Source: Pseudomonas sp. FP198
GTDB taxonomy: Bacteria > Pseudomonadota > Gammaproteobacteria > Pseudomonadales > Pseudomonadaceae
NCBI RefSeq assembly: GCF_030687895.1
Contig: NZ_CP117452.1
Coordinates: 4,394,501-4,458,500 of the forward strand
Length of the DNA stretch: 64,000 bases
Direction of reading: 5' to 3'
The position numbers and the translations under genes were made by a program. Numbering within the stretch: position 1 is the first letter of the stretch; each line of letters begins with the position of its first letter. The notes beneath the pieces are model-generated. The model saw nothing but the letters and a program-made list of their open reading frames with translations, was not told where the DNA came from and did not search any database. Of the stretch, positions 1-64,000 are shown piece by piece.

Positions 1-1115
1 GCCGCCTGGACCGGATCGGCCAGAAACACACCATCGAGCTGCATGTGCCGTACCTGGAAACCAGCCCGCAGGCGCGGCTGTTCCAGTGGTATCACGAAGC
101 GCTGAATGCTTTCCTCAACACCTGCCCGACCGGCAACGCCTTGCAACATCAGTTCGGCCCACGCCTGCTGCCGTTGCTGGAAGAAGCCGACGACGGCGAG
201 TGGCAGGCATTGATCGACGAGGCGCGCGCCGAACGCGAACGCCTGGAGGCCGAGCTGCACACCGGTCGCGACCGTCTGCTGGAGCTCAACTCCGGCGGTG
301 CGGGCGAAGGCGACGCGTTGGTGGAGGCCATCCTTGAACAGGACGACCAGTTCGCCCTGCCGATCTATATGGAAACCCTGTTCGACGCCTTCGGTATCGA
401 CAGCGAGGACCATTCCGATAACGCACTGATCCTCAAGCCGAGCGAAAAAATGCTCGACGCCAGTTTCCCCCTGGGCGACGACGAAGGCGTGACCATCACC
501 TATGACCGCAACCAGGCGCTGTCTCGTGAAGACATGCAATTCATCACCTGGGAGCACCCGATGGTGCAAGGCGGCATGGACCTGGTGCTGTCCGGCTCCA
601 TGGGCAACACCGCCGTGGCGCTGATCAAGAACAAGGCGCTCAAGCCTGGCACCGTGTTGCTGGAACTGCTCTATGTCAGCGAAGTGGTCGCCCCGCGCTC
701 GCTGCAGTTGGGCCGCTACCTGCCACCGGCCGCCCTGCGCTGCCTGCTGGATGCCAACGGCAATGACCTGGCGGGCCGGGTATCGTTCGAAACCCTCAAC
801 GACCAGCTCGAAAGCGTGCCCCGCGCCAGCGCCAACAAGTTCATCCAGGCCCAGCGCGACCAGCTATCGCCACGGATCAACGCCGGCGAAGAGAAGATCG
901 CCCCGCGTCACGCCGAACGCGTGGCCGAGGCGCAACGCCGTCTGGCGGCCGATACCGAAGAGGAACTGGCCCGCTTGACCGCTTTGCAAGCGGTGAACCC
1001 TACCGTGCGCGACAGCGAACTGGAGGCTTTGCGCCAGCAGCGTGAGCAAGGGTTGGCGATGCTGGAGAAGGCTGCGTTGCGGCTGGAGGCGATTCGGGTG
1101 TTGGTGGCGGGGTGA
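1..1115 (+). CDS. rapA: RNA polymerase-associated protein RapA, C-terminal part (5' end outside window)
   Basis: The reading frame is open from the first bases of the window (codons begin at base 3) and ends in TGA at 1113-1115, so about 370 C-terminal residues are present and the start is missing. The visible N-terminal stretch [17 protein letters not shown] matches the end of the SWI2/SNF2 helicase domain (motif VI, arginine-containing GQ segment), followed by the RapA-specific C-terminal domains. RapA is an ATPase that binds core RNA polymerase and helps recycle it after transcription. The C-terminal part is rich in Glu/Arg and ends in a coiled-coil-like tail. The family assignment is from recognition of this C-terminal sequence; the catalytic Walker motifs lie outside the window. 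Confidence 0.9.
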
Positions 1116-1152
1116 TTCCCCGGGGCTTTCTGCGTACATATCCTTTTTTTCG

Positions 1153-1256
1153 GTTATGACCACTTAGGGTTTCGCCCTTACGGCGAGTTACTTTCGACTG
1201 GGCCGGCTTCCGGGCTTTTTGAAAGTGACCCGCTGTAAAAGCGGAACCATAACTAG
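1153..1256. repeat. Intergenic element with inverted ends, repeated type common in Pseudomonas
   Basis: The segment between rapA and the next gene begins with GTTATG and ends with CATAAC. It contains a gggtttcgcccttacggcgag stretch and the complementary pair ACTTTC/GAAAGT. Similar 'cccttacggcgagttactt' segments are, from memory, repeated in fluorescent pseudomonads. No open reading frame with a ribosome site was seen. Assignment as a dispersed repeat is by memory and needs a genome self-comparison. Confidence 0.4.
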
Positions 1257-1296
1257 CCGTTACCGCAGAAACGGATATACACCCAAAACCCAGTAG

Positions 1297-1328
1297 CCCA
1301 GAACCCCAGAACCCCAGAACCCCAGAAA
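1297..1328. repeat. Short tandem repeat, 8-bp unit CCCAGAAC
   Basis: Three exact copies of CCCAGAAC (1297-1304, 1305-1312, 1313-1320) are followed by a partial copy CCCAGAAA. The array ends one base before the stop codon of the minus-strand Cache protein gene. The unit is not a multiple of three and lies outside coding sequence. Confidence 0.8.
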
Positions 1329-2171
1329 TCAAGGACTGTAATACCCCACAGCCACCAACAAATGCCCAGCCTTCTTCAAATAGGCATGCTTGTTCTCGAC
1401 CCTCCCCGTGACCGGATTCTTCCAGCGATACTCATATTCCCCCGCATCCTGCTTGCCCATCATGGCCAGGATCGGCTCACCCACCGGTTTGCCAGCCGGA
1501 TCCTTGACCTTGGCAAAATCGGTATTGATCAAACGCAGAGTGGTGCCATGACCGACATAACGGCGGGTATCGAGATCAACGACAAAGACGTACAGGTCAT
1601 CCTGAAGGTAACCACCCTTGAGGGAATTGATCGCCGTCAGCGTCGCTTTCTCACTCTTCAGCAAGTCCGCCGAAGCCTTGTCCAGTAGCGCCCTGGCCTG
1701 ATCGGCAGAGGCCCTTGGCAAGTAATAGCCAACCGCGAGGATCCGCTCGCCGACCCGCTGGAAATACACACGCTTGCGCTCGACCTTGCCGTCCGCCCAG
1801 TTCTGCCAGCGATACTCGGCCTGCTGGATGCCGCTGGCTTCCGGGGTCTTCAACGCATCCTTGAACGCCTTGCGCAGATCCGGCCCCAACACCTCGGACA
1901 CGTCTCGCCCGATCAGCGCCGACGATGGACCGCCGCTGGCGAGCATTACCCCTTGGGTGTCGACCACAAACACGTAGCGGTCCTTGTCGACGAATTCGCC
2001 TTGGCGGCTGAAGGCGGCGAACGCATAGTCGCCGTAATCGTCATAGTAGGCCAGGGCCCTTTCCAACAGCGCCCGAGCCGCCTGGCCGTCATCCGGCGTA
2101 GCGGCCTGTGCGTGGTTCAGCCCCAGCGCCAGCATTGCCGCCAGCCAGGCCAGCCTTCGAATAAACCCCAT
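1329..2171 (-). CDS. Secreted double-Cache domain protein
   Basis: About 280 residues. The start is placed at the second of two close ATG codons (MGFIRRLAW), because GAGGGG then lies 8 bases upstream; the longer frame has no upstream site. Residues 1-22 form a signal peptide ending in AQA. Two similar Cache-type sensor repeats follow: the first carries YVFVVDTQG, the second YVFVVDLDTRR, and each ends with a VGYY strand (AVGYYLPRA and VAVGYYSP). Cache domains bind small ligands in the periplasm. There is no membrane anchor or transmitter domain after them, so this is a free periplasmic double-Cache protein, not a chemoreceptor or kinase. It probably delivers a ligand signal to a partner or binds a solute; the ligand is unknown. 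Confidence 0.75.
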   Translation of the reverse strand: MGFIRRLAWLAAMLALGLNHAQAATPDDGQAARALLERALAYYDDYGDYAFAAFSRQGEFVDKDRYVFVVDTQGVMLASGGPSSALIGRDVSEVLGPDLRKAFKDALKTPEASGIQQAEYRWQNWADGKVERKRVYFQRVGERILAVGYYLPRASADQARALLDKASADLLKSEKATLTAINSLKGGYLQDDLYVFVVDLDTRRYVGHGTTLRLINTDFAKVKDPAGKPVGEPILAMMGKQDAGEYEYRWKNPVTGRVENKHAYLKKAGHLLVAVGYYSP

Positions 2172-2271
2172 GGGCATGCCCCTCGTTCTTGTTGGTGTTC
2201 CAAGAGCGTAGACGGGGTGGGGTGATGTTGGAGTATTCAGGAGATGGTTGAGGGTCCGCTGAAGTCCACAC

Positions 2272-2360
2272 TGTGGGAGCGAGCTTGCTCGCGATAGCGG
2301 ATTATCAGGCACCCGGTCCGGTGCATTGAGGCCGCCATCGCGAGCAAGCTCGCTCCCACA
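2272..2360. repeat. REPIN: inverted pair of REP sequences (GTGGGAGCGAGC type)
   Basis: TGTGGGAGCGAGCTTGCTCG at the left end is mirrored by its reverse complement at the right end, about 50 bases apart. This is the classic inward-facing REP doublet of P. fluorescens-group genomes, mobilised by RAYT transposases. It lies between the Cache gene and the next minus-strand gene. Confidence 0.9.
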
Positions 2361-2363
2361 GAG

Positions 2364-3245
2364 TCACTGGGCCCGATTGCTCAGTTGCTGTTGCAGGTAC
2401 TGGATCTGCGATTGCAGGGTATTGATGTTGCGCGTGACCTGGCCGCGGAACGCATCGAACTCGGCGTTATTGCCGCCCGAGCGGTTCTCCTGCTGACTCT
2501 TGAGCACGATCATGTCCTGCTCCAGGCGTTCGATGGCCGAGTTCGAGGTGGCTCTTTTCAAGGCCGTGATGTCGGCACCGATGCTCTTGAGCTGGGCATC
2601 CAGCGCGCCGCCCTCGCCTTGGTTCTTCAAGGTTGCAACCTCGGCCGCCAACGCCTTGACCTGGGCCTGGAGCTGGGTGTTGGCCGCTTGCAGCTGGGTG
2701 TAGGCGTTCTGCTGCTCGGAATCCTGGGCGATCATCTGGGCCAGTTGCTTGTCCAGGTCGGCGGACGGGCCGAACGCGCCTTGCAGCTGCTTGTACTGCT
2801 CCATCAACTTGCCGTCGAATTGCCGGCCCTGCTCCTGCAGCTTGCTGTCCAACTGCTTGATCTGCAATTTCAAGGCTTCACTGTCGCTCATCACGTTGGA
2901 CTGCCCGGCAACCACTTTGCCGGAAATGTCCTGCAGGCGGCCCGCGGCATCCTCACTGATCCGCGCGAAGCTTTCCTGGGTGGCCACCAGTTGCTGCTCC
3001 ATCAGGGAAATCTGCTGGAAACTCCACCACGCGAGAAACGCCAAGGCGCACAACAAGGCACCGACCAATGCCCACAACGGCCCGGTGCTCGGTGCCTTTA
3101 CCCTGGCCGCCGCAACAGGCGCCGGACGCGCTTGCACGTGGGGCTGGCGGTTGGTCAGGAAGTCATCGTCATCGGGAATGTCCGCCCGCATCCGCAGGCT
3201 CGGTACATCGTCGAAGTCGTCGTTGGCATCGTTACGCGTGGGCAT
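2364..3245 (-). CDS. Single-pass membrane protein with long periplasmic coiled coil, function unknown
   Basis: About 293 residues. The start MPTRNDANDD is chosen because AAAGG lies 8 bases upstream; the longer frame adds an unlikely leader. The N-terminus is acidic and cytoplasmic (DDFDDVPSLRMRADIPDDDDF), followed by one transmembrane helix at about residues 55-77 (ALVGALLCALAFLAWW). The rest, to about residue 290, is a heptad-rich Gln/Leu coiled coil (for example QLDSKLQEQG, IQYLQQQLSN). It has no catalytic motif. Homologues are widespread in Pseudomonas and are annotated only as hypothetical or loosely as ATPase, for which I see no support. It stands alone on the minus strand. Confidence 0.7.
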   Translation of the reverse strand: MPTRNDANDDFDDVPSLRMRADIPDDDDFLTNRQPHVQARPAPVAAARVKAPSTGPLWALVGALLCALAFLAWWSFQQISLMEQQLVATQESFARISEDAAGRLQDISGKVVAGQSNVMSDSEALKLQIKQLDSKLQEQGRQFDGKLMEQYKQLQGAFGPSADLDKQLAQMIAQDSEQQNAYTQLQAANTQLQAQVKALAAEVATLKNQGEGGALDAQLKSIGADITALKRATSNSAIERLEQDMIVLKSQQENRSGGNNAEFDAFRGQVTRNINTLQSQIQYLQQQLSNRAQ

Positions 3246-3352
3246 GGGTTCAACCTTTGGGAAATCGGTAGTGACTCGATGCGGCGAGTATAACCCCCTC
3301 GCCCACCGCACCCATTGACCCCGAACCGGGCACTCGGTTCATGACGGGGCGA

Positions 3353-4345
3353 TCAGCGGGCATATTGGACGCGCCACCAGGCGCAAAATTCATCGAGCGC
3401 GGCCCACAGGCTGACTTGCGGATCGTAATCGAGATAATGCCGGGCCCGACCGATGTCCAGGGTGAAATTCCTGTTCATCACCTGCATGCCAAGGCGCGAC
3501 AACGTCGGCTCCGGGCGCCCCGGCCATAATGCGCAGAATCCTTCGTTCATGGCCGCCACGCTGTAGGCCAGCCCGTAGGAGCGGTAACGCCTGACTTGCG
3601 GGACTTCCATCTGCCGCATTACATAATTGACTACGTCCCACAACGGAACGGGCGCCCCGTTACTGATGTTGTAGGCCTTGCCCAGGGCCGAACCGGTGGC
3701 CAGCAGGCTGCTGAGCAGTGCTTCGTTGAGGTTCTGCATGCTGGTGAAATCGACCTTGTTCAAGCCGTTGCCGACAATCGCCAGTCGCCCTTTGCGCTGC
3801 ATCTTGAGCAAGCGCGGAAAAATGCTCATGTCACCGGCGCCAGTGACGAAGCGCGGCCGCAGCGCCAACACCTCCAGGCCGAACTCCTGGGCGCCGAAGA
3901 CCTTCTGTTCGGCCAGGTACTTGGTGGCGGCGTAGGGATGCTTGAAACGTTTGGGCACCTGCTCTTCGGTCAGTCCCAAGTGGTCACGGCCATCAAAATA
4001 GATCGACGGTGAGGAGAGGTGCACCAATCGCCGGACCTTTTGCTTGAGGCACGCCTCGACGATGTTTTCGGTGAGCTGGACGTTGCCCTGGTGAAAGTCC
4101 TGATAGCGCCCCCAAAGCCCCACCGAGCCGGCGCAATGCACCACGGCATCGATATCGCGACACAGATCGACGGCCAGCATCGACTCGCTGAGGTCGCCCT
4201 GGATGAACTCGGCGCCACGCCGCACCAGATGCTCGACGCTTTCGGCCCGACGGCCGTTGACCCGTACATCCAGGCCCTGCTCAAGGGCGAAACGCGCGAA
4301 GCGTCCGCCGATGAAGCCGCTTGCGCCGGTGACCAGAATCTTCAT
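3353..4345 (-). CDS. NAD(P)-dependent epimerase/dehydratase, extended SDR family
   Basis: 330 residues with a Rossmann fold. The dinucleotide motif TGASGFIGG is at residues 7-15 and the catalytic YxxxK (YAATK) lies near residue 138. The extended SDR family includes nucleotide-sugar epimerases and 3-beta-hydroxysteroid dehydrogenase-like enzymes; the sequence does not settle the substrate. The segment ending LSSPSIYFDG is typical of the sterol dehydrogenase-like branch. A ribosome site GGAG lies 8 bases before the ATG. The gene stands between the coiled-coil protein and argP, both also on the minus strand. Confidence 0.8.
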   Translation of the reverse strand: MKILVTGASGFIGGRFARFALEQGLDVRVNGRRAESVEHLVRRGAEFIQGDLSESMLAVDLCRDIDAVVHCAGSVGLWGRYQDFHQGNVQLTENIVEACLKQKVRRLVHLSSPSIYFDGRDHLGLTEEQVPKRFKHPYAATKYLAEQKVFGAQEFGLEVLALRPRFVTGAGDMSIFPRLLKMQRKGRLAIVGNGLNKVDFTSMQNLNEALLSSLLATGSALGKAYNISNGAPVPLWDVVNYVMRQMEVPQVRRYRSYGLAYSVAAMNEGFCALWPGRPEPTLSRLGMQVMNRNFTLDIGRARHYLDYDPQVSLWAALDEFCAWWRVQYAR

Positions 4346-4400
4346 GTAGTGCTCCGATTGCTAGGGTTTTGCATACTTCGTCTAATCCTGACGCTGTGAG

Positions 4401-5294
4401 TCAGGCCAACGGCACCAGCCACTGCCGGGACGCCTGAATCAGTTGGTCGGTCAACAGACCGAGCAACTGTCCGCCATTGCGCCAATGATGCCAGTACAGC
4501 GGCACATCAATCGGCTTGTCAGGCAACAACTCCACCAGCACGCCCCGCGCCAGTTGCTCGCGCACTTGCAGTTCCGGCACCAGTCCCCAGCCAAGCCCCG
4601 CTTCAGCGAGACGGATGAAACCTTCGGACGACGGGCACAGATGGTGCTCGAAACCGCCCTCGATACCGAGGGAAGCCAGGTAACGGTGTTGCAGGAAATC
4701 ATCCGGGCCGAACACCAGGGCCGGCGTGCGAGCCAACTGATCGGCGTGCACCCCGCCGGGGAAGTGCCGGGCGACGAACGCAGGGCTGGCAAGCGCCCGG
4801 TAGCGCATCGCCCCGAGCAATACGCTGCGAGCGCCGGCCACCGGCCGTTCGCTGGCGCAGACGCAGGCCGCCACCTCCCCGGCGCGCATGCGCTTGAGGC
4901 CGACGTTCTGGTCTTCCACCACCAGGTCCAACAGCAACTGCCGCTCGGCACAGAACGCCCCCACCGCACCGGCCCACCAGGTAGCCAGGCTGTCGGCGTT
5001 CAGGGCAATTCGCAGGCGCTCCGGCAACCCGGCCTCGTCCAGCGCCGGGACCAGGCTTTGCAGGTCGCGTTCAAGCAAACGAACCTGTTGCACATGGTTG
5101 AGCAAGCGTCGGCCGATTTCGGTGGGCACCGGCGGTGTGACACGTACCAGCACGGGCTGGCCGACACGCGCTTCCAAAAGCTTGATCCGCTGGGAGATGG
5201 CCGACTGCGACAGTCCCAGCACCTGGGCGGCACGCTCGAATCCGGCCTGCTCGACAATGGCCGCCAGGGCAGACAGCAGTTTGTAGTCGAACAT
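4401..5294 (-). CDS. argP: LysR-family regulator ArgP (IciA)
   Basis: 297 residues. An N-terminal winged helix-turn-helix (AAQVLGLSQSAISQRIKLLE, about residues 22-41) is followed by a LysR substrate-binding domain. The start MFDYKLLSALAAIVEQ is typical of ArgP/IciA. The gene is divergent from the adjacent ArgO/LysE exporter gene with about 100 bases between the start codons, the classical arrangement in which ArgP with arginine activates the exporter gene and lysine blocks it. The same argP-argO-sodB-bifA order is known in P. aeruginosa. Confidence 0.88.
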   Translation of the reverse strand: MFDYKLLSALAAIVEQAGFERAAQVLGLSQSAISQRIKLLEARVGQPVLVRVTPPVPTEIGRRLLNHVQQVRLLERDLQSLVPALDEAGLPERLRIALNADSLATWWAGAVGAFCAERQLLLDLVVEDQNVGLKRMRAGEVAACVCASERPVAGARSVLLGAMRYRALASPAFVARHFPGGVHADQLARTPALVFGPDDFLQHRYLASLGIEGGFEHHLCPSSEGFIRLAEAGLGWGLVPELQVREQLARGVLVELLPDKPIDVPLYWHHWRNGGQLLGLLTDQLIQASRQWLVPLA

Positions 5295-5392
5295 CAGTAT
5301 TCCTAATGAGCAATCAGCAAGATTGGTTTTTCTTATACCGCGCCGGACTGGAGAATGGCCAGCATTGCAAATCCAGCTGGAGAATTGACGCC

Positions 5393-5995
5393 ATGTGGCA
5401 AAGTTATGTGAACGGGCTGCTGGTCGCCCTCGGGTTGATCATGGCCATTGGCACGCAGAACGCTTTCGTGCTCGCCCAGAGCTTGCGCCGCGAGCACCAT
5501 TTGCCGGTGGCCGCCTTGTGCATCATCTGCGATGCATTGCTGGTCGCCGCCGGAGTGTTCGGCCTGGCGACGCTGTTGGCGCAAAGCCCGTTGCTGCTTT
5601 CAATCGCACGCTGGGGCGGCGCCGCGTTTCTGCTCTGGTACGGTACCCTGGCGCTGCGCCGCGCCTGTTCGAAACAGAGCCTGCAACGCGATGAAAAACA
5701 GGCCGCGCGTTCACTGGGAACGGTCCTGCTGAGCGCACTCGCGGTCACGCTGCTCAATCCCCACGTGTATCTCGACACCGTGTTGCTGATCGGCTCCCTC
5801 GGCGCCCAGCAGAGCATGCCCGGCGCCTACGTCATGGGGGCGGCCAGTGCCTCGCTGCTGTGGTTTTCGACCCTGGCCATCGGCGCCGCATGGCTGGCTC
5901 CCTGGCTGGCCCGACCCGGTACCTGGCGGATACTGGACCTGCTGGTGGCGCTGATGATGTTCACCGTGGCGCTGCAATTGATCGTCTCGGGCTGA
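5393..5995 (+). CDS. argO: LysE-family amino-acid exporter ArgO
   Basis: 200 residues, the standard length for LysE/ArgO. The start MWQSYVNGLLVALGL is chosen because GGAG lies upstream; a longer open frame begins at 5306 inside the promoter region. About six hydrophobic segments are visible. The conserved family motif GLIMAIGTQNAFVLAQ is near residue 13 and LLNPHVYLDTVLLIG occurs mid-protein; both are hallmarks of ArgO/LysE. It exports basic amino acids (arginine, possibly lysine or toxic analogues) across the inner membrane. It is divergently transcribed from argP, which presumably controls it. Confidence 0.87.
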   Translation: MWQSYVNGLLVALGLIMAIGTQNAFVLAQSLRREHHLPVAALCIICDALLVAAGVFGLATLLAQSPLLLSIARWGGAAFLLWYGTLALRRACSKQSLQRDEKQAARSLGTVLLSALAVTLLNPHVYLDTVLLIGSLGAQQSMPGAYVMGAASASLLWFSTLAIGAAWLAPWLARPGTWRILDLLVALMMFTVALQLIVSG

Positions 5996-6169
5996 TATTC
6001 CAAACCGCTCTGGAACCTCTATTCCACACAGTTGTTGCGTGGTTATGCCGCACCCCCGGTGCTATGATCCGACTCCTGCGCCGCAAAGAGTACAAACTCC
6101 CCGGCGCTAGTCTGGCCGCCCGTGATCGGCCTTGCGCTCACCGCAACTGACCTGATTAGGAGAATCACC

Positions 6170-6766
6170 ATGGCTTTCGAATTGCCGCCGCTGCCCTATC
6201 CTCACGATGCACTGCAGCCGCACATCTCCAAAGAAACTCTGGAGTACCACCACGACAAGCACCACAACACCTATGTCGTGAACCTGAACAACCTGGTGCC
6301 TGGCACCGAGTTCGAAGGCAAGACCCTGGAAGAAATCGTCAAGACTTCCTCGGGCGGTATCTTCAACAACGCCGCTCAGGTCTGGAACCACACCTTCTAC
6401 TGGAACTGCCTGGCGCCAAATGCCGGCGGTCAACCAACCGGCGCCCTGGCTGAAGCCATCAACGCAGCCTTCGGTTCGTTCGACAAGTTCAAGGAAGAAT
6501 TCAGCAAGACTTCCATCGGCACCTTCGGTTCCGGCTGGGGCTGGCTGGTGAAAAAGGCCGACGGCTCCCTGGCCCTGGCCAGCACCATCGGCGCCGGCAA
6601 CCCGCTGACCAGCGGCGACACTCCGCTGCTGACCTGCGACGTCTGGGAACACGCCTACTACATCGACTACCGCAACGTTCGTCCGAAGTACGTCGAAGCG
6701 TTCTGGAACCTGGTCAACTGGAAGTTCGTGGCTGAGCAGTTCGAAGGCAAGACCTTTACTGCGTAA
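6170..6766 (+). CDS. sodB: Superoxide dismutase [Fe]
   Basis: 198 residues, the usual size. The start [10 protein letters not shown] is preceded by AGGAGAATCACC. Metal ligands are visible: His in LEYHHDKHH, His in QVWNHTFYW, and Asp and His in [14 protein letters not shown]. The segment [19 protein letters not shown] and the glutamine-position context [14 protein letters not shown] support the iron form over the manganese form. It dismutates superoxide in the cytoplasm. A strong hairpin terminator follows, and bifA lies downstream as in P. aeruginosa. Confidence 0.95.
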
Positions 6767-6787
6767 GTTGTGATGCCAATGAAAACG

Positions 6788-6822
6788 GCGCTTTTCCGGA
6801 GACGGGAAAGCGCTTTTTTTTC
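6788..6822 (+). terminator. Rho-independent terminator of sodB
   Basis: GCGCTTTTCC pairs with GGGAAAGCGC around a short loop and is followed by a run of T residues. It begins about 20 bases after the sodB stop codon. Confidence 0.85.
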
Positions 6823-6834
6823 GGTTTTACTTTA

Positions 6835-6921
6835 TGGGAGCGAGCTTACTCGCGATAGCGGTGGTCCAGACACTGAGACGTTGACGGTACCTTCCTCATC
6901 GTGGGCAAGCTCGCTCCCACA
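6835..6921. repeat. REPIN (GTGGGAGCGAGC type), diverged
   Basis: TGGGAGCGAGCTTACTCGCG at the left and GGCAAGCTCGCTCCCACA at the right form an inward-facing pair with a few mismatches to the other copies in the window. Confidence 0.8.
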
Positions 6922-7162
6922 ATAGCTTCGCAGCGCGCGAATGACCTCGCGTCTGAAATCCGATAAATAATCCCGCCAGGCCTCAAGTTGCGGCCCCCCT
7001 CAACCGAAACAATGGTCGTAGAGCAAAGACTCTGCAAACACCGTATAACGGCCAGGTTTCAGGCGAAAAGCCTTGTGTTGGATTGTCCCTTTGACTGACA
7101 TCACAGGATTGCCAATACTCATGGCAACTTGACGCTACCCGCACGGAACAAGGAATCCCTCT

Positions 7163-9214
7163 TTGAAGCTGGAACTCAAGAACAGCTTGTCTGTGAAGTT
7201 GCTCCGGGTCGTGCTCCTTTCGGCATTGATCGTTGGCGTGGTCTTGAGCTGCGCCCAGATCGTTTTCGATGCCTACAAAACCAATCGGGCCGTCGCCGAC
7301 GACGCCCAGCGCATCCTCGATATGTTCCGCGATCCTTCCACCCAGGCGGTCTACAGCCTCGACCGGGAAATGGGCATGCAGGTCATCGAAGGCCTGTTCC
7401 AGGATGAGGCCGTGCGCATGGCCTCCATCGGCCACCCCCACGAAACGATGCTCGCCGAGAAGACCCGGCCCCTCCAGCATTCCGAAAGCCGCTGGCTGAC
7501 CGACCTGATACTGGGCCAGGAACGCACCTTCACCACGCAACTGGTGGGACGCGGGCCCTACAGTGAATATTACGGTGACCTGAGCATCACCCTCGACACC
7601 GCCACCTACGGCCAAGGCTTCATTGTCAGCTCGGTGATCATTTTCATTTCCGGAATGCTCCGGGCCCTGGCCATGGGTCTGGTGCTGTACCTGGTCTATC
7701 ACTGGCTGCTGACCAAACCGTTGTCGCGGATCATCCAGCACCTGACCGAAATCAACCCCGATCGCCCCAGCGCGCACAAGATCCCGCAACTACGGGGCCA
7801 CGAGCAGAACGAGCTCGGCCTGTGGATCAACACCGCGAACCAATTGCTCGAATCCATCGAGCGCAACACCCACTTGCGCCACGAAGCGGAAAACAGCCTG
7901 CTGCGCATGGCCCAGTACGACTTCCTCACCGGCCTGCCCAATCGCCAGCAGTTGCAACAACAACTGGACAAGATCCTGGTGGACGCCGGGCGCCTGCAAC
8001 GTCGCGTGGCCGTGTTGTGTGTGGGACTGGACGACTTCAAGGGCATCAACGAACAGTTCAGCTATCAGACCGGCGACCAGTTGCTGCTGGCCTTGGCCGA
8101 TCGGCTGCGTGCCCACAGCGGACGCCTCGGCGCCCTCGCGCGGCTGGGTGGCGACCAGTTCGCCCTGGTGCAAGCCGATATCGAGCAGCCTTACGAGGCC
8201 GCCGAGCTTGCCCAGAGCATCCTCGACGATCTGGAAGCGCCGTTCATCCTCGACGAGCAGGGAATCCGCCTGCGGGCCACCATCGGTATCACGCTGTTCC
8301 CCGAGGACGGCGATAGCACCGAGAAGCTCCTGCAAAAAGCCGAGCAGACCATGACCCTGGCCAAGACGCGCTCGCGCAATCGCTACCAGTTCTATATCGC
8401 CAGCGTCGACAGCGAAATGCGTCGCCGGCGTGAACTGGAAAAAGACCTGCGCGAGGCGTTGGCTCGCGACCAGTTCACCCTGGTCTACCAGCCGCAGGTC
8501 AGCTACCGCGACCTGCGGGTGGTCGGCACCGAAGCGCTGATCCGCTGGCATCACCCCGAGCACGGCCTCGTGCCGCCCGACCTGTTCATTCCCCTGGCGG
8601 AACAGAACGGCACGATCATCGCCATCGGCGAATGGGTGCTGGACCAGGCCTGCAAACAGTTGCGCGAATGGCATGACCAGGGTTTTGTCGACCTGCGCAT
8701 GGCCGTCAACCTGTCGACGGTGCAACTGCACCACGCCGAACTGCCCAGGGTGGTAAGCAATTTCCTGCAGATGTATCGCTTGCCCCCGCGCAGCCTGGAG
8801 CTGGAGGTCACCGAGACCGGCCTGATGGAAGACATCACCACGGCCGCCCAGCATCTGTTGAGCCTGCGCCGTTCCGGCGCGCTGATCGCCATCGACGACT
8901 TCGGCACCGGCTATTCGTCCTTGAGTTACCTCAAGAGCCTGCCCCTGGACAAGATCAAGATCGACAAGAGTTTCGTCCAGGACCTGCTTGATGACGAAGA
9001 CGATGCGACGATCGTTCGCGCCATCATCCAGCTCGGCAAGAGCCTGGGCATGCAGGTGATCGCCGAAGGCGTCGAAACGATCGAGCAGGAAGCCTACATC
9101 ATTGCCGAGGGCTGCCATGAAGGTCAGGGCTACTACTACAGCAAACCGTTGCCGGCGCGGGAGCTGGGTAACTACCTGAAGCAAGCCGAGCGCATCAACG
9201 CCTCGATCATCTGA
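7163..9214 (+). CDS. bifA: Cyclic-di-GMP phosphodiesterase BifA (GGDEF-EAL membrane protein)
   Basis: 683 residues with a TTG start (LELKNSLSVK follows), preceded by AAGGAA. Two transmembrane helices at about residues 12-32 and 153-180 enclose a periplasmic sensor segment. A linker leads to a GGDEF domain whose signature is degenerate (GGDQF, near residue 328), and then an EAL domain with the intact EAL triplet (GTEALIRWHHP, near residue 456), the DDFGTGYSSLSYL loop and an EGVET motif. The GGDQF change and the position beside sodB both match P. aeruginosa BifA, an enzyme that hydrolyses cyclic-di-GMP and so represses biofilm formation and favours swarming. The GGDEF half is expected to be inactive as a cyclase and may act as a regulatory GTP site. 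Confidence 0.9.
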   Translation: MKLELKNSLSVKLLRVVLLSALIVGVVLSCAQIVFDAYKTNRAVADDAQRILDMFRDPSTQAVYSLDREMGMQVIEGLFQDEAVRMASIGHPHETMLAEKTRPLQHSESRWLTDLILGQERTFTTQLVGRGPYSEYYGDLSITLDTATYGQGFIVSSVIIFISGMLRALAMGLVLYLVYHWLLTKPLSRIIQHLTEINPDRPSAHKIPQLRGHEQNELGLWINTANQLLESIERNTHLRHEAENSLLRMAQYDFLTGLPNRQQLQQQLDKILVDAGRLQRRVAVLCVGLDDFKGINEQFSYQTGDQLLLALADRLRAHSGRLGALARLGGDQFALVQADIEQPYEAAELAQSILDDLEAPFILDEQGIRLRATIGITLFPEDGDSTEKLLQKAEQTMTLAKTRSRNRYQFYIASVDSEMRRRRELEKDLREALARDQFTLVYQPQVSYRDLRVVGTEALIRWHHPEHGLVPPDLFIPLAEQNGTIIAIGEWVLDQACKQLREWHDQGFVDLRMAVNLSTVQLHHAELPRVVSNFLQMYRLPPRSLELEVTETGLMEDITTAAQHLLSLRRSGALIAIDDFGTGYSSLSYLKSLPLDKIKIDKSFVQDLLDDEDDATIVRAIIQLGKSLGMQVIAEGVETIEQEAYIIAEGCHEGQGYYYSKPLPARELGNYLKQAERINASII

Positions 9215-9278
9215 CTGTTTCCACCCCTCCTCCGCGGGCTGCCTGCGCAAGAAATATTACCGCCGCAGCTCTTTACAT

Positions 9279-9301
9279 ATAATGCAAATCTTTCGCATTA
9301 T
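9279..9301. promoter_or_regulatory. Fur-box-like palindrome upstream of imelysin gene
   Basis: ATAATGC and GCATTAT form arms around nine bases. The central 19 bases AATGCAAATCTTTCGCATT agree at about 15 positions with the ideal Fur site AATGAGAATCATTCTCATT. It lies about 60 bases before the start codon, in promoter position. Imelysin-family genes are commonly iron-regulated. Confidence 0.6.
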
Positions 9302-9360
9302 GTCGCAGTTTTGCGCGCCCTCGCGCCTGTCCCATTCATCACCGAAGCAGGATGTTCGCC

Positions 9361-10704
9361 ATGATTCGTATGCCTCTGGCTACCGCCAGTCTGTTGGCCA
9401 TCGCTATTTCCCTCGCCGGTTGCGGCGAAGGCAAAGACAAGGCGGCCGCGCCGCAAGCGCCAACGCCGGCCGCCAGCACTGCGGCACCGGCTGCCCCCGC
9501 TGCCGCTGGCAAGATCGACGAAGCCGCTGGCAAGGCCGTTGTCGCGCACTACGCCGACATCGTCTACGCCGTCTACAGCGATGCCGAATCCACCGCGAAA
9601 ACCCTGCAGACCGCTGTCGACGCCTTCCTCGCCAAGCCGAACGCCGATACCCTGAAAGCCGCCAAGGCTGCCTGGGTTGCCGCGCGCGTACCTTACCTGC
9701 AGAGCGAAGTGTTCCGCTTCGGCAACACCATCATCGACGACTGGGAAGGCCAGGTGAACGCCTGGCCCCTGGACGAAGGCCTGATCGACTACGTCGACAA
9801 ATCCTACGAGCACGCCCTGGGTAACCCGGGCGCTACCGCCAACATCATCGCCAACACCGAAGTGCAGGTCGGCGAAGACAAGGTCGACGTCAAGGACATC
9901 ACCCCGGAAAAACTCGCCAGCCTGAACGAGCTGGGTGGTTCCGAGGCCAACGTTGCCACCGGCTACCACGCCATCGAATTCCTGCTGTGGGGCCAGGACC
10001 TCAACGGCACCGGCCCGGGTGCCGGCAATCGTCCGGCTTCGGATTATCTGGAAGGCGCCGGCGCCACTGGCGGCCACAACGACCGTCGGCGTGCCTACCT
10101 CAAGTCCGTGACCCAGCTGCTGGTGAACGACTTGCAGGAAATGGTCGGCAACTGGAAACCGAACGTCGCCGACAACTACCGCGCCACGCTGGAAGCCGAA
10201 CCGGCCGAAACCGGTCTGCGCAAGATGCTGTTCGGCATGGGCAGCCTGTCCCTGGGTGAACTGGCGGGCGAGCGCATGAAAGTCTCCCTGGAAGCCAACT
10301 CGCCAGAAGACGAACAGGATTGCTTCAGCGACAACACCCACTACTCGCATTTTTACGATGCCAAGGGTGTGCGTAACGTCTACCTGGGCGAGTACACCCG
10401 CGTCGACGGCACCAAGATGACCGGTGCCAGCCTGTCCTCCCTGGTGGCCAAGGCCGACCCGGCCGCCGATACCACGCTCAAGGCCGAGCTGGCCGACACC
10501 GAAGCCAAGATTCAGGTCATGGTCGATCACGCCAACAAGGGTGAGCACTACGACCAGCTGATCGCCGCCGGTAACACCGCGGGCAACCAGATCGTGCGCG
10601 ACGCCATCGCCGCCCTGGTCAAGCAGACCGGCTCGATCGAACAGGCTGCGGGCAAGCTGGGTATCAGCGACCTGAACCCGGACAACGCTGATCACGAGTT
10701 CTGA
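9361..10704 (+). CDS. Imelysin-family outer-membrane-type lipoprotein (IcmP-like)
   Basis: 447 residues. The start MIRMPLATASLL is preferred over the ATG nine bases upstream, because AGGA then has normal spacing. A lipobox (SLAGC) makes it a lipoprotein, followed by an Ala/Pro-rich linker to about residue 50. The imelysin domain carries the GxHxxE signature (GYHAIEF). Imelysins are periplasmic or outer-membrane iron-related proteins, first described as insulin-cleaving metalloprotease (IcmP); their real function is probably iron handling, and protease activity is disputed. Its position after bifA matches the IcmP gene of P. aeruginosa. A Fur-like site lies upstream. Confidence 0.82.
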   Translation: MIRMPLATASLLAIAISLAGCGEGKDKAAAPQAPTPAASTAAPAAPAAAGKIDEAAGKAVVAHYADIVYAVYSDAESTAKTLQTAVDAFLAKPNADTLKAAKAAWVAARVPYLQSEVFRFGNTIIDDWEGQVNAWPLDEGLIDYVDKSYEHALGNPGATANIIANTEVQVGEDKVDVKDITPEKLASLNELGGSEANVATGYHAIEFLLWGQDLNGTGPGAGNRPASDYLEGAGATGGHNDRRRAYLKSVTQLLVNDLQEMVGNWKPNVADNYRATLEAEPAETGLRKMLFGMGSLSLGELAGERMKVSLEANSPEDEQDCFSDNTHYSHFYDAKGVRNVYLGEYTRVDGTKMTGASLSSLVAKADPAADTTLKAELADTEAKIQVMVDHANKGEHYDQLIAAGNTAGNQIVRDAIAALVKQTGSIEQAAGKLGISDLNPDNADHEF

Positions 10705-10733
10705 TCAACGCCGGACTAGCCATCGATACCCCC

Positions 10734-10820
10734 GTGGGAGCGAGCTTGCTCGCGATAGGGTCTACCAGCCGACAGCAATAGTGGCTGATACACCGCTATC
10801 GCGAGCAAGCTCGCTCCCAC
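10734..10820. repeat. REPIN (GTGGGAGCGAGC type)
   Basis: Inward-facing inverted pair with ends GTGGGAGCGAGCTTGCTCGC and its complement. It is the first of two REPINs in the same gap. Confidence 0.9.
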
Positions 10821-10856
10821 ATTGGTTTGTGGTGTTTCGATAATGTGAGGTCATTC

Positions 10857-10948
10857 CTGTGGGAGCGAGCCTGCTCGCGAAGACGGTGCATAAAGCAACA
10901 GTGATGTCGATTATGCTGACGCTTTCGCGAGCAGGCTCGCTCCCACAG
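10857..10948. repeat. REPIN (GTGGGAGCGAGC type, CCTG loop variant)
   Basis: Second inward-facing pair immediately after the first, with arms CTGTGGGAGCGAGCCTGCTC and the complement. The two REPINs fill most of the space between the imelysin gene and the convergent sigma-factor gene. Confidence 0.9.
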
Positions 10949-10967
10949 GAGGTCGTCTGGTTGATTA

Positions 10968-12203
10968 TCAGTCCAATCCTGCAAGCCGTGCTTCAATGAA
11001 CCGCCGCTCCGGCAGTTGCTGCGTCAATTCAAGTGCCCGTCGATAGGCGGCCCTCGCTTCCTCTACCCGCCCCAACTGCCGGCAGAACTCCGCCCGGGCC
11101 GAATGGGCCAGGTGATAGTCAAGCAGCTCGCCCCTGCCGAGTATCCCGTCCACCAGGCGTAGCCCCTCCTGCGGCCCATCGCGCTTGGCCAGGGCGGCCG
11201 CGCGGTTGAGTTCGATCACTGGCGACGGCACGGCGCGCAACAGCACATCGTAGAGGCCGACGATCTGCGGCCAATCGGTTTCCTGGGCGCTCGGCGCTTC
11301 GGCGTGCACCGCAGCAATCGCGGCTTGCAGGCAATACGGTCCGAACCGCCGGGTGTTGAGGGCGGCCTCGACCATTGCGCAACCTTCGGCAATCATTGCC
11401 TGGTCCCAAAGCGACCGGTCCTGCTCATCGAGCAAGACCAGATCGCCGGCCATCGACATTCGCGCGGGCCGCCGCGACTCGTGCAGCAGCATCAACGCCA
11501 GCAAGCCCATCACTTCGGCTTCGGGCAGCAACTCCAACAGCAGGCGTGCGAGGCGTATGGCTTCGCGAGTCAGGTCATCGCGGGTCAACTCGGCCCCCAT
11601 CGAGGCTGAATATCCCTCGTTGAACACCAGGTAGATCACCCGCAGCACACTGTCGAGTCGTTCAGGCAGCTCCGTGCGGGACGGCACCTGATAGGGGATC
11701 TTCGCATCGCGAATCTTCGCCTTGGCCCGCACGATGCGCTGGGCGATGGCTGCCGGCGCGGCAAGAAACGCACGAGCGATTTCCTCGGTGGACAGGTCGC
11801 AGACTTCCCGCAGCGTCAACGGTACCTGGGCATCAGCCGCCAGGGCCGGGTGGCAGCAGGTGAAAATCAGCCGCAGGCGGTCGTCTTCCACGTCCTCGTC
11901 ACTCCACTCGGCCTGTTCAAGCTCTTCGAGTTGCGCGATCAGCATCGGCTGGGACGCCGCGAAGCGCGCCCGCCGACGCAGGCTGTCAATCGCCTTGAAA
12001 CGCCCGGCCGACACCAGCCAGGCCCGGGGATTGTCCGGCACGCCGTCGCGCTGCCAGCGCTCGACCGCGACGAAGAACGCCTCGTGCAAGGCTTCCTCGG
12101 CGAGATCGAAATCTCCCAGCAGGCGAATCAGCGTCGCCAGGATTCGCCGCGAATCCTGGCGATAAACCTGCTCGACCCGTGCCTTGACCGCTTCGGCCGA
12201 CAT
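10968..12203 (-). CDS. ECF42-type RNA polymerase sigma factor with C-terminal TPR extension
   Basis: 411 residues, far longer than an ordinary ECF sigma factor. Residues 1-170 hold the sigma-2 region (LGDFDLAEEALHEAFFVAVERW) and sigma-4 region (TLREVCDLSTEEIARAFL). The rest is the DUF6596/TPR-like extension with YLVFNEGYSAS, the hallmark of the ECF42 group. These sigma factors have no anti-sigma factor; the C-terminal extension is needed for activity and the partners are DGPF/YCII proteins. Here the DGPF gene and a SnoaL-like gene lie directly upstream on the same strand. An ECF42-type promoter precedes the set, suggesting autoregulation. Confidence 0.85.
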   Translation of the reverse strand: MSAEAVKARVEQVYRQDSRRILATLIRLLGDFDLAEEALHEAFFVAVERWQRDGVPDNPRAWLVSAGRFKAIDSLRRRARFAASQPMLIAQLEELEQAEWSDEDVEDDRLRLIFTCCHPALAADAQVPLTLREVCDLSTEEIARAFLAAPAAIAQRIVRAKAKIRDAKIPYQVPSRTELPERLDSVLRVIYLVFNEGYSASMGAELTRDDLTREAIRLARLLLELLPEAEVMGLLALMLLHESRRPARMSMAGDLVLLDEQDRSLWDQAMIAEGCAMVEAALNTRRFGPYCLQAAIAAVHAEAPSAQETDWPQIVGLYDVLLRAVPSPVIELNRAAALAKRDGPQEGLRLVDGILGRGELLDYHLAHSARAEFCRQLGRVEEARAAYRRALELTQQLPERRFIEARLAGLD

Positions 12204-12288
12204 CAGCCGGGAAGGCCTTGGGTGATCGGACTGATGGACAACAAAGCAGGTTCACGGCTCATGGAAATCATCCCGTTGTGATTGTCGT

Positions 12289-12633
12289 TCAGGGATTCAA
12301 CTGACGTACCGGCCGGACTTCGACGCAGCCGACCCGGGCCGCCGGGATGTGCCCGGCGACCTGGATGGCTTCGTTCAAGTCCTTGGCGTCGATCAGGTAG
12401 AAGCCCGCCAGTTGCTCCTTGGTTTCAGCGAACGGGCCGTCGGTAATCGACAGTTTGCCGCCGCGCATACGCACCGTGGTGGCGGTCTGCACCGACTCCA
12501 GGGCTTCGGCGGCGAGCATGCGGCCGCTGCCCTGGACCGATTCGGCGTAAGCCATGCATTCGGCGTCCTGCGGGCTCTCGGGCGAGTCATGCAGGACCTG
12601 TTCATTGCTGTACACCAGGCATAGATACTTCAT
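12289..12633 (-). CDS. YCII-related DGPF-domain protein
   Basis: 114 residues; the start MKYLCLVYSNEQ is chosen over a longer frame that lacks this conserved beginning. The diagnostic motif ITDGPFAETKEQLAGF is near residue 67. DGPF proteins are small ferredoxin-like fold proteins found almost always next to ECF42 sigma factors and are their usual target genes; their biochemical role is unknown. It lies 85 bases before the sigma-factor gene and 56 bases after the SnoaL-like gene, probably one operon. Confidence 0.85.
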   Translation of the reverse strand: MKYLCLVYSNEQVLHDSPESPQDAECMAYAESVQGSGRMLAAEALESVQTATTVRMRGGKLSITDGPFAETKEQLAGFYLIDAKDLNEAIQVAGHIPAARVGCVEVRPVRQLNP

Positions 12634-12689
12634 GGAAAGCTCCGCAATCGGACGGGTCGACAAGGAAGACAGAACGAAACCGTAGCCGA

Positions 12690-13115
12690 TCAGGGCTGCA
12701 AGTCGAATATCGCCGTGCCCGCCATCGGATCGAACGGTGCCGACCAGTGCTCATGCACGATCTTCCACTGTCCGGCCGCACGCTTGTAGCAGGCGGTCAC
12801 GCGCATCCAGCAGGCCTGTTCCTCGCCTTTGTCGTTGGTACCGCCGCAATAGGCCAGCCAATGGGCGAACGCAATGTTTTCCGCCGGGGTGATCTGGACC
12901 TGATGGAAATCGAACTTGTGCGGGCCAGGGCACATTTCCATGCAGGCTTCCCAGTGCGCGCGGTAGGCGGTCTTGCCTTTGAATTGCAGGGCCTGGATGG
13001 CATCGAACGAGACGATATCGTCGTCATAGAGCGCCATGACTTTTTCCACATCCTTGGCCATGACGGCCTGGCGATAGGTGTCGATCAACGCTTGGATTTC
13101 GGTTTCGGTATTCAT
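12690..13115 (-). CDS. SnoaL-like / DUF4440-type protein of the ECF42 operon
   Basis: 141 residues. The start MNTETEIQALIDTYRQAV has GGAG nine bases upstream; the longer frame runs into the promoter. The fold is of the NTF2-like/SnoaL kind: helical start, DVEKVMALYDDDIVSFD, and a C-terminal VHEHWSAPFDP strand. Such proteins bind small hydrophobic or oxidised molecules; no substrate can be named. It is the first gene after the ECF42-like promoter and precedes the DGPF and sigma genes. Confidence 0.75.
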   Translation of the reverse strand: MNTETEIQALIDTYRQAVMAKDVEKVMALYDDDIVSFDAIQALQFKGKTAYRAHWEACMEMCPGPHKFDFHQVQITPAENIAFAHWLAYCGGTNDKGEEQACWMRVTACYKRAAGQWKIVHEHWSAPFDPMAGTAIFDLQP

Positions 13116-13150
13116 GGTGGTTCTCCGCAGTTTTTTGTTAGAGACAGCCT

Positions 13151-13179
13151 TAGTCGTCTGGAGAAACAGTGAATCGACA
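13151..13179 (-). promoter_or_regulatory. Predicted ECF42-dependent promoter
   Basis: Read on the minus strand: TGTCGA (13174-13179) as the -35 element, a 17-base spacer, then CGACTA (13151-13156) as the -10 element, 35 bases before the SnoaL-like start codon. From memory, ECF42 promoters carry TGTCGA and CGA(C/T) elements. It could drive the three-gene sigma operon. Confidence 0.6.
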
Positions 13180-13243
13180 GCCAAACAAAAATAATCCAAA
13201 GAAAAAATTTCGCTAGAATCCAGGCCTCATTCTGTCGGCAACA

Positions 13244-13741
13244 ATGGACATTTTCGTGACTGCTCAGCTCGTACCCTATGAAGACCTGACCGCGCTGCAA
13301 CGGCAACAGGTCGAAGCCATCGAAATCCACCCCGAACAGATCAGGTTTTCCGGCGATATCCATGGTGCGCTGCATACGCTGCTGTCCAGGCCCGCCCCTG
13401 GGGTAAAGGGTTTTGCGCTGCTGGCTGACGAAGTGCCCATCGCGTTCCTGCTGCTCAAGCGGCCACCCGTACTGCCCGCCTGGGCCAGCGAACACAGCGC
13501 CACCCTGCACGCCTTGCAGGTCGACCGCCGCGCCCAGGGCAAAGGCTACGGCAAGGCCTGCCTGCAAGCGCTACCCACCGTCGCCCGAGCGGCATGGCCG
13601 GAAATAAAGGGGCTTGAGCTTTCGGTGGATGCAGACAACGACGCGGCCATCAGCCTGTACACGCGCCTGGGCTGGGTCGACAGCGGCGAGGCCTACAAGG
13701 GCCGTATCGGTTATGAACGGAGGATGGGGTTGGTGTTTTAG
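13244..13741 (+). CDS. GNAT-family N-acetyltransferase
   Basis: 165 residues. The acetyl-CoA binding loop RRAQGKGYGKACL (motif Q/RxxGxG/A) is near residue 92, followed by the typical NDAAISLYTRLGWVDSG segment. It transfers an acetyl group to an unidentified amine. No clear ribosome site was seen for the ATG at 13244; a GTG at 13256 is an alternative start. It is the last normal GC-rich gene before the AT-rich island. Confidence 0.8.
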   Translation: MDIFVTAQLVPYEDLTALQRQQVEAIEIHPEQIRFSGDIHGALHTLLSRPAPGVKGFALLADEVPIAFLLLKRPPVLPAWASEHSATLHALQVDRRAQGKGYGKACLQALPTVARAAWPEIKGLELSVDADNDAAISLYTRLGWVDSGEAYKGRIGYERRMGLVF

Positions 13742-13828
13742 CCCAAAGGAATCGACACCAATCACCAGTGCTTCTTTGTATTATTGAAAGCAGCATCTGT
13801 AAGACACTTCTGATTTTGCTCACAGCAA

Positions 13829-13858
13829 TTGACGCTCTGCTCAGCGCGATACTATAAG
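13829..13858 (+). promoter_or_regulatory. Sigma-70-like promoter of the island operon
   Basis: TTGACG (13829-13834), 18-base spacer, TATAAG (13853-13858). It lies about 95 bases before the first island gene, in an AT-rich region of 211 bases without other genes. Confidence 0.5.
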
Positions 13859-13952
13859 TTCTAATTAGAAGAGGTCTTCATATATCTCTCCTTTACCGAC
13901 TCGTTTTTAGATCGAGCCTTTATCTTCGCCACAACACTGGAGGACAGTTCCA

Positions 13953-15008
13953 ATGACTGCTCTTGTAAAAACTTCATCCTCAAAAATCCACGAAAATGAA
14001 ATTTCCGTTCTGGATGGAAGAGTTTCAATACCCAAAGATTACCTGCGTAAACGAGCTTTTCTGGAAGATGCAAGCGCCCTCATCGTCTCGGGTTCGTTAA
14101 TCGAAGGTATTGGCACCCTTCATTCCGACATTGACTGCATTGTCTTTTGCAAGCAACGCCCCAAAGCAGATTCCATCGAAGAAAGTGGCCACGCGCTGGT
14201 AACTGACATTGACTACCATCACATAACACAGGAGGAGGAGGTCCACAATACAACAGACTTCTATGGCGAAACAAGCATCCATATCGATGTCGACTACATA
14301 ACATTCAATGAATTTGACAAAATAATCGCCAATATCGAAAAAGCTTTCAACGAAATAATCTCCGACCAACGCGTTCTTTACGGCCCCATTTTATCCAATA
14401 CAGAGAATAATATAATACATAGATCCCTGATTGGTTACGCACTTGCAAACCAAGAAAAATTCAACGAATTAAAATCATCAATTCCGATAGAAAAGCACAT
14501 CTATGTATCCCACCGTGAAAAGCTACCCGTATTCTATGCCTTCCAAGATGTCCAGGGCTGTTGGCAGTCAGGAAATTTATGGATGGGTTGTGAAATCGTG
14601 CGAGACATGCTGTTTAAGACAAGCATGAGTTTCACGTATTTAGCCGGAACGACGAACAAGCATTACAAGTGGGTCTATTCCAACATGCATAGAGTCAAAG
14701 GATTCGACACAATAAAAAGTAAGTTCTTCGTTTTAGCCCGCCAAGGTGCAACTACGGAGAAAGAGTGTCGATCTTATATACAAGAGGGACTTGAATACAT
14801 GGATCAATTATTCTTAGCCATTGAACAGCTTTTAAAGAAACACCCCTATCCTTCCGCACAACAATCTCTCACAGCGCTAGACAATGAGTTCGACAAACGG
14901 AAACAAACGAAACACAGAATTTCAATGTGCGAGTACCATTTCAGGAAAAAATATTTCGCAGCACAAGGGACGCCCTCCTTGATCAGCTTGCTTAAGGAGT
15001 GGGACTAA
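13953..15008 (+). CDS. Pol-beta-type nucleotidyltransferase, first gene of island operon
   Basis: 351 residues; GGAGGACAGTTCCA precedes the ATG. The nucleotidyltransferase signature is clear: GS at residues 47-48, then two metal-binding Asp in HSDIDCIVF (residues 59 and 61), and a third candidate in IHIDVDYITF. Relatives include aminoglycoside/lincosamide nucleotidyltransferases and MNT-type AMP transferases. The C-terminal 200 residues are helical and unrecognised; they could bind the substrate. Codon use is AT-rich, unlike the flanking genes. It may transfer a nucleotide to an intermediate of the pathway or inactivate a toxic product as self-protection; the sequence does not decide. Confidence 0.75.
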   Translation: MTALVKTSSSKIHENEISVLDGRVSIPKDYLRKRAFLEDASALIVSGSLIEGIGTLHSDIDCIVFCKQRPKADSIEESGHALVTDIDYHHITQEEEVHNTTDFYGETSIHIDVDYITFNEFDKIIANIEKAFNEIISDQRVLYGPILSNTENNIIHRSLIGYALANQEKFNELKSSIPIEKHIYVSHREKLPVFYAFQDVQGCWQSGNLWMGCEIVRDMLFKTSMSFTYLAGTTNKHYKWVYSNMHRVKGFDTIKSKFFVLARQGATTEKECRSYIQEGLEYMDQLFLAIEQLLKKHPYPSAQQSLTALDNEFDKRKQTKHRISMCEYHFRKKYFAAQGTPSLISLLKEWD

Positions 15009-15068
15009 GCAAAGCCCTTGTTAAACGCTCCACTTTTCTAGGTAGTACATAATTAGCGGTGGACCCAG

Positions 15069-16403
15069 ATGGAAGTCACCCGAACTGCCATTTTTTTAAC
15101 AGCATCAAGGCTAGGCGACCTGACGGCCCCACTTCTCTATCTATCCTTTGCTGGCCACTACATAGTTAACTCTCTTGGCCATGCATCACTCGCATGGGCC
15201 TATATTTCTTTCCTGACCGTAGTTGGAATTGGACTTTTCTCAATAATGCTAACTGCGGACGCCGGATCCGCAAACCTTAACGCAGATGAGACCGAGGCGC
15301 ACCTAATAATTTCTCTAAGACTCGCATATCTACTCGGCATATCGATCGCGATTGGATTAGTGCTTTACGTCTATATCTCCCCCTCCGACAGAAGCAACTC
15401 AGAACAAGCCCACGCCCTTCTAACACTCTCTCTTTCATTACCTGCCTCATATCTGCAGATTGTTATTTTCAATTTTTTCACAACCGTTAAAAAAACAGAA
15501 TACGAACTCATTTACATCTGGACTTTAAACACTATCTTTTGTCTAACCTGTATCATTTTAATAACGACCAATGCAGACATAGACTTAATAAAATTCACGC
15601 TAATCTATTCCAACCTAAAATGGCTTTTTGCTGGCGCAGCCCTCGTACTTTTCAATAAAGAAATTCACAAATATATTCCTGAATTCCAGCACTCAAGACA
15701 TATACCCATAAGAAAATATAGCCAATATCTGATAAGTGGGCTACCACTAGCATTGTGCATCGGAGGAGAAAGCTTATTATTTTTTCTGCTCTCCCTCATA
15801 TCGAACAGCCTCGATCACTTCAGCCTTTCAGCGTACCAAGCCTCGCTTAACTTTCTCCGCTTTGTATATATGATCGCAATTGGAATGGGAAACGCGATAG
15901 GAATCGCATGCGCTCGACACCACATCCAAAAAGACCTCGACTCTTTGCGCGCAACCTATACTCATGGACTTAAGCTTGGATTATTTACAATTGCCCCCGT
16001 ACTGCTGGCCTGTTACTTTCTAAACGACTATATCTCTATAATTTACACCTCACACATAGAAACCAGAAAACTTATTGAAAAAAACATTCTGATCTCCATC
16101 CCCTTTCTAGCATTCGAATATATTTACGTGATCACCCGAATGACTTTGAGAGGCATGGGTGACTTTTGGATCCCAACATTACTAACCGTGTCGTCGCTAA
16201 ACATCGTCGGCATTATCTGTGCTATTGGCCTGTTGTCTTTTTATGACGACAGCGTCCACTCTATATTTTTAGCCTTGGTCATTTGCTCATTGCTCTTGAT
16301 GCTGCTTTTAACTTGGCGTCTGACGTACAAATTTCACCACTACCCTCACCGGCAGATAAAGCGACGCCCAACCTCCAAAATCTCTGATACGTTTGCGAGT
16401 TAA
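15069..16403 (+). CDS. MATE/flippase-type multidrug exporter in island operon
   Basis: 444 residues with about twelve hydrophobic segments, in the MOP superfamily (MATE exporters and polysaccharide flippases). Typical features are an N-terminal half starting with RLGDLTAPLLYLSFAG and a similar second half (SGLPLALCIGGESLLFF, then GMGNAIGIACARHH). GGTGGA serves as the ribosome site. It sits 60 bases after the nucleotidyltransferase gene and 3 bases before the next frame, so co-transcription is likely. Within this operon it most likely exports the pathway product. The family is sure; the substrate is unknown. Confidence 0.8.
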   Translation: MEVTRTAIFLTASRLGDLTAPLLYLSFAGHYIVNSLGHASLAWAYISFLTVVGIGLFSIMLTADAGSANLNADETEAHLIISLRLAYLLGISIAIGLVLYVYISPSDRSNSEQAHALLTLSLSLPASYLQIVIFNFFTTVKKTEYELIYIWTLNTIFCLTCIILITTNADIDLIKFTLIYSNLKWLFAGAALVLFNKEIHKYIPEFQHSRHIPIRKYSQYLISGLPLALCIGGESLLFFLLSLISNSLDHFSLSAYQASLNFLRFVYMIAIGMGNAIGIACARHHIQKDLDSLRATYTHGLKLGLFTIAPVLLACYFLNDYISIIYTSHIETRKLIEKNILISIPFLAFEYIYVITRMTLRGMGDFWIPTLLTVSSLNIVGIICAIGLLSFYDDSVHSIFLALVICSLLLMLLLTWRLTYKFHHYPHRQIKRRPTSKISDTFAS

Positions 16404-16406
16404 ACT

Positions 16407-16850
16407 ATGAAACACGCAGATCCTACGTCACACACATCAGACCATCACACCGTCCCCATTACTATTATTAGCCGACATCATGCATGGAGGACATTAAGTG
16501 GTGTCAAGACTAATGATTATTACACCTACCGACATGCCATACAGAACGGCTGTCACCTTCAAAGAGCGTCTTTCGATCTTCGCCATCCTGAAGAGATGGT
16601 ATGTGACCTCAGTAATCTTGAGCGAATCTACGATGGAATGACAGAACAAGCCGTTGTACGAATATGGGATTACCTGGACGTATGGACGCGAAATTGGGCT
16701 CATGGAGAAATCTGCAGGGTAAGAGGTGATGGATTATCGCCAGAAATAGCTATTGCGGGCCCTTCAAAGGCTCGTTTAATCGAGGTAAAAAAAATCACTT
16801 ATCAAACAGGCGTTCCTGCATCTACGCAAAGGTATTTTCCCTACCCATGA
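16407..16850 (+). CDS. N-terminal part of a frameshifted phosphoribosyltransferase-like gene
   Basis: 147 residues as read. No known domain is recognised; the stretch CDLSNLERIYDGMTEQAVVRIWDYLDVWTRNW looks like a folded helical region. The last 18 residues before the stop (after VKK at an A8 run, 16787-16794) look unrelated to the rest. If one A of that run is skipped, the frame continues as SLIKQAFLHLRKGIFPTHEP and joins the next frame without a stop, giving one protein of 356 residues. So this is probably the first half of a single gene. Whether the shift is a real mutation, transcriptional slippage or a sequencing error cannot be told here. Confidence 0.6.
   Translation: MKHADPTSHTSDHHTVPITIISRHHAWRTLSGVKTNDYYTYRHAIQNGCHLQRASFDLRHPEEMVCDLSNLERIYDGMTEQAVVRIWDYLDVWTRNWAHGEICRVRGDGLSPEIAIAGPSKARLIEVKKITYQTGVPASTQRYFPYP
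16787..16794 (+). other. A8 homopolymer: probable frameshift or slippage site
   Basis: Eight A residues lie where two overlapping frames meet. Skipping one base (or gaining two) fuses the 16407 frame with the 16861 frame; the added residues between them (SLIKQAF through GAVRGINKDL) look like coherent protein. Runs of this length are known slippage sites for RNA polymerase and for replication. Confidence 0.6.
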
Positions 16851-16860
16851 GCCAGGAGCG

Positions 16861-17478
16861 GTGCGCGGCATCAATAAAGACCTGCCACTCATAAACATGA
16901 GTGACGCCACCTTGAATTTTCACAATAAATTTTGCGCGTTCTATAGTAGTTACATCTCGCATGAGCATTGGAACAGCAGCAGCTCCCTTAATACTAGATT
17001 CATTTATGAAGACCATGATATTTGGCACGAAATAGAACAGATATCGAACAACAAATTATTTTTATTATCAGCTGGTTTACCACTTGCGCTTGGCTATATG
17101 ACCGCAACGGGAGATAGCAATGTCTTTTTTTCGGAGATTCATCGACAAAACGATGCTGGCATGCTTTCAAGAAACAATGCCTTCCGAGACATATTTCCAA
17201 CACCGCCTCTAACAGATGAATCTTGGCTGATCATAGACAAATCTTATACCGGAGGAAGCTTAATACAAGCAGCAAACTTAATCAGAAGCACTTTAGGATA
17301 CAAAGTCAACATAAAGACCTTAGCGTTATTTCCAAAATCTTTCGGCGCCTTCATGAGCGCCGACTATGCGGTCTATGCAGGTCGATTGTACGAAGTAAAA
17401 ACTCACGCCTCAAAACTGGACAGAAACCATTGGCACAAACAACTTATCACGGGCCATCAACATGAGACCTCTATTTAG
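16861..17478 (+). CDS. Phosphoribosyltransferase-like protein (C-terminal part of frameshifted gene)
   Basis: 205 residues from a GTG; an ATG at 16897 is an alternative start. The PRPP-binding signature of type I phosphoribosyltransferases is visible: WLIIDKSYTGGSLIQAA (hydrophobic strand, D-x-x-x-T-G-G-S). The first Asp is followed by Lys instead of the common second acidic residue, so activity may be unusual. FLLSAGLPLALGYMTATGD could be the upstream flexible segment. The open frame extends upstream of the GTG back to the A8 run, supporting fusion with the preceding frame. Its end overlaps the next gene by 17 bases. Role: joining or releasing a phosphoribosyl group in the island pathway, inferred. 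Confidence 0.6.
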   Translation: MRGINKDLPLINMSDATLNFHNKFCAFYSSYISHEHWNSSSSLNTRFIYEDHDIWHEIEQISNNKLFLLSAGLPLALGYMTATGDSNVFFSEIHRQNDAGMLSRNNAFRDIFPTPPLTDESWLIIDKSYTGGSLIQAANLIRSTLGYKVNIKTLALFPKSFGAFMSADYAVYAGRLYEVKTHASKLDRNHWHKQLITGHQHETSI

Positions 17479-18295
17479 TAAAAAACACATTTACCAATTA
17501 GAAGAATGCCTTTATGAAGCAAGAAAAGAATTACGTCGCTATTGGGCGGGTACGCTAATTTGCCTACCTAGCACTCACCTAGAGGATATCTTTAACACCA
17601 CACTAACCGAGTATGACGTAGAGTGCCAAAGAATATTGCTAAATAGCTTATCCAATATCGACACACACATAACGATCTATTCAGAGGACAGCACCTCAGA
17701 AATTGCGCTTGGTAACCACGGAGACTTCTCCCTCCTCATAGACCCTTTAGATGGCACACACAACGCCATGCTGGGATTTCCCTCCTATACTTCCAGCGTA
17801 GCGCTCTACCACGGCAGTTCTTATATTTTCGGCTGGGTTTACGACATATCGAGAGATGTGGTTTTTACCGCAGCACTAGGTGAAGGGGCCTATTTGCAGT
17901 CACCCATCATTGTAAAAAGATTGAAGACTCGAAAAGTCAGCCATATAGATGATATGCGCATTTCATTTCACCGCCCCAACACAGACAGCCAGAAAAAAAT
18001 AATTGATAACCTATTATGGAGCGCAAATAAAGTCCGCATCTATTCCTGTTCTTCGTTAGAAATATGCCTGATTGCTGCTGGCATCCTTGACGCTTTTATT
18101 GATGTCAGCACACCAGGACACGAACGTAGCTGTGATATTGCCGCGGCAGAATTGATTCTCAAAGAAGCAGGTGGCGCAATGTTTGACGGCACAGGAAAAG
18201 TAAGATATTCCCTCCCCCCATCAGAAGAGTCGCTCACTGACAGGGGCACATTGATCGCATTATCATCCGCACAGTTAATAAAACTTATCATATGA
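17462..18295 (+). CDS. Inositol-monophosphatase-family phosphatase in island operon
   Basis: 277 residues. The IMPase metal-site motif is clear: LLIDPLDGTHNAMLGF (near residues 91-106; D-P-x-D-G-T) and a second site ERSCDIAAAELILKEAGG near residue 222. The first motif glutamates are represented by YSEDST near residue 75. The family hydrolyses small phosphate esters such as inositol phosphate, PAP, or sugar phosphates with magnesium. It overlaps the preceding gene, so it is translationally linked to the phosphoribosyltransferase-like gene, which suggests that it dephosphorylates a phosphoribosylated intermediate (inference). Confidence 0.82.
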   Translation: MRPLFSKKHIYQLEECLYEARKELRRYWAGTLICLPSTHLEDIFNTTLTEYDVECQRILLNSLSNIDTHITIYSEDSTSEIALGNHGDFSLLIDPLDGTHNAMLGFPSYTSSVALYHGSSYIFGWVYDISRDVVFTAALGEGAYLQSPIIVKRLKTRKVSHIDDMRISFHRPNTDSQKKIIDNLLWSANKVRIYSCSSLEICLIAAGILDAFIDVSTPGHERSCDIAAAELILKEAGGAMFDGTGKVRYSLPPSEESLTDRGTLIALSSAQLIKLII

Positions 18296-18324
18296 TATTT
18301 AACTAGATGGTAGAGGCATAGCTT

Positions 18325-19461
18325 ATGTTAATCGACATGGTAAATCTTAAACTTGAAATATTATGCCATGGCGTAAATTTCTCCCGAGAGTTCCTTGAGC
18401 ATTTCAAAGCTGCGACTGACCACATTGAAAAAAGGCGTGCTTACGGCACGGGCGACAGCGTCATCATTAGTTCAAATATTCGCACTCCGCAAGAACTCAT
18501 TCTAAATGAACAAATCATAGTTGCAGTCAACTACAATCCAAACTCAGATTATTTTATAGTCTTGGAGCGGGAAACGCCCATACTCAAACAAGGAAAGAGA
18601 AAAATTGAAATCTCATTTCCTAAGAGACCCACATTTTATGGAGCGCACCTGAGTAATGGCGAACTATGCGAACAACATTTAACTGCATATGGCAACTCGA
18701 CTCTCGGCATTTTCTCACCAGGCCATTGTTACTATTTCAATGACGGCCATGAATGTAAGTTTTGTTCGTTAGGTCCTGCGAGAAAGAGTCTCTCTGATCA
18801 CAAGATGCGAATAAAGGGCAGCTTGGCAGGTGAGGCTGTGGCCATGGCCATTACCAAGGAGAGTAATCGATATCGAAGGGTTCTATTAAATGGTGGCACA
18901 ATCCCAAACTATGACAAGGGCTACTCAATACATTTAGACCTCCTTGAGCGAGTAAAGAATACCGACGCGAATAGCGCATTGGATTATCACTTGATTTCCA
19001 TGCCTCCTAAAGACTTCCGCCTTTTCGAGCGTTTTAAAACAGTCGGAAACAATATGTCGATGAGCCTGGAAGTATTCGATCCCGAATTATTCTCTAAGGT
19101 CTGTCCCGGAAAATCTCGTGATTTCACTCGTGAACGCTTTCTCGCAGCTTTCGAAGCGGCGGTGGACGTGTTGGGGCGCGGTAACGTTTACGCTGGGTTC
19201 GTCGCGGGGATGGAGCCATTAGAATCGATTATCGAAGGAATCGAGTACTTCGGTGTAATGGGAGTAGTACCTGCTGTGGCGGTGTTTCATCCTGATGCCG
19301 GTTCTCAATACGCCAACCGGCAGCGCCCTTCATTAGATTTTTTGAAATCGCTTGGAAAAAAAATGTCGGAGATATATCAGAGGGAGGGCTTCAAACCATT
19401 AATTGAGGGAAGTGGCCGCAACTCCTTGGACACTGAAGCCTATCTGAAGGGGTTCGCATGA
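18325..19461 (+). CDS. Radical SAM enzyme with non-canonical CX8CX2C cluster motif
   Basis: 378 residues; AGAGG lies before the ATG (a second ATG at 18337 is possible). The cluster motif is GHCYYFNDGHECKFCSLG: cysteines at residues 135, 144 and 147, spacing CX8CX2C instead of CX3CX2C. Other radical SAM hallmarks follow: LLNGGTIPNYDKGY (GGE-like SAM amine site) and a later strand YAGFVAGMEPLESIIEGIEYFG with VAVFHPDAGSQY. About 130 residues precede the motif and form an additional N-terminal region. Such enzymes make 5'-deoxyadenosyl radicals for hard C-H chemistry. Its last codons overlap the kinase gene start (ATGA). The reaction is unknown. Confidence 0.8.
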   Translation: MLIDMVNLKLEILCHGVNFSREFLEHFKAATDHIEKRRAYGTGDSVIISSNIRTPQELILNEQIIVAVNYNPNSDYFIVLERETPILKQGKRKIEISFPKRPTFYGAHLSNGELCEQHLTAYGNSTLGIFSPGHCYYFNDGHECKFCSLGPARKSLSDHKMRIKGSLAGEAVAMAITKESNRYRRVLLNGGTIPNYDKGYSIHLDLLERVKNTDANSALDYHLISMPPKDFRLFERFKTVGNNMSMSLEVFDPELFSKVCPGKSRDFTRERFLAAFEAAVDVLGRGNVYAGFVAGMEPLESIIEGIEYFGVMGVVPAVAVFHPDAGSQYANRQRPSLDFLKSLGKKMSEIYQREGFKPLIEGSGRNSLDTEAYLKGFA

Positions 19462-20144
19462 ACAACTTAACTGAACGATCAATGTTTATTGCATTTGAAG
19501 GCACTGATGGTGCGGGAAAATCTACGATAGCAAGAGCAACATATAGTAAAATTTTCGACTCCTTTCCCGGCCTTAGCTACATAGACAAGAATCGACCACC
19601 GGTAACATCTGGATATACGGAATTCCACATGTCTCGTATACGCGAAATACTCTGGGAGTACCCAGACGATGCCCCGCTGGATCAGCTGGGTGACAGGCAC
19701 TGGATAAATTTAATAGCTGCTTGGTTCCAAGCTACCGATTACGCCGCCATTACTCCCTTAGTTAACTCTGGAATCAGTTGCATTGCAGACGGTTGGTACT
19801 ATAAATATCTGGCTCGCTTTTTACTTAAGAATTCCGATTTGGCAGAAGAAGCTTTGGCCATCTTTTCTACGATTAGAACTCCGGATGCGGTCATTTTCTT
19901 GGACGTTGATCCAGCTCGCGCGGCGCAACGGAAAGGGGCTTTTCGGCTTAGCGAGAGTGGCGCCTATGATGGAGGCAATGAGGATCGTTATAACAGTTTC
20001 ATCACCTATCAAAATCAGGTCCGATCCAGCTACGAGCTGTGTGGTTTAGCAAACTGGATAAGCATCGATACGACCGACCTCAGTGAGGAAGCCGTCCTCG
20101 ATAAAGCCGTCAGCTCAGTGCGAAACATAATTCCAGGAGCGTAG
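19458..20144 (+). CDS. Thymidylate-kinase-like P-loop kinase, last island gene
   Basis: 228 residues. Walker A EGTDGAGKST is at residues 14-23, the DxDPxxAxxRKG motif follows (FLDVDPARAAQRKG), and the lid region FRLSESGAYDGGNED is near residue 160. This is the fold of dTMP kinase, which phosphorylates nucleoside monophosphates. A second such kinase outside the normal tmk locus suggests a special nucleotide or a related phosphorylated substrate. Start and the preceding stop overlap (ATGA), so it is coupled to the radical SAM gene. GC content rises here compared with the earlier island genes. Confidence 0.8.
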   Translation: MNNLTERSMFIAFEGTDGAGKSTIARATYSKIFDSFPGLSYIDKNRPPVTSGYTEFHMSRIREILWEYPDDAPLDQLGDRHWINLIAAWFQATDYAAITPLVNSGISCIADGWYYKYLARFLLKNSDLAEEALAIFSTIRTPDAVIFLDVDPARAAQRKGAFRLSESGAYDGGNEDRYNSFITYQNQVRSSYELCGLANWISIDTTDLSEEAVLDKAVSSVRNIIPGA

Positions 20145-20177
20145 AACAATCAGAGCTACGAAGCTAAGCGTTGCCAA

Positions 20178-20197
20178 GCGGGGATCTAGTACCCCGC
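20178..20197. terminator. Hairpin at end of island operon
   Basis: GCGGGG and CCCCGC pair around eight bases, 33 bases after the kinase stop and 13 bases before the convergent GyrI-like gene end. There is no T run, so it may be only a partial terminator. Confidence 0.4.
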
Positions 20198-20210
20198 CGA
20201 TATGCGTCGA

Positions 20211-20699
20211 TCAGGTGGCTTTGAGCGGTATCCAGATCTCCAGGCTGCCTTTCCCCGTCCGCGGGTTGAAGTCTTCGCTGTAGCGCTCGAACTCAGGCTC
20301 ATCCGCCGCTTCGTGACCGGAATGTGGCAACCATTCCTTCCAGATGTACTGGAAAGTGTCCGGAAGGCTCTTCAATGGCCCTTTGTGCTCGAAAACGGCG
20401 TAGGGCCCGGGCTGGATTTCGATCCAGCGGTATTGTTCCGGAAGGTCGTCAAGCCGGCTGATTTCCACGCCGGCGATATATTCGAAGCCCCCCTGGCCGT
20501 CCGGGTTGCAACACACGCCGTAGGTCACTTCGTCTTTCTGCCCCGGCACTTTGCCAAGCCAGGGCAAGAACTTTTCCCAGAGCAGCGGGATGTCCTGGGC
20601 GGTATCCTGGGTAAAACGCGCGCCGAAACCGGCGATGAGCTGAAAGCGTCCTTGCTCGAAGCGCGGCTCGGATGCATTAACGCGTTTTTGCGATTCCAT
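20211..20699 (-). CDS. GyrI-like / AraC effector-binding domain protein
   Basis: 162 residues; the start MESQKRVNASEPRFEQGRF is chosen instead of a longer frame without ribosome site. The whole protein is one GyrI-like small-molecule binding domain (for example YGVCCNPDGQGGFEYIAGVEI and WIEIQPGPYAVFEHKGPL). Such free-standing domains bind hydrophobic or cationic compounds. It is normal GC-rich sequence, so it marks the right side of the island. Confidence 0.75.
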   Translation of the reverse strand: MESQKRVNASEPRFEQGRFQLIAGFGARFTQDTAQDIPLLWEKFLPWLGKVPGQKDEVTYGVCCNPDGQGGFEYIAGVEISRLDDLPEQYRWIEIQPGPYAVFEHKGPLKSLPDTFQYIWKEWLPHSGHEAADEPEFERYSEDFNPRTGKGSLEIWIPLKAT

Positions 20700-20778
20700 T
20701 GCTTCGACACTCCGGAAAACTTGAAGTCGGGTTTGGCAGTATAGAACCCAAACCGTGATTGCCAGGCCGTTTCGCTTG

Positions 20779-21441
20779 TCAGAGTCCAGGCGGGACAGCC
20801 GAGGCGGTTGTTCCGACAAACTCGTTATAGCCAGAAACGATCACGTAAACGGCGAAATAGCAGAAAATCGCCGCCGATGCCCAGTAGGAATAACGCAGCA
20901 ATTTATCCCCCAACAATTTTCCGCCCTGGGTTGCCGCCAGGCACAGGCCGGCGCTCCAGAGCAGCCCGGCGCAGAGGAATCCGCTCAGAAACAGCGCCGA
21001 ACTGACTACCGTGCCGCCCCCTGAGCGGGCGATGAGCGTACCCCCCACCGCCGCGAACCAGAGGATGGCGCTGGGGGACGACATCGCCAGGAAGATCCCG
21101 CGAAAAAACTCCTGCCGAGACGAGTTGCCCCGGACCTCGCCGGCCTCGGCCAGCACCGCACTGTGAAAGATCGCCGAATGAACCATCTTCGCGGCGAAAT
21201 ACAGCAACAGCACCGAACCGCCGATCCACAGCACCCACCGCACCGTTTCGTATTGCAGCAGGACAGTCATTCCGGCCAGCGCCAGGACCGCATAGACCAG
21301 GTCGCCTACGCAGGTGCCCAGGCCCAGGGCAAAGCCTTGGAAATAGCCGCGCTGCATCGCCAGGGTGATCATCGCGATATTCGCCACGCCGATGTCCAGG
21401 CACAAGGAAAGGCTCAGCAGGAAGCCGCTGGAAAATTCCAT
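20779..21441 (-). CDS. LysE-family translocator
   Basis: 220 residues with six hydrophobic segments. The LysE/RhtB fold is recognised from SLCLDIGVANIAMITLAMQRGYFQGFALGLGT, including the conserved glycine-rich third segment. It exports an amino acid or similar small metabolite; the substrate is unknown. It is a second, distant member of the LysE family in this window besides argO. Confidence 0.75.
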   Translation of the reverse strand: MEFSSGFLLSLSLCLDIGVANIAMITLAMQRGYFQGFALGLGTCVGDLVYAVLALAGMTVLLQYETVRWVLWIGGSVLLLYFAAKMVHSAIFHSAVLAEAGEVRGNSSRQEFFRGIFLAMSSPSAILWFAAVGGTLIARSGGGTVVSSALFLSGFLCAGLLWSAGLCLAATQGGKLLGDKLLRYSYWASAAIFCYFAVYVIVSGYNEFVGTTASAVPPGL

Positions 21442-21649
21442 TATTCATTCCATCACAATTGGGTAAGACAGGTCCGACAAGCCGCTACGGCCACCGCCGG
21501 TGGCGCAGCCAGGGCGACAGTGTCGTCGAAAATAGTTCGGCGCGGCTACTGGACAATCCGCCATTGGCCCGATTATCTTGCGCCGCAGGCCAACGCATTG
21601 GCCGACGTCGCTCGGACGGTTCCGGGCGCTCACGTATCTCGAGGCAACA

Positions 21650-22864
21650 ATGGCCGAACAAGGTTCGCCGCGCCGCTTTGCGCGCATCGATCGACTCCCC
21701 CCGTACGTATTCAATATCACTGCCGAGCTGAAGATGGCTGCGCGTCGGCGCGGCGAAGACATCATCGACTTGAGCATGGGTAACCCCGACGGCGCCACGC
21801 CCCCGCATATTGTCGAGAAGCTGGTCACCGTCGCCCAGCGCGAAGATACCCACGGCTACTCCACTTCCAAAGGCATCCCACGCCTGCGCCGAGCCATTTC
21901 GCGCTGGTACAAGGACCGCTACGAAGTGGACATCGACCCGGAAAGCGAAGCCATTGTCACCATTGGTTCCAAGGAAGGCCTGGCACACCTGATGCTGGCC
22001 ACCCTGGACCAGGGCGACACGGTGCTGGTGCCCAACCCCAGCTATCCGATCCACATCTACGGCGCGGTGATCGCCGGCGCCCAGGTGCGCTCGGTGCCGC
22101 TGGTGCCCGGCGTGGATTTCTTCGATGAACTGGAGCGGGCCATTCGCGGCTCGATCCCCAAGCCGAAGATGATGATCCTCGGTTTCCCGTCCAACCCGAC
22201 CGCGCAATGCGTGGAGCTCGACTTTTTCGAGCGGGTCATCGCCCTGGCCAAGCAATACGACGTGCTGGTCATCCACGACCTGGCCTACGCCGACATCGTC
22301 TATGACGGCTGGAAAGCCCCGTCTATCATGCAGGTGCCAGGCGCGAAAGACATCGCGGTGGAGTTCTTCACCCTGTCCAAGAGCTACAACATGGCCGGCT
22401 GGCGCATCGGTTTCATGGTGGGTAACCCGGAACTGGTCAGCGCCCTGGCGCGGATCAAGAGTTACCACGACTACGGCACCTTCACCCCGCTGCAAGTGGC
22501 CGCCATCGCCGCACTCGAAGGCGACCAGCAATGCGTGCGCGACATCGCCGAGCAGTACCGCCAGCGCCGCAACGTCCTGGTCAAGGGCCTGCATGAACTG
22601 GGCTGGATGGTGGAGAATCCCAAGGCATCGATGTATGTCTGGGCGAAGATTCCCGAGGCCTATGCGCACTTGGGCTCACTGGAGTTCGCCAAGAAGCTCT
22701 TGGCCGAAGCCAAGGTCTGCGTCTCGCCGGGGGTGGGGTTCGGGGAATATGGGGACGATCATGTGCGCTTTGCACTGATCGAGAATCAGGACCGGATTCG
22801 CCAGGCGGTACGCGGGATCCGCGGGATGTTCCGGGCGGATGGGTTGGCTGGCAAACAAGCCTGA
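21650..22864 (+). CDS. alaC: Alanine transaminase AlaC-type aminotransferase
   Basis: 404 residues. The start [21 protein letters not shown] is preceded by GAGG; the longer frame begins inside the promoter. The PLP-enzyme landmarks are present: [14 protein letters not shown] near the N-terminus, [11 protein letters not shown], and the Schiff-base lysine in [11 protein letters not shown]. It matches the AlaC group that makes alanine from pyruvate using glutamate. A fold-type I class I/II aminotransferase is certain; the AlaC name follows the close pattern of the N-terminal region. Confidence 0.85.
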
Positions 22865-22883
22865 CAGCCAACCACAATTTTTA

Positions 22884-23010
22884 TGTGGCGAGGGAGCTTG
22901 CTCCCGCTCGACTGCGAAGCAGTCGCAAACCGGTCGCCTCACTCTATGAATCGGAGTTGACTGGATTGGGGCCGCTTCGCAGCCCAGCGGGAGCAAGCTC
23001 CCTCGCCACA
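22884..23010. repeat. REPIN of second family (GTGGCGAGGGAGCTTGCTCCC)
   Basis: TGTGGCGAGGGAGCTTGCTC begins the element and its complement ends it, with a nested inverted CTGCGAAGCAG inside. This palindrome type differs from the GTGGGAGCGAGC family. Confidence 0.85.
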
Positions 23011-23027
23011 GTAAGTCCAGGGTGTTC

Positions 23028-24380
23028 TTAGATCACCAGCGACAGCAGCAGGATAAAGATCAGCCCCACCACCGACAGGATGGTTTCCATCGCGGTCCAG
23101 GTCTTGAAGGTTTCGGCCACGGTCATGTTGAAGTACTGCTTGACCAGCCAGAAGCCCGCATCGTTGACATGAGACAGGATCAGCGAGCCGGCGCCGGTCG
23201 CCAGTACCAGCAGCTCACGGTTCACACCTGGCATCATCCCCACCACTGGTACGACGATCCCGGCACCGGTAATGGTCGCCACGGTCGCCGAACCGGTCGC
23301 AATCCGGATTACCGCCGCCACCAGCCAGGCCAGCAGGATCGGCGATATCTGCGCGCTCACGGCCATGTGGCCGATCACGTCACCCACGCCGCTGGTCACC
23401 AGCATCTGCTTGAAGCCACCGCCGGCACCGATGATCAGGATGATCGCAGCCGTTGGCGCCAGGCTCGCGTCCAGCCACTTCAGCATCTGGCTTGAACCGA
23501 TGCCCTGCTTGTAGCCGAAGGTGTACAGCGACAGCAGCAACGCCAGCAGCAAAGCCGAGATCGGGTGCCCGATCATGTCCATCCAGACACGGAACAGGTT
23601 GCCGTCCGGCAGCGCCACATCCGCGAAGGTCTTGAGCAGCATCAGGAATACCGGCGACAGCACGGTGATCAGGGTGATACTGAAGCTTGGCAGTTCGGCG
23701 GCGTTCGTCTCGCGGGCCAGTTGATCCACCAGCTCCTGATTCGGATGGCCGGGGATGTGCTTGGCGATGAACGTACCGAAGATCGGTCCGGCAATGATGG
23801 CGGTCGGCAGCGCGACGATCAGGCCGTAGAGAATGGTCTTGCCGATGTCAGCGCCAAAGATGCCGATCGCCAGCAGCGGACCCGGGTGCGGTGGCACCAG
23901 GCCATGGACGGCGGAAAGACCGGCCAGCAGCGGGATACCGATCTTGATGATCGACACGCCGGTGCGGCGCGCGACGATGAACACCAGCGGGATCAGCAGC
24001 ACGAAGCCGATTTCGAAGAACAGCGGGATGCCCACCAGGAACGCGGCGAACATCATGGCCCACTGCACTTTCTCCTTGCCGAAGGCACGGATCAGGGTCT
24101 GCGCGATCTGATCGGCGCCGCCCGACTCGGCCATCATTTTGCCGAGCATGGTGCCCAGCGCCAGGATGATGCCGACAAAACCAAGCACGCCACCAAAGCC
24201 GTCCTGGAACGCCTTGATGATGGTACCGGTCGGCATGCCCGACGTCAGGCCGAGAAACGCGGCGGCGATGGTCAGTGCAATGAACGGGTGGAATTTGAAC
24301 TTGGTGATGAGGACGATGAGTCCGATCACCGTAACCACTGCATCTAGCAGCAGGAACGTCTCGTGGGACATGCCGAACAT
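23028..24380 (-). CDS. gntP: Gluconate permease (GntP family)
   Basis: 450 residues; the start MFGMSHETF has AGGAG nine bases upstream. More than ten hydrophobic segments are visible, with typical GntP motifs: HGLVPPHPGPLLAIG and ATGSATVATITGAG. It imports gluconate with protons. It lies with gntK and gntR, and a GntR-like operator sits 60 bases upstream (24440-24453). Confidence 0.88.
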   Translation of the reverse strand: MFGMSHETFLLLDAVVTVIGLIVLITKFKFHPFIALTIAAAFLGLTSGMPTGTIIKAFQDGFGGVLGFVGIILALGTMLGKMMAESGGADQIAQTLIRAFGKEKVQWAMMFAAFLVGIPLFFEIGFVLLIPLVFIVARRTGVSIIKIGIPLLAGLSAVHGLVPPHPGPLLAIGIFGADIGKTILYGLIVALPTAIIAGPIFGTFIAKHIPGHPNQELVDQLARETNAAELPSFSITLITVLSPVFLMLLKTFADVALPDGNLFRVWMDMIGHPISALLLALLLSLYTFGYKQGIGSSQMLKWLDASLAPTAAIILIIGAGGGFKQMLVTSGVGDVIGHMAVSAQISPILLAWLVAAVIRIATGSATVATITGAGIVVPVVGMMPGVNRELLVLATGAGSLILSHVNDAGFWLVKQYFNMTVAETFKTWTAMETILSVVGLIFILLLSLVI

Positions 24381-24439
24381 GGGAGGTGTCTCCTGATTTG
24401 TTGTTGTTATTGAAGCAGTTATTTTCAAGCCGTCGGGAC

Positions 24440-24453
24440 AGCGCTATCTTTCT
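24440..24453. promoter_or_regulatory. GntR operator-like site upstream of gntP
   Basis: AGCGCTATCTTTCT, in the context GACAGCGCTATCTT. Its complement AGAAAGATAGCGCT fits the P. aeruginosa GntR operator AC-N-AAG-N-TAGCGCT (as I recall it) except that the first two bases are AG. Confidence 0.65.
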
Positions 24454-24472
24454 GACGCAAAGTGTTCACGCT

Positions 24473-25006
24473 TCAGCTCGCGAGCTTCAGGCCGTGGGCC
24501 AGCCACCAGACGTAAGCCTGGCGGGCCAGTTCATCAACGCTGTGGCTGGACGCATCCAGAGCCAGGGTCAGGGGCTCGCCGACAGGAGATTCAAGGGTGG
24601 CAAACTGGCTGTCGATCAGAGTCGACGGCATGAAATGGCCTGGGCGATGGGACACGCGATCAGCGGCCACTTCCGGGGTCAGTTCAAGAAATACGAAGCC
24701 CAGGCCCGGCAAGGCGCTGCGCAGACGCTCGCGATAACTGTGCTTGAGGGCCGAGCAGGTCAGCACCGGGCGCGCGCCCATGGCGTCGACACGGCGCAAC
24801 TCGTCGCACAGGCTGTCGAGCCAGCCGGCACGGTCGTCGTCGTTCAGGGGGATACCGGCGCTCATCTTCTGGATGTTGGCCGCGGGGTGGAAAGTGTCGC
24901 CTTCAATGGCGGTGGCGCCGCTCAGTTGGCACAGGGCCTGGCTGACGCAGGTTTTGCCGCAACCGGCAACGCCCATGATGACCAGGGCGGTGATTGGATT
25001 ATTCAT
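24473..25006 (-). CDS. gntK: Gluconokinase
   Basis: 177 residues, the normal gluconokinase size. The P-loop GVAGCGKT is at residues 12-19, followed by the typical EGDTFHPAANIQKMSAGIPL and a FLELTPEVAADRVSHRPGHFMP segment with the substrate- and ATP-binding Arg/His. It phosphorylates gluconate to 6-phosphogluconate, feeding the Entner-Doudoroff pathway. It is downstream of its own operator-like site at 25028-25041. Confidence 0.92.
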   Translation of the reverse strand: MNNPITALVIMGVAGCGKTCVSQALCQLSGATAIEGDTFHPAANIQKMSAGIPLNDDDRAGWLDSLCDELRRVDAMGARPVLTCSALKHSYRERLRSALPGLGFVFLELTPEVAADRVSHRPGHFMPSTLIDSQFATLESPVGEPLTLALDASSHSVDELARQAYVWWLAHGLKLAS

Positions 25007-25027
25007 GTAACACCTCAGCGCGCAGAC

Positions 25028-25041
25028 AGCGCTACCTTTGC
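25028..25041. promoter_or_regulatory. GntR operator-like site upstream of gntK
   Basis: AGCGCTACCTTTGC, in the context GACAGCGCTACCTT. It lies 22 bases before the gntK start codon and matches the other two sites in the same locus. Confidence 0.65.
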
Positions 25042-25178
25042 CAGTTATGACACCGCAGCAAAAGCAGAAGTTGCCGACGCCTTCTTGTCATTTTTGTGGT
25101 TGCAGCATGTACGTCCACGACGCCGGCGGACAGGGGATCAGGCAAACCCTGCTCACGCATTTGCAGCCGCGCCGAGAC

Positions 25179-25192
25179 AGCGCTACCTTAGT
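25179..25192. promoter_or_regulatory. GntR operator-like site upstream of gntR
   Basis: AGCGCTACCTTAGT; its complement ACTAAGGTAGCGCT is an exact match to AC-N-AAG-N-TAGCGCT. It lies 30 bases before the gntR start, consistent with autorepression. Confidence 0.75.
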
Positions 25193-25222
25193 GCCTTGAT
25201 TTTTGTTTGGCAAGCCGCCCTG

Positions 25223-26254
25223 ATGACCGCCCCTAAAAACGATAAGAATACTCGCACCACCGGTCGCCCCACGCTCAACGAAGTCGCACGCCTGGCCGGG
25301 GTCAGCCCGATCACCGCCTCCCGTGCGCTACGCGGCGTCAGCACCGTGGCCGTCGAACTGGTGGACAAGGTCCGCCAGGCCGCCCTGGAACTCAACTACG
25401 TCGTCAACCCCGCCGCCCGCGCCCTGGCTTCGGCCCAGAGCCATTCGGTGGTAGTGCTGGTGCCATCGTTGTCCAACCTTTTGTTTATCGACACTCTCGA
25501 AGCCATTCATCGCGTGCTGCGGCCCAAGGGCTTCGAAGTGGTGATCGGCAATTACCATTATTCCCGGGATGAAGAAGAGGACCTGCTGCGCAACTACATG
25601 GCCTATCAGCCGCGAGGATTGTTGCTCACCGGGTTCGACCGCACCGAAAGCGCTCGACGGATGATCGAGGCCAGCAACATTCCCTGCGTGTACATGATGG
25701 AACTGGACCCGGGCGCCGGCCTCAACTGCGTGGGCTTCTCCCAGCTCAAGGCCGGCGAAACCGCTGCCGATCACCTGGTTTCCCGAGGCCGCAAGCGCCT
25801 GGCCTACATCGGCGCGCAACTGGACCAGCGCACGCTGTTGCGCGGCGAAGGTTTCCGGCGCGCGTTGCAGGAGGCCGGGCTCTACGACCCGGACCTGGAA
25901 ATACTCACGCCGCGTCCGTCATCGGTGGGCCTGGGCGGCGAGTTGTTCCTGCAGTTGCTCGCCAGCCATCCGGACGTCGATGCGATCTTCTTCGGCAACG
26001 ACGACCTGGCCCACGGCGCCCTGCTCGAAGCGTTGCGCAGCGGCATCAGGATCCCCGAGCAGGTTTCGATCCTCGGTTTCAACGACCTGCCCGCCTCGGC
26101 CCACATGGTGCCACGCTTGAGCAGCATCAGCACCCCACGGGAAGCCATCGGCCGCCGCGCCGCTGAACAGATGCTCACCTTGATGGCTGGCAACCGCATC
26201 GCCCAGCCGGTGGTGGACTTGGGGTTCGAACTCAAGGTCCGCGAAAGCACCTGA
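25223..26254 (+). CDS. gntR: Gluconate repressor GntR (LacI family)
   Basis: 343 residues. The start MTAPKNDKNTRTTGRPTL is chosen because the LacI helix-turn-helix (TLNEVARLAGVSPITASRALRG) follows at once; the frame open from 24386 upstream is antisense to gntK and has no support. The sugar-binding core is complete, including FFGNDDLAHGALLEA near residue 255. GntR of Pseudomonas represses gluconate uptake and phosphorylation genes and is released by gluconate or 6-phosphogluconate. No clear ribosome site was seen before the ATG. Confidence 0.88.
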   Translation: MTAPKNDKNTRTTGRPTLNEVARLAGVSPITASRALRGVSTVAVELVDKVRQAALELNYVVNPAARALASAQSHSVVVLVPSLSNLLFIDTLEAIHRVLRPKGFEVVIGNYHYSRDEEEDLLRNYMAYQPRGLLLTGFDRTESARRMIEASNIPCVYMMELDPGAGLNCVGFSQLKAGETAADHLVSRGRKRLAYIGAQLDQRTLLRGEGFRRALQEAGLYDPDLEILTPRPSSVGLGGELFLQLLASHPDVDAIFFGNDDLAHGALLEALRSGIRIPEQVSILGFNDLPASAHMVPRLSSISTPREAIGRRAAEQMLTLMAGNRIAQPVVDLGFELKVREST

Positions 26255-26426
26255 ACGGCCCCGGCAGGATGCGGTCGATCCATGCCACGAACCATGCCGA
26301 CGAACGGCAAGGATTGGCCGCCCCACCCCATATCTCTCGCCTGCAGCCCTTTGATTCCAGGGATCTGGCACGACGGCATGGGAATTGCTCCCTCCCTCGC
26401 TCAGCCACTTTCTACAGGTACGCATC

Positions 26427-26960
26427 ATGTTGGTCAGTGCAAAACAGCAAGCAATGATCCTGCCGCTCAAGCGCCCCGGCGACGACCCGACAGCCGAAGC
26501 CGCCAGCGGCCTGCAAAGCGCCGCGCTGCAAGCGCTGCGAGATAACGTCCAGACCCAGGCCAGCCAGGCCAGCGTCCAAGTCCAGGACTCCGCCACTCGA
26601 CAAGCCTCGCAACAGGTAAGCGCCGCCACCGCCATCAGCGACAAGGTCGACGAAGCCTTCGCCAAGACCCGAGTGCAATTACAGACGGTTGGCTCGCCAG
26701 CCTTCGCAGAGACCAGCTCTGCCATGGCCCAGTTCAAGGACTACATGAGCAAGACGCCTGAACAACGCTTGCATGACAGCATTCTCCAGGAAATGGGCAT
26801 CACCGAAGAAGAGTTCGCGGCAATGCCGCCGGAGAAACAACTGGCGGTCGGCGAAGAGATTGCCCAGCGCATGCAGGACAAGTCGGCGATGGCGCAAATG
26901 GAGAAAGATCAGCAGAGCGAGAAAAACCCTGCCGAGAGCACTGTCCTCGCCACCCTCTGA
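26427..26960 (+). CDS. Hypothetical protein, Gln/Ala-rich, conserved in Pseudomonas
   Basis: 177 residues; the start MLVSAKQQAM is chosen with AGGT upstream. The first 90 residues are Ala/Gln/Ser-rich and predicted helical, without signal peptide; the second half is charged (MGITEEEFAAMPPEKQLAVGEEIAQRMQ). No domain is recognised. No operon partner. Confidence 0.6.
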   Translation: MLVSAKQQAMILPLKRPGDDPTAEAASGLQSAALQALRDNVQTQASQASVQVQDSATRQASQQVSAATAISDKVDEAFAKTRVQLQTVGSPAFAETSSAMAQFKDYMSKTPEQRLHDSILQEMGITEEEFAAMPPEKQLAVGEEIAQRMQDKSAMAQMEKDQQSEKNPAESTVLATL

Positions 26961-27051
26961 ACCTGGCAGCGCCTCGGTATCACCTCAGCGGGTTTGGGCG
27001 GAGCGTTGCAACCTCCGCCTCAAACCTTCGACCAGCCGAGCCGACAGCGCC

Positions 27052-27162
27052 TCAATGACCGAACAGATTGACCTTCTTGGCTTTTTTGTCGGCGCGTTTT
27101 TCATCGGCGCTCTTCGCTGGTTTTTTCTTTGCCGCTTTTTTTGAATCCATGCCTTTGGCCAT
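27052..27162 (-). CDS. Small lysine-rich protein (36 residues)
   Basis: 36 residues; GGAG lies about 8 bases before the ATG. The sequence begins MAKGMDSKKAAKKK and ends KKVNLFGH, almost entirely Lys/Ala. Similar small basic proteins are common in Pseudomonas; function unknown. It is contained in a longer antisense-like frame, but the ribosome site supports the short form. Confidence 0.6.
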   Translation of the reverse strand: MAKGMDSKKAAKKKPAKSADEKRADKKAKKVNLFGH

Positions 27163-27263
27163 GATACGTACTCCATTCATACGGGATGTACCCTCAGGTA
27201 TACACCTATCCCTGCAGCCGCGTTCTTTTATAATCGCCGCGTTCTCTTGACCATGACCCCGCC

Positions 27264-27683
27264 ATGTCCGAAATCCGTTATGCAGCGCTCGAAGAATCGC
27301 TTTGGCCGCTGATGAACAAATTTTATCGTGCCCACCAATCCTCGATGAAAGCCGTGCGCGACGCGCAACTCTGGGTGGCGCGGCGCGATGAAATCGTCGC
27401 GGCCCTGTGCCTGCGACCGGTGTCCGGTGGGCATTGGTTGACGGGGTTGTTCGTCGACCCGGCGTTCCGCGCGCAAGGCATCGCAACGCGATTGATAGAC
27501 GAGGCGATGAAAGGCGTGGAGGCGCCGGTGTGGCTGTTCTGCCACCCTGACCTGCGAGGCTTCTATGAGCGACGCGGGTTCCATTTCGATCCGGAACTGC
27601 CTTATGCAATGGCTGAACGGCTGAGCCGGTATGCCCGGAGCAAGCCGATGATTGCGATGGGGTTGGTGCCTGCGCAATTCTGA
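27264..27683 (+). CDS. GNAT-family N-acetyltransferase
   Basis: 139 residues. The GNAT core is visible: LTGLFVDPAFRAQGIATRL (acetyl-CoA loop with QGIAT near residue 73) and RGFYERRGF near the end. The substrate is unknown. Confidence 0.8.
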   Translation: MSEIRYAALEESLWPLMNKFYRAHQSSMKAVRDAQLWVARRDEIVAALCLRPVSGGHWLTGLFVDPAFRAQGIATRLIDEAMKGVEAPVWLFCHPDLRGFYERRGFHFDPELPYAMAERLSRYARSKPMIAMGLVPAQF

Positions 27684-27699
27684 ACAACTACACAGCCCA

Positions 27700-27788
27700 T
27701 GTGGGAGCGAGCCTGCTCGCGAAGGCGATCTGACTTCAGCAGATGATTTGACTGATACAGCGCTTTCGCGAGCAGGCTCGCTCCCACA
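27700..27788. repeat. REPIN (GTGGGAGCGAGC type)
   Basis: Inward-facing pair with arms GTGGGAGCGAGCCTGCTCGC and its complement, between the GNAT gene and the convergent deformylase gene. Confidence 0.9.
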
Positions 27789-27806
27789 GGTTCGGAGGGT
27801 GCGGTG

Positions 27807-28346
27807 TCAATCGTCGGCAGTCGGATCCAGCTCCGGAAACATCACTTCGGTGAACCCGAACTTGCTGAAGTCGGTGATGCGCGACGGGTACAAGCGGCCG
27901 ATCAGGTGATCGCATTCATGCTGGACTACCCGCGCGTGGAAACCTGAGGCGGTGCGCACGATCGGCTCGCCCTTCGGGTCGAAACCTTCATAGCGGATGT
28001 GCTGGTAACGATCCACCGCACCACGCAAGCCCGGCACCGACAGGCAGCCCTCGAAGCCCTCTTCCATCAGCGGGCTCAGCGGCGTGATCAACGGGTTGAT
28101 CAGGATGGTCTGCGGCACCGCCTCGGCATCGGGGTAACGCTCGCTGTGCTCGAAGCCGAAGATCACCAGTTGCAGGTCGACGCCGATCTGCGGCGCCGCC
28201 AGGCCGACGCCGCCGACACTTTCCATGGTCTGGAACATGTCGTCGATCAACTGCCACAACTCGGGGCTGTCGAACATTTCTGGCGGCACCGGCGGTGCGA
28301 TGCGCAGCAGGCGTTCGTTGCCCATCTTCAGGATTTCGCGGATCAT
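27807..28346 (-). CDS. def: Peptide deformylase (second copy type)
   Basis: 179 residues. The three deformylase motifs are intact: [18 protein letters not shown] (metal Cys) and HECDHLIG (HExxH metal site). It removes the formyl group from new proteins. The usual deformylase of pseudomonads is linked to fmt; that locus is not here, so this is an additional copy. Its start codon overlaps the stop of the upstream YihY gene by four bases (ATGA), so the two are translationally coupled. Confidence 0.9.
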
Positions 28347-29293
28347 GGTCGGGCTTCGTCAGTATGGTTATGAGGGATGGAATGATCGCGCCCGAGGCCC
28401 GACACATGCTGTTTCTCGTGCTCGCCAGGGCTTTTTTCGCCCTGGTCCTTGCCTTCGGCGGACATGTGCTCGATCACCGCGTTCATCTCAGCGCCGAGCA
28501 ACAGTACCGCCGCCGAGATATAGAAGTACAGCAACAGCACGATGATCGCGCCGATACTGCCATACATGGCGTTGTAGTCGGCGAAGGTCTTGACGTAGAA
28601 CGCGAAGCCCAGGGACGCGATGATCCAGACCACTACCGCCAGTACCGAGCCCGGCGTGATGAAGCGAAACTCCTGCTTGACGTCAGGCATCACGTAGTAG
28701 ATCAGCGCCACCGCCACCATCAGCAAAAACACGATGACCGGCCAGCGCGCGAGCGTCCAGACGGTGACAATGAATTCCTCCAGCCCGATCTGGGCGGCAA
28801 TCCAGCCCATCACCTGCGGCCCTAGCACCATCAGCGCCGCGGCGGCCAGGAGCATGCCCGCAATGCCGACGGTGTACAGGATCGACAGCGGAAAACGCTT
28901 CCAGGCCGGACGCCCTTCGACCACGTCATAAGCGGCATTCATCGCGCTCATCATCAACCGCACGCCGGCCGACGCAGTCCACAACGCAATCACGATACCG
29001 ACCGACAGCAGGCCCCCTTTGGACTGCTGGAGCTGGTCGATCACCGGGTTGACCTGCTCCAGCGCCTGCGGCGGCAGCACCAGTTCCGATTGCAGGCGCA
29101 ACCAGGAGAAAAAATCCGGCAGGTGCAGGAAACCGATCAGGGCGATCAGGAAAAGAATGAAGGGGAACAGCGAAAACAACATCTGGTAAGCCAGCGCGGA
29201 GGCGTACGTCGACATCTCGTCGTCGAGAAACTCGGTCACCGTGCGCATCATCACGCGGTGCAGGGGCAAGCCTTTCAAGGCCGGGAACATCAT
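28343..29293 (-). CDS. YihY/virulence factor BrkB-family inner membrane protein
   Basis: 316 residues; GGAG precedes the ATG by 6 bases ([13 protein letters not shown]). About six transmembrane helices are visible, with the family signature [20 protein letters not shown] near residue 30. The C-terminal tail is hydrophilic and His-rich ([20 protein letters not shown]). Function is unknown; earlier RNase BN naming was wrong for this family. It is upstream of and overlaps def. Confidence 0.82.
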
Positions 29294-29464
29294 GTGCGTC
29301 TCCTTTCGCCGCAAAAAAGGAAGGTCGCCTGGCGACTCATCAGGGTATGCCAAGACAAAGTAACCTGTTGGCGACTTTGGAACAATTTCCCCCGGTGCAA
29401 GTTCGAGCCGACATGAAAACGGCCACCCGCAGATGACCGTTCCAATCACGTTTCAACAGGCCGG

Positions 29465-29656
29465 TCAGGCTTCGTCGACGCCTTTCTTGACCGCATCCTT
29501 GGCCTTGCCCACGTTTTGCTGGGCTTCACCCTTTTTCTCCTGGACCACGCCCTCGGCGCGCATGCGGTCGTTATCGGTGGCCTTGCCGACGCCTTGCTTG
29601 ATGTTGCCGACGGCTTCGTTGGCAACGCCCTTCACTTTATCGCTCGTGCTACCCAT
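29465..29656 (-). CDS. CsbD-family stress protein
   Basis: 63 residues; AGGAG lies before the ATG. The CsbD pattern is clear: [20 protein letters not shown] followed by [16 protein letters not shown]. CsbD proteins are abundant small general stress proteins with unknown biochemical role. Confidence 0.85.
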
Positions 29657-29851
29657 GATGTCTCTCCTGTGAATAACCGTAAGAAAAGTCATTACATAAG
29701 GGTTGACCGGGGCCGTTTGCGGGGAGTTTCATTTTTTCTGTGGCTGATTTCGTCGGCGACTGCAGGTTGCGCTTTATGTTTGCCGACCAACCCCCGAGAA
29801 TGCCCCACGTATCCAGGCTGCGACCTGAAGCTCCAATCCCGTAGGAACGTT

Positions 29852-30229
29852 ATGAAACTCGATAAAAAGCAGGCCATCGCCCGCAGGAACCAGCAACTGG
29901 GCGGCGCCGTCCTGGGCGTCAACAATTGCCATTTCAGCGAACTGAACCGCAATCGCAACATCTTCTGGTTCGACATTCCGGTGGCCCGCCTGGCCATTGG
30001 TCAATACGAATGGATTCACCTGCTGCTGCACACGCCCGCCACCGATGAACTGCTGCACCTGAAAGTGCCGACGGTGTTCCTGCGGGAGAAACTGGAAGGC
30101 CTGGAAGTACGCAACCAGGGTAAACGCAAGGCGGCCCTGAGCCTGGAACTGAGTGCCGACAAGGATTCGTACCTGCAAGACATGCGGCCGGGTGGCACCA
30201 ACCTGGACTTTGCGCAGTTTCGGTTGTAA
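29852..30229 (+). CDS. Conserved hypothetical protein
   Basis: 125 residues; the start MKLDKKQAIARRNQQLGG is preceded by TAGGAACGTT. The sequence contains NIFWFDIPVARLAIGQYEW and ends FAQFRL. No domain is recognised and no membrane segment is present. The longer frame upstream overlaps the CsbD gene on the other strand and is not used. Confidence 0.6.
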   Translation: MKLDKKQAIARRNQQLGGAVLGVNNCHFSELNRNRNIFWFDIPVARLAIGQYEWIHLLLHTPATDELLHLKVPTVFLREKLEGLEVRNQGKRKAALSLELSADKDSYLQDMRPGGTNLDFAQFRL

Positions 30230-30251
30230 CTCTGATGTCAGAGGAGCTTGT

Positions 30252-30379
30252 TGTGGCGAGGGGATTTATCCCCGCCGGGTTGCGCAGCAACCCCCTGTGT
30301 CTTGCATGATCTATCGCTGTGGCTGATGAATCCTGGGGGCCGCTTCGCAACCCAGCGGGGATAAATCCCCTCGCCACAG
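30252..30379. repeat. REPIN of third type (GTGGCGAGGGGATTTATCCCC)
   Basis: TGTGGCGAGGGGATTTATCC at the left is mirrored at the right, with inner inverted TTGCGCAGCAA/TTCGCAA parts. The loop GATTTATC distinguishes it from the GAGCTTGCTC type. Confidence 0.85.
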
Positions 30380-30404
30380 GTTTCCTACCAAGGCAATCCA
30401 CATG

Positions 30405-30430
30405 AAAAGCCCCGCATCAGCGGGGCTTTT
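30405..30430. terminator. Bidirectional terminator
   Basis: AAAAGCCCCGC and GCGGGGCTTTT form a perfect hairpin with A/T runs on both sides, between the convergent hypothetical gene and fadD1. Confidence 0.9.
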
Positions 30431-30444
30431 CATTGGCGGCGGGT

Positions 30445-32136
30445 TTACTTCTTCAGCCCCAGCTTCTTCAGTTCTTCATCGCGCAACTCGCGCCGCAGGA
30501 TCTTGCCCACGTTGGTGGTCGGCAATGCATCACGGAACTCCACGGCCTTGGGCACTTTGTAACCAGTGACGTTGGCGCGCATGTGCTCCATCACCTGTTC
30601 CTTGGTGAGCGTGGCCCCTGGACGCACGACGATGAAAATCTTGATCGCCTCGCCGGACTTTTCATCCGGTACACCGATCGCCGCGCACTGCAGCACACCC
30701 GGCAGGGTGGCCAGTACGTCTTCCAGTTCGTTGGGGTAAACGTTGAAGCCGGAGATCAGGATCATGTCCTTCTTGCGATCGACGATGCGCATGTAGCCGT
30801 CCGGCTGGATCAGCGCGATATCACCGGTCTTGAGCCAGCCTTCAGCGTCGAGGATCTCGTCGGTGGCCTCCTGGCGCTGCCAGTAGCCCTTCATCACTTG
30901 CGGGCCTTTCACACACAATTCGCCGATTTCACCGAGTGGCAATTCGACGCCCGCGTCATTGATGACCTTGCACAGCGTCGATGGCACCGGAATGCCGATG
31001 GTGCCGACCTGGATGTGCTGGATCGGGTTGACGGTAGCCACCGGGCTGGTCTCGGTCATGCCGTAGCCTTCGCAGATCGGGCAGCCGGTGACCGCCTTCC
31101 AGCGCTCGGCCGCTGCCAGTTGCAGGGCCATGCCACCGGACAAGGTCACCTTCAGTGCCGAGAAGTCCAGCTTGCGGAAGGCTTCGTTATTGCACAGGGC
31201 CACGAATAACGTGTTGAGGCCGACAAAACCGCTGAACTTCCACTTCGACAGTTCCTTGACCATCGCCGACAAGTCGCGCGGGTTGCTGATCAGGATGTTG
31301 TGGTTGCCGATCAGCATCATCGCCATGCAATGAAAGGTGAACGCATAGATGTGGTACAGCGGCAGCGGCGTGATCAACACTTCGCAGCCTTCATTGAGGT
31401 TGGAGCCCATCAATGCCTTGCACTGCAACATGTTCGCCACCAGGTTGCGATGGGTAAGCATTGCGCCCTTGGCCACGCCAGTGGTGCCACCGGTGTATTG
31501 CAGTACCGCCACGTCATCGCTGGTAGGGTTGGCTTCGTTCACGGGCTGGCCGTGCCCCTTGCTCAGCACGTCGTTGAACTTGATGGCCTTGGGCAGGTGA
31601 TAGGCCGGGACCATCTTCTTGACGTACTTGATCACACTGTTGATCAGCAAGCGCTTGAGCGGTGGCAGCAGGTCGGCGACTTCGGTGACGATGACATGCT
31701 TGACGCTGGTCCTGGGCACCACGTTCTCGGCCAGGTGCGCCATGTTGGCCAGGCACACCAGCGCCTTGGCGCCGGAGTCGTTGAACTGGTGTTCCATCTC
31801 CCGCGCGGTGTACAGCGGGTTGGTATTGACCACGATGAGCCCGGCACGGATCGCGCCGAAAACGGCCACCGGATACTGAAGAACGTTGGGCAGCTGCACG
31901 GCGATTCGATCGCCCGGCTGCAAATCGGTATGCTGTTGCAGGTACGCGGCAAAGGCACCGGACAATTCGTAGAGTTCACCGTAGGTGATCGTCTTGCCGA
32001 GGTTGCTGAATGCCGGCTTGTCGGCGAAGCGTTGGCAGGACTGCTTCAACACCGCCTGAATATTCGGATACTCGTCTGGATTGATGTCGGCAGCAATCCC
32101 AGCTGGGTACTTATCCTTCCAAAAGTCTTCAATCAT
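30445..32136 (-). CDS. fadD1: Long-chain-fatty-acid-CoA ligase FadD1
   Basis: 563 residues; AGGAG lies nine bases before the ATG. The AMP-binding motif YTGGTTGVAKGAMLTHRN and the adenylation core GYGMTETSPVATVNP are present, with the TGD(I) and C-terminal ILRRELRDEE catalytic lysine region. It activates fatty acids to CoA thioesters for beta-oxidation at the inner membrane. The gene order fadD1, fadD2, hydrolase, phaJ1 is as in P. aeruginosa, which supports the name. Confidence 0.9.
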   Translation of the reverse strand: MIEDFWKDKYPAGIAADINPDEYPNIQAVLKQSCQRFADKPAFSNLGKTITYGELYELSGAFAAYLQQHTDLQPGDRIAVQLPNVLQYPVAVFGAIRAGLIVVNTNPLYTAREMEHQFNDSGAKALVCLANMAHLAENVVPRTSVKHVIVTEVADLLPPLKRLLINSVIKYVKKMVPAYHLPKAIKFNDVLSKGHGQPVNEANPTSDDVAVLQYTGGTTGVAKGAMLTHRNLVANMLQCKALMGSNLNEGCEVLITPLPLYHIYAFTFHCMAMMLIGNHNILISNPRDLSAMVKELSKWKFSGFVGLNTLFVALCNNEAFRKLDFSALKVTLSGGMALQLAAAERWKAVTGCPICEGYGMTETSPVATVNPIQHIQVGTIGIPVPSTLCKVINDAGVELPLGEIGELCVKGPQVMKGYWQRQEATDEILDAEGWLKTGDIALIQPDGYMRIVDRKKDMILISGFNVYPNELEDVLATLPGVLQCAAIGVPDEKSGEAIKIFIVVRPGATLTKEQVMEHMRANVTGYKVPKAVEFRDALPTTNVGKILRRELRDEELKKLGLKK

Positions 32137-32508
32137 GGAAGCCCACTCCTCAGCAACGCGAATTCTTCACCGCATTTGATGCGATTATTATTGGTGTGTG
32201 TTTTGTTGGTGAATCTGGCTTGAATCAAGGCCGAGAAGTCACAAAAGCGCGCCGAGAGTAGCAGCTTTGCCGAGGGTCGACTAGAGCCAAAAATGGGCTC
32301 TACAGTCACAAATATGACTCAAGAAAATCCAATGGTCATTTTTAGAGTAAAAATTCTAAGGCCGCATGATTGCATCGACACATAACAACTGTGGGAGCGA
32401 GCTTGCTCGCGATAGCGATGGATCAGCCAACATCTCTGTCACTGATCTAACGCTATCGCGAGCAAGCTCGCTCCCACAGGGTCAGGGGTTTCCAATGAGG
32501 CAAGCGCC
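32137..32508. other. Intergenic region between fadD1 and fadD2
   Basis: 372 bases without a gene. It holds a REPIN (32389-32479) and an AT-rich segment that presumably carries a separate fadD1 promoter. No recognisable operator was found. Confidence 0.5.
32389..32479. repeat. REPIN (GTGGGAGCGAGC type)
   Basis: Inward-facing pair of GTGGGAGCGAGCTTGCTCGC and complement with ACTGTGGG at the outer edge. Confidence 0.9.
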
Positions 32509-34197
32509 TCAGGCGATATCGCGCAGTTCCCGTCGCAGGATCTTGCCCACCGGCGTCATCGGCAGCGAGTCACGCAATACGATGTGCTTGGGGATCTTGT
32601 AGCCGGTGAAGTTCTCCTTGCAGTAGGCCTTGAGTTCTTCAAGGCTGACGCCCGCCTCACGGGCCACCACGAACAGTTTCACCGCCTCCCCCGAACGCTC
32701 GTCCGGCACGCCGATGACCGCGCAACTGGCGACTTTCGGGTGAGCCATGACCACGTCCTCGATCTCGTTGGGATACACGTTGAAACCCGAGACGATAATC
32801 ATGTCTTTCTTGCGGTCGACGATGCGCACGAAGCCGTCGGGATCGATCACCGCGATATCGCCGGACTTGAACCAGCCTTCGCCGTCCAGCACTTCGGCGG
32901 TCGCCTCGGGCTTGTTCCAGTAGCCCTTCATGATCTGCGGGCCCTTGATGCACAGCTCGCCGCGCTCGCCCAGGGGCAGCTCGACGCCGTCGTCGTTGAT
33001 GACCTTCATCAGCGTACCCGGCACCGGCAGCCCCACCGTACCCAGGCGCGACTTGCCGCCGTAAGGGTTGGCACTGGCCACTGGCGAGGTTTCCGTCAGG
33101 CCGTAGCCCTCGGTGATGCCGCAGCCGGTGAGCTGCTTCCAGCGTTCGGCCGTGGCCTTGACCAGCGCGGTGCCGCCTGAGTTGGTGACCTTGAGGTTGG
33201 AAAAATCCAGCGTCTTGAAATCCGGATGGTCCATCAGCGCCACGAACAGCGTGTTGAGCCCCAGCAACAGCGAGAACCGCCAGTTCTTCAGCTCCTTGAT
33301 GAAGCCACCGATGTCCCGGGGATTGGTGATCAACACGTTGTGGTTGCCCGTGACCATCATGCACATGCAGTTCGCCGTGAACGCATAGATATGGTACAGC
33401 GGCAACGGCGCGATCATGACTTCCTGGCCCTCGCGCAACAGCGGCTGGCCGTCATCGCCGATCTGCCCCAGGCACGCCCGGGCCTGCTGCATGTTGGCGA
33501 CCAAGTTGCCGTGGGTCAGCATCGCGCCTTTTGCCAGCCCCGTGGTGCCGCCGGTGTATTGCAGCACGGCAATGTCATCGAGGCTGACGTTGAGGGGCTT
33601 GATGCCCTGGCCTCGCCCGAGGCGCAAGGCGCTCTTGAAGGAAATCGCCTGGGGCAGCGAATAGGCCGGGACCATTTTCTTGACCTTGCTGACCAGCGTA
33701 TTGACCAGCCAGCCTTTGGCGGTGGGCATCAGGTCGCCCATCTTCGCTTCGATCAGAAATTGCAGGTCGGTGTCGGGCAGCACTTCCTGGACCTTCTGCC
33801 CGAACAGGTTCATGTACACCAGCGCCCGGGCACCGGAGTCCTTGAATTGATGACGCATTTCCCGCGGGGTGTACAGCGGGTTGGTATTGACCACGACCAG
33901 GCCGGCGCGCAGGGCACCGAAGACCGCGATCGGGTATTGCAAGACGTTGGGCATCTGCACGGCGATGCGATCGCCTGGCGCCAGGTCGGTATTGGCTTGC
34001 AGGTAACCGGCAAAGGCCGCGCTGTAGCGCTCCAGCTCGGCGTAGGTGAGGGTCACCCCCATGTTGCTGTAGGCCGGACGGTCGGCAAATTTCTTGCAGG
34101 AACGCTCGAACACCTCGACGACCGACTTGTAGGCACCCAGGTCGATGTCCGAGGGCACGCCGGTCGGGCGTTTGTCATTCCAGAAATCAGGCTGCAT
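32509..34197 (-). CDS. fadD2: Long-chain-fatty-acid-CoA ligase FadD2
   Basis: 562 residues; the start MQPDFWNDKRPTGVPSD has GAGG nine bases upstream, and a longer frame is discarded. It carries the motifs YTGGTTGLAKGAMLTHGN and GYGLTETSPVASANP. The protein is a close paralogue of FadD1 in the same orientation. In P. aeruginosa the two enzymes overlap in chain-length preference. It is divergent from the hydrolase gene across a 225-base promoter region. Confidence 0.9.
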   Translation of the reverse strand: MQPDFWNDKRPTGVPSDIDLGAYKSVVEVFERSCKKFADRPAYSNMGVTLTYAELERYSAAFAGYLQANTDLAPGDRIAVQMPNVLQYPIAVFGALRAGLVVVNTNPLYTPREMRHQFKDSGARALVYMNLFGQKVQEVLPDTDLQFLIEAKMGDLMPTAKGWLVNTLVSKVKKMVPAYSLPQAISFKSALRLGRGQGIKPLNVSLDDIAVLQYTGGTTGLAKGAMLTHGNLVANMQQARACLGQIGDDGQPLLREGQEVMIAPLPLYHIYAFTANCMCMMVTGNHNVLITNPRDIGGFIKELKNWRFSLLLGLNTLFVALMDHPDFKTLDFSNLKVTNSGGTALVKATAERWKQLTGCGITEGYGLTETSPVASANPYGGKSRLGTVGLPVPGTLMKVINDDGVELPLGERGELCIKGPQIMKGYWNKPEATAEVLDGEGWFKSGDIAVIDPDGFVRIVDRKKDMIIVSGFNVYPNEIEDVVMAHPKVASCAVIGVPDERSGEAVKLFVVAREAGVSLEELKAYCKENFTGYKIPKHIVLRDSLPMTPVGKILRRELRDIA

Positions 34198-34422
34198 TGT
34201 TTTTGTCCTCTTTACCTGAACGTATCCGGGACCGCTTGCGTATCGCTTGCACAGGCGGAGCTCCTCGGACACTAGCAGCTATGGCCAATCAGGCAAATAT
34301 GGCAACTTGCGTCATAGATCGTGTGAATCTTCCTCCCTTGCCGTGACCTGATCAGGCGAGACGCGACGGATGCGCTATACAATGCAGCGACGCTGCGTCT
34401 GACTTTGTGCAAAGGAACCGCC

Positions 34423-35367
34423 ATGATCCACCAAACGTTCTGGCTGACCGCGACCGACCACAGGCGCATCTTCGTCAACCAATGGTTGCCCGAAACCGCC
34501 CCGCAGGCCGTGCTGATGCTGGCCCACGGCATGGCCGAACACAGCGCTCGTTATGGGCGCCTGGCCCAGGCGTTGTGCGATGAAGGTTATGGTGTCTACG
34601 CACCGGACCTGCGCGGCCATGGCAAGACCGGCAAGGAAACAGTCCTGGGGCATTTTGCCGACGAGGACGGCTGGGCCAAGGTGGTCGGCGATCTCGCGAG
34701 CCTCAATCAGCACATCGGCCAGCAACATCCAGAAATACCAATTCTCCTGCTGGGCCACAGCATGGGCAGCTATGTCGCCCAGGGTTACCTGCTGCACCAC
34801 AGCGCCAGCCTGCACGGGGCGATTCTCAGCGGCTCGAATTTCCAGCCCGTGGCGCTGTACCGCGCCGCGCGCCTGATCGCCCGCCTCGAACGTCGACGCC
34901 AGGGAGCCACGGGGCGTAGCGCGCTCATCGAGTGGCTGTCATTCGGCAGTTTCAACAAAAAATTCAAACCGGTGCGCACGCCCTTCGACTGGCTCAGTCG
35001 CGACCCGGCCGAAGTGGACAAATACGTCCAGGACCCGCTGTGCGGCTTTCGTTGTACCAATCAGCTGTGGATCGACCTCCTCGGCGGCTTGCAGCAGATC
35101 AGCAAAGCGTCCAATCTCGCGCAGATCGATCCGGGCCTGCCGTTGCTGGTGATTGGCGGCGAATGTGATCCGGTGAGCGAAGGCAAGCGTCTGAAAGATC
35201 TGGCCGATGCCCTGCGCGACGCCGGCAATCAACATCTGCAGTTGACGATCTACCCGCAGGCCCGGCACGAACTGTTCAATGAAACCAACCGCGATGAAGT
35301 GACGGCCGACGTGCTGGCCTGGATTGCCCAGGCGCTGAGCCACCAGCGGCCGCCACGCAGCGAGTAG
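34423..35367 (+). CDS. Alpha/beta hydrolase (monoacylglycerol lipase / lysophospholipase type)
   Basis: 314 residues; AAAGGA precedes the ATG. The nucleophile elbow GHSMGSY is near residue 112, the oxyanion loop HGMAEHSARYGRLA is near residue 34, and a late Asp (GGECDPVSEGKRL) and His (ARHELFNE) complete the triad. It probably hydrolyses lipid or lysophospholipid esters, releasing fatty acids for the divergent FadD enzymes. The neighbouring phaJ1 supports a fatty-acid/PHA context. Confidence 0.85.
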   Translation: MIHQTFWLTATDHRRIFVNQWLPETAPQAVLMLAHGMAEHSARYGRLAQALCDEGYGVYAPDLRGHGKTGKETVLGHFADEDGWAKVVGDLASLNQHIGQQHPEIPILLLGHSMGSYVAQGYLLHHSASLHGAILSGSNFQPVALYRAARLIARLERRRQGATGRSALIEWLSFGSFNKKFKPVRTPFDWLSRDPAEVDKYVQDPLCGFRCTNQLWIDLLGGLQQISKASNLAQIDPGLPLLVIGGECDPVSEGKRLKDLADALRDAGNQHLQLTIYPQARHELFNETNRDEVTADVLAWIAQALSHQRPPRSE

Positions 35368-35407
35368 GTTCGCAGCGTTTTTCCTTTACCTGTTACAGGA
35401 TCCAGAC

Positions 35408-35878
35408 ATGACCCAGGTTACCAATATCCCTTACGAAGCCCTCGAAGTCGGTCAGACCGCCAGCTACAGCAAGACCGTCGAAGAGCGCGATATCCAGCTG
35501 TTCGCCGCCATGTCCGGCGACCACAACCCGGTGCACCTGGATGCCGAGTTCGCCGCCGCCAGCATGTTCAAGGAACGCATCGCCCACGGCATGTTCAGCG
35601 GTGCGCTGATCAGCGCGGCGGTGGCGTGCGAGCTGCCTGGGCCGGGCACCATCTATATCGGCCAGCAGATGAGTTTTCAGAAACCAGTGAAGATTGGCGA
35701 CACCCTGACCGTGCGCCTGGAAATCCTCGAAAAACTGCCGAAGTTCCGCGTGCGCATCGCCACGCGCGTGTTCAATCAGCGCGATGAACTGGTGGTGGAC
35801 GGCGAGGCCGAGATCCTGGCTCCGCGCAAGCAGCAGACTGTTACGTTGCCGACGTTGCCGGCGATCAGCATCGGCTGA
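35408..35878 (+). CDS. phaJ1: (R)-specific enoyl-CoA hydratase PhaJ1 (MaoC family)
   Basis: 156 residues, the exact length of PhaJ1. The hydratase 2 motif FAAMSGDHNPVHLD carries the catalytic Asp and His. It hydrates trans-2-enoyl-CoA to (R)-3-hydroxyacyl-CoA, a PHA precursor from beta-oxidation. The beginning MTQVTNIPYEALEVGQ closely resembles P. aeruginosa PhaJ1. It follows the hydrolase gene by 40 bases on the same strand. Confidence 0.88.
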   Translation: MTQVTNIPYEALEVGQTASYSKTVEERDIQLFAAMSGDHNPVHLDAEFAAASMFKERIAHGMFSGALISAAVACELPGPGTIYIGQQMSFQKPVKIGDTLTVRLEILEKLPKFRVRIATRVFNQRDELVVDGEAEILAPRKQQTVTLPTLPAISIG

Positions 35879-35902
35879 CTACCGCGATCTATGGGAATGA
35901 AA

Positions 35903-36027
35903 TGTGGCGAGGGGATTTATCCCCGCTGGGGCGCGAAGCGCCCCCGATACCTCAAGACCACTGCAGTGTGTCAGCCGGGGCACAGGGGCTGCTGCGCAGC
36001 CCAGCGGGGATAAATCCCCTCGCCACA
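35903..36027. repeat. REPIN of third type (GTGGCGAGGGGATTTATCCCC)
   Basis: Inward-facing pair TGTGGCGAGGGGATTTATCC and complement, between phaJ1 and the efflux operon end. Confidence 0.85.
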
Positions 36028-36046
36028 AATGACTGCAGTGTTGCGG

Positions 36047-36910
36047 TTATTGCGGCCGCTCTTGCACCTGCACACTCGCCGTCATACCCGCGCTCAGGCT
36101 CACCCCTTCCGGCACCTTGTCGAGCTTGATCCGCACCGGGATCCGCTGGGCCAGGCGCACCCAGTTGAAGGTCGGCTCGACCTCTGCCAGCAATTGCGCA
36201 TCGGGGTTGGTGTTGCGGTCGGTGATACCGCGGCTGACGCTTTCCACATGGCCGTCCAGCGCATGGTCGGCGCTCATCAACCAGACCTTGACCGGATCGC
36301 CCACGCGGATCCTCGGCAGTTTGGTTTCCTCGAAATAGGCCTGCACGTAGAACGTCGAATCATCGATCAGCGCCATCACCGGTTGCCCGGCGTTGACGTA
36401 GTTGCCTTCGGCCAGGCGCAGATTGGTGATATGACCACTGCGTGGGGCCAGGACCTGGCTGCGGGCCAGGTTCAGCTCGGCGACCTTGGCCTCGGCCTGG
36501 GCCTCGCGCAGTTCGCCACGGGCAATGCCGGCGTTGATCTGGGCATTTTCCCGCAGCTCGGCGCTGATCGCCTGGGGCCCCAGGGCGGCGCGACGGCTGG
36601 CTTCGTGTTCACGCAGGCTCAGTTGCTGCTGACGGGTCTGGACCACCGCGCGAGCCTTTTCCAGCGCGGCCTCGAAGCGTTCGCGGTCGATGCTCAACAA
36701 CAGGTCGCCGGCCTTGACCTGCTGGTTGTCCACGGCCTTGAGTTCGCGCACCCAACCGGATACGTCAGGGGCGACCACCACCACGTCGGCACGGATTCGC
36801 GCATCCCGGGTCCAGGGCGTGAGCATGTAGTACTGCCACAGATGAAACCCGGCGAAGATCGCCACGGCCACCACGCCCAGCGTGACGGCGACACGTACGG
36901 GTGTACGCAT
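36047..36910 (-). CDS. HlyD-family membrane fusion protein (AaeA/EmrA-like)
   Basis: 287 residues. One N-terminal membrane helix (VTLGVVAVAIFAGFHLWQYY, about residues 8-27) is followed by the biotinyl-lipoyl hybrid motif and a coiled-coil hairpin with heptads (LEKARAVVQTRQQQLSLREHE). It links the inner-membrane exporter to the periplasm. It lies last in a FUSC-DUF1656-HlyD operon like aaeBXA, which exports aromatic carboxylic acids. Confidence 0.87.
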   Translation of the reverse strand: MRTPVRVAVTLGVVAVAIFAGFHLWQYYMLTPWTRDARIRADVVVVAPDVSGWVRELKAVDNQQVKAGDLLLSIDRERFEAALEKARAVVQTRQQQLSLREHEASRRAALGPQAISAELRENAQINAGIARGELREAQAEAKVAELNLARSQVLAPRSGHITNLRLAEGNYVNAGQPVMALIDDSTFYVQAYFEETKLPRIRVGDPVKVWLMSADHALDGHVESVSRGITDRNTNPDAQLLAEVEPTFNWVRLAQRIPVRIKLDKVPEGVSLSAGMTASVQVQERPQ

Positions 36911-36920
36911 GTTCAGCTCC

Positions 36921-37127
36921 TTATAACGGTCCGAGGACCAGGGTAATGACAGTCAGGACACAGACGTACAGGGCGCAGTCGAACAAGGCTTCATGCCAGA
37001 TCCAGCGCCCGACCGGCAACAGGCCGAGCAACAGGCGCAGCGCCCCGGTTGCCAGCAAGGCCAGGACCACATAAATCAGGAACGGGCTGAGCAGCACCCC
37101 GCCAATCGACCATTCACGCAAGCCCAT
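36921..37127 (-). CDS. DUF1656 small membrane protein (AaeX-like)
   Basis: 68 residues with two hydrophobic helices (SPFLIYVVLALLATGALRLL and DCALYVCVLTVITLVLG). DUF1656 proteins lie between FUSC and HlyD genes in such operons. It overlaps the end of the FUSC gene by 14 bases. Confidence 0.85.
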   Translation of the reverse strand: MGLREWSIGGVLLSPFLIYVVLALLATGALRLLLGLLPVGRWIWHEALFDCALYVCVLTVITLVLGPL

Positions 37128-39114
37128 GGCTATGTTTCCCTTCTTCGGATTCGTGCTGGCGGCACCAGGCGCGCCAGCTGTTCTGCAATTGCACCACCGC
37201 GCCTTGGGCGAGCTTCAGCGCATCGCTGGACGGTTGCTGCGACAGCACCCGCAGATATTCGTCGCTTGCCTGGGCCAATGCCTCGGCCTGATCGCCGCCG
37301 GGGCCGCGTTCCAGCGCCTGCTCCAGGGTTTCGAAATATCCGCGCTGGGCCGGGCTGTCGGGTATCTGGGCGACGGCCAGGCTCAGGCGCAGATGCAGCA
37401 ACTCATCACCGACGTCCAGGCCCAGCAAGCCGTCGTCCCAACGGCTGCGCGCCGGCACCGGCAGCTCGGGATAATGCCGCGCCAGTTGCAACAGCCGGTC
37501 AGCCATGCGGCCACCGAACCAGCTTTCAGCACCACGCAGATTGCGATGGGTCAGCCTGACCAGATCGTCCAGCGTCGCGCCCAGCAGCCGACGGCCATGC
37601 CAGGCCGGGTTGCGCAGGATCAGCAGCTTGAACGCCAGTACCGCCGCGCCGACGCCGATCATCATCGCCTGGGCGTTGTTGAAAAATGCCGAAACGTCGT
37701 ACTTCATCGCATTAAGCGGCGAGACCAGCACCACAAAGTGCAGGCAGAACGAGGTGGCCGTGGCGTACAGCGGTGGCTTGGCCATGCACAGCGCCCCCAG
37801 GAACAACGGCACGCCCATGGCCATGCAGAGCATGGCGAAACTGCTCCATTGCGGCAGGAAGATCTCGCCAATGACAAACGCCGTCGGCACTGCCAGGAAG
37901 ATACCCCGCAGGAAACTCATGCCGATCTGCGCACCGTTTTCGCGGCTGGCAAACAGGCTGCACACCACACAGGTGAGCAACAGCGCGCCGGATGCGGCGG
38001 GCCAGGCGGTCGCCAGCCAGAAACAGGCTACCGCCAGGAATGCCAGGGCGCTGCGGGCGCCGAATACCATGGCCAGGGACAGATCACGGTGCGGCGCCAG
38101 CGTGCGCGGCGGATCGGCGGCGGCCCTGCCCTCCTGCACTGCCGCGAGCGCGGCACAGGCAGCCAGGGCGGTTTCGAGCAACAAGGCGAAACGAGCCAGG
38201 CAGTAACTTTGCGCCGAGCTGATCCGCAGGTCATGAGAGGCATCCAGAACCCGAGGCCGTAGGGCCTGCAGCGTCGCGCTGTCTGCAGCGAGCGCCTGCT
38301 GCACCTCGTCCATCCACGGCTGGAGCGCTTCGGCTTCCTGAGGTTCGAGTTGTTTCCACTGCCGACGCACCGAGCGGGAAATACGCAACAGCATCAGCAG
38401 CTTCTGGCTCAAGCCGCTGATGGCCCGGGCGCGCTGGCGACCCAGGCTGCCTTCGAACCAGGCGTGTTCGCGCTGGGCATCCACCGCAACGATCTTGCCG
38501 AGGATTTCGAGCAAGCCTTTGCGCGCCTGGGCATCGCCGGCCAACGTTGCACGCGCCGCCTGCATGCCGCTCTGCCAGGCGGCACGGGCCTGATCCGCCA
38601 GTTGTCGTTCGACCCGCAACGGCCAGAGCAAGGCACTGGCCGCCGTGGCGCAGGTAATGCCCAGGCTGATCTCGGTGCACCGCGCCACGGCCTGATCGAA
38701 AACCCCAAGTGGATGGGAAAGGGCCGGCAAGGCAATGATTGCCACCGTGTAGCCAGCCAGCACGAAAGAATACGACCAGGCGCTGCGCAACAGCGTCGAA
38801 CAGGCCGTGCACACACCCAGCCACAACGCGAGCGCCAGCAGGAACAACCACGGTGCCTGGGCGAACAACCCCATGAACACCACCGACATGATCGTCCCCA
38901 CCAATGTACCGACCAAACGCGCCAGGCCCTTCTGCACCACCATGCCGGACAGCGGCTGGGCGACGATGAACGCCGTCATCAATGCCCACGACGGCTGCTC
39001 CAGGCCCCAGCGCAACGCCAGCCACAACGCCAGGCCGCCGCCGAGCACGGTTTTGATGGCGAACTGCACAGCGAGGCGGTCGGGGGCAAACAAGGCCTGG
39101 AAGGTAATGGGCAC
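37114..39114 (-). CDS. FUSC-family aromatic acid / fusaric acid exporter (AaeB-like)
   Basis: 666 residues from a GTG start (VPITFQALFAPDRLA); AGAAGAG lies before it. The longer frame would translate the tandem repeats upstream and is rejected. Two FUSC membrane blocks of about six helices each (VQFAIKTVLGGGLALWLALR and LLTCVVCSLFASRENGAQ) are separated by a cytoplasmic helical region. The family exports p-hydroxybenzoate or fusaric acid-like compounds. It is the first gene of the operon; no LysR regulator is adjacent. Confidence 0.85.
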   Translation of the reverse strand: MPITFQALFAPDRLAVQFAIKTVLGGGLALWLALRWGLEQPSWALMTAFIVAQPLSGMVVQKGLARLVGTLVGTIMSVVFMGLFAQAPWLFLLALALWLGVCTACSTLLRSAWSYSFVLAGYTVAIIALPALSHPLGVFDQAVARCTEISLGITCATAASALLWPLRVERQLADQARAAWQSGMQAARATLAGDAQARKGLLEILGKIVAVDAQREHAWFEGSLGRQRARAISGLSQKLLMLLRISRSVRRQWKQLEPQEAEALQPWMDEVQQALAADSATLQALRPRVLDASHDLRISSAQSYCLARFALLLETALAACAALAAVQEGRAAADPPRTLAPHRDLSLAMVFGARSALAFLAVACFWLATAWPAASGALLLTCVVCSLFASRENGAQIGMSFLRGIFLAVPTAFVIGEIFLPQWSSFAMLCMAMGVPLFLGALCMAKPPLYATATSFCLHFVVLVSPLNAMKYDVSAFFNNAQAMMIGVGAAVLAFKLLILRNPAWHGRRLLGATLDDLVRLTHRNLRGAESWFGGRMADRLLQLARHYPELPVPARSRWDDGLLGLDVGDELLHLRLSLAVAQIPDSPAQRGYFETLEQALERGPGGDQAEALAQASDEYLRVLSQQPSSDALKLAQGAVVQLQNSWRAWCRQHESEEGKHSHGLA

Positions 39115-39142
39115 GGAAAACTCTTCTGGGGACCGAGGTAAT

Positions 39143-39202
39143 GAACCTAGTAACGAACCTAGTAACGAACCTAGTAACGAACCTAGTAACGAACGTAGTA
39201 AC
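39143..39202. repeat. Five tandem copies of a 12-bp unit GAACCTAGTAAC
   Basis: Units start at 39143, 39155, 39167, 39179 and 39191; the last has G for C at position 5. The array ends 29 bases upstream of the FUSC GTG start, that is in the promoter or leader. Each unit holds the rare tetramer CTAG or a close variant. Twelve bases is close to one helix turn. Confidence 0.9.
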
Positions 39203-39307
39203 GATAGATCGCGCGATGGGCAGCGCAATTATTAGCTAGCTACCTATTCGAGTCCAGAGCAGATTATTGTTGGATCCGACAAACACTCTTGCGGTTTTGT
39301 GGCCCAT

Positions 39308-39337
39308 AAAAAAACGCCAGCAAGCTGGCGTTTTTTT
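39308..39337. terminator. Bidirectional hairpin terminator near DUF2383 gene
   Basis: ACGCCAGC and GCTGGCGT with seven A before and seven T after, just after the DUF2383 stop (minus strand). Confidence 0.88.
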
Positions 39338-39353
39338 GCGTCACGGGCAAGTG

Positions 39354-39818
39354 TCAGCTGGCACGCGCCTGGTTACGCAGCGCCTTGACCTGGTCATGGT
39401 TGCGTTGCACGCCGTGGTACTGACGCTCAACCAGGTCACGGATACCGACCAGGTTGTGCTTGTTGATCTTCTCGATGGCTTCCTTGTAAGCCTTGAGTGC
39501 ATGGTCTTCGCCGCGCTCGGCTTCGTTGAGGACCGCTTCTTCATCCTTGCCGGTAAACATCGCTTTCACGTCGACCCAACGACGGTGCAGGTCGCCAGCA
39601 ACGCTGGTGGAAGTTTCCGGATCGCCGCCCAACGAACGCACAGCGGTTTGCAGCTCGGCTGCGGCAGTTGCGCAATCGGCTGCGCGTTTAACGAACAAGG
39701 CCTTGAGTTCTGGATGCTTGATGTCTTCAGCGCAGGTCTTGAATCCTTCCTGGCCATCCTTGCTGGTCTCGATCAGGTCGTTCAAGACAGAGATGGATTC
39801 TTTATTGATGTCAGTCAT
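39354..39818 (-). CDS. DUF2383 / PA2169-family four-helix protein
   Basis: 154 residues, helical, with DLIETSKDGQEGFKTCAEDI near the N-terminus and ERGEDHALKAYKEAIEK later. The fold is ferritin-like, but complete metal ligands cannot be identified by eye. Function is unknown; stress-related expression is common in this family. A terminator follows. Confidence 0.8.
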   Translation of the reverse strand: MTDINKESISVLNDLIETSKDGQEGFKTCAEDIKHPELKALFVKRAADCATAAAELQTAVRSLGGDPETSTSVAGDLHRRWVDVKAMFTGKDEEAVLNEAERGEDHALKAYKEAIEKINKHNLVGIRDLVERQYHGVQRNHDQVKALRNQARAS

Positions 39819-40024
39819 TTTTCAGTTCCTTTGCTTGGTGAATAAAAACCTGCAAGGAATATTGCATTGGCCGTGCCAGCCAAAAACAACAATAAAAATA
39901 CTTTAAATTCAATAAGTTAAAAAATATCGAAAAATCTGTATCCGCGTTATTTGCATGATCTGTCATTTGGCCTGCATGCAGAATGCCTGTATTTTGCCGA
40001 TGGTTCCTATCAAGACAAATCGCC

Positions 40025-40261
40025 ATGAATCCGCAAAAGCTTGAACTGCTGGTGACGCGCCAGATGCCCTTCGGCAAATACAAGGGCCGAATCCTCGCCG
40101 ACCTGCCGGGCCAGTACCTGAACTGGTTTGCCCGGGAGGGTTTTCCCCACGGAGAACTGGGCGCTTTGCTGGCATTGATGCAGGAGATCGACCACAACGG
40201 TCTGTCGGACCTGCTGGATCCGCTGCGCGCCAAACACGGCCTGCCCAAACCACGCCATTGA
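40025..40261 (+). CDS. DUF3820 family small protein
   Basis: 78 residues; the start MNPQKLELLVTRQMPFGKYKG contains the signature MPFGKYKG of DUF3820, once called quorum-sensing-regulated virulence factor. The DNA-binding or nuclease-like role sometimes suggested is not supported by the sequence. It is followed 16 bases later by the class V aminotransferase gene. Confidence 0.8.
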   Translation: MNPQKLELLVTRQMPFGKYKGRILADLPGQYLNWFAREGFPHGELGALLALMQEIDHNGLSDLLDPLRAKHGLPKPRH

Positions 40262-40277
40262 CCGACTGAATCCGCCC

Positions 40278-41465
40278 ATGCCCGAAAACACCCTGCGCGC
40301 CCATGATGAAGCTTTCTGGCAGACCTTCGTCGACCGCTACGACGTCGAGCCCGAGGGCCCGCTCAACCTGGAAAACGGCTACTTCGGGCGGATGTCGCGT
40401 ACCGTGGTCGAGGAGTACCAGCGCAACATCGAATTCGTCAATCGCGGCAACTCGGTGTACGTACGTCAGCATTTCGACCGGGAACATGGCGAAGCGATTC
40501 GCCGCCAAGTGGCGCAACTGATTCACGTCCCCTCCTCTACCGTGGCGCTGGCCACCAGCGCAGTGGACGCCCTGCAGACGCTGATTCGCAATTACAACGG
40601 CCTCAAGCCTGGCGACCAGGTGCTGATAAGCGACGTCGAGTACGAGTCAGTCAAAAGCGCGATGCGCTGGCTGGCTCGCAAGCGAGGGGCGCAGATCATC
40701 GAGCTGGTGCACCCGCATCCCGCCAGTTTCGAAAGCCTGGTGGGCACCTATCGGGAAACCTTCATTCGTTACCCGCGCCTGAAGCTGATGGCGCTGACTT
40801 ACGTCAACCACCTGACCGGCCTCGTCATGCCGGTCCGGGCGATTGCCGAGGCGGCACGGGAGTTCGATGTCGACATCATTCTCGACGGCGCCCACGCCTT
40901 GGGTCAGATCGAATTCAATCTGAAGAAACTGGGTATCCAGTTTGCCGGTTTCAACTTGCAGAAGTGGATGGGCGGCCCGCTGGCCCTGGGCTTTCTCTAT
41001 ATCGCTCCGGAGCGGCTGGCCGACATCGATCCGGACATGGACGAAGCCAATTACCCCGCCACCGATGTGCGCTCACGCACACCCCACAGCACGCCCAACA
41101 TCCCTGCCCTGCTGACGCTGCCATTGGTCTTTGAAGAACACCGCACCCTGGGCGGCGCGTCAGCCAAAGGTGCGCGGCTCTGCTACCTGCGGGACCTGTG
41201 GGTGAACGCGGTACGTGATGTGCCCGGCATTGAAGTCATGACCCCGGACGATCGGCGGCTCTATTGCGGCATCACCTCGATGCGCTTCACCGCCCAGGCC
41301 GATCAGCAAGTCATGGCCGATCGGCTGCTCAAGGAATATGAAATCTTTACCGTGGTGCGCAAGACCAGCGTCGGCCCGTGCATCCGCATCACGCCTGGGT
41401 TGATTACCCTGGCGCGGGATATCGAGCGGTTGACCGAGGCGCTTATCCACCTGAGCAACACATAA
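40278..41465 (+). CDS. Class V aminotransferase / cysteine-desulfurase-like fold protein
   Basis: 395 residues. PLP-type landmarks are ILDGAHALGQIEFNL (Asp of PLP site) and FNLQKWMGGPLALGFLY with the putative Schiff-base Lys near residue 235. It resembles the isopenicillin N epimerase-like branch. The reaction is unknown. It is probably co-transcribed with the DUF3820 gene. Confidence 0.75.
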   Translation: MPENTLRAHDEAFWQTFVDRYDVEPEGPLNLENGYFGRMSRTVVEEYQRNIEFVNRGNSVYVRQHFDREHGEAIRRQVAQLIHVPSSTVALATSAVDALQTLIRNYNGLKPGDQVLISDVEYESVKSAMRWLARKRGAQIIELVHPHPASFESLVGTYRETFIRYPRLKLMALTYVNHLTGLVMPVRAIAEAAREFDVDIILDGAHALGQIEFNLKKLGIQFAGFNLQKWMGGPLALGFLYIAPERLADIDPDMDEANYPATDVRSRTPHSTPNIPALLTLPLVFEEHRTLGGASAKGARLCYLRDLWVNAVRDVPGIEVMTPDDRRLYCGITSMRFTAQADQQVMADRLLKEYEIFTVVRKTSVGPCIRITPGLITLARDIERLTEALIHLSNT

Positions 41466-41499
41466 CCCGTGGCGAGGGAGCTGCAGTGAAATAACAGGC

Positions 41500-41531
41500 A
41501 AAAAAAAACGGTGCGCCGACCAAGCGCACCG
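41500..41531 (-). terminator. Terminator of the zwf-pgl-eda operon
   Basis: On the minus strand CGGTGCGC and GCGCACCG pair and are followed by a long T run. It lies about 40 bases after the eda stop codon. Confidence 0.88.
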
Positions 41532-41569
41532 TAAAGCCGTAGAACACCCAACGAAGTTCGGTAAGACAA

Positions 41570-42235
41570 TCAGTCCAGCAGCGCCAGGGCCTCGGCGGTG
41601 CACTCCTGGATGCGGGCCCAGTCGCCGTTCTTGATCCACTCCGGATCCAGCATCCAGCTGCCGCCCACGCACATCACGTTTTTCAACGCCATGTAGCTCT
41701 TGATATTGGCCGGACTGACGCCGCCAGTCGGGCAGAATTTCACTTCGCCGAAGGGGCCGCCCAGGGCCTTGATGGCAGCCACGCCACCGCTGACTTCCGC
41801 CGGGAATAGCTTGAAGCGGCGATAGCCCAGCCCGTAGCCTTCCATGATGCCCGAGGCATTGCTGATCCCCGGCAACAACGGAATCGGGCTCTGGACGCTG
41901 GCTTCCAGCAAGTCGCGGGTGATACCCGGCGTCACGATGAATTGCGAACCGGCGGCCTCGGCGGCGGCCAGCATATGGCGATCGAGCACCGTGCCGGCGC
42001 CGGTCACCAGTTCCGGGCGCTGCTCGCGCAGCACCTGGATGGCCTTGAGGCCGTATTGCGAGCGCAAGGTCACTTCCAGCGCCGTCAGGCCACCGGCGGC
42101 CAGGGCATCGGCCAGCGGCAGGATGTCCTGTTCACGGGCAATGGTGATCACCGGCAAGATCCGCGCCTTGGCGCAGAGGCTGTCGATCAGCGTTACTTTG
42201 TCCGCCATGGAAACGGTCGGGGATGGGTTTGTCAT
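41570..42235 (-). CDS. eda: KHG/KDPG aldolase
   Basis: 221 residues; AAGGA lies nine bases before the ATG (MTNPSPTVSM). The class I aldolase features are present: TALEVTLRSQYGL (Glu), VTGAGTVL, and RRFKLFPAEVSGG with the Schiff-base Lys. It cleaves 2-keto-3-deoxy-6-phosphogluconate to pyruvate and glyceraldehyde-3-phosphate. Last gene of the zwf-pgl-eda operon, 17 bases after pgl. Confidence 0.93.
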   Translation of the reverse strand: MTNPSPTVSMADKVTLIDSLCAKARILPVITIAREQDILPLADALAAGGLTALEVTLRSQYGLKAIQVLREQRPELVTGAGTVLDRHMLAAAEAAGSQFIVTPGITRDLLEASVQSPIPLLPGISNASGIMEGYGLGYRRFKLFPAEVSGGVAAIKALGGPFGEVKFCPTGGVSPANIKSYMALKNVMCVGGSWMLDPEWIKNGDWARIQECTAEALALLD

Positions 42236-42252
42236 AGCGGCTGATCCTTGGT

Positions 42253-42966
42253 TCATGGGCACCAGTAAATCTCTAACGTAGGTTGCAAAAACGCGCGGAT
42301 CGGCATTTCGGCGACGTTGTCACCGGCCGTCGCGGCGTTCAGGGTGGTCAACTTCGATTGACCGGAAATCGACAGCACCTTGTGCCTGGCCGAGGCCAGC
42401 AACGCGCGGCTCATGGTCAGGCGCTGGTGCGGGACGGTTGGCGCGAGCATCGGCCAGCAACGGCGAGCGCCCTGTTCATCCAGGGCCTCGGCCAGGTTCG
42501 GGCTGTCGGGAAACAGCGAGGCGGTATGCCCGTCGTCACCCATGCCCAGCACCAGCACATCAATCGGCGGCAGCTCGGCCAACAGACGATCCGCCTGTTC
42601 GGCCGCGGCCTCCAGGTTGGCGCTGGCGCTGTACAGGCTCAGGAACTGCGCCTTGGCCGCCGCGCCCTGGAGCAGGTAACGCTTGAGCAGACCGGCATTG
42701 CTGTCGGCATGTTCAACCGGCACCCAGCGCTCATCGGCCAGGCTGACCACCACCTTTGACCAGTCCAGCGTCTGCTTGGACAGGTTCTGGAAAAATGCCA
42801 CCGGGCTGCGACCGCCTGACACCACCAACGTCGCCGCACCGCGAGCGTCGATCGCCGCGCGCAACTGCTGCGCCACGTTCAGCGCGAGGTTTTCCGCCAG
42901 CAGCACCGGGCTCTTGAACTCAAGGGCCGTGACGCCCTCGGGCAGTTTCAATTCAGATATCGCCAT
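42253..42966 (-). CDS. pgl: 6-phosphogluconolactonase
   Basis: 237 residues. The start [17 protein letters not shown] has GGAGG seven bases upstream. Typical motifs are [14 protein letters not shown] and [18 protein letters not shown]. It opens 6-phosphogluconolactone to 6-phosphogluconate. It overlaps the zwf stop by 14 bases. Confidence 0.92.
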
Positions 42967-44425
42967 ACCATGACCTCCCATCCCGCGTGATCAGTGCGAT
43001 GGAGCTCATCGGCCCCCATGACCCGGCGGCATACGGCTTGGGCGCATCGCCGGACTTCTTCCAGCCGGCAATCAGCTGGTCGCACCACGTCCACGCGGCT
43101 TCGATTTCATCTTTACGGACAAACAGGTTCTGATTGCCATTCATGACTTCCAGCAACAACCGCTCGTAGGCATCGGGAATCCGCGCGCTGCGATAGGTGT
43201 CGGAGAAGTTCAGTTGCAGCGGACCGCTGCGCAATTGCATGCCCTTGTCCAGGCCTTGCTCCTTGGTCATCACCCGCAAGGAAATGCCTTCGTCCGGTTG
43301 CAGGCGGATGATCAGTTTGTTGCTGATCTGCAAACGCTGCTCGGGGGCGAAGATGTAGTGGGACGGTTCCTTGAAGTGAATCACGATCTGCGACAGTTTC
43401 TGCGGCATGCGCTTGCCGGTACGCAGGTAGAACGGAACACCGGCCCAGCGCCAGTTGCGAATGTCGGCGCGCAGGGCGACGAACGTCTCGGTGTCGCTCT
43501 GGGTATTGGAATTGGGCTCTTCCAGGTAGCCGGGGACGGCCTTGCCTTCACTGTGGCCGGCGATGTACTGGCCGCGCACCACTTGTGTGGTCAAGCCTTC
43601 CGGGCTGATCGGTGCGAGGGCCTTGAGCACCTTGACCTTCTCGTCACGGATGCTGTCGGCCGACAGGTCGGCCGGCGGGTCCATGGCGATCAGGCACAGC
43701 AACTGGAGCAAGTGGTTCTGGATCATGTCGCGCAGTTGGCCGGCCTTGTCGAAATAGCCCCAGCGACCTTCGATGCCAACCTTCTCGGCCACGGTGATTT
43801 CCACGTGGGAGATGTAATTCTGGTTCCACTGGGTTTCGAACAGGCTGTTGGCGAACCGCAACGCGATCAGGTTCTGGACCGTTTCCTTGCCCAGGTAATG
43901 GTCGATGCGGTAGGTGCGGTTCTCCGGGAAGAACTGCGCCACGGCGTCGTTGACCTTGCGCGACGATTCCAGGTCCGAGCCGATGGGTTTTTCCAATACG
44001 ACGCGGGTGTTCTCGCTCAAGCCGACTTTCGCCAGGTTCTCGCAGATCGCGCCGTAGACCGCCGCCGGGGTGGCGAAATAGGCGATGACTTGCTGCTGGG
44101 CCTGGCCGACCTGCTCGGCGAGCGCGACGTAATCGTCAGCCTTGAGAAAATCCACATGCAGATACGTCAGCCGCGCCAGGAAGCGCTCGATCACGGTTTC
44201 GTCGAGGTCTTTTTCGCCCACGTAGCGACGCAGCTCGGTCGCGATGAACGTCAGGTGCTGCTGTTCACTGCCGGGTTCGCGGGCCAGCGCGAAGATTCGC
44301 GTGTCCTCATGCAACAGGCCGGCACCGTCGAGCTGATAAAGGGCAGGAAACAGCTTGCGCAACGCCAGGTCGCCCAACGCGCCGAACAAGGCAAAGGTGC
44401 ACGGTTCAACCGTAATCGAATGCAT
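42953..44425 (-). CDS. zwf: Glucose-6-phosphate dehydrogenase
   Basis: 490 residues. The dinucleotide motif [11 protein letters not shown] is near residue 15 and the active site RIDHYLGKE is near residue 173. It oxidises glucose-6-phosphate to 6-phosphogluconolactone, the entry step to the Entner-Doudoroff pathway. It is first in the operon zwf-pgl-eda and divergent from hexR; the perfect palindrome at 44491-44506 lies between. Confidence 0.95.
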
Positions 44426-44490
44426 GATGTTTGTTCTTTTATCAAGTTAAACTACAAATACCTTTTTTCAAGGTATCACTCAAGGAAAAA

Positions 44491-44506
44491 TGTAGTAATA
44501 ACTACA
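44491..44506. promoter_or_regulatory. HexR operator-like palindrome between zwf and hexR
   Basis: TGTAGTAATAACTACA is a perfect 6+4+6 palindrome in the 187-base divergent region. The known HexR site is TTGT-N7/8-ACAA; this copy has A in place of the first T and a longer gap between TGT and ACA, but it is the only clear dyad in the region. An ACTACAA half-site lies at about 44450. Confidence 0.6.
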
Positions 44507-44612
44507 ACATTTTTCGAAAATACCGATTCCGAGTGGTGGTCCGTCGGAGCCATCAGTAGGATAGGCCACCGCCAAGGGTCGTATCAAAGACCCGTTTCTC
44601 TAGGAGTCTTGT

Positions 44613-45482
44613 ATGGACCGCGTGCGAAATCTACTGGAGCAGATCCAGAGTCGCCTGGAAGACCTGAACAAGGCCGAGCGCAAGGTGGCCGAGGTGATCC
44701 TGCTCAATCCGCAGCAGGCGACCCGCTTCAGCATCGCCGCCCTCGCCCAGGCCGCTTCGGTCAGCGAACCGACCGTCAACCGCTTCTGCCGCTCGTTCGG
44801 CGTCAGCGGCTATCCGGAACTCAAGCTGCAACTGGCCCAGAGCCTGGCCAGCGGCGCGGCCTATGTCAGCCGTGCGGTCGAGGCCGATGACAATCCGGAA
44901 GCCTATACCCGCAAAATCTTTGGCAGTGCCATCGCCTCATTGGACAGCGCCTGCCAGGCCCTTGATCCAAATTTGATCAGTCGCGCCGTGGATCTGCTGA
45001 TCCAGGCCCGCCAGATCCACTTCTTCGGCCTCGGCGCCTCGGCCCCGGTGGCGCTGGATGCCCAGCACAAGTTTTTCCGTTTCAACCTGGCGGTGACCGC
45101 CCATGCCGACGTGCTGATGCAGCGCATGATCGCCTCGGTGGCCCATACCGGCGAGCTGTTCGTGATCATCTCCTACACCGGGCGTACCCGCGAACTGGTG
45201 GAAGTGGCGCGCATCGCCCGGGAAAACGGCGCATCGGTGCTCGGCCTGACCGCCGAGGGCTCGCCGCTGGCCAAGGCGAGCACCTTGAGCCTGAACATCC
45301 CTTTGCCGGAAGACACCGACATCTACATGCCGATGACGTCGCGGATCATCCAGCTCACCGTGCTGGATGTGCTCGCCACCGGCATGACCCTGCGCCGCGG
45401 CGTGGATTTCCAACCGCATTTGCGCAAGATCAAGGAAAGCCTGAATGCCAGCCGGTATCCGGTTGGGGATGAGTTCAACTGA
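44613..45482 (+). CDS. hexR: Transcriptional repressor HexR (RpiR family)
   Basis: 289 residues. The N-terminal HTH ([20 protein letters not shown]) is followed by an SIS sugar-phosphate binding domain ([32 protein letters not shown]). HexR represses zwf, edd and gap operons and is released by 2-keto-3-deoxy-6-phosphogluconate. It is divergent from zwf. Confidence 0.95.
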
Positions 45483-45515
45483 TTCGATTCAAAATCTAGG
45501 CACCTGATATTCCGT

Positions 45516-45596
45516 CTTCGCGAGCAGGCTCGCTCCCACAGAGGTCTATGTGAACGTCAAAGATCTATTGTGGGAGCGAGCCTGCTCCGGGCGGCG
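45516..45596. repeat. REP pair, outward-facing (GTGGGAGCGAGC type)
   Basis: Here the reverse REP comes first and the forward REP second, the opposite of the usual inward arrangement, possibly by rearrangement of neighbouring doublets. Confidence 0.7.
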
Positions 45597-45624
45597 ATCC
45601 GACGAAGAGGCCGGCACTTTTGAA

Positions 45625-46479
45625 TCAAGCCCCCACCCGCGCCTGCAAACTCAAATGCGCCCGCTCACCCGGCGCCAGGCACAAGCTCCCGGTACCGCCG
45701 CTGGCCGCTTCGACGCAGACAAACTCACTCACCTCATCCCAACTCACACCCAACAGCGGCCGTGCGCCGGGATGCCACACCACCGTATCGGCGCTGTCGC
45801 CGGTGTCGATGCGCAGCTCGCGTTGCCAGGCATGATCCTTTAGCTGCAATTCGCCCTCATGCTGGAACACTCGCTGGCAGCCACCCTGGACCCGCAACTC
45901 GCCCTCCTGCTGGCAAACCGCCCGGTTCAACTGGTCGTAACCCTGGGCGCCGTCGAGGCCAGACAGCGCTACCTCGCCAACGTCACCAATGCGCCAATAG
46001 GCGTGCAAGGCCTGGCTCAACTGGCAGGGCAGGCTGTCCTGATGCTCGGTGCTCAAGCGCAGTTCCATGCGCTCACCCAGGTCGGCATGCAGGTCCACCT
46101 GCCAGTCACACAATTGCAATTGCCAATGCAGGTGAACGCCCTCTTCGTCGCTGCTGCTGTCGAGCAATTTCCAATCGATCAATCGCGCCCAACCATGGGA
46201 GGGCCAGGCGTTTTCGCTTGGATGACGGCCATACCATGGCCAACACACCGGCACCCCGCCGCGAATCGCCCCGACTTGCGGCCACCTGGCTGCGCACCAC
46301 AACCACGGCTTCTGCCCGCGCGGCTGGAAGTGCAGCAACTGCGCGCCCTGGCGACTGAACACCGCCTGGCACAACGGGTGGTCGATCACCAACACATCGC
46401 GCTGCTGATAGCGCTCCCACGCAAACACCGGACGCTCGCGCAAGGATCTGAAAAAGCGTTGTAGCGGATGCTCATGCAT
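45625..46479 (-). CDS. D-hexose-6-phosphate mutarotase (aldose 1-epimerase family)
   Basis: 284 residues. The mutarotase-like fold is recognised by GGVPVCWPWYGRHP and LHAYWRIGDVGEVALSGL with catalytic His/Glu candidates. It interconverts anomers of glucose-6-phosphate. It lies after oprB on the same strand, as in other pseudomonad glucose uptake loci. Confidence 0.85.
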   Translation of the reverse strand: MHEHPLQRFFRSLRERPVFAWERYQQRDVLVIDHPLCQAVFSRQGAQLLHFQPRGQKPWLWCAARWPQVGAIRGGVPVCWPWYGRHPSENAWPSHGWARLIDWKLLDSSSDEEGVHLHWQLQLCDWQVDLHADLGERMELRLSTEHQDSLPCQLSQALHAYWRIGDVGEVALSGLDGAQGYDQLNRAVCQQEGELRVQGGCQRVFQHEGELQLKDHAWQRELRIDTGDSADTVVWHPGARPLLGVSWDEVSEFVCVEAASGGTGSLCLAPGERAHLSLQARVGA

Positions 46480-46534
46480 GATGGGTCGCGGTCCTGGAAA
46501 TCATTCGATATTCAACTGCGTACGACGCTTTTTT

Positions 46535-46667
46535 TGTGGCGAGGGAGCTTGCTCCCGCTCGGCTGCGAAGCAGCCGTAGACGAGGCAAATACGGTCCGGC
46601 TGAAGCACCGAGCTGAATGGCTTAAGGGTCGCTGCGCAACCCAGCGGGAGCAAGCTCCCTCGCCACA
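46535..46667. repeat. REPIN of second family (GTGGCGAGGGAGCTTGCTCCC)
   Basis: TGTGGCGAGGGAGCTTGCTC and its complement with inner CTGCGAAGCAG parts, between the mutarotase gene and oprB. Confidence 0.85.
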
Positions 46668-46696
46668 GGCCCTACGCGCGACCAAACGCCCCCCGC

Positions 46697-46728
46697 AAAA
46701 AAAAGCGGACAGCCTTGGCCGTCCGCAA
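46697..46728 (-). terminator. Rho-independent terminator of oprB
   Basis: On the minus strand GCGGAC and GTCCGC enclose ggccaaggct and are followed by eight T residues, 35 bases after the oprB stop. The following mutarotase gene may need its own promoter or read-through. Confidence 0.9.
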
Positions 46729-46764
46729 ATATGCGCACATAGAGAGGAGCTTATCGCAACAGCG

Positions 46765-48111
46765 TTAGAACACCGACTGAATTTTCAGGCCGGCCACCAG
46801 CGCGTTGTCGACTTCATCGACACCACCCGGGTGAGTGACGTATTGCAGGTTCGGACGCACGGTCAGCCAGTTGGTGACATGGAAGCCGTAGTTGATTTCG
46901 TAGTTGTACTCGGTGCTACGCAGCGGCGCGAACAGTGGATCGTCGTAGTCGCTGACGCCATTGGCGGCGTTGGTCAGCTCGGCGTTTTTCTTGACGTCCT
47001 CGTTGACATGGATACGGGCGAAACCGATACCAACGTCGTCCTTCGGACGCGCATCGAACGGCCCCTTGTACACGAACATCAGCGACTGATAGTTGTCGAC
47101 GACGTTGGTGTCCTTGTCGTGGACGGTAGCGTTGGCCGCGATGTTCAGGCCTCGCGAAGCATCGCCATTGTGAGTGGTGAGCTGCTGCTGCACGACGAGC
47201 CAGTAGCCGTGTTTGCTGCTGTGGCTGCGATAGGCGTTGCCAGTGGTCGCGGCGTCATCGCCGTTGATGTCTTCGCGAACATCGTCAGCCTTGGCCGTGC
47301 TCTTGTAGTAACCGACGCGGTATTCGCCCGGCAGGTTATTGAGCTTCGGCGACCAGACCAATTCGACCGGAATCAGGGTGCCCTTGGTGCCGCTGCCGCT
47401 GAGCTTGTAGCGGTTGTTGTTTTCCAGTTGCGAAGGGTTCTGGTTGTAGGCACCGATCTGCGCATAGAGCTCAGGGGTAAGGTTGTATTTAACCCGGATC
47501 GCCGCCTGCATGATCGGCCAGTTGTACCAGATGCCAGTTGCCCAGTTACCTGCTTGCGAACCGCAGAACGCCAGGTTCTGGAACTCGCACGGGAAGGTGT
47601 TGAAGTCTTCGCCTTCACCGAAGTAACCGGCTTTGACATCCAGCTTGCTGTCGAAGTACTTCTGCTTGATCCACAACTGGGTCAGACGGGTCGTCTGCCC
47701 ACGGCCCCAGACTTCCTGGGAGGAACTGAGAGTCCCGGCACGTGGATCACCGATACGATCGTTGGAGATGTTACGACCATCCCGGCGAGTGAATTGAATC
47801 TTGGCTTCCGTATCGTTCCAGCCTGCCAGTTTTTCCAGGTCAAGAGCTACGCCCAGGCCGAATTGACCAGACCAACGCGCAGTCTTGTCGTCGTTGTAGC
47901 CACCGTCGAGGTTGGCGCCCATTTCGCCGACGTAGTCAGCCTTGATATCGATACCTTGCTCGATCAGCTTGGTCCGTTCACCGCCCCAGTCGCCCGTCAT
48001 CCACTTCGAGTCGGCGCTGAACGCGTCGGCTGCGTGTGCGCTACCGGCCAGCATCATCGCCGCAACGGCTGACAACTGGCAGATAAGCTGGGCATTGTTC
48101 TTCTTCTTCAT
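46765..48111 (-). CDS. oprB: Carbohydrate-selective porin OprB
   Basis: 448 residues with a signal peptide ending SAHA (MKKKNNAQLI start). The OprB family beta-barrel is recognised by DSKWMTGDWGGERTKLIEQG at the beginning and the terminal aromatic residue (SVF). It lets glucose and other sugars cross the outer membrane, delivering them to GtsABCD. It lies 108 bases after gtsD. Confidence 0.93.
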   Translation of the reverse strand: MKKKNNAQLICQLSAVAAMMLAGSAHAADAFSADSKWMTGDWGGERTKLIEQGIDIKADYVGEMGANLDGGYNDDKTARWSGQFGLGVALDLEKLAGWNDTEAKIQFTRRDGRNISNDRIGDPRAGTLSSSQEVWGRGQTTRLTQLWIKQKYFDSKLDVKAGYFGEGEDFNTFPCEFQNLAFCGSQAGNWATGIWYNWPIMQAAIRVKYNLTPELYAQIGAYNQNPSQLENNNRYKLSGSGTKGTLIPVELVWSPKLNNLPGEYRVGYYKSTAKADDVREDINGDDAATTGNAYRSHSSKHGYWLVVQQQLTTHNGDASRGLNIAANATVHDKDTNVVDNYQSLMFVYKGPFDARPKDDVGIGFARIHVNEDVKKNAELTNAANGVSDYDDPLFAPLRSTEYNYEINYGFHVTNWLTVRPNLQYVTHPGGVDEVDNALVAGLKIQSVF

Positions 48112-48219
48112 CCCTACATCCTCGTCTTTATTGTTATTAACTGTTTTTATCTAACGCGGTTTACAACGATTGCGATGAATGTCCCCATCCATCGCATACT
48201 CCTTTTGTACATCTGTTCA

Positions 48220-49380
<1,161 letters not shown>

Positions 49381-49382
49381 GA

Positions 49383-50228
49383 TTACCCCTTGACCGCGCC
49401 AGCCGTGAGGCCGCGCACGAAATACTTGCCTGCGATCACATAGACCAGCAGGGTCGGCAGCCCGGCGATCATCGCCGCCGCCATGTCCACGTTATATTCC
49501 TTGGCCCCGGTGCTGGTGTTGACCAGGTTGTTCAGCGCCACCGTGATGGGCTGGGAGTCGCCGCTGGAGAACACCACGCCAAAGAGGAAGTCGTTCCAGA
49601 TCTGGGTGAACTGCCAGATCAGGCAGACCATGATGATCGGCGTCGACATCGGCAGGATGATCCGCCGGAAGATCGTGAAGAACCCGGCACCGTCGAGGCG
49701 CGCGGCCTTCACCAGCGCGTCGGGGATGCTCACGTAGTAATTGCGGAAGAACAGCGTGGTGAACGCCAGGCCGTAGACGACATGGACAAACACCAGGCCG
49801 GTGGTGGTACTGGCCAGGCCCATCTTGCCGAGAGTGAACGAGGCCGGCAGCAGCACGGTCTGGAACGGCAGGAAGCAGCCGAACAGCAACAAACCGAAGA
49901 ACAACTGCGACCCACGGAAGCGCCACATCGACAGCACATAGCCGTTCAACGCGCCGATGGCGGTGGAAATCAGGACGGCCGGCACGGTGATCTTGATCGA
50001 GTTCCAGAAGTATCCGTTGACCGTACCCCAGGCCTTGACCCAGCCGATGCCGCTGACCACGGTCGGCCAGCTCAACAGGTTACCGGTACTGATGTCTTCC
50101 GGCGTCTTGAAGCTGGTCAATAGCATGACCACCAACGGCACCAGGTAAAGCAACACGGCAAGGATCAGCACCGCATAGATCGCGATACGGCTGAGGCTGA
50201 TGGCGGGTTTCGCAGCGAGACTAGTCAT
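49383..50228 (-). CDS. gtsC: Glucose ABC transporter permease GtsC
   Basis: 281 residues with six membrane helices and the EAA loop ALVKAARLDGAGFFTIFRRI. It is a MalG-type permease that pairs with GtsB. It overlaps gtsB by 8 bases. Confidence 0.9.
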   Translation of the reverse strand: MTSLAAKPAISLSRIAIYAVLILAVLLYLVPLVVMLLTSFKTPEDISTGNLLSWPTVVSGIGWVKAWGTVNGYFWNSIKITVPAVLISTAIGALNGYVLSMWRFRGSQLFFGLLLFGCFLPFQTVLLPASFTLGKMGLASTTTGLVFVHVVYGLAFTTLFFRNYYVSIPDALVKAARLDGAGFFTIFRRIILPMSTPIIMVCLIWQFTQIWNDFLFGVVFSSGDSQPITVALNNLVNTSTGAKEYNVDMAAAMIAGLPTLLVYVIAGKYFVRGLTAGAVKG

Positions 50229-51129
50229 GACGCTTGGCCCTCAGCTCGGAATACAGGTAAGGCACGATGATCGCGAGGATCGCACCGAGCATCAGGATTG
50301 CACTGGCCGAGCCCATGCCCATCTGGCCGCGACTGAACGTAAAGGAGTACATGAACATGGCAGGCAGGTCGGAGGAGTAACCCGGACCACCAGCTGTCAT
50401 CGCCGCCACCAGGTCGAAACTCTTGATCGCGATATGCGCGAGGATCATCACGGCACTGAAGAACACCGGACGCAGGCTTGGCAGCACCACTTTCCAGTAG
50501 ATGCGCGGCATGCTCGCGCCATCGATCTGCGCGGCACGGATGATCGATTGATCAACGCCCCGCAGGCCGGCCAGGAACATCGCCATGATGAAACCCGAGG
50601 CTTGCCAGACCGCAGCGATCACCAGGCAGTACACCACGCGATCGGGGTCGATCAGCCAGTCCAGGCGGAAGCCTTCCCAGCCCCAGTCGCGCAACAATTT
50701 ATCCAGGCCCATGCCCGGGTTGAGCAGCCATTTCCAGGCGGTACCGGTGACAATCATCGAGAGTGCCATCGGGTACAGGTAAATGGTGCGGATGAACCCT
50801 TCGCGGCGAATACGCTGGTCCAGGAACACCGCCAGCAGCACGCCGATCACCAGGGTGATACCAATGAACATGCCACCAAAGACTGCCAGGTTCTTGCTCG
50901 CCACCCACCAGCGGTCGTTGTCCCACAGCCGTGCGTATTGCGCCAGGCCGGCCCATTTATAAGTAGGCAGGAAGGTCGACGTGGTGAACGACAGGACGAA
51001 CGTCCACAAGATGTAGCCATAGAAGCCCACCAGGACGATGAACATGCTCGGCGCCAGCACCAGTTTTGGTAGCCAGCGCTGCAACGCATCGAACGGCGAG
51101 GCCTTGCTGAACACAGCAACAGAACTCAT
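50221..51129 (-). CDS. gtsB: Glucose ABC transporter permease GtsB
   Basis: 302 residues; the ATG start (MSSVAVFSKASPFDAL) is preferred over a TTG four codons upstream. Six membrane helices and the EAA-like loop IIRAAQIDGASMPRIYWKVV are visible. A REPIN separates it from gtsA. Confidence 0.9.
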   Translation of the reverse strand: MSSVAVFSKASPFDALQRWLPKLVLAPSMFIVLVGFYGYILWTFVLSFTTSTFLPTYKWAGLAQYARLWDNDRWWVASKNLAVFGGMFIGITLVIGVLLAVFLDQRIRREGFIRTIYLYPMALSMIVTGTAWKWLLNPGMGLDKLLRDWGWEGFRLDWLIDPDRVVYCLVIAAVWQASGFIMAMFLAGLRGVDQSIIRAAQIDGASMPRIYWKVVLPSLRPVFFSAVMILAHIAIKSFDLVAAMTAGGPGYSSDLPAMFMYSFTFSRGQMGMGSASAILMLGAILAIIVPYLYSELRAKRHD

Positions 51130-51167
51130 GGGGAAATCCAAAAACTAGGTTACAAGGGCCTCCCCCC

Positions 51168-51256
51168 TGTGGGAGCGAGCTTGCTCGCGATGGCATTGTG
51201 TCAGTTCACTCATTGCTGCCTGACACTCCGCTATCGCGAGCAAGCTCGCTCCCACA
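51168..51256. repeat. REPIN (GTGGGAGCGAGC type) inside the gts operon
   Basis: Inward-facing pair between gtsA and gtsB. Such hairpins in an operon can reduce downstream expression relative to the binding-protein gene, or stabilise the upstream mRNA. Confidence 0.9.
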
Positions 51257-51274
51257 AAGGGACCGCGGCGCTAA

Positions 51275-52576
51275 TTACTTCGCAGACTGAACCGCTGCGC
51301 CCAATTTCTTGGCGGCATCGGCCGGGTCGGCTTTCGGGTCGTTGATGTAGTTGGTCACGACATCGAAGAACGCGCCCTGCACCGCCAGCGTGGTCGCCAT
51401 GTTGTGCGCCATGCTTGGTTGCAGGCCGCCGTTCTTGGCGTCTTCAAGGAAGTCCTTGGCGGCGGTCTGGGCGCACGAGTCGAAACCGTACTTGGCCATG
51501 TCGCCCAGCATGTCGTTACGCACCGGGATCGAGCCCTTGTTGATGCTGAAGACTTTCTGGAAGTTCTCGCCCAGCACGACCTTGGCGATATCCTGCTGAC
51601 CCGCCGCCGTGCCCTTGTCTTTCTGCTTGAACACCGCCAAAGAGTCGATGTTGTAGGTGAAGGCCTTGTCGGTGCCCGGGAAGGCTACGCACTCGTAGTC
51701 CTTGCCGGCGACTTTCTTGGCCGCGGTCCACTCGCTCTTGGCCCAGTCACCCATGATCTGCATGCCGGCCTTGCCATTGATGACCTTGGCTGCTTCCAGG
51801 TTCCAGTCCTGGCCCTTGCCATCGGGATCCATGTAGGTCGCGACCTTTTTCAGCTCGGTCAGCGCCTTGACCATTTCCGGGCCGGTCAGCGCCTTGTTGT
51901 CCAGGTCGACCAGGGCTTTCTTGTAACCGTCGGCACCCATCACCGAAAGCACCACGGCTTCGAACACGGTGCTGTCCTGCCATGGCTGGCCACCGTGGGC
52001 CAGGGGAATGAAACCCGCGGCCTTGAGCTTGTCGGCGGCGGCATAAAATTCTTCGAGGGTGGTCGGGTTCTTGGTGATGCCGGCTTTCTTGAAGACTTCC
52101 GGGTTGATCCACAGCCAGTTGACGCGGTGGATGTTCACCGGCACGGCAACGTAGTCACCTTCGTACTTCACGGTGTCGGAGACTTTCTTGTCGAGCAGGC
52201 TGTCCCACTTCTCCGCTTTGGCGACGTCTTCCAGGATGTCGGTATCAAGCAGGCCGGTGGATGCCCATTCCTGGATGTCCGGACCTTTGATCTGGGCTAC
52301 GCCCGGTGGGTTGCCGGCTACGGCGCGGCTCTTGAGCACGGTCATGGCGGTGGAACCGCCGCCGCCGGCGACAGCGCCGTCCTTCCAGGTAAAGCCGTCT
52401 TTTTCTACCTGGGCCTTGAGCACATCGACCGCGGCTTTTTCACCACCCGACGTCCACCAGTGGACGACTTCCACGGAACCTTTCGATTCGGCGGCCAGGG
52501 CGCTGACGGGGAATGCTGCGACGGGAAGCAAGGAAGCAAGAGAAATGACAGTAGCGAGGCGAGAAATCGCATTCAT
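51275..52576 (-). CDS. gtsA: Glucose/mannose ABC transporter substrate-binding protein GtsA
   Basis: 433 residues with a signal peptide ending ALAA. The solute-binding fold of the carbohydrate 1 family is recognised by [19 protein letters not shown] at the start and [20 protein letters not shown]. It binds glucose in the periplasm. It is the first gene of gtsABCD-oprB, whose promoter carries the 29-bp element at 52657. Confidence 0.92.
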
Positions 52577-52656
52577 CTAGAAGTACCTTTCTTGTTGTTA
52601 TGCATGCAAGTCTGGTGCTTGCGCTGCATGGATTCTAATCAGGGGCAATCCCTTCG

Positions 52657-52685
52657 CAGGTAACGAAGGGACGCGTGTATGTCAC
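52657..52685. promoter_or_regulatory. 29-bp element upstream of gtsA, shared with AGE epimerase gene
   Basis: Begins CAGGTAACGAA and ends TATGTCAC, matching the element at 54010 at 21 of 29 positions. A minus-strand TAGAAT -10 box lies at 52632-52637, 19 bases from the element, so the element covers the -35 region. It could be a site for GltR or another sugar regulator. Confidence 0.6.
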
Positions 52686-52692
52686 GACATGG

Positions 52693-53952
52693 TTACACAG
52701 GTGCAGGATCGGATAATCGCGCCAGGGCCGACGCCATGCTCGGCGCCAATGGCAGGCGTGGTATCAGCACCGCTTGCCAGGCGTGATAAAGGTCCGGTTT
52801 GCCCGGCCAGATGTCGGCGCTGGGGCGGTTCTGCGGGTCCAGCTCGTGATGCCAGCTGCCGTTGCAGCGGTCGATGAAATGTTTGTCACAAAACTCCCAG
52901 AAGCGCCGGTACCAGACTTCGTATTGCGCCTCGTCGGTACGTTTGAGCAAGGCACTGGCCGCCGCTGCCGCTTCGGCGTGCACCCAGTGCAGGCGATGGC
53001 GAACCACGGCGCGATTGTCCCAGTCCAGCGTGTAGACGATGCCGGGCGCACCATCGATGCCCCAGCCATGGCGGCAATTCTGATCGAAAAGTTTCTGCGC
53101 ATCCTGGGCCAGCCAGCCCGGCGTCAGCATGCCGATCTGCACGCGCGCGGCTTCCAGATGCAGCAGCAGCCGCGCCCATTCGAAACCATGACCGGGCGTG
53201 GTGCCGTAGGGGCGGAAGCCATCGGCGGGATTGTCCTGGTTGTACTCGCGCAGCGGTTGCCAGTCGCGGTCGAAATGCTCCACCACCATGTAATCGTTGG
53301 CGGCCGCATGACCATGGATGACCCGCTCGACGATACGCAGCGCGCGGGCCAGCCAGTGCGGGTCGTCCGTGGCGTCGGCCAGGGCGAGGAAGGCTTCGGT
53401 GGCGTGCATGTTGCTGTTGGCGCCGCGATAGGCTTCCTCCTCGCTCCAGTCGCGGTTGAAGGACTCGCGCAGGGCGCCCTCTTCTTCACACCAGAAATGC
53501 TCGTCGATGACCCGCACCGCTTCCTTGAGCAATGCCTCGGCGCCGGGGCGTTGGGCGACTACCGCTGAGCTGGCGGCCAAGGCCACGAAAGCATGCAGGT
53601 AAGCGGCCTTGCCGGTGTCGCTGGCAGCGGGATCGGCCATGGCGAACCAGCCGCCATGTTCGGCGTCGCGCAGCGGGCCGCCGAGGGCCTGGATGCCATG
53701 ATCCACCAGTTCGGCGAACCCCGGCAGACCCTGGATGTGGGCCATGGCGAAGCTGTGGGTCATGCGTGCGGTGTTCATGGTCTCGGCCCGCGCATCGGCC
53801 GGCAGGCGACCCACCTCGTCGAGGTTGCCGAAACCGTCCGGCAGCTTCGAAGCCTTGGCGAACGCCAGCAGCCGCAAACCTTCGGCGGCGAGCCATTGCT
53901 GATGGGCAGGCGCATTCAGCCAACTGCTGAACGCCGGTTGGAAGGTGTCCAT
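52693..53952 (-). CDS. AGE-family epimerase/isomerase (mannose isomerase-like)
   Basis: 419 residues; the start MDTFQPAFSSWLNAP is chosen over a longer frame. The (alpha/alpha)6 barrel of the N-acylglucosamine 2-epimerase family is indicated by EEAYRGANSNMHATEAFLAL and WVHAEAAAAASALL, including catalytic His candidates. Likely role: interconversion of mannose and fructose or a similar sugar. It is upstream of gtsA, with a separate but matching promoter. Confidence 0.82.
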   Translation of the reverse strand: MDTFQPAFSSWLNAPAHQQWLAAEGLRLLAFAKASKLPDGFGNLDEVGRLPADARAETMNTARMTHSFAMAHIQGLPGFAELVDHGIQALGGPLRDAEHGGWFAMADPAASDTGKAAYLHAFVALAASSAVVAQRPGAEALLKEAVRVIDEHFWCEEEGALRESFNRDWSEEEAYRGANSNMHATEAFLALADATDDPHWLARALRIVERVIHGHAAANDYMVVEHFDRDWQPLREYNQDNPADGFRPYGTTPGHGFEWARLLLHLEAARVQIGMLTPGWLAQDAQKLFDQNCRHGWGIDGAPGIVYTLDWDNRAVVRHRLHWVHAEAAAAASALLKRTDEAQYEVWYRRFWEFCDKHFIDRCNGSWHHELDPQNRPSADIWPGKPDLYHAWQAVLIPRLPLAPSMASALARLSDPAPV

Positions 53953-54009
53953 CGAGGTACCTTTTTTGTTGTTTTGACGCAGGGAGTCTAAACAAGGCGG
54001 GATGGGCGA

Positions 54010-54038
54010 CAGGTAACGAAAGGGGCGAGTTATGTCAC
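54010..54038. promoter_or_regulatory. 29-bp element upstream of AGE epimerase gene
   Basis: Same pattern as 52657: CAGGTAACGAA, then N-GG, seven variable bases, then TATGTCAC. A TAGACT -10 box (minus strand, 53985-53990) is at the same 19-base distance. Confidence 0.6.
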
Positions 54039-54083
54039 CGGATTGTGACATTCAGCTGAGAGAAGTATCGAGACGACTGACGC

Positions 54084-54160
54084 CATCGCGAGCAAGCTCG
54101 CTCCCACATTGGATCTTCGGCGTTCACAAATCCCCTGTGGGAGCGAGCTTGCTCGCGATG
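54084..54160. repeat. REP pair, outward-facing (GTGGGAGCGAGC type)
   Basis: Reverse REP CATCGCGAGCAAGCTCGCTC first, then forward GTGGGAGCGAGCTTGCTCGC, at the 3' end of gltS. Confidence 0.75.
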
Positions 54161-54178
54161 AACGATAACGCGGTCTAA

Positions 54179-55648
54179 TCAATCCACACTGCGAGGCAAC
54201 TGCAACGTCACCCGCAACCCGCCCTCGCGCAGGTTCTGCAGGCTCACCTCGCCGCCATGGCTGTGGGCAATGTTGCGCGCGATGCCCAACCCCAGGCCAT
54301 ATCCCTGCTGCTGCCCGGCCAGGCGAAAGTGCGGTTCGAAGACCTGTTCGAGGCGTTGTTCCGGTACGCCCGGGCCTTCATCGTCAACGTGGAGGATGAA
54401 GGCGTTTTCATCATCATCGATGTGCAAGTGGGCCCTCTGCCCGTATTTCAAGGCGTTATCGATCAGGTTGCCGATGCAGCGCTTGAGGGCCAGCGGTTTG
54501 CCCGGGTACGGCGCCAACGCCCGGCCATCCTGGGTCACCCGGCCGTTGCCGTGGGGCGCCAGGTAAGGTTCCACCAGGCAATCGAGCACATGATTGAGGT
54601 CCACCGGCTCGATGTTCTCGTGGATATCGGTGTCCTTGACGCATTGCAGCGCGCCTTTGACCAGCAGCTCCAGCTCGTCGAGGTCGCGGCCGAACTTGGC
54701 CTGGAGATTTTCATCCTCCAGCAACTCGACCCGCAGCCGCAGGCGGGTGATCGGCGTGCGCAGGTCGTGGGAAATCGCGCTGAACAACTGGCTGCGCTCG
54801 GTCAGGTAGCGGCTGATACGCTCGCGCATGGCATTGAACGCGCGCCCCACCTCGACCACTTCGCTGCCACCGCCCTCGGCCACGGGCTCCACTTCAGCGC
54901 CCAGGGACATGTCCCGCGCGGCCCGGGCCAAGCGCTTGAGCGGCCGGCTCTGCCAATGCACGAGCAAGCCGATGAACAACAGCAACAGGCTACTGGTGAG
55001 CACGATGAAGCCCACCTGCTGCTTGGGCAGGTCCTGCTCTTCAAGACTGGTATAGGGTTCGGGCAGCAGCGAGGCGATGTACAGCCATTCGCCCGGCGCC
55101 ATCTGGATCTGCGTGACCAGTACCGGCGGGTTCACCGGCTCCAGCGTCAAGGCGTAGTGAGCCCACGAACGGGGCAATTCATCAAGCTTGAGCCCGCCGT
55201 TGAAGATCCGCAGGTCCTCGGGGCTGACAAACTTGACGGAGATGTCGGCGTTATTGCCCAGGGAGCGGCGCAGCACATCGTCCACGGCCTTGAGCACCGC
55301 CAGTTTGCGCGGCGTGACCGGCAGCACATCCATGCCCAGCGGCTTGTCATTGAGCGTAACGACAAACCGCGTGCCGCCCATGCTGCGCAATTGGTCCAGC
55401 ACCAACGGCCGATAGGCCACCGGCAGCGAACGCAGGTAGGTCACGGTGGCGGTCATCGAGTGAGCCAGGCTGCGGGCGCTGGTGACCAGGCCTTCGAGCT
55501 GCGTGGCGCGCAGTTGCGAAACCCAGATCAGGCTGGACAGCGTCTGGGCGAACAGCACCACCAGCAGCGTCAGCAGCAGCATCCGTCCGAGCAACGAGCG
55601 CGGCACGGGCACCCGTCGGGCAATCTTGCGGATTCCCTCAATGACCAT
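54179..55648 (-). CDS. gltS: Sensor histidine kinase GltS (GtrS)
   Basis: 489 residues from ATG (MVIEGIRKIARRV); a GTG at 55663 is an alternative start. One membrane helix near residue 25 and a second near residue 190 (VGFIVLTSSLLLLFIGLLVH) border a periplasmic sensor region. HAMP, then the phospho-His box FSAISHDLRTPITRLRL, then N, G1 and G2 boxes (NLIDNALKYG, DEGPGVP, GYGLGLGIARN) are intact. In P. aeruginosa the GltR partner kinase GtrS senses 2-ketogluconate and 6-phosphogluconate. It overlaps gltR by 11 bases. Confidence 0.88.
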   Translation of the reverse strand: MVIEGIRKIARRVPVPRSLLGRMLLLTLLVVLFAQTLSSLIWVSQLRATQLEGLVTSARSLAHSMTATVTYLRSLPVAYRPLVLDQLRSMGGTRFVVTLNDKPLGMDVLPVTPRKLAVLKAVDDVLRRSLGNNADISVKFVSPEDLRIFNGGLKLDELPRSWAHYALTLEPVNPPVLVTQIQMAPGEWLYIASLLPEPYTSLEEQDLPKQQVGFIVLTSSLLLLFIGLLVHWQSRPLKRLARAARDMSLGAEVEPVAEGGGSEVVEVGRAFNAMRERISRYLTERSQLFSAISHDLRTPITRLRLRVELLEDENLQAKFGRDLDELELLVKGALQCVKDTDIHENIEPVDLNHVLDCLVEPYLAPHGNGRVTQDGRALAPYPGKPLALKRCIGNLIDNALKYGQRAHLHIDDDENAFILHVDDEGPGVPEQRLEQVFEPHFRLAGQQQGYGLGLGIARNIAHSHGGEVSLQNLREGGLRVTLQLPRSVD

Positions 55649-56369
55649 TGCTGGCAACCACACTGGCCGCCAGTTGATAACCGCTGCCGCGCACCGTGCG
55701 GATCAATCGCGGCGGTTTGTCGGTATCGCGCAGGCGCTGGCGCAAGCGACTCACCGCCATGTCGACGATCCGGTCCAGCGGCATCAATTCACGCCCCCGG
55801 GTGGCGTTGCCGATGGTGTCGCGGTCGAGGATTTCCTGTGGATGATCGAGGAACAGCTTGAGCAAGGCAAAATCGGCACCCGACAGGATCACCTCTTCGC
55901 CATCGGCATGGAACAGCCGGTGGCTGACCATGTCCAGCCGCCACTCATCGAAGGCCAGCACTTCGCCGCCGGATCGCTCCTGGCCGAACTGCGCCCGTCG
56001 CAGCAAGGCCTTGATGCGCGCCTGCAATTCGCGAGGACTGAACGGCTTGCCCAGGTAATCATCCGCCCCCAGCTCCAGGCCGATGACCCGATCGGCCTCG
56101 TCGGAACTGGCGGTGAGCATGATGATCGGCACATGGGCCTGGCGCGGATGCTGGCGAACCCAGCGGCAAAGGCTGAAGCCGTCCTCATCGGGCAGCATCA
56201 CGTCGAGAATCACCAGGTCGCTCGGGGCCTCGTTCAAGGCCTGGCGAAACCCGGCGCCATCGGGGGTGGTACGCACCTGGAAACCCGCGCGACTGAGGTA
56301 AGTGTCCAGCAGTTCGCGAATCTCCTGGTCGTCGTCGACCAGCAAAATCGATTTGTTCACTGAACTCAC
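55638..56369 (-). CDS. gltR: Response regulator GltR (OmpR family)
   Basis: 243 residues from a GTG start (SSVNKSILLVDDD follows). The receiver has DD near residue 11, the phospho-Asp in LVILDVMLPDEDG and the K of GADDYLGKPFSP; the winged helix follows with LRLDMVSHRLF-like and SRLRQRLRDTDKPPRLIRTV segments. GltR activates glucose transport genes. Neighbouring glk and edd support this role. Confidence 0.9.
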   Translation of the reverse strand: MSSVNKSILLVDDDQEIRELLDTYLSRAGFQVRTTPDGAGFRQALNEAPSDLVILDVMLPDEDGFSLCRWVRQHPRQAHVPIIMLTASSDEADRVIGLELGADDYLGKPFSPRELQARIKALLRRAQFGQERSGGEVLAFDEWRLDMVSHRLFHADGEEVILSGADFALLKLFLDHPQEILDRDTIGNATRGRELMPLDRIVDMAVSRLRQRLRDTDKPPRLIRTVRGSGYQLAASVVASNGH

Positions 56370-56445
56370 GGGGCCTCGTCCTTGTTGTTTGAATTGGGGG
56401 CGATTATGCCTGATGGACGGGATCTGCAAACACACCACAACCCCC

Positions 56446-56471
56446 GTGGGAGCGAGCCTGCTCGCTCCCAC
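56446..56471. repeat. Perfect palindrome derived from REP (26 bp)
   Basis: GTGGGAGCGAG and CTCGCTCCCAC are arms around CCTG, without the usual spacer between two REPs. It lies between gltR and glk and could form a hairpin at the end of glk or gltR transcripts. Confidence 0.85.
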
Positions 56472-56486
56472 AAGGGGGGCAACATT

Positions 56487-57446
56487 TCAAACTGCGGAGG
56501 ACTGCTCCAACGCCACACCCGCGCCCATCAGCCCGGAATACGGCGCCGTCACCAGCCAGACCGGAATGCCTTTGAAATAATCGCTCATGCAGCCCTTGTC
56601 GGCGAAGCATCGGGCGAAGCCGCTCTCGACAAAAAAATCGGCAAAGCGCGGGACCACGCCACCGACGATGTACACGCCGCCACGCCCGCCCACGGTGAGC
56701 ACATTGTTGCCCGCCACGCGCCCCAGCCAACGGCAGAATTGTTCGAGCACTTCCAGGGCGACCGGGTCGCCGGCCAGGCCGGCGGCGGTGATCGACTCGG
56801 GGGTATCGAGCACCGGCTCGTGGCCGTCCACCGCGCAGATCGCTCGGTACACACGAGGCAGACCGCTGCCGCTCAGCGCCGTTTCGGCACTGACGTGGCC
56901 GATCTCGTTGTAGATGTGTTGCCAGAGCTGGGTCTCGCGCGGACTGCTCATCGGCAGGTCGACATGCCCGCCCTCCCCCGGCAACGCCGCGAAACGGCCC
57001 TCGCCCAGGTCCAGCAGTGTACCGACGCCCAGCCCCGTGCCCGGGCCGATCACCACCGCCGGGCGCATCGGCTCCGGCGTGCCCTGGCAGACGACCCGGT
57101 ACTCATCGGGACGCAAGCAAGTCATGCCCAGGGCCATGGCGGAGAAATCGTTGACCAGCAGCAGCTTCTCTACCTGCAAAGTCTTGCAGAACGCCAGGTT
57201 GCTCAAGCGCCAGTGATTATTGGTGAAGCGAAACTCATCGCCACTCACCGGACCGGCCACCGACAGGCACACCGAGCCGATGGAACCCGGCCCCATGCCC
57301 ATGCCGCTCAGGTAAACCTTGATGGCATCTTCCGGGCAGGCGTAATCCGCCGTCGCCAGCACCTGGATGTTTTCCAGGTTATGGTTCTTCCACAACGCGA
57401 AACGTGCGTTGGTCCCACCGATATCACCGACCAAAGCCAGTTTCAA
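56487..57446 (-). CDS. glk: Glucokinase
   Basis: 319 residues. The start codon is TTG and overlaps the edd stop TGA; GGAG lies eight bases upstream. The ATP site [11 protein letters not shown] and the sugar-binding segments ([27 protein letters not shown]) are clear. It phosphorylates glucose to glucose-6-phosphate. Confidence 0.93.
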
Positions 57447-59269
57447 TTAAGCGTCTCCAGGGCAGAAGTGAAGGCGCTGGCGCCCTGCTCTGCCGAGCTG
57501 AAGGCCATGCGCATGAAACCGAACAGCTCGCGACCGGTGCCGATGTTGTTGCCCAACAGGCCCTTGGCCGGTTCGCGCGCGGCGAATTCCTCGGCGTCCA
57601 CCTTCAGTTCCAAGGTGCCTTTGACGCCATCGACACGGATGATATCGCCCTCGCGCACCCGAGCCAACGCGCCGCCGACATAGGCTTCGGGACTGACATG
57701 GATGGCCGCCGGGATTTTCCCCGAGGCGCCGGACATGCGTCCGTCGGTGACCAGCGCCACCTTGAACCCGCGATCCTGCAGCACGCCGAGGAAGGGCGTC
57801 ATCTTGTGCAGCTCAGGCATGCCGTTGGAGCGCGGGCCCTGGAAGCGCATCACCGCGACAAAATCCTTCTCCAGCAGACCGGCCTTGAACGCATCGGCCA
57901 GGTCCTGCTGGTCCTGGAACACCATGGCCGGGGCTTCGACGACCTGGTTTTCCAGGGCCACGGCCGAGACCTTCATGACGCCCCGGCCCAGGTTGCCTTC
58001 CATCACCCGCAACCCGCCTTCCGGCGAGAAGGCCCGGGCGACCGGACGCAGGATGCTTTCGTCGAGACTTTCGGTCGGGCCATCGCGCCAGACCAGTTCG
58101 CCGTCCTCCAGGAATGGTTCCTGGGTGTAACGGCTCAGGCCATGGCCCAACACGGTGTTGACGTTTTCGTGGAGCAGGCCGGCTTCCAGCAGTTGGCGAA
58201 TCAGGAACGACATGCCGCCCGCCGCCTGGAAGTGGTTGATATCGGCCTTGCCGTTCGGGTAGACGTGGCTCAGGGTCGGCACCACTTCGGAGAGGTCGGC
58301 CATGTCCTGCCAGGTCAGCTGGATGCCCGCCGCCATGGCGATGGCCGGCATGTGCAGGGTGTGGTTGGTGGAGCCACCGGTGGCGTGCAGCGCAACGATG
58401 GAGTTGACCAGCGAACGCTCATCGACGATTTCGCCGATGGGCATGAAGTTGCCGCTCTGCATGGTCAGGCGCGTCACCTGGAACGCCGCTTCGCGGGTCA
58501 GGGCATCGCGCAGCGGCGTGTTCGGGTTGACGAACGAGGCGCCTGGCAAGTGCAGGCCCATCACTTCCATCAGCAACTGGTTGGTGTTGGCGGTACCGTA
58601 GAACGTGCAGGTACCTGGGCTGTGGTAGGACTTCATCTCCGATTCCAGCAGCTCTTCGCGGGTCGCCTTGCCTTCGGCGTAGCGCTGGCGCACATCGGCT
58701 TTTTCCTTGTTGGAAATGCCCGAGACCATCGGCCCGCCAGGCACGAAGATCGTCGGCAGATGACCAAAGCGCAGCGCACCCATCATCAGGCCCGGGACGA
58801 TCTTGTCGCAGATGCCCAGCATCAGGGCTCCGTCGAACATGTTGTGGGACAACGCCACCGCCGTGGACAACGCGATCACTTCGCGGCTCGGCAGGCTCAG
58901 CTCCATCCCTGCCTCGCCCTGGGTCACGCCATCGCACATGGCTGGCGTACCGCCGGCGAACTGGCCGACCGAGCCGATCTCGCGCAGGGCTTTCTTGATT
59001 TGCTCAGGGAAGGTTTCGTAGGGCTGGTGGGCCGAGAGCATGTCGTTATAGGACGACACGATGGCGATGTTGGCGGCGTTCATCATCCGCAGGTGATGCT
59101 TGTCTTCAGTGCCGCAACCGGCAACGCCATGGGCGAAGTTGGCGCATTGCAGCTTGCCGCGCATCGGACCGTCGCTGGCTGCACCGCGGATCAATGCAAG
59201 GTAAGCCTCGCGAGTAGCGCGACTGCGGGCGATAAGCCGTTCGGTGACCTCAAGTACGCGGGGATGCAT
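57443..59269 (-). CDS. edd: 6-phosphogluconate dehydratase
   Basis: 608 residues, the standard length. IlvD/Edd family features: [31 protein letters not shown] (cluster Cys), [16 protein letters not shown], and [12 protein letters not shown]. It makes KDPG for Eda. First gene of the operon edd-glk (probably with gltRS), divergent from gap with two HexR sites between. Confidence 0.95.
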
Positions 59270-59400
59270 GTGTAGAACTCCAGGCTAACGGATGTGGCGA
59301 CCTGATTGTCTATGCTGGTTGGAAGCCCGTTGCACACCGCGGCAAAGACAGGGCGACAGACGGTTTCTGACCAATCGGACCAGTTGATTCAGGTCACTCG

Positions 59401-59415
59401 TTGTAGATAAAACAA
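59401..59415. promoter_or_regulatory. HexR site between edd and gap
   Basis: TTGTAGATAAAACAA is an exact TTGT-N7-ACAA, the known HexR operator pattern. Confidence 0.8.
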
Positions 59416-59462
59416 AATATTGCCACTAAAAAGGCTTGTTTTCTATTTTTATGCGAATAATC

Positions 59463-59477
59463 TTGTAATTCCAACAA
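59463..59477. promoter_or_regulatory. Second HexR site between edd and gap
   Basis: TTGTAATTCCAACAA, again exact TTGT-N7-ACAA, 23 bases before the gap start codon. Confidence 0.8.
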
Positions 59478-59499
59478 CAAATCGACGGCGGCGCAGTTA

Positions 59500-60501
59500 A
59501 TGACTCTTCGAATCGCAATCAATGGTTTTGGCCGCATCGGCCGCAACGTCCTCCGTGCACTGTATACCCAAGGCTATCGTCGCGACTTGCAGATCGTCGC
59601 CATCAACGACCTGGGTGACAGCGCGATCAATGCTCACCTGCTCAAGTTCGACACCGTCCACGGCACCTTTGATGCCGACGTGCAGCACGATCACGAGAGC
59701 CTGACGGTCAATGGCGACCGCATCGCGGTCAGTGCCATCCGCAACCCGGCCGAACTGCCCTGGGCCGCCGAAAAGATTGACGTCGTGTTCGAATGCACCG
59801 GCCTGTTCACCGACCGCGCCAAGGCTGCCGCGCACATCAGCGCCGGCGCCCGCAAGGTGATCATCTCGGCCCCGGCCAAGGGCGCCGACGCGACCGTGGT
59901 GTATGGCGTGAACCATGACATCCTGCGCCAGTCCCACCAGATCATTTCCAACGCTTCGTGCACCACCAACTGCCTGGCCCCGGTAGCCCAGGTGCTGCAC
60001 CGCGAGCTGGGCATCGAAAGCGGCCTGATGACCACCATCCATGCCTACACCAACGACCAGAACCTGACCGACGTCTATCACAGCGACCCGTACCGCGCCC
60101 GTTCGGCCACCCAGAACATGATCCCGAGCAAGACCGGCGCCGCCGAAGCGGTAGGCCTGGTGCTGCCGGAGCTGGCGGGCAAGCTGACCGGCATGGCCGT
60201 GCGCGTGCCGGTGATCAACGTGTCGCTGGTGGACCTGACCGTGCAGCTCAAGCGCGAAGCTTCGGCCGATGAGGTCAACGCGCTGCTCAAGCAGGCCAGC
60301 CAGCATTCGAAAATCCTTGGCTACAACACCCTGCCGCTGGTCTCCAGCGACTTCAACCACAATCCGCTGTCGTCGATCTTCGATGCCAACCACACCAAGG
60401 CCAGCGGCAAGCTGCTCAAGGTACTGGCCTGGTATGACAACGAATGGGGTTTCTCCAACCGCATGCTGGATAACTGCCTGGCACTGTGCAACGCCGAATA
60501 A
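59500..60501 (+). CDS. gap: Glyceraldehyde-3-phosphate dehydrogenase (type I)
   Basis: 333 residues. The NAD motif [11 protein letters not shown] is at the start and the catalytic Cys in [12 protein letters not shown] is near residue 154; [18 protein letters not shown] ends the enzyme domain. It processes glyceraldehyde-3-phosphate from the Entner-Doudoroff pathway. Divergent from edd under HexR. Confidence 0.95.
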
Positions 60502-60523
60502 TCCCCGCTAGCTGCGTGTGCCT

Positions 60524-60553
60524 CGACTATTGCTCCCTTGGGGGCGATAGTCG
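60524..60553 (+). terminator. Hairpin after gap
   Basis: CGACTAT and ATAGTCG with inner GC pairs; the following run is A, not T, so it is an imperfect terminator on this strand. Confidence 0.4.
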
Positions 60554-60679
60554 AAAAAGGCCGTCCACCGCCAGGCGATTGAAGCACCGGCCTCGAACCA
60601 AACGATAATTCCTCTTATTCAAACTCCCCCACCCTGTTAGACTTTGCGCCCGCGTTTCACTCGTCCCGCAGGATTTCCA

Positions 60680-62107
60680 ATGCTGTCGTTGCCTCTTCGC
60701 TTGTGCGCTCTGTTCATGGCCCTGGGCCTGACGGCCTGCGATGACGCCCCGCGTTTTACCCAGGCCGAGCCCGGCGAAGCCAGATCCGGCGGCAGCGCGA
60801 CTGTACGCAAGGCCGACCAGAACGCCTTCTCGCTGCCCTCGGCCAATCTGCCGCCGTCGCGGCGCGTGGACTTCAGCGTCGGCAACAGTTTTTTCCGCAG
60901 CCCCTGGGTAATCGCGCCCTCGACTACTACCGCCCGGGACGGCCTCGGCCCCCTGTTCAACACCAACGCCTGCCAGAACTGCCACATCAAGGACGGTCGC
61001 GGCCATCCGCCGGCACCGGATGCCAGCAGCGCGGTGTCGATGCTGGTACGCCTGTCGATCCCCGATGCGCCGCCCTACGCCAAGCTCATCGAACAACTCG
61101 GCGTCGTACCGGAGCCGGTCTACGGCGGGCAATTGCAGGACATGTCCGTGCCGGGCGTCGCGCCGGAAGGCAAGGTCAGGGTCGATTACTCTCCCGTCCC
61201 GGTGCGCTTCGAGGACGGCACCGTCGTCGAATTGCGCAAGCCGAGCCTGCAGATCACCCAACTGGGCTATGGCCCGATGCACCCCGACACACGATTTTCG
61301 GCCCGTGTCGCACCGCCGATGATCGGCCTGGGTCTGCTCGAGGCCATCCCCGATGCAGCCATCCTGGCCAATGCCGAGGCCCAGGCGCGGGAGAACAACG
61401 GCATCGCCGGTCGCCCGAACATGGTCTGGGACGACGTTCAGCAAAAAACCGTGCCGGGGCGCTTCGGCTGGAAGGCCGGACAACCGAACCTCAATCAACA
61501 GAACGTCCATGCGTTCTCCGGCGACATGGGCCTGACGACCAGCCTGCGGCCCGTCGACGACTGCACCCAGGCCCAGCTCGATTGCCAGCGCGCGCCCAAC
61601 GGCAACGGCCCGGAGGGCGAACCGGAAGTCAGCGACAACATTCTGCGGCTGGTGCTGTTCTACAGCCGCAACCTTGCCGTGCCGGCCCGCCGCGACGTGG
61701 ATTCGCCCCAGGTACTGGCGGGCAAGAACCTGTTTTTCCAGGCCGGTTGCCAGTCCTGCCACACCCCCAAGTACACGACGTCCGCCAATGCCGCCGAACC
61801 CGAGCTGGCGAACCAGGTCATCCGTCCCTATACCGACCTGCTGTTGCACGACATGGGCGAAGGCCTGGCCGACAACCGCAGCGAATTCAAGGCCAGCGGC
61901 CGCGACTGGCGGACCCCGCCGCTGTGGGGTATCGGCCTGACCGAGACCGTCAACGGCCACACCCAGTTTCTCCACGACGGTCGCGCCCGCAACCAGCTCG
62001 AAGCCGTGCTCTGGCATGGCGGCGAAGCCCAGGCGGCGCAGCGACAGGTTCTAGCATTCAACGCCGAGCAGCGCGCTGCGCTGTTGGCTTTCCTGAACTC
62101 TCTTTAA
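60680..62107 (+). CDS. Di-heme oxidoreductase-type lipoprotein
   Basis: 475 residues; the start MLSLPLRLCALFMALGL has GCAGGA upstream. A lipobox LTAC makes it a lipoprotein. Two CxxCH heme sites are visible: CQNCH near residue 102 and CQSCH near residue 360. The family is the DUF1111 / di-heme thiol oxidoreductase group, found beside imelysins. It probably transfers electrons in the periplasm during iron or metal handling; the exact reaction is unknown. Confidence 0.82.
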   Translation: MLSLPLRLCALFMALGLTACDDAPRFTQAEPGEARSGGSATVRKADQNAFSLPSANLPPSRRVDFSVGNSFFRSPWVIAPSTTTARDGLGPLFNTNACQNCHIKDGRGHPPAPDASSAVSMLVRLSIPDAPPYAKLIEQLGVVPEPVYGGQLQDMSVPGVAPEGKVRVDYSPVPVRFEDGTVVELRKPSLQITQLGYGPMHPDTRFSARVAPPMIGLGLLEAIPDAAILANAEAQARENNGIAGRPNMVWDDVQQKTVPGRFGWKAGQPNLNQQNVHAFSGDMGLTTSLRPVDDCTQAQLDCQRAPNGNGPEGEPEVSDNILRLVLFYSRNLAVPARRDVDSPQVLAGKNLFFQAGCQSCHTPKYTTSANAAEPELANQVIRPYTDLLLHDMGEGLADNRSEFKASGRDWRTPPLWGIGLTETVNGHTQFLHDGRARNQLEAVLWHGGEAQAAQRQVLAFNAEQRAALLAFLNSL

Positions 62108-62135
62108 ACGCACTTTCCGAAAACGGGAGCCCGAC

Positions 62136-63200
62136 ATGTTCCGTCCCAAACTGTTGTTCACCAGCCTCGCCGCCATCGCCCTCGGTGCCTGCTCGCCCCA
62201 GGACCCGCAAGCGGTCACCTCGGCCGCCATCGCCAAGCAGGTGATCCTGCCGACCTACAGTCGCTGGGTCGAGGCCGACCGCCAACTGGCGACCAGCGCC
62301 CTGGCGTTTTGCCAGGGCAAGGAAAACCTGGAAACCGCCCGCGCCGATTTCCTCAAGGCACAAAAAGCCTGGGCTGAACTCCAGCCGCTGCTGATCGGGC
62401 CGCTGGCGGAGGGCAACCGCGCCTGGCAGGTACAGTTCTGGCCGGACAAGAAAAACCTCGTGGGCCGCCAGGTCGAGCAACTGGTCAACAGCCAGCCGCA
62501 GATCGACGCCGCCGGCCTGGCCAAGTCCAGCGTCGTCGTGCAAGGACTCTCGGCCTACGAATACCTGCTCTTCGACGCGAAGATCGACATGGCCGACAGC
62601 GCCCAGAAAGCCAAGTACTGCCCGCTGCTGATCGCCATCGGCGAACGCCAGAAGCAATTGGCCGAAGAGATCCTGTCGCGGTGGAACACCAACGACGGCA
62701 TGCTCGCCCAGATGAGCAAGTTCCCGAACCAGCGCTATGCCGACTCCCATGAAGCGATCGCTGACCTGCTGCGGGTCCAGGTGACCGCCCTGGACACCTT
62801 GAAGAAAAAACTCGGCACGCCGATGGGCCGCCAGAGCAAGGGCGTGCCGCAACCGTTCCAGGCCGATGCGTGGCGCAGCCAGTCGTCGCTGCAAGGGCTT
62901 GAAGCCAGCCTGAGCGCCGCCCGGACCGTGTGGGTTGGCGTCGACAACAAAGGCTTGCGAGGTTTGTTGCCAAGCGAGCAGAAGCCGCTGGCCGACAAGA
63001 TCGACGCCGCCTACGACGCCTCGTTGAAACTGTTCGCCAGCAGCCAGCGCTCACTGACCGAAATGCTCGGTGACGACGCCGGGCGCCAGCAACTCAACGA
63101 TTTGTACGACAGCCTCAACGTCGTCCATCGCCTGCACGAAGGCGAACTGGCCAAGGCGCTGGGCATTCAACTGGGCTTCAACGCCAACGACGGTGACTGA
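62136..63200 (+). CDS. Imelysin-family lipoprotein (second copy)
   Basis: 354 residues; GGGAG precedes the ATG and the lipobox is ALGAC. The imelysin domain is recognised by TYSRWVEADRQLATSALAF, but the usual HxxE-type motif is replaced by QGLSAYEYLLFD. It follows the di-heme gene by 28 bases and precedes the DUF1513 gene by 2 bases, a recurring cluster in pseudomonads. Confidence 0.83.
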   Translation: MFRPKLLFTSLAAIALGACSPQDPQAVTSAAIAKQVILPTYSRWVEADRQLATSALAFCQGKENLETARADFLKAQKAWAELQPLLIGPLAEGNRAWQVQFWPDKKNLVGRQVEQLVNSQPQIDAAGLAKSSVVVQGLSAYEYLLFDAKIDMADSAQKAKYCPLLIAIGERQKQLAEEILSRWNTNDGMLAQMSKFPNQRYADSHEAIADLLRVQVTALDTLKKKLGTPMGRQSKGVPQPFQADAWRSQSSLQGLEASLSAARTVWVGVDNKGLRGLLPSEQKPLADKIDAAYDASLKLFASSQRSLTEMLGDDAGRQQLNDLYDSLNVVHRLHEGELAKALGIQLGFNANDGD

Positions 63201-63202
63201 TC

Positions 63203-64000
63203 ATGTTTCGACGTCAGGCTCTGACGCTGGGCAGCTTGCTGCTCGGCGCCATCACCCTGGGCGGCTGGACGCTGTTCAAGCAAAAGGACAAGAGTCCATT
63301 ACTGCTGTCGGCACGGGACGATGCCGACGGCAAGCACTACGCGGTCGGCTATCGACTGGACGGCACACGGGTGTTCGCCACCCAGGTTGGCCAGCGCTGC
63401 CATGACATCATCAATCACCCGGCGCTGCCGATCGCCCTGTTCGTCGCCCGCCGCCCGGGCACCGAAAGCTACCTGGTCGACCTGCGCGACGGCACGCTGC
63501 TGCAAACCATCACCTCGCTGCCGAACCGGCATTTCTACGGTCATGCGGTGATTCACAAGAGCGGCGAATGGTTGTACGCCACGGAAAACGATACCAGCGA
63601 TCCGGGACGCGGCCTGCTCGGTGTGTACCGTTTCGAAGGCGAACGGCTGGTGCACAGTGGCGAACTGTCCACCCACGGCATCGGCCCTCACCAGGTGTCG
63701 TGGCTGCCCGACGGTGAGACGCTGGTGGTGGCCAACGGCGGCATCCGCACCGAGGCCGAGAGCCGGGTCGAAATGAACCTCGACGCCATGGAGCCGAGCC
63801 TGGTGCTGATGCACCGCGATGGCACGCTGTTGAGCAAGGAAACCCTTGCCCAGCAGATGAACAGCGTGCGCCATATGGGCATCGCCAGCGATGGCACCAT
63901 CGTCACCGGCCAGCAGTTCATGGGAGCGGCCCACGAATCGTCCGAATTGCTCGCGATCAAGCGTCCGGGCCAACCGTTCAAGGCGTTCCCGGTACCTGAA
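63203..64000 (+). CDS. DUF1513 beta-propeller-type periplasmic protein, cut by window end
   Basis: At least 266 residues; no stop before the window ends. The N-terminus MFRRQALTLGSLLLGAITLG carries a twin-arginine-like signal, so it is probably exported by Tat. Repeated strands with NDTSDPGRGLLGVYRFEG and HGIGPHQVSWLPDGETLVVA suggest a propeller. It is the last known member of the di-heme/imelysin cluster; function unknown. Confidence 0.8.
   Translation, partial: MFRRQALTLGSLLLGAITLGGWTLFKQKDKSPLLLSARDDADGKHYAVGYRLDGTRVFATQVGQRCHDIINHPALPIALFVARRPGTESYLVDLRDGTLLQTITSLPNRHFYGHAVIHKSGEWLYATENDTSDPGRGLLGVYRFEGERLVHSGELSTHGIGPHQVSWLPDGETLVVANGGIRTEAESRVEMNLDAMEPSLVLMHRDGTLLSKETLAQQMNSVRHMGIASDGTIVTGQQFMGAAHESSELLAIKRPGQPFKAFPVPE

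Follow-up and report, generated by a model that had tools for sequence, protein, structure and literature searches.

We analysed a 64 kb window of the Pseudomonas sp. FP198 genome and found seven open reading frames on the forward strand, separated by short gaps or overlapping, at positions 13953-20144. The original prediction of seven frames in one direction was confirmed at these positions, but frames 3 and 4 are pieces of one broken gene, so that the operon has six genes rather than seven. It begins with a nucleotidyltransferase-like gene (13953-15008, + strand) and a MATE-family exporter gene (15069-16403, +), followed by a phosphoribosyltransferase (PRTase)-like gene in an N-terminal (16407-16850, +) and a C-terminal piece (16861-17478, +), and by genes for an inositol-monophosphatase (IMPase)-family phosphatase (17462-18295, +), a variant radical SAM enzyme (18325-19461, +) and a thymidylate-kinase-like kinase (19458-20144, +). 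The operon lies on an island (13742-20210) between two convergent genes, encoding a GNAT protein (13244-13741, +) and a GyrI-like protein (20211-20819, -). Its composition is unlike that of both flanks, as had been proposed for an acquired AT-rich block: the G+C content is 43.7% versus 61.6% and 60.8% in the 10 kb on either side, and the third-position G+C of the operon genes is 0.43-0.47 versus 0.75 in the adjacent GNAT gene. Indeed, in a scan in 100-base steps the block is the lowest-G+C 6.4 kb stretch of the window, the next-lowest among stretches not overlapping 13-21 kb reaching 58.7%. We found no tRNA and no long flanking repeat at the island borders and, by open reading frames and Pfam, no integrase among the operon genes, while promoter and terminator scans of the island performed near chance.

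The PRTase-like gene had been read as a split architecture, which did not hold up: most relatives carry a single frame of ~350 aa, and the FP198 gene is frameshifted. Its N-terminal piece aligns with residues 1-129 of an intact relative, the homology of the C-terminal frame begins near 16783, upstream of its GTG start, and the frame changes near 16.79 kb, next to a stretch of A. We dropped a programmed split, since the Pseudomonas relatives carry one frame. The whole protein, with 36 invariant columns in an alignment of 23 relatives, gave no Pfam match and no convincing PDB match and scored below all curated family cut-offs; its assignment comes from a motif read by eye, the PRPP-loop-like IIDKSYTGGS in the C-terminal piece, and from weak profile evidence. 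The DKxYTGGS loop aligns on the PRPP loop of a combined profile of host PRTases (P 0.0077), and comparisons with single host enzymes gave P 0.00095 for apt and 0.035-0.14 for five others, against 0.18-0.55 for shuffled controls. One relative (P0159) is named phosphoribosyltransferase by NCBI. Together, this weakly suggests a PRTase-like protein.

The remaining predicted families fared unequally, the MATE exporter, the IMPase and the radical SAM enzyme being upheld by score, the kinase as thymidylate-kinase-like, and the nucleotidyltransferase, like the PRTase, on weak evidence. The nucleotidyltransferase shows a GS...SDID...HIDVDY motif by eye and scored 13.6 bits with PF01909, below the cut-off of 21; a different nucleotidyltransferase in the Photorhabdus operons described below scored 20.0 bits and matched it in a profile comparison (P 1.6e-5, probability 79%), PDB searches gave no convincing match, and the assignment is thus only weakly suggested. 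The exporter matches Pfam MatE (PF01554; E 5e-19, 69 bits, cut-off 24.9) and stays below its NCBIfam subfamily cut-off (63.5 versus 147.4 bits). The phosphatase belongs to the IMPase superfamily (PF00459; E 5e-33, 115.1 bits, cut-off 27), its best NCBIfam matches, FBPase/IMPase (1e-36) and CysQ (1e-22), all lying below their own cut-offs. The kinase matches the Pfam thymidylate kinase family (E 1e-7) and retains the P-loop, but reaches only 39 bits with the dTMP kinase model TIGR00041 (cut-off 83.25), with which the genome's own tmk scores 173.9 bits. dTMP kinases carry a DR(F/Y) motif, which reads DRF in the host tmk and is replaced by DGW in the operon kinase. PHROGs gave nothing beyond a thymidylate kinase for this protein and one weak unknown. 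Judged by these motifs and scores, it appears to be a divergent thymidylate-kinase relative.

The radical SAM enzyme is a member of the variant family NF045502 (E 2.5e-96, 322.7 bits, cut-off 125) and carries a CX8CX2C cluster motif, the three cysteines of which do not vary across 26 aligned sequences. The nearest named family, TIGR04043 (MSMEG_0568), is that of the Nit1C cluster (PMC6368324), and with this model the enzyme scored 106.5 bits, far under the cut-off of 303.7. PDB searches gave nothing useful; pentatricopeptide-repeat chains that appeared in the profile search (E down to 3e-7) were discarded as an artefact, because no stretch passed alone.

Is this gene set a conserved unit outside FP198? 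We examined 22 copies, 18 from Pseudomonas (FP198 included) and four from Photorhabdus, and found the full gene order in FP198, with its broken PRTase gene, and in 13 other Pseudomonas loci, whereas one further Pseudomonas locus has no exporter gene and three more are deletion remnants. The four Photorhabdus loci share the core of PRTase, IMPase, radical SAM and kinase genes, with an MFS gene in the place of the exporter, so that the exporter type varies while the core genes stay. The genes are therefore not scattered among relatives. Only two of the Pseudomonas loci are close (L002, an intact operon of P. mandelii, and L071; 96.5% in the nucleotidyltransferase gene), no other pair among the 18 reaching 95%. 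Counting a gene as intact when one open frame covers >90% of a reference, we found six intact genes in 11 of the 18 Pseudomonas copies and in one of the four from Photorhabdus, and the block is thus not decayed in all relatives. The P. gingeri copy is intact except for the missing exporter, in two copies the exporter alone is broken, and three have internal deletions; the kinase is cut off by contig ends in two. Of the 22 copies, 20 retain an exporter gene, which is intact in 16 (12 of the 18 from Pseudomonas) and broken in the others. The PRTase gene is broken in FP198 and two Photorhabdus loci, the radical SAM gene in one Photorhabdus locus, and overall 7/22 copies are damaged in the PRTase, IMPase or radical SAM gene. 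The nucleotidyltransferase gene is intact in six of these seven and in 21 of all 22 copies, the sole broken one being a deletion remnant; such retention beside damaged biosynthetic genes would, on small numbers, suit a protective role.

With its PRTase gene broken, the pathway is probably silent in FP198, barring an assembly error or a bypass of the break. The operon may well be a relic in this strain, real elsewhere and decaying here, a reading that we hold with slightly better than even confidence and that is compatible with a biosynthetic role of the intact operon. It has to be set against the other five FP198 genes, all of which are intact, and against the position of the break beside an A run in a one-contig assembly, where a read error or slippage is possible.

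The operon is rare. Radical SAM matches of at least 74% identity occurred in 14 of 398 Pseudomonas genomes (FP198 and remnants included; 12 at full length), and the remaining matching genomes held only enzymes of 26-29% identity, which we took as Nit1C-like. Scanning 84,980 species, each represented by one genome, with a pattern that detects close relatives only gave 14 loci, ten in Pseudomonas and four in Photorhabdus. Broad searches gave no further full set: FP198 itself was the single match both of the PRTase in 369 Gammaproteobacteria and of the radical SAM enzyme in 398 Pseudomonadota (E 1e-40), and 247 genomes of the Photorhabdus order yielded two radical SAM matches, one in the Photorhabdus from which the query came and a second with neither PRTase nor IMPase gene within 18 kb. 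Among plasmids, the C-terminal PRTase piece found no match, and the radical SAM enzyme (487 records, those listed mostly named MSMEG_0568 family) and the kinase (24 records) matched at <60% identity throughout; viral contigs gave no match. Carriage of a close gene set by plasmids or phages was accordingly dropped, the relative P0052 having one plasmid match and one weak phage match.

Elsewhere in Pseudomonas, the GNAT and GyrI-like genes can be found facing each other without the block, which points to an insertion at that site. Among 29 other Pseudomonas GNAT loci, the matches face each other at a distance of ≤ ~120 bp in six, the GyrI-like gene lies 0.5-1.5 kb away in seven, and it was not seen within the 1.5 kb beside the GNAT gene in 16. 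On this comparison, the island borders appear consistent with an empty site in other Pseudomonas. The same GNAT gene precedes the operon in 14 of 18 Pseudomonas copies (absent in L007, L070 and L111; L113 is too short to judge), and the GyrI-like gene follows it in 11 of 18 (not seen in L003, L007, L011 and L111; three loci end too early). Since some copies have neither or only one of these neighbours, the block occupies a different site in at least some strains. The contrast in composition recurs, with 41-44% G+C in five measured Pseudomonas operons versus 61-64% around them, and 29-30% in three Photorhabdus operons versus 39-45%. These observations support horizontal acquisition of the operon.

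We further observed that the PRTase and radical SAM genes are co-inherited and diverge in step. Their pairwise distances correlate over 21 pairs (r 0.95), over 12 distant pairs (r 0.86) and within eight Pseudomonas pairs (r 0.97), with P 0.0001 each. For 11 of 18 distant PRTase entries, the longest contig has exactly the size of that of a radical SAM entry, and of the seven without such a counterpart, three are contigs shorter than 2.3 kb. Pontibacillus litoralis and Bacillus atrophaeus are named as species for both proteins; for the Bacillota, co-occurrence is judged by equal contig sizes and, for Bacillus atrophaeus, by the species name. In a tree of 56 radical SAM sequences, the FP198 enzyme falls into a group of 22 (support 97/88) together with seven other PRTase-linked sequences and the Photorhabdus enzymes, and a group of nine contains four PRTase-linked sequences and all six Bacillota-named ones, from Bacillus, Mammaliicoccus, Pontibacillus, Aeribacillus and Listeria. 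Every tested gene is under purifying selection: all comparisons with a finite dS gave dN/dS of 0.05-0.19. In several of them dS is above 2, and saturation leaves most FP198 comparisons with no ratio. The gene set is thus a real conserved unit, present in scattered Pseudomonas and Photorhabdus and partly in Bacillus relatives.

Distant relatives of the operon genes have informative neighbours. A weakly supported group of ten in the same tree holds an NF045502 member from an Agrobacterium plasmid (L048), whose gene directly adjoins that of an OxsB homologue (PDB 5ul2, E 6e-74), which places remote members of the radical SAM family near nucleotide chemistry. The FP198 enzyme is 32% identical to it and lies outside its group, so their chemistry may differ. 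In Nocardia, a relative of the kinase also lies next to an OxsB homologue (E 3e-67), another adjoins a nucleotidyltransferase-looking gene in Rhizobium, and in locus L069 the gene of a 193-aa nucleotide-kinase-like protein overlaps that of a distant variant radical SAM enzyme.

The pairing in L048 resembles that of albucidin in Streptomyces albus subsp. chlorinus, where albA ("biotin synthase, radical SAM") lies beside the oxsB-like albB, both being essential, and AlbA is proposed to remove an aldehyde from the nucleoside (PMC7074753). There, too, the proposed substrate of a radical SAM enzyme is an intermediate derived from a deoxynucleoside, and the same cloned region contains an annotated thymidylate kinase gene, the deletion of which had no effect (PMC7074753). 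We infer that AlbA belongs to the variant radical SAM family, and used L048 as its proxy in the tree. In contrast to albucidin, the FP198 operon has no OxsB homologue but has PRTase, IMPase, nucleotidyltransferase and exporter genes; since none of its genes encodes an OxsB/AlbB-type B12 radical SAM enzyme, it does not qualify as an albucidin or oxetanocin cluster. The two albucidin enzymes have reportedly been studied in vitro. A second likeness is the 4'-thiothymidine antibiotic made by thmA-C of Photorhabdus asymbiotica DSM 15149, the strain of one of our Photorhabdus loci (L012), where a radical SAM enzyme, a kinase and a nucleotide-hydrolysing enzyme lead to a nucleoside antibiotic (PMC12691670). 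At a separate locus of this genome we found a 300-aa CX3CX2C radical SAM enzyme, a dNK-type kinase and a NUDIX protein, a trio that we identified as the putative thm by its gene types rather than by the deposited sequence. We rejected the operon being thmA-C: the locus is another one, and the best blastp match of nucleotidyltransferase, IMPase, radical SAM enzyme and kinase had E 0.009, in the P-loop of the kinase only. Angustmycin (PMC8599513) and minimycin (PMC8724604) share, by description, the logic of a PRTase-type transfer and a phosphatase, and in minimycin a phosphatase, a transporter and a PRTase give self-protection (PMC8724604); the parts of the two reports consulted name no radical SAM enzyme. 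Consistent with the original prediction, we found no described cluster or known pathway with this gene set in our searches of the open full-text literature.

On balance, we favour the view that the operon serves the synthesis and export of a small molecule derived from a nucleotide, most probably a nucleoside-like compound with antimicrobial activity. The PRTase-like enzyme would join or exchange a ribose-phosphate unit, the kinase would phosphorylate a (deoxy)nucleoside monophosphate, possibly with a temporary phosphate, and the CX8CX2C radical SAM enzyme would rearrange or cleave the sugar or base. Release of the product through removal of the phosphate would fall to the IMPase-family enzyme, and its export to the MATE or, in Photorhabdus, the MFS protein; indeed, a kinase together with a CysQ-resembling IMPase would fit a phosphate that is put on during synthesis and taken off ahead of export, for which nucleoside antibiotics offer precedents (PMC8724604). 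The nucleotidyltransferase, a candidate immunity or tailoring gene, might protect the producer or cap the product. The exported nucleoside-like or phosphosugar-derived product proposed originally agrees with these gene families, from which its class is predicted.

Viperin-like systems block phage replication by a modified nucleotide, and an intracellular anti-phage defence, in which kinase and radical SAM enzyme would make such a nucleotide, could account for the patchy spread (14/398 Pseudomonas genomes, FP198 and remnants included, at the 74% identity level) and for weak PADLOC matches of the kinase (VakA, 7e-7; PDC-M51B, 4e-5). We regard it as unlikely: the other six frames had no PADLOC match, the operon encodes an IMPase-family phosphatase, and an exporter gene accompanies nearly all copies. 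A catabolic or assimilation pathway like Nit1C, to which the score with TIGR04043 might point, is very improbable given how far that score lies under the cut-off, the absence of nitrilase and AIR-synthase-like genes from the block and the occurrence of a separate Nit1C-type enzyme elsewhere in Photorhabdus (CX9CX2C, 26-30% identical); the Nit1C cluster differs in partner genes, in cysteine spacing and in its radical SAM enzyme, at 26-30% identity (PMC6368324).

Returning to the exported nucleoside-like compound, we tentatively propose, with clearly less confidence, that it represents a new class of nucleotide-derived antibiotics, spread horizontally among Pseudomonas, Photorhabdus and Bacillota, in which an undescribed radical SAM reaction would act on a nucleotide supplied by the unassigned PRTase-like family and by a thymidylate-kinase fold recruited to a new role. 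In the searches made, we found no described reaction for this radical SAM clade and no Pfam family for the PRTase-like protein. As the operon is compact, comprising six genes, and intact in culturable Pseudomonas, both proteins are directly testable. The operon could also be the source of a new antibiotic of the nucleoside type in Gram-negative bacteria.

Internal deletions, each different, were found in three Pseudomonas copies of the operon (L013, L070 and L072, the last being one and the same locus as L015), and in all of them the middle genes are gone. The nucleotidyltransferase end is kept in each of these deleted copies, among which the nucleotidyltransferase frame is broken in L015 only. 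Within Photorhabdus, the PRTase-like frame carries one in-frame TGA in the P. asymbiotica copy and one TAA in that of P. heterorhabditis.

Relatives of operon genes were located on plasmids of other bacteria. On a Rhizobium sp. T1473 plasmid (locus L045, 5042-11289), a thymidylate-kinase (TMK)-like kinase gene and a nucleotidyltransferase-looking gene have as neighbours a pair of radical SAM genes and a gene annotated as a pyrophosphatase. A gene group on a Streptomyces sp. NBC_00536 plasmid (locus L046, 4235-8663), possibly devoted to 7-deazaguanine DNA modification, holds a TMK-like kinase together with genes annotated as 6-carboxytetrahydropterin synthase, QueE and GTP cyclohydrolase, and a protein that by eye resembles a transglycosylase; the same plasmid bears a phage portal gene.

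Homologues of OxsB, the B12 radical SAM enzyme of oxetanocin, occur at two further plasmid loci. In Nocardia sp. NBC_01327 (plasmid; locus L047, 6077-11868), the homologue adjoins a TMK-like kinase-aminotransferase fusion, followed by a formyltransferase-family gene; this group is possibly a nucleoside cluster. On an Agrobacterium pusense plasmid (locus L048, 5723-9125), it is directly followed by genes for a variant radical SAM enzyme, NUDIX and GalE, with an MFS gene further on, and we regard this group as a candidate albucidin/oxetanocin-like cluster in a proteobacterium.
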